Origin: Candidatus Aenigmatarchaeota archaeon
GTDB lineage: Archaea > Aenigmatarchaeota > Aenigmatarchaeia > QMZP01
DNA length: 8,367 nt
Reading direction: 5' to 3'
Assembly: GCA_003663225.1 (NCBI GenBank)
Contig: QMZP01000027.1
Location: 1 to 8,367, forward strand
Made by a program: the position numbers and the translations under genes. A model generated the notes under the pieces. That model did not search any database. It saw only the letters and a list, made by a program, of their open reading frames with translations, and was not told the DNA's origin. This document shows, one piece after another, positions 1 through 8,367 of the stretch (position 1 is the stretch's first letter; every line of letters starts with the position of its first letter).

Positions 1-519
1 ATAGAAAAGGCCACAGTAGAGCAGCTGAAAGGCTTCTGCGCAAGCATAGCCACATACGGCGGCACGGCAATATTCCACATGGAGGGGATAACACCGAACA
101 AGACCAGCGTGCCCTCGGAATCCATAGACGTAACACAGGACGACATAGATAAGGCAAAGGAGGAGATGAACGACGATGCTGAAATAGACTTCGTCTCCAT
201 AGGATGCCCTCACGCTTCACTGGCTGAGTTGAGGAGGGTGGCAGAGTTATTGGACGGGAAGCACGTCTCGAAGGAGACGTGGATACACGTCGCACGGCCG
301 GTGAAGCAGACCGCTGACATGATGGGATACACGAGGACAATAGAAGACTCCGGCGCCAAGTTCGCGTGCGATACATGCATGGTAGTAGCGCCTTTGAAGG
401 GAAGGTTCAAGGGCCTGGCCACCAATTCAGGCAAATGCGTCTTCTATGGCAGGGGAAAGAACAACTTCAAGGTGGTATTCAAGCCACTGGAAGAATGCGT
501 AAGGATAGCTACGGAGTGA
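1..519 (+). CDS. Phosphomevalonate dehydratase large (catalytic) subunit, aconitase X family; 5' end outside the window
   Basis: The frame is open from base 1 to a TGA and gives the last 172 residues of a longer protein. Visible signatures of the aconitase X / DUF521 family are FHMEGITP (fragment residues 25-32), SIGCPHASL (67-74, Cys69), FACDTCMVVAPL (121-132, Cys123 and Cys126) and ATNSGK (140-145). In characterised archaeal homologues the large subunit carries an Fe-S cluster and dehydrates 5-phosphomevalonate to trans-anhydromevalonate 5-phosphate; I infer that some of these cysteines are cluster ligands. The small subunit follows after 5 nt and IPK lies further downstream, which supports the mevalonate assignment over the bacterial hydroxyproline-related aconitase X enzymes. 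An ATG at 79 is internal to the conserved domain and is not the real start. Confidence 0.93.
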   Translation: MEKATVEQLKGFCASIATYGGTAIFHMEGITPNKTSVPSESIDVTQDDIDKAKEEMNDDAEIDFVSIGCPHASLAELRRVAELLDGKHVSKETWIHVARPVKQTADMMGYTRTIEDSGAKFACDTCMVVAPLKGRFKGLATNSGKCVFYGRGKNNFKVVFKPLEECVRIATE

Positions 520-524
520 TAATC

Positions 525-923
525 ATGGCAGAAGAAATGAATGGCAGGAAGATATCATCCGGCTCGGCAGAGGGAGAGGCCCTCATATCCAGTGAAGGCA
601 TATCATTCTACGGGGGCGTGGACCCCGAGACAGGGATCGTGTTGGAGAAAGGTCACCCGCTTGAGGGGAAGAGCATGGCCGGCAAGGTCCTTGTGTTCCC
701 GCAGGGCAAGGGCTCCACCGTGGGCTCGTACACAATGTACAGGCTGTCCAAGGGCGGCAAGAACCCCGTTGCCATAATCAACAGGGAATGCGAAACCATA
801 GTAGCGGTAGGTGCAATAATATCCGAGATACCTTGCGTCGACAAGGTTGACATAGGCAGGATAAAGGACGGTGACAGGGTAAAGGTCGACGCAGACAACG
901 CGAAAGTCATATTGCTGGATTGA
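525..923 (+). CDS. Phosphomevalonate dehydratase small subunit (aconitase X swivelling domain, DUF126)
   Basis: This 132-residue protein has the full DUF126 pattern: GRKISSGSAEGEAL (residues 7-20), ISFYGGVDPETG (26-37), GHPLEGKSMAGKVLVFP (43-59), GKGSTVGS (61-68) and ETIVAVGAIISEIPCVD (90-106). The serine in GKGST matches the conserved active-site serine of aconitase X small domains. It forms a heterodimer with the large subunit in the archaeal mevalonate pathway. ATG 525 is preferred because a GGAGTGAT Shine-Dalgarno-like element at 513-520 overlaps the stop of the large subunit and sits 4 nt from this ATG, which implies translational coupling and fixed subunit stoichiometry. The frame also extends upstream to 366 inside the large-subunit gene, but that extension is a shadow. 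The length is normal for the family. Confidence 0.95.
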   Translation: MAEEMNGRKISSGSAEGEALISSEGISFYGGVDPETGIVLEKGHPLEGKSMAGKVLVFPQGKGSTVGSYTMYRLSKGGKNPVAIINRECETIVAVGAIISEIPCVDKVDIGRIKDGDRVKVDADNAKVILLD

Positions 924-942
924 CGTTCCAGAATACGTTAAT

Positions 943-951
943 AAATTTAAA
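943..951 (+). promoter_or_regulatory. TATA-like element for a leaderless Nudix gene
   Basis: The element AAATTTAAA is centred about 27 nt before ATG 974, the spacing expected for an archaeal TATA box whose transcription start falls on or near the A of the start codon. No Shine-Dalgarno sequence precedes the ATG. This is the main reason for choosing the 974 start over the in-frame TTG at 920, which overlaps the stop of the previous gene. Confidence 0.55.
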
Positions 952-973
952 GCTTCGCTCTTTCTTTTTGCTT

Positions 974-1387
974 ATGGCAGGCAGATACACAGCTGACGTG
1001 GAGCTGATAGGCTTCCAACTTTACAACCCGGCGAACGGAAGGTTCCTTTTCGAATACAGGCCAGCCGACGCTGACCTATACCCCGGAAAGAAGAGGATAC
1101 TCGGAGGTCACATAGAGCCGGGGGAAACAGCAGAAGAGGCAGCATACAGGGAAATATGGGAGGAGCTAAGCATCAGGCCCACTGGCATGGAATACATATG
1201 CAGGGCGATAGACCTGCATGGCGGCAGGGTCATAGGGTTCAACCTGTTCGGGCTCAGCGAATGGGAGGGCGAGCTCTCAAACCCTGAAGGGAAACATATG
1301 GTATGGAGCCCCGCAAGCAGCGACGGTATAGACCCCCTTGACAGGTGGTCCATGGACATGTACTCGAAGATGATAGGCATACGCTAG
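974..1387 (+). CDS. Nudix hydrolase encoded between the mevalonate-pathway genes
   Basis: This is a 137-residue single-domain protein. The Nudix box runs from GGHIEPGE through REIWEELSI (roughly residues 39-62) and fits G-x5-E-x7-R-E-U-x-E-E-x-G-U except that the last Gly is Ser. The metal-binding REIWEE glutamates are all present. Nudix enzymes cleave nucleoside diphosphates linked to another moiety, and some act on isoprenoid diphosphates; the substrate here cannot be read from sequence. It sits between phosphomevalonate dehydratase and IPK, so hydrolysis of IPP/DMAPP (the reverse of the IPK reaction) is one possibility and nucleotide or ADP-ribose clean-up another. It is not convincingly a type I IPP isomerase, because the active-site Cys region is absent. 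Start chosen as explained for the TATA element. The stop lies 29 nt before IPK. Confidence 0.88.
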   Translation: MAGRYTADVELIGFQLYNPANGRFLFEYRPADADLYPGKKRILGGHIEPGETAEEAAYREIWEELSIRPTGMEYICRAIDLHGGRVIGFNLFGLSEWEGELSNPEGKHMVWSPASSDGIDPLDRWSMDMYSKMIGIR

Positions 1388-1416
1388 ATTAATAGACATG
1401 AGGATAATTGGTTATC

Positions 1417-2223
1417 ATGAAGACATACATACTCAAGATTGGTGGCAGTTCAGTCACAGAAAAGGACGCTAACGAGCGGGAAGCCAGGGCAGATGATATA
1501 AGAGGCATTGCCAAAGAGATAAAGAACGCAAAGAAGAAGGCAGGCTTCAGGCTCATAGTGGTACACGGGGCAGGACCGTTCGGTCACAAGCTGGTAAAGG
1601 ATTACGGGATAAACGACGGCGTCAGGGGGGTCCGCGACATCGAAGGATTCGTCAGGACGCACAACTCAATGGAAGACCTCAACAAGGTATTCATGGACGT
1701 GTTCCGGGAAGTGGGGCTTCTGGGTTTCCCCATACAACCCAGCGCGTGCATCGTCCAGGACAACAGGAGGATAACAAGCTTCGACACCGGCATAATAGAC
1801 AGGCTACTGGAAATGAGCAATGACATAATACCCATACTATACGGTGACATGGTCATCGACGAGTCGCTTGGAGCGAGCGTGGTGTCAGGAGATGCCATAG
1901 TGCCGTACCTTGCCAGGAAGCTCAAAGTGGACAAGGTTCTTATGGGGACTGATGTCGACGGCATATTCAGCGCAGATCCCAAGACCAACCCGGACGCGAA
2001 GCTCATAGAGACGATAGGCCCGGGGAACCTCAGCACGGTTCTTGAGAAGGTGAGCGAGGCCGTGACAGTAGACGTAACGCAGGGAATGAAGGGCAAGATA
2101 ATGAAGATAGCCGAGAGCCTTCAGGGTATAGAGGTCCTGATATTCAACATAAAGAAGAAGGGCAACACGGAGAACGCCCTGAGGGACCTGAAGGTGAAGG
2201 GCACACGGATAATGCTGCCATGA
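1417..2223 (+). CDS. ipk: Isopentenyl phosphate kinase (amino-acid kinase fold)
   Basis: This 268-residue kinase phosphorylates isopentenyl phosphate to IPP with ATP in the cytoplasm, the last step of the alternative archaeal mevalonate pathways. Visible motifs are YILKIGGSSVTEKD (residues 4-17, nucleotide/phosphate-binding loop), VVHGAGPFGHKLVKDYGI (48-65) with His57 matching the family's diagnostic catalytic histidine, LYGDMVIDESLGASVVSGDAI (substrate region) and the C-terminal ATP-binding segment GTDVDGIFSADPKTNP. The usual HGAGSFGH or HGGGSFGH is HGAGPFGH here, a Ser-to-Pro change next to the catalytic loop. The start is ATG 1417; an in-frame TTG at 1408 adds three residues and lies closer to a GAGG at 1400-1403, so it cannot be excluded. 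A weak AT-rich element at 1387-1395 could be its own TATA box. Confidence 0.95.
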   Translation: MKTYILKIGGSSVTEKDANEREARADDIRGIAKEIKNAKKKAGFRLIVVHGAGPFGHKLVKDYGINDGVRGVRDIEGFVRTHNSMEDLNKVFMDVFREVGLLGFPIQPSACIVQDNRRITSFDTGIIDRLLEMSNDIIPILYGDMVIDESLGASVVSGDAIVPYLARKLKVDKVLMGTDVDGIFSADPKTNPDAKLIETIGPGNLSTVLEKVSEAVTVDVTQGMKGKIMKIAESLQGIEVLIFNIKKKGNTENALRDLKVKGTRIMLP

Positions 2224-2238
2224 ACGTGGCTGCGCCCG

Positions 2239-2287
2239 TTTTTTGAAAAAATAAAGAAAGTAAGGGGCAATAAAAACAATTCCCCTT
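2239..2287. terminator. Bidirectional terminator between convergent ipk and ftsZ
   Basis: The 76-nt gap between the ipk stop and the ftsZ stop holds a perfect T6-G-A6 inverted repeat (2239-2251), which provides a U6 tract to transcripts from either side. A hairpin also lies here with arms AAGGGG-c-AAT (2262-2271) and ATTCCCCTT (2279-2287) around an A-rich loop. Archaeal RNA polymerase terminates at oligo-T, so the first element alone could serve both genes. The hairpin lies on the ftsZ side and also gives a T5 tract on the minus strand. Confidence 0.6.
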
Positions 2288-2299
2288 GGAATGCTTTAA

Positions 2300-3447
2300 T
2301 CACTTAACGAAATCGACGCCAAGAACGTTCTCTATCTCTTTCTGCTTCTCGACAGTGTATGTCTTGTCAGGTCCATATATCTGAGATGACTTGACACCAG
2401 TCACTATCAGCATCGCTCTTATGGTGTCGCCGAGTTCCTTGATTATCTGAGCGCCCCATATGACCTTCGCATCCTCGTTTATCTTAGCGCTGACGCCTTC
2501 GACAATTTCCTGGCATTCCTTTATTGTAATGTCTGCTCCCCCTGAGACGTTCACGAGCGCGCCTATTGCGCCTTCTATGTCAACGTCAAGCAGCGGGTTG
2601 TTAAGGGCTTTCTCAACGGATTCCATTGCCCTGTTCTCCGTGTCGGACTCACCCATTCCTATCATGGCGAGGCCGCCGGATCCCATGACTGCCCTAATGT
2701 CTGCAAAGTCTAGATTCACTAGTCCGGGCTTAGTGATTAGCTCAGCTATGCCCTTTACTGCATTTACTAAGATCTCATCCGCCACCTTAAAGGCGGTAGT
2801 GACTGATACGTCTGGTACGATTTCCAAAAGCTTGTCGTTCGGGATTACTATCAAAGTGTCCACGGCGTTCTCAAGGTTCTCAAGGCCTTCCTGTGCGTTC
2901 TTCATTCTCTGCCTGCCTTCCATGGTGAAAGGCAATGTCACTATGCCAACGGTTAAACAGCCAAGTTTCTTGGCAATGTCTGCAACTATTGGTGCTGCGC
3001 CGGTTCCTGTGCCGCCTCCGAGTCCGCAGTCGATGAAGACCATGTCAGCCCCCTCTAGGGCAAGACGGCTTAATTCGGTTGGATAAAGCCGTCAAGCCAT
3101 TCTAGGGCTTTCTTAACCTCTTCCTTCGACTCTTTGGCTGATTCCTGTCCCACTTTGGGGTCCGCTCCTGCTCCGAGCCCGTTGGTTATCTCCTTTCCAA
3201 TGAGCACCTTGTGATCGGCGTCAGTGTAAAGGAGGTCCTGAGCATCGGTGTTTACTGCTAACGTTTCCGCGCCTACTATTCCTACCTGCATTAGTCGTGA
3301 GATCGTGTTGCCTCCGGCGCCACCTACGCCTACAACCTTGATCTCGGCTTTTCTAGATTCTAGGATTTTCCTGAGCTCTTCGTCTGTTCCTGTTCCAGTA
3401 TTGGAAATCGCTTCTGCTTGGTTCTTGGTTTCAAAAGTTTCTTCCAT
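2300..3447 (-). CDS. ftsZ: Cell-division GTPase FtsZ, interrupted by a 47-nt putative intron (3053-3099)
   Basis: FtsZ polymerises with GTP into the division ring. Exon 1 is 3447-3100 (116 codons) and exon 2 is 3052-2300 (250 codons plus stop); joined they encode 366 residues, a normal archaeal FtsZ length. Visible are the [11 protein letters not shown] nucleotide loop (residues 38-48), NTDAQDL (66-72), [18 protein letters not shown] (90-107), the tubulin signature GGGTGTG (128-134) and the T7 loop [11 protein letters not shown] (229-239). Without removal of the 47 nt, the first part ends in-frame at TAA 3072-3070 after divergent residues WLDGFIQPN, and the second part lacks a start. Everything outside the interruption is intact and highly conserved, which argues against a decayed gene. 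The start is ATG 3447 because GGGAGG (3459-3454) lies 6 nt upstream; an in-frame GTG at 3453 overlaps that site. Whether the organism has another FtsZ is not visible. Confidence 0.93.
3053..3099 (-). other. Putative bulge-helix-bulge (BHB) mRNA intron in ftsZ
   Basis: Read on the ftsZ strand, exon 1 ends GCC CTA GAA (3108-3100) and exon 2 begins GGG GCT GAC (3052-3044). Pairing: outer helix AGCC (3109-3106) with GGCT (3050-3047); central 4-bp helix CTAG (3105-3102) with CTAG (3058-3055); 5' bulge AAT (3101-3099); 3' bulge AGGG (3054-3051); inner helix GGC (3098-3096) with GCC (3061-3059), a TT/TT internal loop, then the 8-bp stem GACGGCTT (3093-3086) with AAGCCGTC (3071-3064). Each bulge follows the central helix in the 5'-to-3' direction, the topology cut by archaeal tRNA-splicing endonuclease. 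Cutting between the 2nd and 3rd nt of each bulge releases exactly 47 nt and joins Glu116 to Gly117 in frame. The 3' bulge is 4 nt rather than the canonical 3. Splicing itself is inferred. Confidence 0.8.
3054..3108 (-). repeat. 8-bp direct repeat GCCCTAGA flanking 39 nt inside ftsZ
   Basis: On the ftsZ strand GCCCTAGA occurs at 3108-3101 and again at 3061-3054, exactly 47 nt apart. The repeat contains the palindrome CTAG whose two copies form the central helix of the proposed BHB. It could also be read as a target-site duplication left by a 39-nt insertion carrying an 8-bp inverted repeat, which may be how the intron arose. Confidence 0.85.
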
Positions 3448-3490
3448 ATCCACCCTCCCAATTTTAACAGCCGGGCAAAGGCCGGCTTTG
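3448..3490 (-). promoter_or_regulatory. Structured 5' leader of ftsZ with Shine-Dalgarno
   Basis: From the predicted transcription start near 3490 to ATG 3447 the leader is about 43 nt. It contains a hairpin GCCGG (3486-3482) with CCGGC (3474-3470) around a 7-nt loop, and then GGGAGGTG (3459-3452), a near-complete match to the archaeal anti-Shine-Dalgarno. Most other genes in this window look leaderless, so ftsZ is initiated differently. The hairpin does not cover the Shine-Dalgarno. Confidence 0.5.
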
Positions 3491-3510
3491 CGAATTAAGT
3501 ATAGGATTAA

Positions 3511-3520
3511 GATTTTTAAG
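3511..3520 (-). promoter_or_regulatory. TATA-like element for ftsZ
   Basis: On the minus strand the element reads CTTAAAAATC. It lies in the 93-nt gap between the FKBP stop and the ftsZ start and predicts a transcription start near 3490. It gives ftsZ its own promoter although FKBP lies just upstream on the same strand. Confidence 0.5.
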
Positions 3521-3540
3521 GTTATCTAATGCCAGGCACA

Positions 3541-4260
3541 TCATTCCTTGCCCTCGGTGTGGCTTTCAGGAGAAGGTTTGTCTGCTTGGTTCTGGTTTCC
3601 CTGATTTTCTGACTCTTTCTTCTTATCTGACGAGAATTCGACTGATTTTATCTCCTTTACCCATTCTTTGAGCTTGGATTCCATGAGCTTCTTCACTACG
3701 TCAGGCATGGGTGTCTCGGTCTTCACACTGGCTTTGGTTCCTTCCAGCGATACATCAGCCTTTATGCCATAGTAGTCCATGAGCTCCATGGCTTTCTTCA
3801 GCGGATCCCTTATCTCCTCGGTTATCCTGACCTTGTACTTGACTTCCCTGTTGGCGAGGGGGTGATTGAAGTCTACCCTTACCCTGCCGCCCGACACGGA
3901 CTGGACCTTTGCCTGCCTTCCGTTTATGTTGACGAACGTCCCGGGGGTTGGGTTTATGTTTTGCTTGATGAAATTGGACATTGATACTATCTTTATCAGC
4001 TTGACGTTCCTCTGGCCGAATGCTTCCTTGGGTCCGAGCGAGAATTCCTTTTCCTCGCCGGGTTTCATCTTCTCCAGCTCCTTGTCCACACCCGGCACCA
4101 CCATGCCCTCGCCAACGACCACCAGCACGGGGCCATACCTGTGCTTGGGGTTGTGTATACCCTCCTTCTTGGCGAGCTCTTCATCGGTTAGGTCGAATAT
4201 CTCGCCCGTAGGCTCAACCCTGCCTGTGAACTCTATCTTCACAAAGTCGCCCTTTTGCAT
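3541..4260 (-). CDS. FKBP-type peptidyl-prolyl cis-trans isomerase, long archaeal (SlyD-like) type
   Basis: This 239-residue cytoplasmic folding helper catalyses prolyl cis-trans isomerisation and usually has chaperone activity through its inserted flap domain. The FKBP core covers about residues 1-90 (GDFVKIEFTGRVEPTGEIFDLT at the start, then VVGEGMVVPGVDKELEKMKPGEEKEF, the active-site strand region) and resumes at VDFNHPLANREVKYKVRI (129-146). The insert-in-flap domain lies between them. NHPLA is a hallmark of SlyD/long FKBPs. Residues 150-205 form the extra C-terminal domain of archaeal long FKBPs, followed by a charged, Gln/Ser/Lys-rich disordered tail. No signal peptide is visible. ATG 4260 lies about 25 nt from a good TATA box, so the message is probably leaderless. 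Confidence 0.95.
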   Translation of the reverse strand: MQKGDFVKIEFTGRVEPTGEIFDLTDEELAKKEGIHNPKHRYGPVLVVVGEGMVVPGVDKELEKMKPGEEKEFSLGPKEAFGQRNVKLIKIVSMSNFIKQNINPTPGTFVNINGRQAKVQSVSGGRVRVDFNHPLANREVKYKVRITEEIRDPLKKAMELMDYYGIKADVSLEGTKASVKTETPMPDVVKKLMESKLKEWVKEIKSVEFSSDKKKESENQGNQNQADKPSPESHTEGKE

Positions 4261-4280
4261 GGCTCTTTGTTCGTTTTCAT

Positions 4281-4290
4281 GTTTATAAAT
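4281..4290 (-). promoter_or_regulatory. TATA box for the FKBP gene
   Basis: The minus strand reads ATTTATAAAC, a strong archaeal TATA match centred about 25 nt before ATG 4260. It directly touches the stop codon of the upstream nuclease gene (4293-4291). Confidence 0.7.
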
Positions 4291-5097
4291 CTACTGGCTT
4301 TGGTATTCGTAATCAAGCACCAGCTGTCCTGCCCTGTTCCACATCCTCAGACGGTCGCCCGCATTGTTCCATACCGGTACGCGGCTGTTCCAGAACACGT
4401 TCTCGGGGCCATCATCGCCTGCCCCCGTCCTGAGCTTGAACATCTCCTTGGATTTTGCCATGAACTCGCCGAAGACGTATTCCTTTCCGGTTGAGTCCTC
4501 GACCCTCCATCCGGTCATGTCAAGGTTGTGGTCGCAGTGGTTCCTGAACTCTACATATTCATCATTCAGGTTGTCCCTGTCATCGCCTATGGCATTGTAT
4601 CGCAGATAGTATATGCCTATGCAGAACAGCTCCGGGTCGTTGGCATACGTCCATATGCCGAGCCCCCTGCTCCTGGCATACGATTCGGCCTCCGCTATCT
4701 CCTTCTCATACTTGGTGTCAGGCTCTATGCTCAGGGCCCTGGCCAGCCCCTCCCGGACAAGCATTATGTTGACAAGCTCGGTCCTGTTAAGGAATACGTA
4801 ACGCAGCAGCCTGCCATATTTGTCCTTGTCGGTCACGTCCGGCTTTAGCAATATCTCCCTCCCCCCAATGAGTTCGGAAAGTCTTTCCTTGGCCTCACCA
4901 TAGAAATGCTGCCCCCTCTCCGGGGTATCTATGCCTATGAGCCTCACCTTCTCGCCGCCCGCTATCTCTATGGTGTCGCCGTCTATTATCCTGTTGGCAT
5001 GTGTGGTCGGGATTCCCGTGAACAGGCCAGTGAAGCTGCTGACGTAGAATGTGGCGAACAACGCCAGAAGGACAAAAACAACCGCCTCGTTCCTCAT
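4291..5097 (-). CDS. Membrane-anchored thermonuclease (SNase) with C-terminal lamin-tail domain
   Basis: This 268-residue protein has an N-terminal hydrophobic segment (about residues 5-28) that acts as a signal peptide or membrane anchor, so the rest is predicted to face outside. An SNase domain (35-152) follows: RIIDGDTIEI, VRLIGIDTPE and DKYGRLLRYV. Residues Asp41, Arg52, Asp57, Glu60 and Arg96 correspond to Asp21, Arg35, Asp40, Glu43 and Arg87 of Staphylococcus nuclease, so the Ca2+-dependent active site is complete. Residues 158-266 form a lamin-tail/IG-like domain (RYNAIGDDRDNLNDEYVEFRN, then the LDMTGW turn). SNase-LTD fusions are known in prokaryotes and are thought to degrade or bind extracellular nucleic acid. 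ATG 5097 was chosen; a TTG at 5124 adds nine polar residues and lies at the edge of the promoter. Confidence 0.93.
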   Translation of the reverse strand: MRNEAVVFVLLALFATFYVSSFTGLFTGIPTTHANRIIDGDTIEIAGGEKVRLIGIDTPERGQHFYGEAKERLSELIGGREILLKPDVTDKDKYGRLLRYVFLNRTELVNIMLVREGLARALSIEPDTKYEKEIAEAESYARSRGLGIWTYANDPELFCIGIYYLRYNAIGDDRDNLNDEYVEFRNHCDHNLDMTGWRVEDSTGKEYVFGEFMAKSKEMFKLRTGAGDDGPENVFWNSRVPVWNNAGDRLRMWNRAGQLVLDYEYQSQ

Positions 5098-5126
5098 CTT
5101 CCCACTGCTAATAATTGTAAACAAGA

Positions 5127-5133
5127 TTTATAT
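5127..5133. promoter_or_regulatory. Shared bidirectional TATA element between the nuclease and the HTH regulator
   Basis: The plus strand reads TTTATAT and the minus strand ATATAAA in the 69-nt divergent gap (5098-5166). Rightward transcription would start near 5156, about 11 nt before ATG 5167. Leftward transcription would start near 5105, about 8 nt before ATG 5097. No second comparable AT-rich box is visible, so one element probably serves both directions, possibly competitively. Confidence 0.55.
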
Positions 5134-5142
5134 GTCAGGCAT

Positions 5143-5157
5143 TATAACAGTGTTATA
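5143..5157. promoter_or_regulatory. Candidate operator: perfect 15-bp palindrome
   Basis: TATAACA-G-TGTTATA has 7-bp arms around a single centre base. It covers the predicted rightward transcription start and ends 9 nt before the regulator ATG. A dimeric HTH protein bound here would block the rightward start site, so autoregulation by the adjacent regulator is the simplest reading. It could also affect the divergent nuclease. Confidence 0.6.
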
Positions 5158-5166
5158 GGTGCTGAT

Positions 5167-5583
5167 ATGAAGCCTTTCTGTGAAGTGGTTGCGCTCGAGC
5201 TGCTCCCTGCCGTCAGGGCCATGGTAGCAAGGAAGCTCACGGGCAAGTATGGCATATCACAAAGGAGGGCAGCATACCTCCTTGGAGTAAGCCAGCCTGC
5301 CATATCGCAATACAGGAAGGACCTGAGGGGATACAAGTCGAAGCTTTTCAAGAACAATCCAAAGCTGAGCGGTATGGTTGATGCAATGGCAGAGTGTATG
5401 GCATCAGGGGACGTTGACAGCCCGGAAGCCACGCTGTCATTCTGCGAGCTGTGCAAGGAGATACGGTTCTCGGGTGCCGGTTGCGAAACCCATCATAACA
5501 GGTACCAGTCACTGGCTTCTTGTAGTGTATGCATGGACAACAAGGAATTCTACGGCAAACATCCCCCAAAGGCACGCAAGTAG
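5167..5583 (+). CDS. Predicted transcriptional regulator: XRE-like HTH with C-terminal Cys cluster (COG2522-like)
   Basis: This 138-residue cytoplasmic DNA-binding protein has an N-terminal CEVVALELLPAVRAMVARKL segment (residues 5-24) and an HTH at about 28-52 (KYGISQRRAAYLLGVSQPAI then SQYRKDLRG). A C-terminal region carries CELC (93-96), Cys106, His109/His110 and CSVC (119-122). The CxxC pairs could bind zinc or an Fe-S cluster; the ligand is unknown. The HTH and its N-terminal helix resemble the archaeal regulator family COG2522. ATG 5167 starts exactly at the family-like MKPFCEVV and fits the promoter; the frame also runs upstream to 4906 through the nuclease gene, which is a shadow. Its stop is directly abutted by the stop of the convergent dipeptidase gene, with no intergenic base. 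Confidence 0.85.
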   Translation: MKPFCEVVALELLPAVRAMVARKLTGKYGISQRRAAYLLGVSQPAISQYRKDLRGYKSKLFKNNPKLSGMVDAMAECMASGDVDSPEATLSFCELCKEIRFSGAGCETHHNRYQSLASCSVCMDNKEFYGKHPPKARK

Positions 5584-6228
5584 TCACACTACTCCGTATA
5601 TGGCATGCCTCTTTTTCTTGACAGCGGCCCAGTACCTGTCACCGTATGACCAGTGCCACCACTCTAGGGGGTAATTCACGAAGCCTGCGCCTTCCATGGC
5701 TTTGATGAGCACCTTCCGGTTCTTCCTGGCTTTCGCGGGTATCTTCTTCGAGGAAGTGAAGGACCTGTTCCCTATGCTATCGGGCCTGGTGCCCATGTCC
5801 AGCTTCTTCCCATCCGGCCCCAGTACGGTTATATCGACCGCACCGCCGGTGGAATGGGGCGGCGTGACCCCCTCCATCACAGGGGCAGCGAACTTCTTGG
5901 CTTCTCTCGTGTCCCTGACTCTGCTCCAGCCCGGATGGTCCCTCTTTATCTTCCTGAAAACATAGCCGAACAGCTTCCTTTGCAGGCTCTGGGAACGGTA
6001 GCAGCTCATGAGGACTAGCTTGTATCCGTCTGGCAGGGACTGCTGTGCCTTAAGCAGGCGCCTGGCTGCGCCTTCCCTGAGAAGGCATACACGGGCCTTC
6101 ATGAACCTCTTGACTATCGGGCTTGGCCTTATGACAACCCCGGGGCACACCTTCTTGATGCTAACCAGCTTCTCCCCGTTGTCCCTCACCGGTATCCCGG
6201 CAAGGTCTTCGTCAAATATGACATTCAT
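5584..6228 (-). CDS. VanX/DdpX-type D-alanyl-D-alanine dipeptidase-like metallopeptidase (M15D)
   Basis: This 214-residue zinc peptidase-like protein carries the VanX active-site pattern. Arg78 lies in SCYRSQ, His125 and Asp132 in PPHSTGGAVDIT, and Glu189 and His192 in EWWHW. The spacings His-x6-Asp and Glu-x2-His match VanX (His116, Asp123, Glu181, His184, with Arg71). In bacteria the enzyme splits D-Ala-D-Ala. Archaea normally lack that dipeptide in their walls, so the role may be scavenging of bacterial muropeptides, another D/L-dipeptide, or a host/prey interaction. No signal peptide or membrane segment is visible, so it appears cytoplasmic. ATG 6228 is 26 nt from a TATA box; an in-frame TTG at 6237 adds three residues. 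Transfer from bacteria is likely but codon use is like the neighbours. Confidence 0.9.
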   Translation of the reverse strand: MNVIFDEDLAGIPVRDNGEKLVSIKKVCPGVVIRPSPIVKRFMKARVCLLREGAARRLLKAQQSLPDGYKLVLMSCYRSQSLQRKLFGYVFRKIKRDHPGWSRVRDTREAKKFAAPVMEGVTPPHSTGGAVDITVLGPDGKKLDMGTRPDSIGNRSFTSSKKIPAKARKNRKVLIKAMEGAGFVNYPLEWWHWSYGDRYWAAVKKKRHAIYGVV

Positions 6229-6250
6229 AAGAAACAATTGTGTCGCTGTG

Positions 6251-6257
6251 TTATATG
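6251..6257 (-). promoter_or_regulatory. TATA box for the VanX-like gene
   Basis: The minus strand reads CATATAA, centred 26 nt before ATG 6228, so a leaderless transcript is predicted. It begins 2 nt after the stop codon of the upstream zinc-ribbon gene (6261-6259), the same arrangement as at the FKBP gene. Confidence 0.55.
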
Positions 6258-6258
6258 A

Positions 6259-6978
6259 TTATGCGAACTCCATGTGCAGCTTGCCGTTCTCGAACCTCTT
6301 TTCACAGAGCCTGAACCTCGCGGGCTTGGTGAGTATCTTGAAGTATGCTTTGTCTCCAGCCATTGCCCTGACCTCGACCGAGCTACCGAGCTCGTTGGTC
6401 TCTATGTCCTCCTCGGACTTGACATCAGGCAGCTCTATGTCAACGAGAACCTTCGAGTCCACCCTTTTGACAGTGGCTTTGGGTTCTTCGGTCTTCTTCG
6501 GCACCGGGAAGCTCTTCTTGGGATCGGCGGGATTCTTCGCTGGCGGCGCTTCCCGCCTGCTTATCCCCATCCTCTCCAGCTGCTGGTTTATCTGCTTGCG
6601 CGTATTGTCATCAACGTCGCCGAACGTCTTGACGTCGACCTTCGGCTCATTGTCATCGGAGCGCACAATCTTTATGCTGAACCCCTTTGTGTTGGGCCTG
6701 CCTATCACCTTGACCTTGTCAGGGCCCATGTTCCACATCTCATTGAAAAGGGGTGACAAGTCCAGCATCTCGAAATCCTTTTCCATGCTGCTCGAACGCT
6801 TGTCTATCTCTTCCATTTGCTTCGCGAGCCTTCCCATCAGCTTGTTGAATATGCTACCGAAGGGCCCGTCTACCATGGCCGGGGCTCTGCCTGGCCTGAA
6901 ACCGCAGAATGGGCAGAAGTTCCATCCCGGCTTCATGGTCTTTCCACATCTCGGGCATTCCATGTTATGGTTATTCAT
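6259..6978 (-). CDS. Zinc-ribbon protein with C-terminal Hsp20/CS-like beta-sandwich domain
   Basis: This 239-residue protein starts with a zinc ribbon, CPRC (residues 8-11) and CPFC (22-25). A helical segment follows (about 40-84, KLMGRLAKQMEEIDKRSSSM) and then a strand-rich region at 86-120. A Pro/Lys-rich linker (143-168) leads to VLVDIELPDVKSEEDIETNE onward (177-239), which resembles the alpha-crystallin/CS fold of small heat-shock-like proteins: alternating strands, an ELP turn and a terminal strand ending HMEFA. The function is unknown; a chaperone-like adaptor is an inference. The start is uncertain. ATG 7014 adds a poorly conserved-looking 12-residue stretch, while ATG 6963 begins right at MECPRCGK and is 27 nt from a T-rich element. 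It diverges from the leuA leader. Confidence 0.75.
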   Translation of the reverse strand: MNNHNMECPRCGKTMKPGWNFCPFCGFRPGRAPAMVDGPFGSIFNKLMGRLAKQMEEIDKRSSSMEKDFEMLDLSPLFNEMWNMGPDKVKVIGRPNTKGFSIKIVRSDDNEPKVDVKTFGDVDDNTRKQINQQLERMGISRREAPPAKNPADPKKSFPVPKKTEEPKATVKRVDSKVLVDIELPDVKSEEDIETNELGSSVEVRAMAGDKAYFKILTKPARFRLCEKRFENGKLHMEFA

Positions 6979-7016
6979 ATTCCAACTTAAAAATAACCCA
7001 GGTCCGCATTGCATAG

Positions 7017-7025
7017 CTTTTTATC
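7017..7025. promoter_or_regulatory. TATA-like element of the leuA leader; may also serve the divergent zinc-ribbon gene
   Basis: The plus strand reads CTTTTTATC, centred about 27 nt before ATG 7048, so the leuA transcript would begin at or near the leader-peptide ATG (leaderless). On the minus strand the same element reads GATAAAAAG and would place a start near 6996, 18 nt before ATG 6978. A second AT-rich box, TTATAAT at 7039-7045, could instead serve the minus strand from ATG 7014; used rightward it would place the start inside the leader ORF. Confidence 0.45.
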
Positions 7026-7047
7026 CTTTCCCGGATAATTATAATAC

Positions 7048-7116
7048 ATGGCAGAGGGATTCAGGGACAGGAACACCGGAATATCCCTAGGCCTGCTTCT
7101 GTTGCTATTGCAGTAA
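7048..7116 (+). CDS. leuL: Putative leucine leader peptide upstream of leuA
   Basis: This 22-codon ORF ends in TAA at 7114-7116. Codons 14 and 16-21 are all leucine (CTA, then CTG CTT CTG TTG CTA TTG), with Gly at 15, giving SLGLLLLLLQ at the C-terminus. Seven Leu in 22 codons directly upstream of the first enzyme of leucine synthesis is the classic signature of a ribosome-stalling leader peptide. No Shine-Dalgarno is present, but the TATA spacing allows leaderless translation from the first nucleotide. The stop is followed after 2 nt by a hairpin. Transcription and translation are inferred. A hydrophobic membrane mini-protein or a chance ORF are the alternatives. Confidence 0.7.
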   Translation: MAEGFRDRNTGISLGLLLLLLQ

Positions 7117-7118
7117 GT

Positions 7119-7141
7119 CTGGCCCCTGGTTTCTGGGCTAG
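7119..7141 (+). promoter_or_regulatory. Leader hairpin after the leucine peptide
   Basis: CTGGCCC (7119-7125) pairs with GGGCTAG (7135-7141), 7 bp including one G-U, around a 9-nt loop. It begins 2 nt after the leader-peptide stop, so a ribosome terminating there would block its 5' arm while one stalled on the Leu run would not. CCCCTG (7123-7128) can instead pair with CAGGGG (7182-7187), so the two structures exclude each other. No oligo-T run follows either structure. Confidence 0.5.
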
Positions 7142-7144
7142 TAC

Positions 7145-7222
7145 ATGCAACGACACTATACTATCATTTCTAGGCCGGGAACAGGGGGAGCATGCATGCA
7201 GGAGCTCAAGGAAGGAGGATAA
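7145..7222 (+). CDS. Small ORF immediately upstream of leuA (possible coupling ORF)
   Basis: This 25-codon ORF starts MQRHYTIISRPGTGG and ends in TAA at 7220-7222, one nucleotide before the leuA ATG. Its last codons contain the leuA Shine-Dalgarno. No ribosome-binding site precedes its ATG, and no known domain is visible. If translated, a terminating ribosome would be placed on the leuA start (termination-reinitiation). It could equally be a chance ORF in the leader. Confidence 0.35.
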   Translation: MQRHYTIISRPGTGGACMQELKEGG

Positions 7223-7223
7223 T

Positions 7224-8367
7224 ATGGAAAAGGTAAAGATATTCGATACAACCCTCAGGGATGGAGAGCAGGCAAGTGGTTTCCACATGTTCCCGGAGGA
7301 GAAGATAGAGATAGCAAAGGGGCTCGAGGAGATGGGCGTGGACGTGATAGAGGCAGGCAATCCTGTATCCTCACCAGGCGATTACAGGGCAGTCATGGAC
7401 GTGTGCAATGCAACGGAGAGGCCGGTAATCGCTGGACTGTCCCGCTGCGTAGACCGCGACATAGTGGCAGCCGCGGAGGCGCTGGAACCGGCCATAAGAA
7501 GGGGAAGGGGCAGGATACACGTGTATATAGGAACGAGCGATGTCCATACTGAGAAGAAACTCAGGAAGAGCAGACAGGAGGTGATGGACATGGCCGTCAC
7601 TGCCATAGAAAGGGCAAGGGGCTTCACGGACGACGTCGAGTTCTCACCCGAGGACTTTGCAAGGAGCGATCCTGACTATACCGCAGAGGTCATAGCAGAA
7701 GCTGTAAAAGCGGGCGCCGGGACTATCAACCTCCCGGATACCGTGGGGTACAGGACGCCTTTCGAGATAAGGGGGATGATAGAAAAAACCATAGCTTCAG
7801 TGGCTGGCAGGACAGACGGCATGCAGGTGACGTACAGCGTGCACTGCCACAACGACCTCGGCCTGGCGACTGCCAACACCATAGCAGCCATACTCGGCGG
7901 GGCCAGGCAGGTGGAGGTCACCATGAACGGCATAGGCGAAAGGGCAGGCAACTCCGCACTGGAGGAAGTGATAGCCATAATACGCGAGAGGCCTGACTTC
8001 TTCGAGGCTGAGCTTGGTGACAGCGTTTACACCGGAATAGATGCGGCCAAGATATATGCGCTAAGCCAGATGGTCAGCAGGTTCACGGGTAACGGGCCGC
8101 AGAGGAACAAAGCCATAGTTGGCAAGAACGCTTTCTCTCATGAAGCAGGCGTCCACCAGGATGGCGTGGTGAAGCATGCGAAAACGTACGAGTGGATGGA
8201 CCCGAGGGACTACGGGAACCACAGCATGCTAACGTTCGGCCCGAGGTCGGGCAGAAGAGGCCTCAGGACGGCATACGCGAAGATGGGCCTTGAGTTTGAT
8301 GACGACACATTCACCCCAATAGCTCAGAGGTTCATGGAGATAGCCGACGGCGAGAAGGAGATAGACC
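7224..8367 (+). CDS. leuA: 2-isopropylmalate synthase, N-terminal catalytic part; 3' end outside the window
   Basis: The frame is open for 381 codons to the window end. LeuA condenses acetyl-CoA with 2-oxoisovalerate, the first committed step of leucine synthesis. Visible are FDTTLRDGEQ (residues 7-16, catalytic Arg12/Asp13), VIEAGNPVSSPGD (41-53), FSPEDFARSDPD (140-151), NLPDTVGYRTP (169-179), the metal-binding HCHND (207-211), NGIGERAGNSALEE (235-248) and NKAIVGKNAFSHEAGVHQDG (295-314). These favour LeuA over homocitrate or citramalate synthase, and the Leu leader agrees. The linker motif usually GKHSGRHA reads GPRSGRRG (339-346). The C-terminal leucine-feedback domain lies beyond the window. 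The start is fixed by AAGGAGGAT, with GGAGG at 7214-7218, 5 nt before the ATG. Confidence 0.93.
   Translation, partial: MEKVKIFDTTLRDGEQASGFHMFPEEKIEIAKGLEEMGVDVIEAGNPVSSPGDYRAVMDVCNATERPVIAGLSRCVDRDIVAAAEALEPAIRRGRGRIHVYIGTSDVHTEKKLRKSRQEVMDMAVTAIERARGFTDDVEFSPEDFARSDPDYTAEVIAEAVKAGAGTINLPDTVGYRTPFEIRGMIEKTIASVAGRTDGMQVTYSVHCHNDLGLATANTIAAILGGARQVEVTMNGIGERAGNSALEEVIAIIRERPDFFEAELGDSVYTGIDAAKIYALSQMVSRFTGNGPQRNKAIVGKNAFSHEAGVHQDGVVKHAKTYEWMDPRDYGNHSMLTFGPRSGRRGLRTAYAKMGLEFDDDTFTPIAQRFMEIADGEKEID

Follow-up and report, generated by a model that had tools for sequence, protein, structure and literature searches.

ftsZ and its neighbouring genes in the window

The stretch of DNA analysed here (8,367 nt, referred to as the window) is the contig C27 of a genome assembly of 942 kb in 165 contigs, which is 63% complete. 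On its plus strand, the window begins with a large part of AcnX (positions 1-519), truncated by the contig start, and this is followed in the same row by the AcnX swivel part (525-923), a Nudix protein (920-1387) and a protein of the amino-acid-kinase family (1408-2223). We take this row of genes to be the mevalonate-pathway set of archaea, in which isopentenyl phosphate kinase takes part. Another plus-strand reading frame (5167-5583) encodes 138 residues lacking a Pfam match, whose N-terminal part is helix-turn-helix-like and whose C-terminal part is cysteine-rich, as judged by eye. The gene of main interest is an ftsZ on the minus strand (3447..2300), the closest ftsZ matches of which are from Candidatus Aenigmatarchaeota, a DPANN lineage.

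The ftsZ gene is intact apart from 47 nt (3053-3099) holding an in-frame TAA, and a straight-through reading runs into a stop within these 47 nt. An earlier reading of this DNA (the first-pass annotation) had described an otherwise intact FtsZ that is broken in this manner, in which the excision of exactly 47 nt joins GAA to GGG at a point 11 residues ahead of the tubulin signature. On recomputation all of these particulars were reproduced, the signature being GGGTGTG, and the gene without 3053-3099 encodes 368 residues with no gap. The best match of the joined protein in the PDB is 1fsz (E 5e-127), presumably the FtsZ of Methanocaldococcus jannaschii, and the alignment has no gap across the junction. 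In all of the 110 other ftsZ loci that were compared, some of which represent one gene taken from two collections, the sequence at the junction is uninterrupted. The features of the locus are listed in Table 1.

Table 1. Positions of the parts of the interrupted ftsZ gene and of the predicted bulge-helix-bulge (BHB) motif in the window
Feature	Position	Strand	Details
ftsZ start	ATG 3447	-	agrees with the MEETF start of relatives; alternative GTG at 3453
ftsZ exon 1	3100..3447	-	116 codons, ATGGAAGAAACT...GCCCTAGAA; PF00091 positions 1-108
Predicted intron, 47 nt	3053..3099	-	TAA 3072-3070; frame shifted, 47 mod 3 = 2
ftsZ exon 2	2300..3052	-	GGGGCTGACATG...AAGTGA; remaining GTPase domain and FtsZ C-terminal domain
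Direct repeat GCCCTAGA, 8 nt, exon copy	3101..3108	-	
Direct repeat GCCCTAGA, 8 nt, intron copy	3054..3061	-	
Outer helix	AGCC 3109-3106 / GGCT 3050-3047	-	4 bp
Central helix	CTAG 3105-3102 / CTAG 3058-3055	-	4 bp
5' bulge AA/T	3101-3099	-	predicted 5' cut 3100/3099, after second base
3' bulge AG/GG	3054-3051	-	4 nt, canonical plus 1; predicted 3' cut 3053/3052
Inner helix	GGC 3098-3096 / GCC 3061-3059	-	3 bp, then 2x2 loop and 8-bp stem
Intron stem-loop	3064..3093	-	stem GACGGCTT 3093-3086 / AAGCCGTC 3071-3064, 8 bp

Due to the presence of GCCCTAGA at both ends of the insert, there are ten registers in which 47 nt can be excised, all of which lead to one and the same protein. A repeat of this kind is not odd for an intron, since according to the accessible text of PMC11782384 all 213 introns examined there have direct repeats at their borders or close to them. 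An 8-nt flanking repeat also suits slippage, bypass or a target-site duplication. One other reading is thus a recent insertion into a dead or dying copy of ftsZ, either of a mobile element of small size or of filler from repair, with 8 nt duplicated. Another ftsZ may sit in the missing part of the genome, as this reading would have it; a second ftsZ was not found, and because the genome is only 63% complete it could have been missed. Against such an insertion, to which we give a very small chance, both exons are otherwise intact, and the 30-nt insert core (3064..3093) is present as a single copy in the genome stretches searched, with up to 3 mismatches allowed. Group I and group II introns and inteins were set aside, as 47 nt is, by general knowledge, too short for any of them.

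The bulge-helix-bulge motif at the insert borders

The BHB motif that the first-pass annotation had proposed for the borders of the insert is found at its positions, base for base in each element. In the test employed for this motif, a 4-bp central helix, at least 3 bp in each of the other two helices and bulges of 3-4 nt were asked for, and among the ten registers giving the same protein the motif is present solely in the one originally proposed. The strict 3-4-3 form is not found in the window's insert, and the motif is of a relaxed form with a 4-nt 3' bulge. The cuts given in Table 1 follow the rule of cleavage after the second base of each bulge, as stated for cbf5 in the accessible part of PMC2738675.

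When the insert was shuffled, a BHB was seen at the junction by chance in 35 of 20,000 mononucleotide and likewise 35 of 20,000 dinucleotide shuffles, and at any one of the ten registers in 36 and 39, respectively, of 20,000 shuffles each. Further, out of 16,494 spans of 47 nt on both strands of the window, a BHB was found in 2, the ftsZ site being counted among them. In energy terms, the minimum-energy fold of a 127-nt exon-intron-exon piece without constraint (-47.2 kcal/mol) has a longer outer helix and leaves CTAG/CTAG unpaired, and the fold constrained to the BHB (-43.6 kcal/mol) is 3.6 weaker than this free fold. A 96-nt region gave a folding z of -2.55, with 2 of 200 shuffles equal or better, and there too the central helix is unpaired. 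As modelled, the BHB of the ftsZ insert is not the thermodynamic optimum.

A gap of this structure could also be crossed by the ribosome itself, which would detach from the mRNA where exon 1 ends and resume 47 nt further on at a matching codon, aided by GCCCTAGA and the stem. Translational bypass normally requires matched take-off and landing codons, as is the case in gene 60 of phage T4, and in the window GCC, CTA and GA(A/G) are present where the ribosome would take off and again where it would land, and a hairpin and a stop lie in between. Against bypass, exactly one register carries the BHB, and in one of the relatives described below the landing codon cannot match; on balance we consider it quite improbable.

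Broken and unbroken relatives of ftsZ

Pieces of FtsZ broken at the same position were searched for with the 127-residue N-terminal reading frame as the query, with proteins of about 70-223 aa being admitted and whole FtsZ proteins thus left out. Of the 173 matches to N-terminal FtsZ pieces obtained, 120 are listed, and among those listed five metagenome proteins, viz. P0122, P0123, P0124, P0125 and P0126, diverge at exactly the codon where the window's own piece (P0121) does. Past the break, their tails read WLDGL in P0122 and P0124, WFDGL in P0123, WPEAC in P0126 and RMDAD in P0125, and the first residue of the tail is W (TGG) in 5 of the 6 broken pieces when P0121 is included. The GG of this TGG would open the inner helix. 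The five proteins are 86-93% identical to the window in the last 100 exon residues and hence cannot be a single sequence recovered several times. Among the matches listed, P0122 is also present in 4 contigs, which come from 3 source collections, and P0121 in 2 contigs. The unfinished state of the 165-contig genome to which the window belongs would allow an assembly or sequencing artefact, but the same-site breaks in five other sequences and this repeated recovery from different contigs reduce the probability of such an error to a negligible level. That five other sequences are broken at the same codon, with differing tails, also speaks against the recent insertion in a dying gene that was considered above.

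The breaks in these relatives and their fit to the BHB are deduced from protein letters, as is the insert length for P0125 and P0126. In the latter two proteins the insert is free of stops and the reading runs on in a shifted frame, and when the shift is undone a 38-nt insert and an intact exon 2 are obtained. The residues compatible with exon 2 number 22 of 22 in P0125 and 20 of 21 in P0126, where the single misfit is the F of MVFI, and in each case none of 2000 shuffled tails was as good. At the junction of P0126 a canonical 3-4-3 BHB can form, its outer helix being 5 bp long, and 4 of 100 shuffled inserts allow one as well. For P0125 a BHB with helices of at least 3 bp was impossible under every codon choice tried, the best BHB found for it lying one base upstream, with 4 nt in the 5' bulge and an inner helix of 2 bp, and judged from these protein letters its poor BHB is the weakest point of the comparison with relatives. 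The two proteins are also informative in regard to translational bypass: P0125 allows GAA as the landing codon, but P0126 admits no codon other than AAT or GAT for landing in the frame of exon 2, as against GAA/GAG at take-off, and due to this mismatch codon matching is not a feature shared by the broken genes.

The breaks at this codon were sought with a text pattern in 246 proteins, of which 101 fit it (92 canonical, 6 broken, P0121 among them, and 3 near-canonical), the remaining 145 being outside the pattern. Two other proteins, P0129 and P0137 (KKVIDAKLP, IKIWVDYIIYIYL), depart from FtsZ a few codons ahead of the intron site, which could reflect a sequencing error, a contig end or another break. 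The protein P0241 (247 aa, on a 1006-nt contig) is a piece of FtsZ whose MVF start corresponds to the first ATG in exon 2, and it may represent the downstream half of a further ftsZ interrupted by an intron.

This start is also relevant to the possibility that exons 1 and 2 are translated apart and the two chains assemble into a split protein. In the window an ORF (2300-3043) begins at ATG 3043, with AGAGGGGG / GAGG shortly upstream, and P0241, from a metagenome, begins at the same MVF. However, the inserts of P0125 and P0126 are stop-free and run out of frame into exon 2, the split would lie inside the GTPase domain, shortly ahead of the GGGTGTG loop, and the BHB as well as the TGG past the cut (5 of 6) are left unexplained. 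A split protein is, for these reasons, also given little credence.

The presence or absence of the insert among the ftsZ genes of close relatives, which the first-pass annotation had named as a means of checking the intron, was found to be mixed: in addition to the five relatives that are broken, as read from their protein letters, the insert is lacking in the whole proteins P0001-P0007. These have 89-93 of 100 exon residues identical to the window and are as close to it as the insert-bearing pieces. When 46 exon-1 sequences were placed in a tree, all 6 insert-bearing rows came together with 7 insert-free rows in a group of 13 with support 93/79, but inside this group the order is not resolved and the insert-bearing rows are not grouped together; the tree is based on about 116 exon residues, which are too few to settle the monophyly of these rows. 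The fewest changes of the insert state on this tree are 5, a value as low being seen in 113 of 500 shuffles, and the starred branches force 1. A single gain followed by losses is possible on these sequences, and the mix of the two states within a shallow FtsZ group would fit gain and losses similar to those in cbf5.

Within the family, exon 1 has a match in 22 of the 24 genomes, and in 18 of them the match is close (73-85% identical). Among these 18 the insert break is seen in the window's own alone, and the match in G002 ends at the contig end. In two genomes of the same family, G010 and G021 (genus g11; 78% and 74% complete), a tubulin/FtsZ match is absent and the exon-1 search was also negative; such a match is present in the remaining 59 of the 61 genomes searched. 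The pattern of the exon-intron borders was matched by 5 of 156 genomes of the phylum, of which the window's is the only one known to be in ftsZ, and no match to it was found in viral contigs.

Splicing enzymes of the host genome and comparison with known systems

A search for other broken genes in the host genome was made with the reading frames of a relative (G020), 1040 of which (at least 90 aa, six frames), from 400 kb of its 1,051 kb, were searched against 413 of the 942 kb (44%) of the host genome. Matches were obtained for 155 of these 1040 ORFs, and breaks were seen with two FtsZ paralogue queries alone, with exactly 47 nt extra in each case. This search for other ORF breaks, also proposed by the first-pass annotation, thus recovered ftsZ and nothing else, indicating that in the examined part the break in ftsZ does not belong to a common type of error and that introns of this sort are not numerous; the lack of any other break in 155 comparable ORFs is a further point against an artefact. 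This comparison replaced a scan for the motif combined with a codon score over 258 kb, as that scan had missed ftsZ itself. The scan yielded 24 candidate rows, and the 12 inspected by eye were ends of neighbouring genes joined together.

The host genome encodes a splicing endonuclease EndA of 398 aa (on L003), whose residues 8-398 align with the EndA of ARMAN-2 (4fz2/9w2k; E 3.2e-102). By eye, the alignment indicates that the catalytic residues Y236, H251 and K282 are kept, as are R275 and W384 and the loop residues Y160 and K161. In the accessible part of a 2025 structure paper (PMC12397907), the loop residues of the ARMAN-type EndA are tied to its broad substrate range. From its sequence, the host EndA looks like an enzyme of the ARMAN type (epsilon-2). 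RtcB is also encoded in the genome as a whole protein of 468 aa.

With introns allowed, ARAGORN made 14 calls of intron-bearing tRNAs in the genome stretches searched. Two of these, tRNA-Asp (21-nt intron) and tRNA-Lys (87-nt intron), have a 3-4-3 BHB and lie side by side with a 5S rRNA in L126 (1196-1661), and in the other 12 the 3-4-3 BHB is not found at ARAGORN's junctions; some of these 12 calls may be spurious. In L129 (1533-1613, plus strand), an 81-nt match to the tmRNA family (51.1 bits, cut-off 47) overlies a sub-threshold tRNA match and is probably not genuine.

Taken together, the 47 nt in ftsZ are, with high probability, a tRNA-type mRNA intron that is predicted from sequence to be spliced by EndA. 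The message of ftsZ would fold into the relaxed BHB, the ARMAN-type (epsilon-2) EndA would cut each bulge past its second base, and RtcB would ligate GAA to GGG to give the full-length FtsZ. The cleavage, the ligation and the making of FtsZ from the spliced message are steps that we infer, and ftsZ would then be, in the wording of the first-pass annotation, an "essential" division gene that "depends on" tRNA-type splicing. This annotation's reading of the insert in terms of tRNA-type splicing is supported by the breaks at the same site in five relatives, the intact exon 2 in two of them, the genes for EndA and RtcB and the lack of any other break, all of which argue against an assembly error or a decayed gene. 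It is rather unlikely, though conceivable, that splicing serves to control division, with FtsZ being made only when there is spare capacity of EndA and RtcB, and that the intron is gained and lost by reverse splicing within the lineage. If true, division in this one lineage of DPANN archaea would be tied to the maturation of tRNA through the main division gene.

As regards known systems, bypass in gene 60 of phage T4 likewise involves an out-of-frame gap of about 50 nt, with a stem, a stop and matched codons, all as in the window's copy. However, P0126 cannot have matched codons and a BHB is not expected of bypass. The introns of archaeal tRNAs, processed by EndA and RtcB, share the class of motif with the ftsZ insert, and the host genome holds two canonical cases, but the insert is a frame-breaking part of a coding message and not of a tRNA. 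In protein genes, an intron in the pre-mRNA of cbf5 of Crenarchaeota was reportedly described by Watanabe in 2002.

As described in the accessible text of Yokobori 2009 (PMC2738675), the cbf5 introns of Crenarchaeota are similar to the ftsZ insert in that they are bounded by a BHB, interrupt a conserved protein gene and follow the same cut rule, and also in their lineage-shared site, variable interior and patchy presence, the patchiness in cbf5 being read as losses; most of the newly studied species there have an unconventional BHB. The present, predicted case differs from cbf5 in the gene (ftsZ), in the lineage (Aenigmatarchaeota, DPANN) and in the endonuclease, which is of the epsilon-2 type instead of a dimer of heterodimers. 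A 2020 paper (PMC7714728) states, in its accessible part, that besides its own case in a 5'-UTR cbf5 was the sole archaeal mRNA BHB intron reported until then; EndA cuts an mRNA there, as it is predicted to do in ftsZ, whereas the ftsZ insert breaks a reading frame. No further BHB intron in a protein gene is seen in the accessible parts of PMC4090602, PMC3655853 and PMC12558985, and a report of an intron in ftsZ was not found in the literature searched, which covers neither bioRxiv preprints nor the majority of subscription papers. Within this literature, the likely intron in ftsZ is new in regard to its gene and lineage, its kind being already known from cbf5. Six pieces of FtsZ are catalogued as short proteins, as gene callers cut such genes, and the ftsZ message is a candidate natural mRNA substrate for the ARMAN-type EndA. 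Next to cbf5, the ftsZ intron would be the second case in a protein gene, from another branch of archaea and with an epsilon-2 enzyme, and with its presence and absence among close relatives it would lend itself to the study of how introns are gained and lost in the coding genes of archaea.
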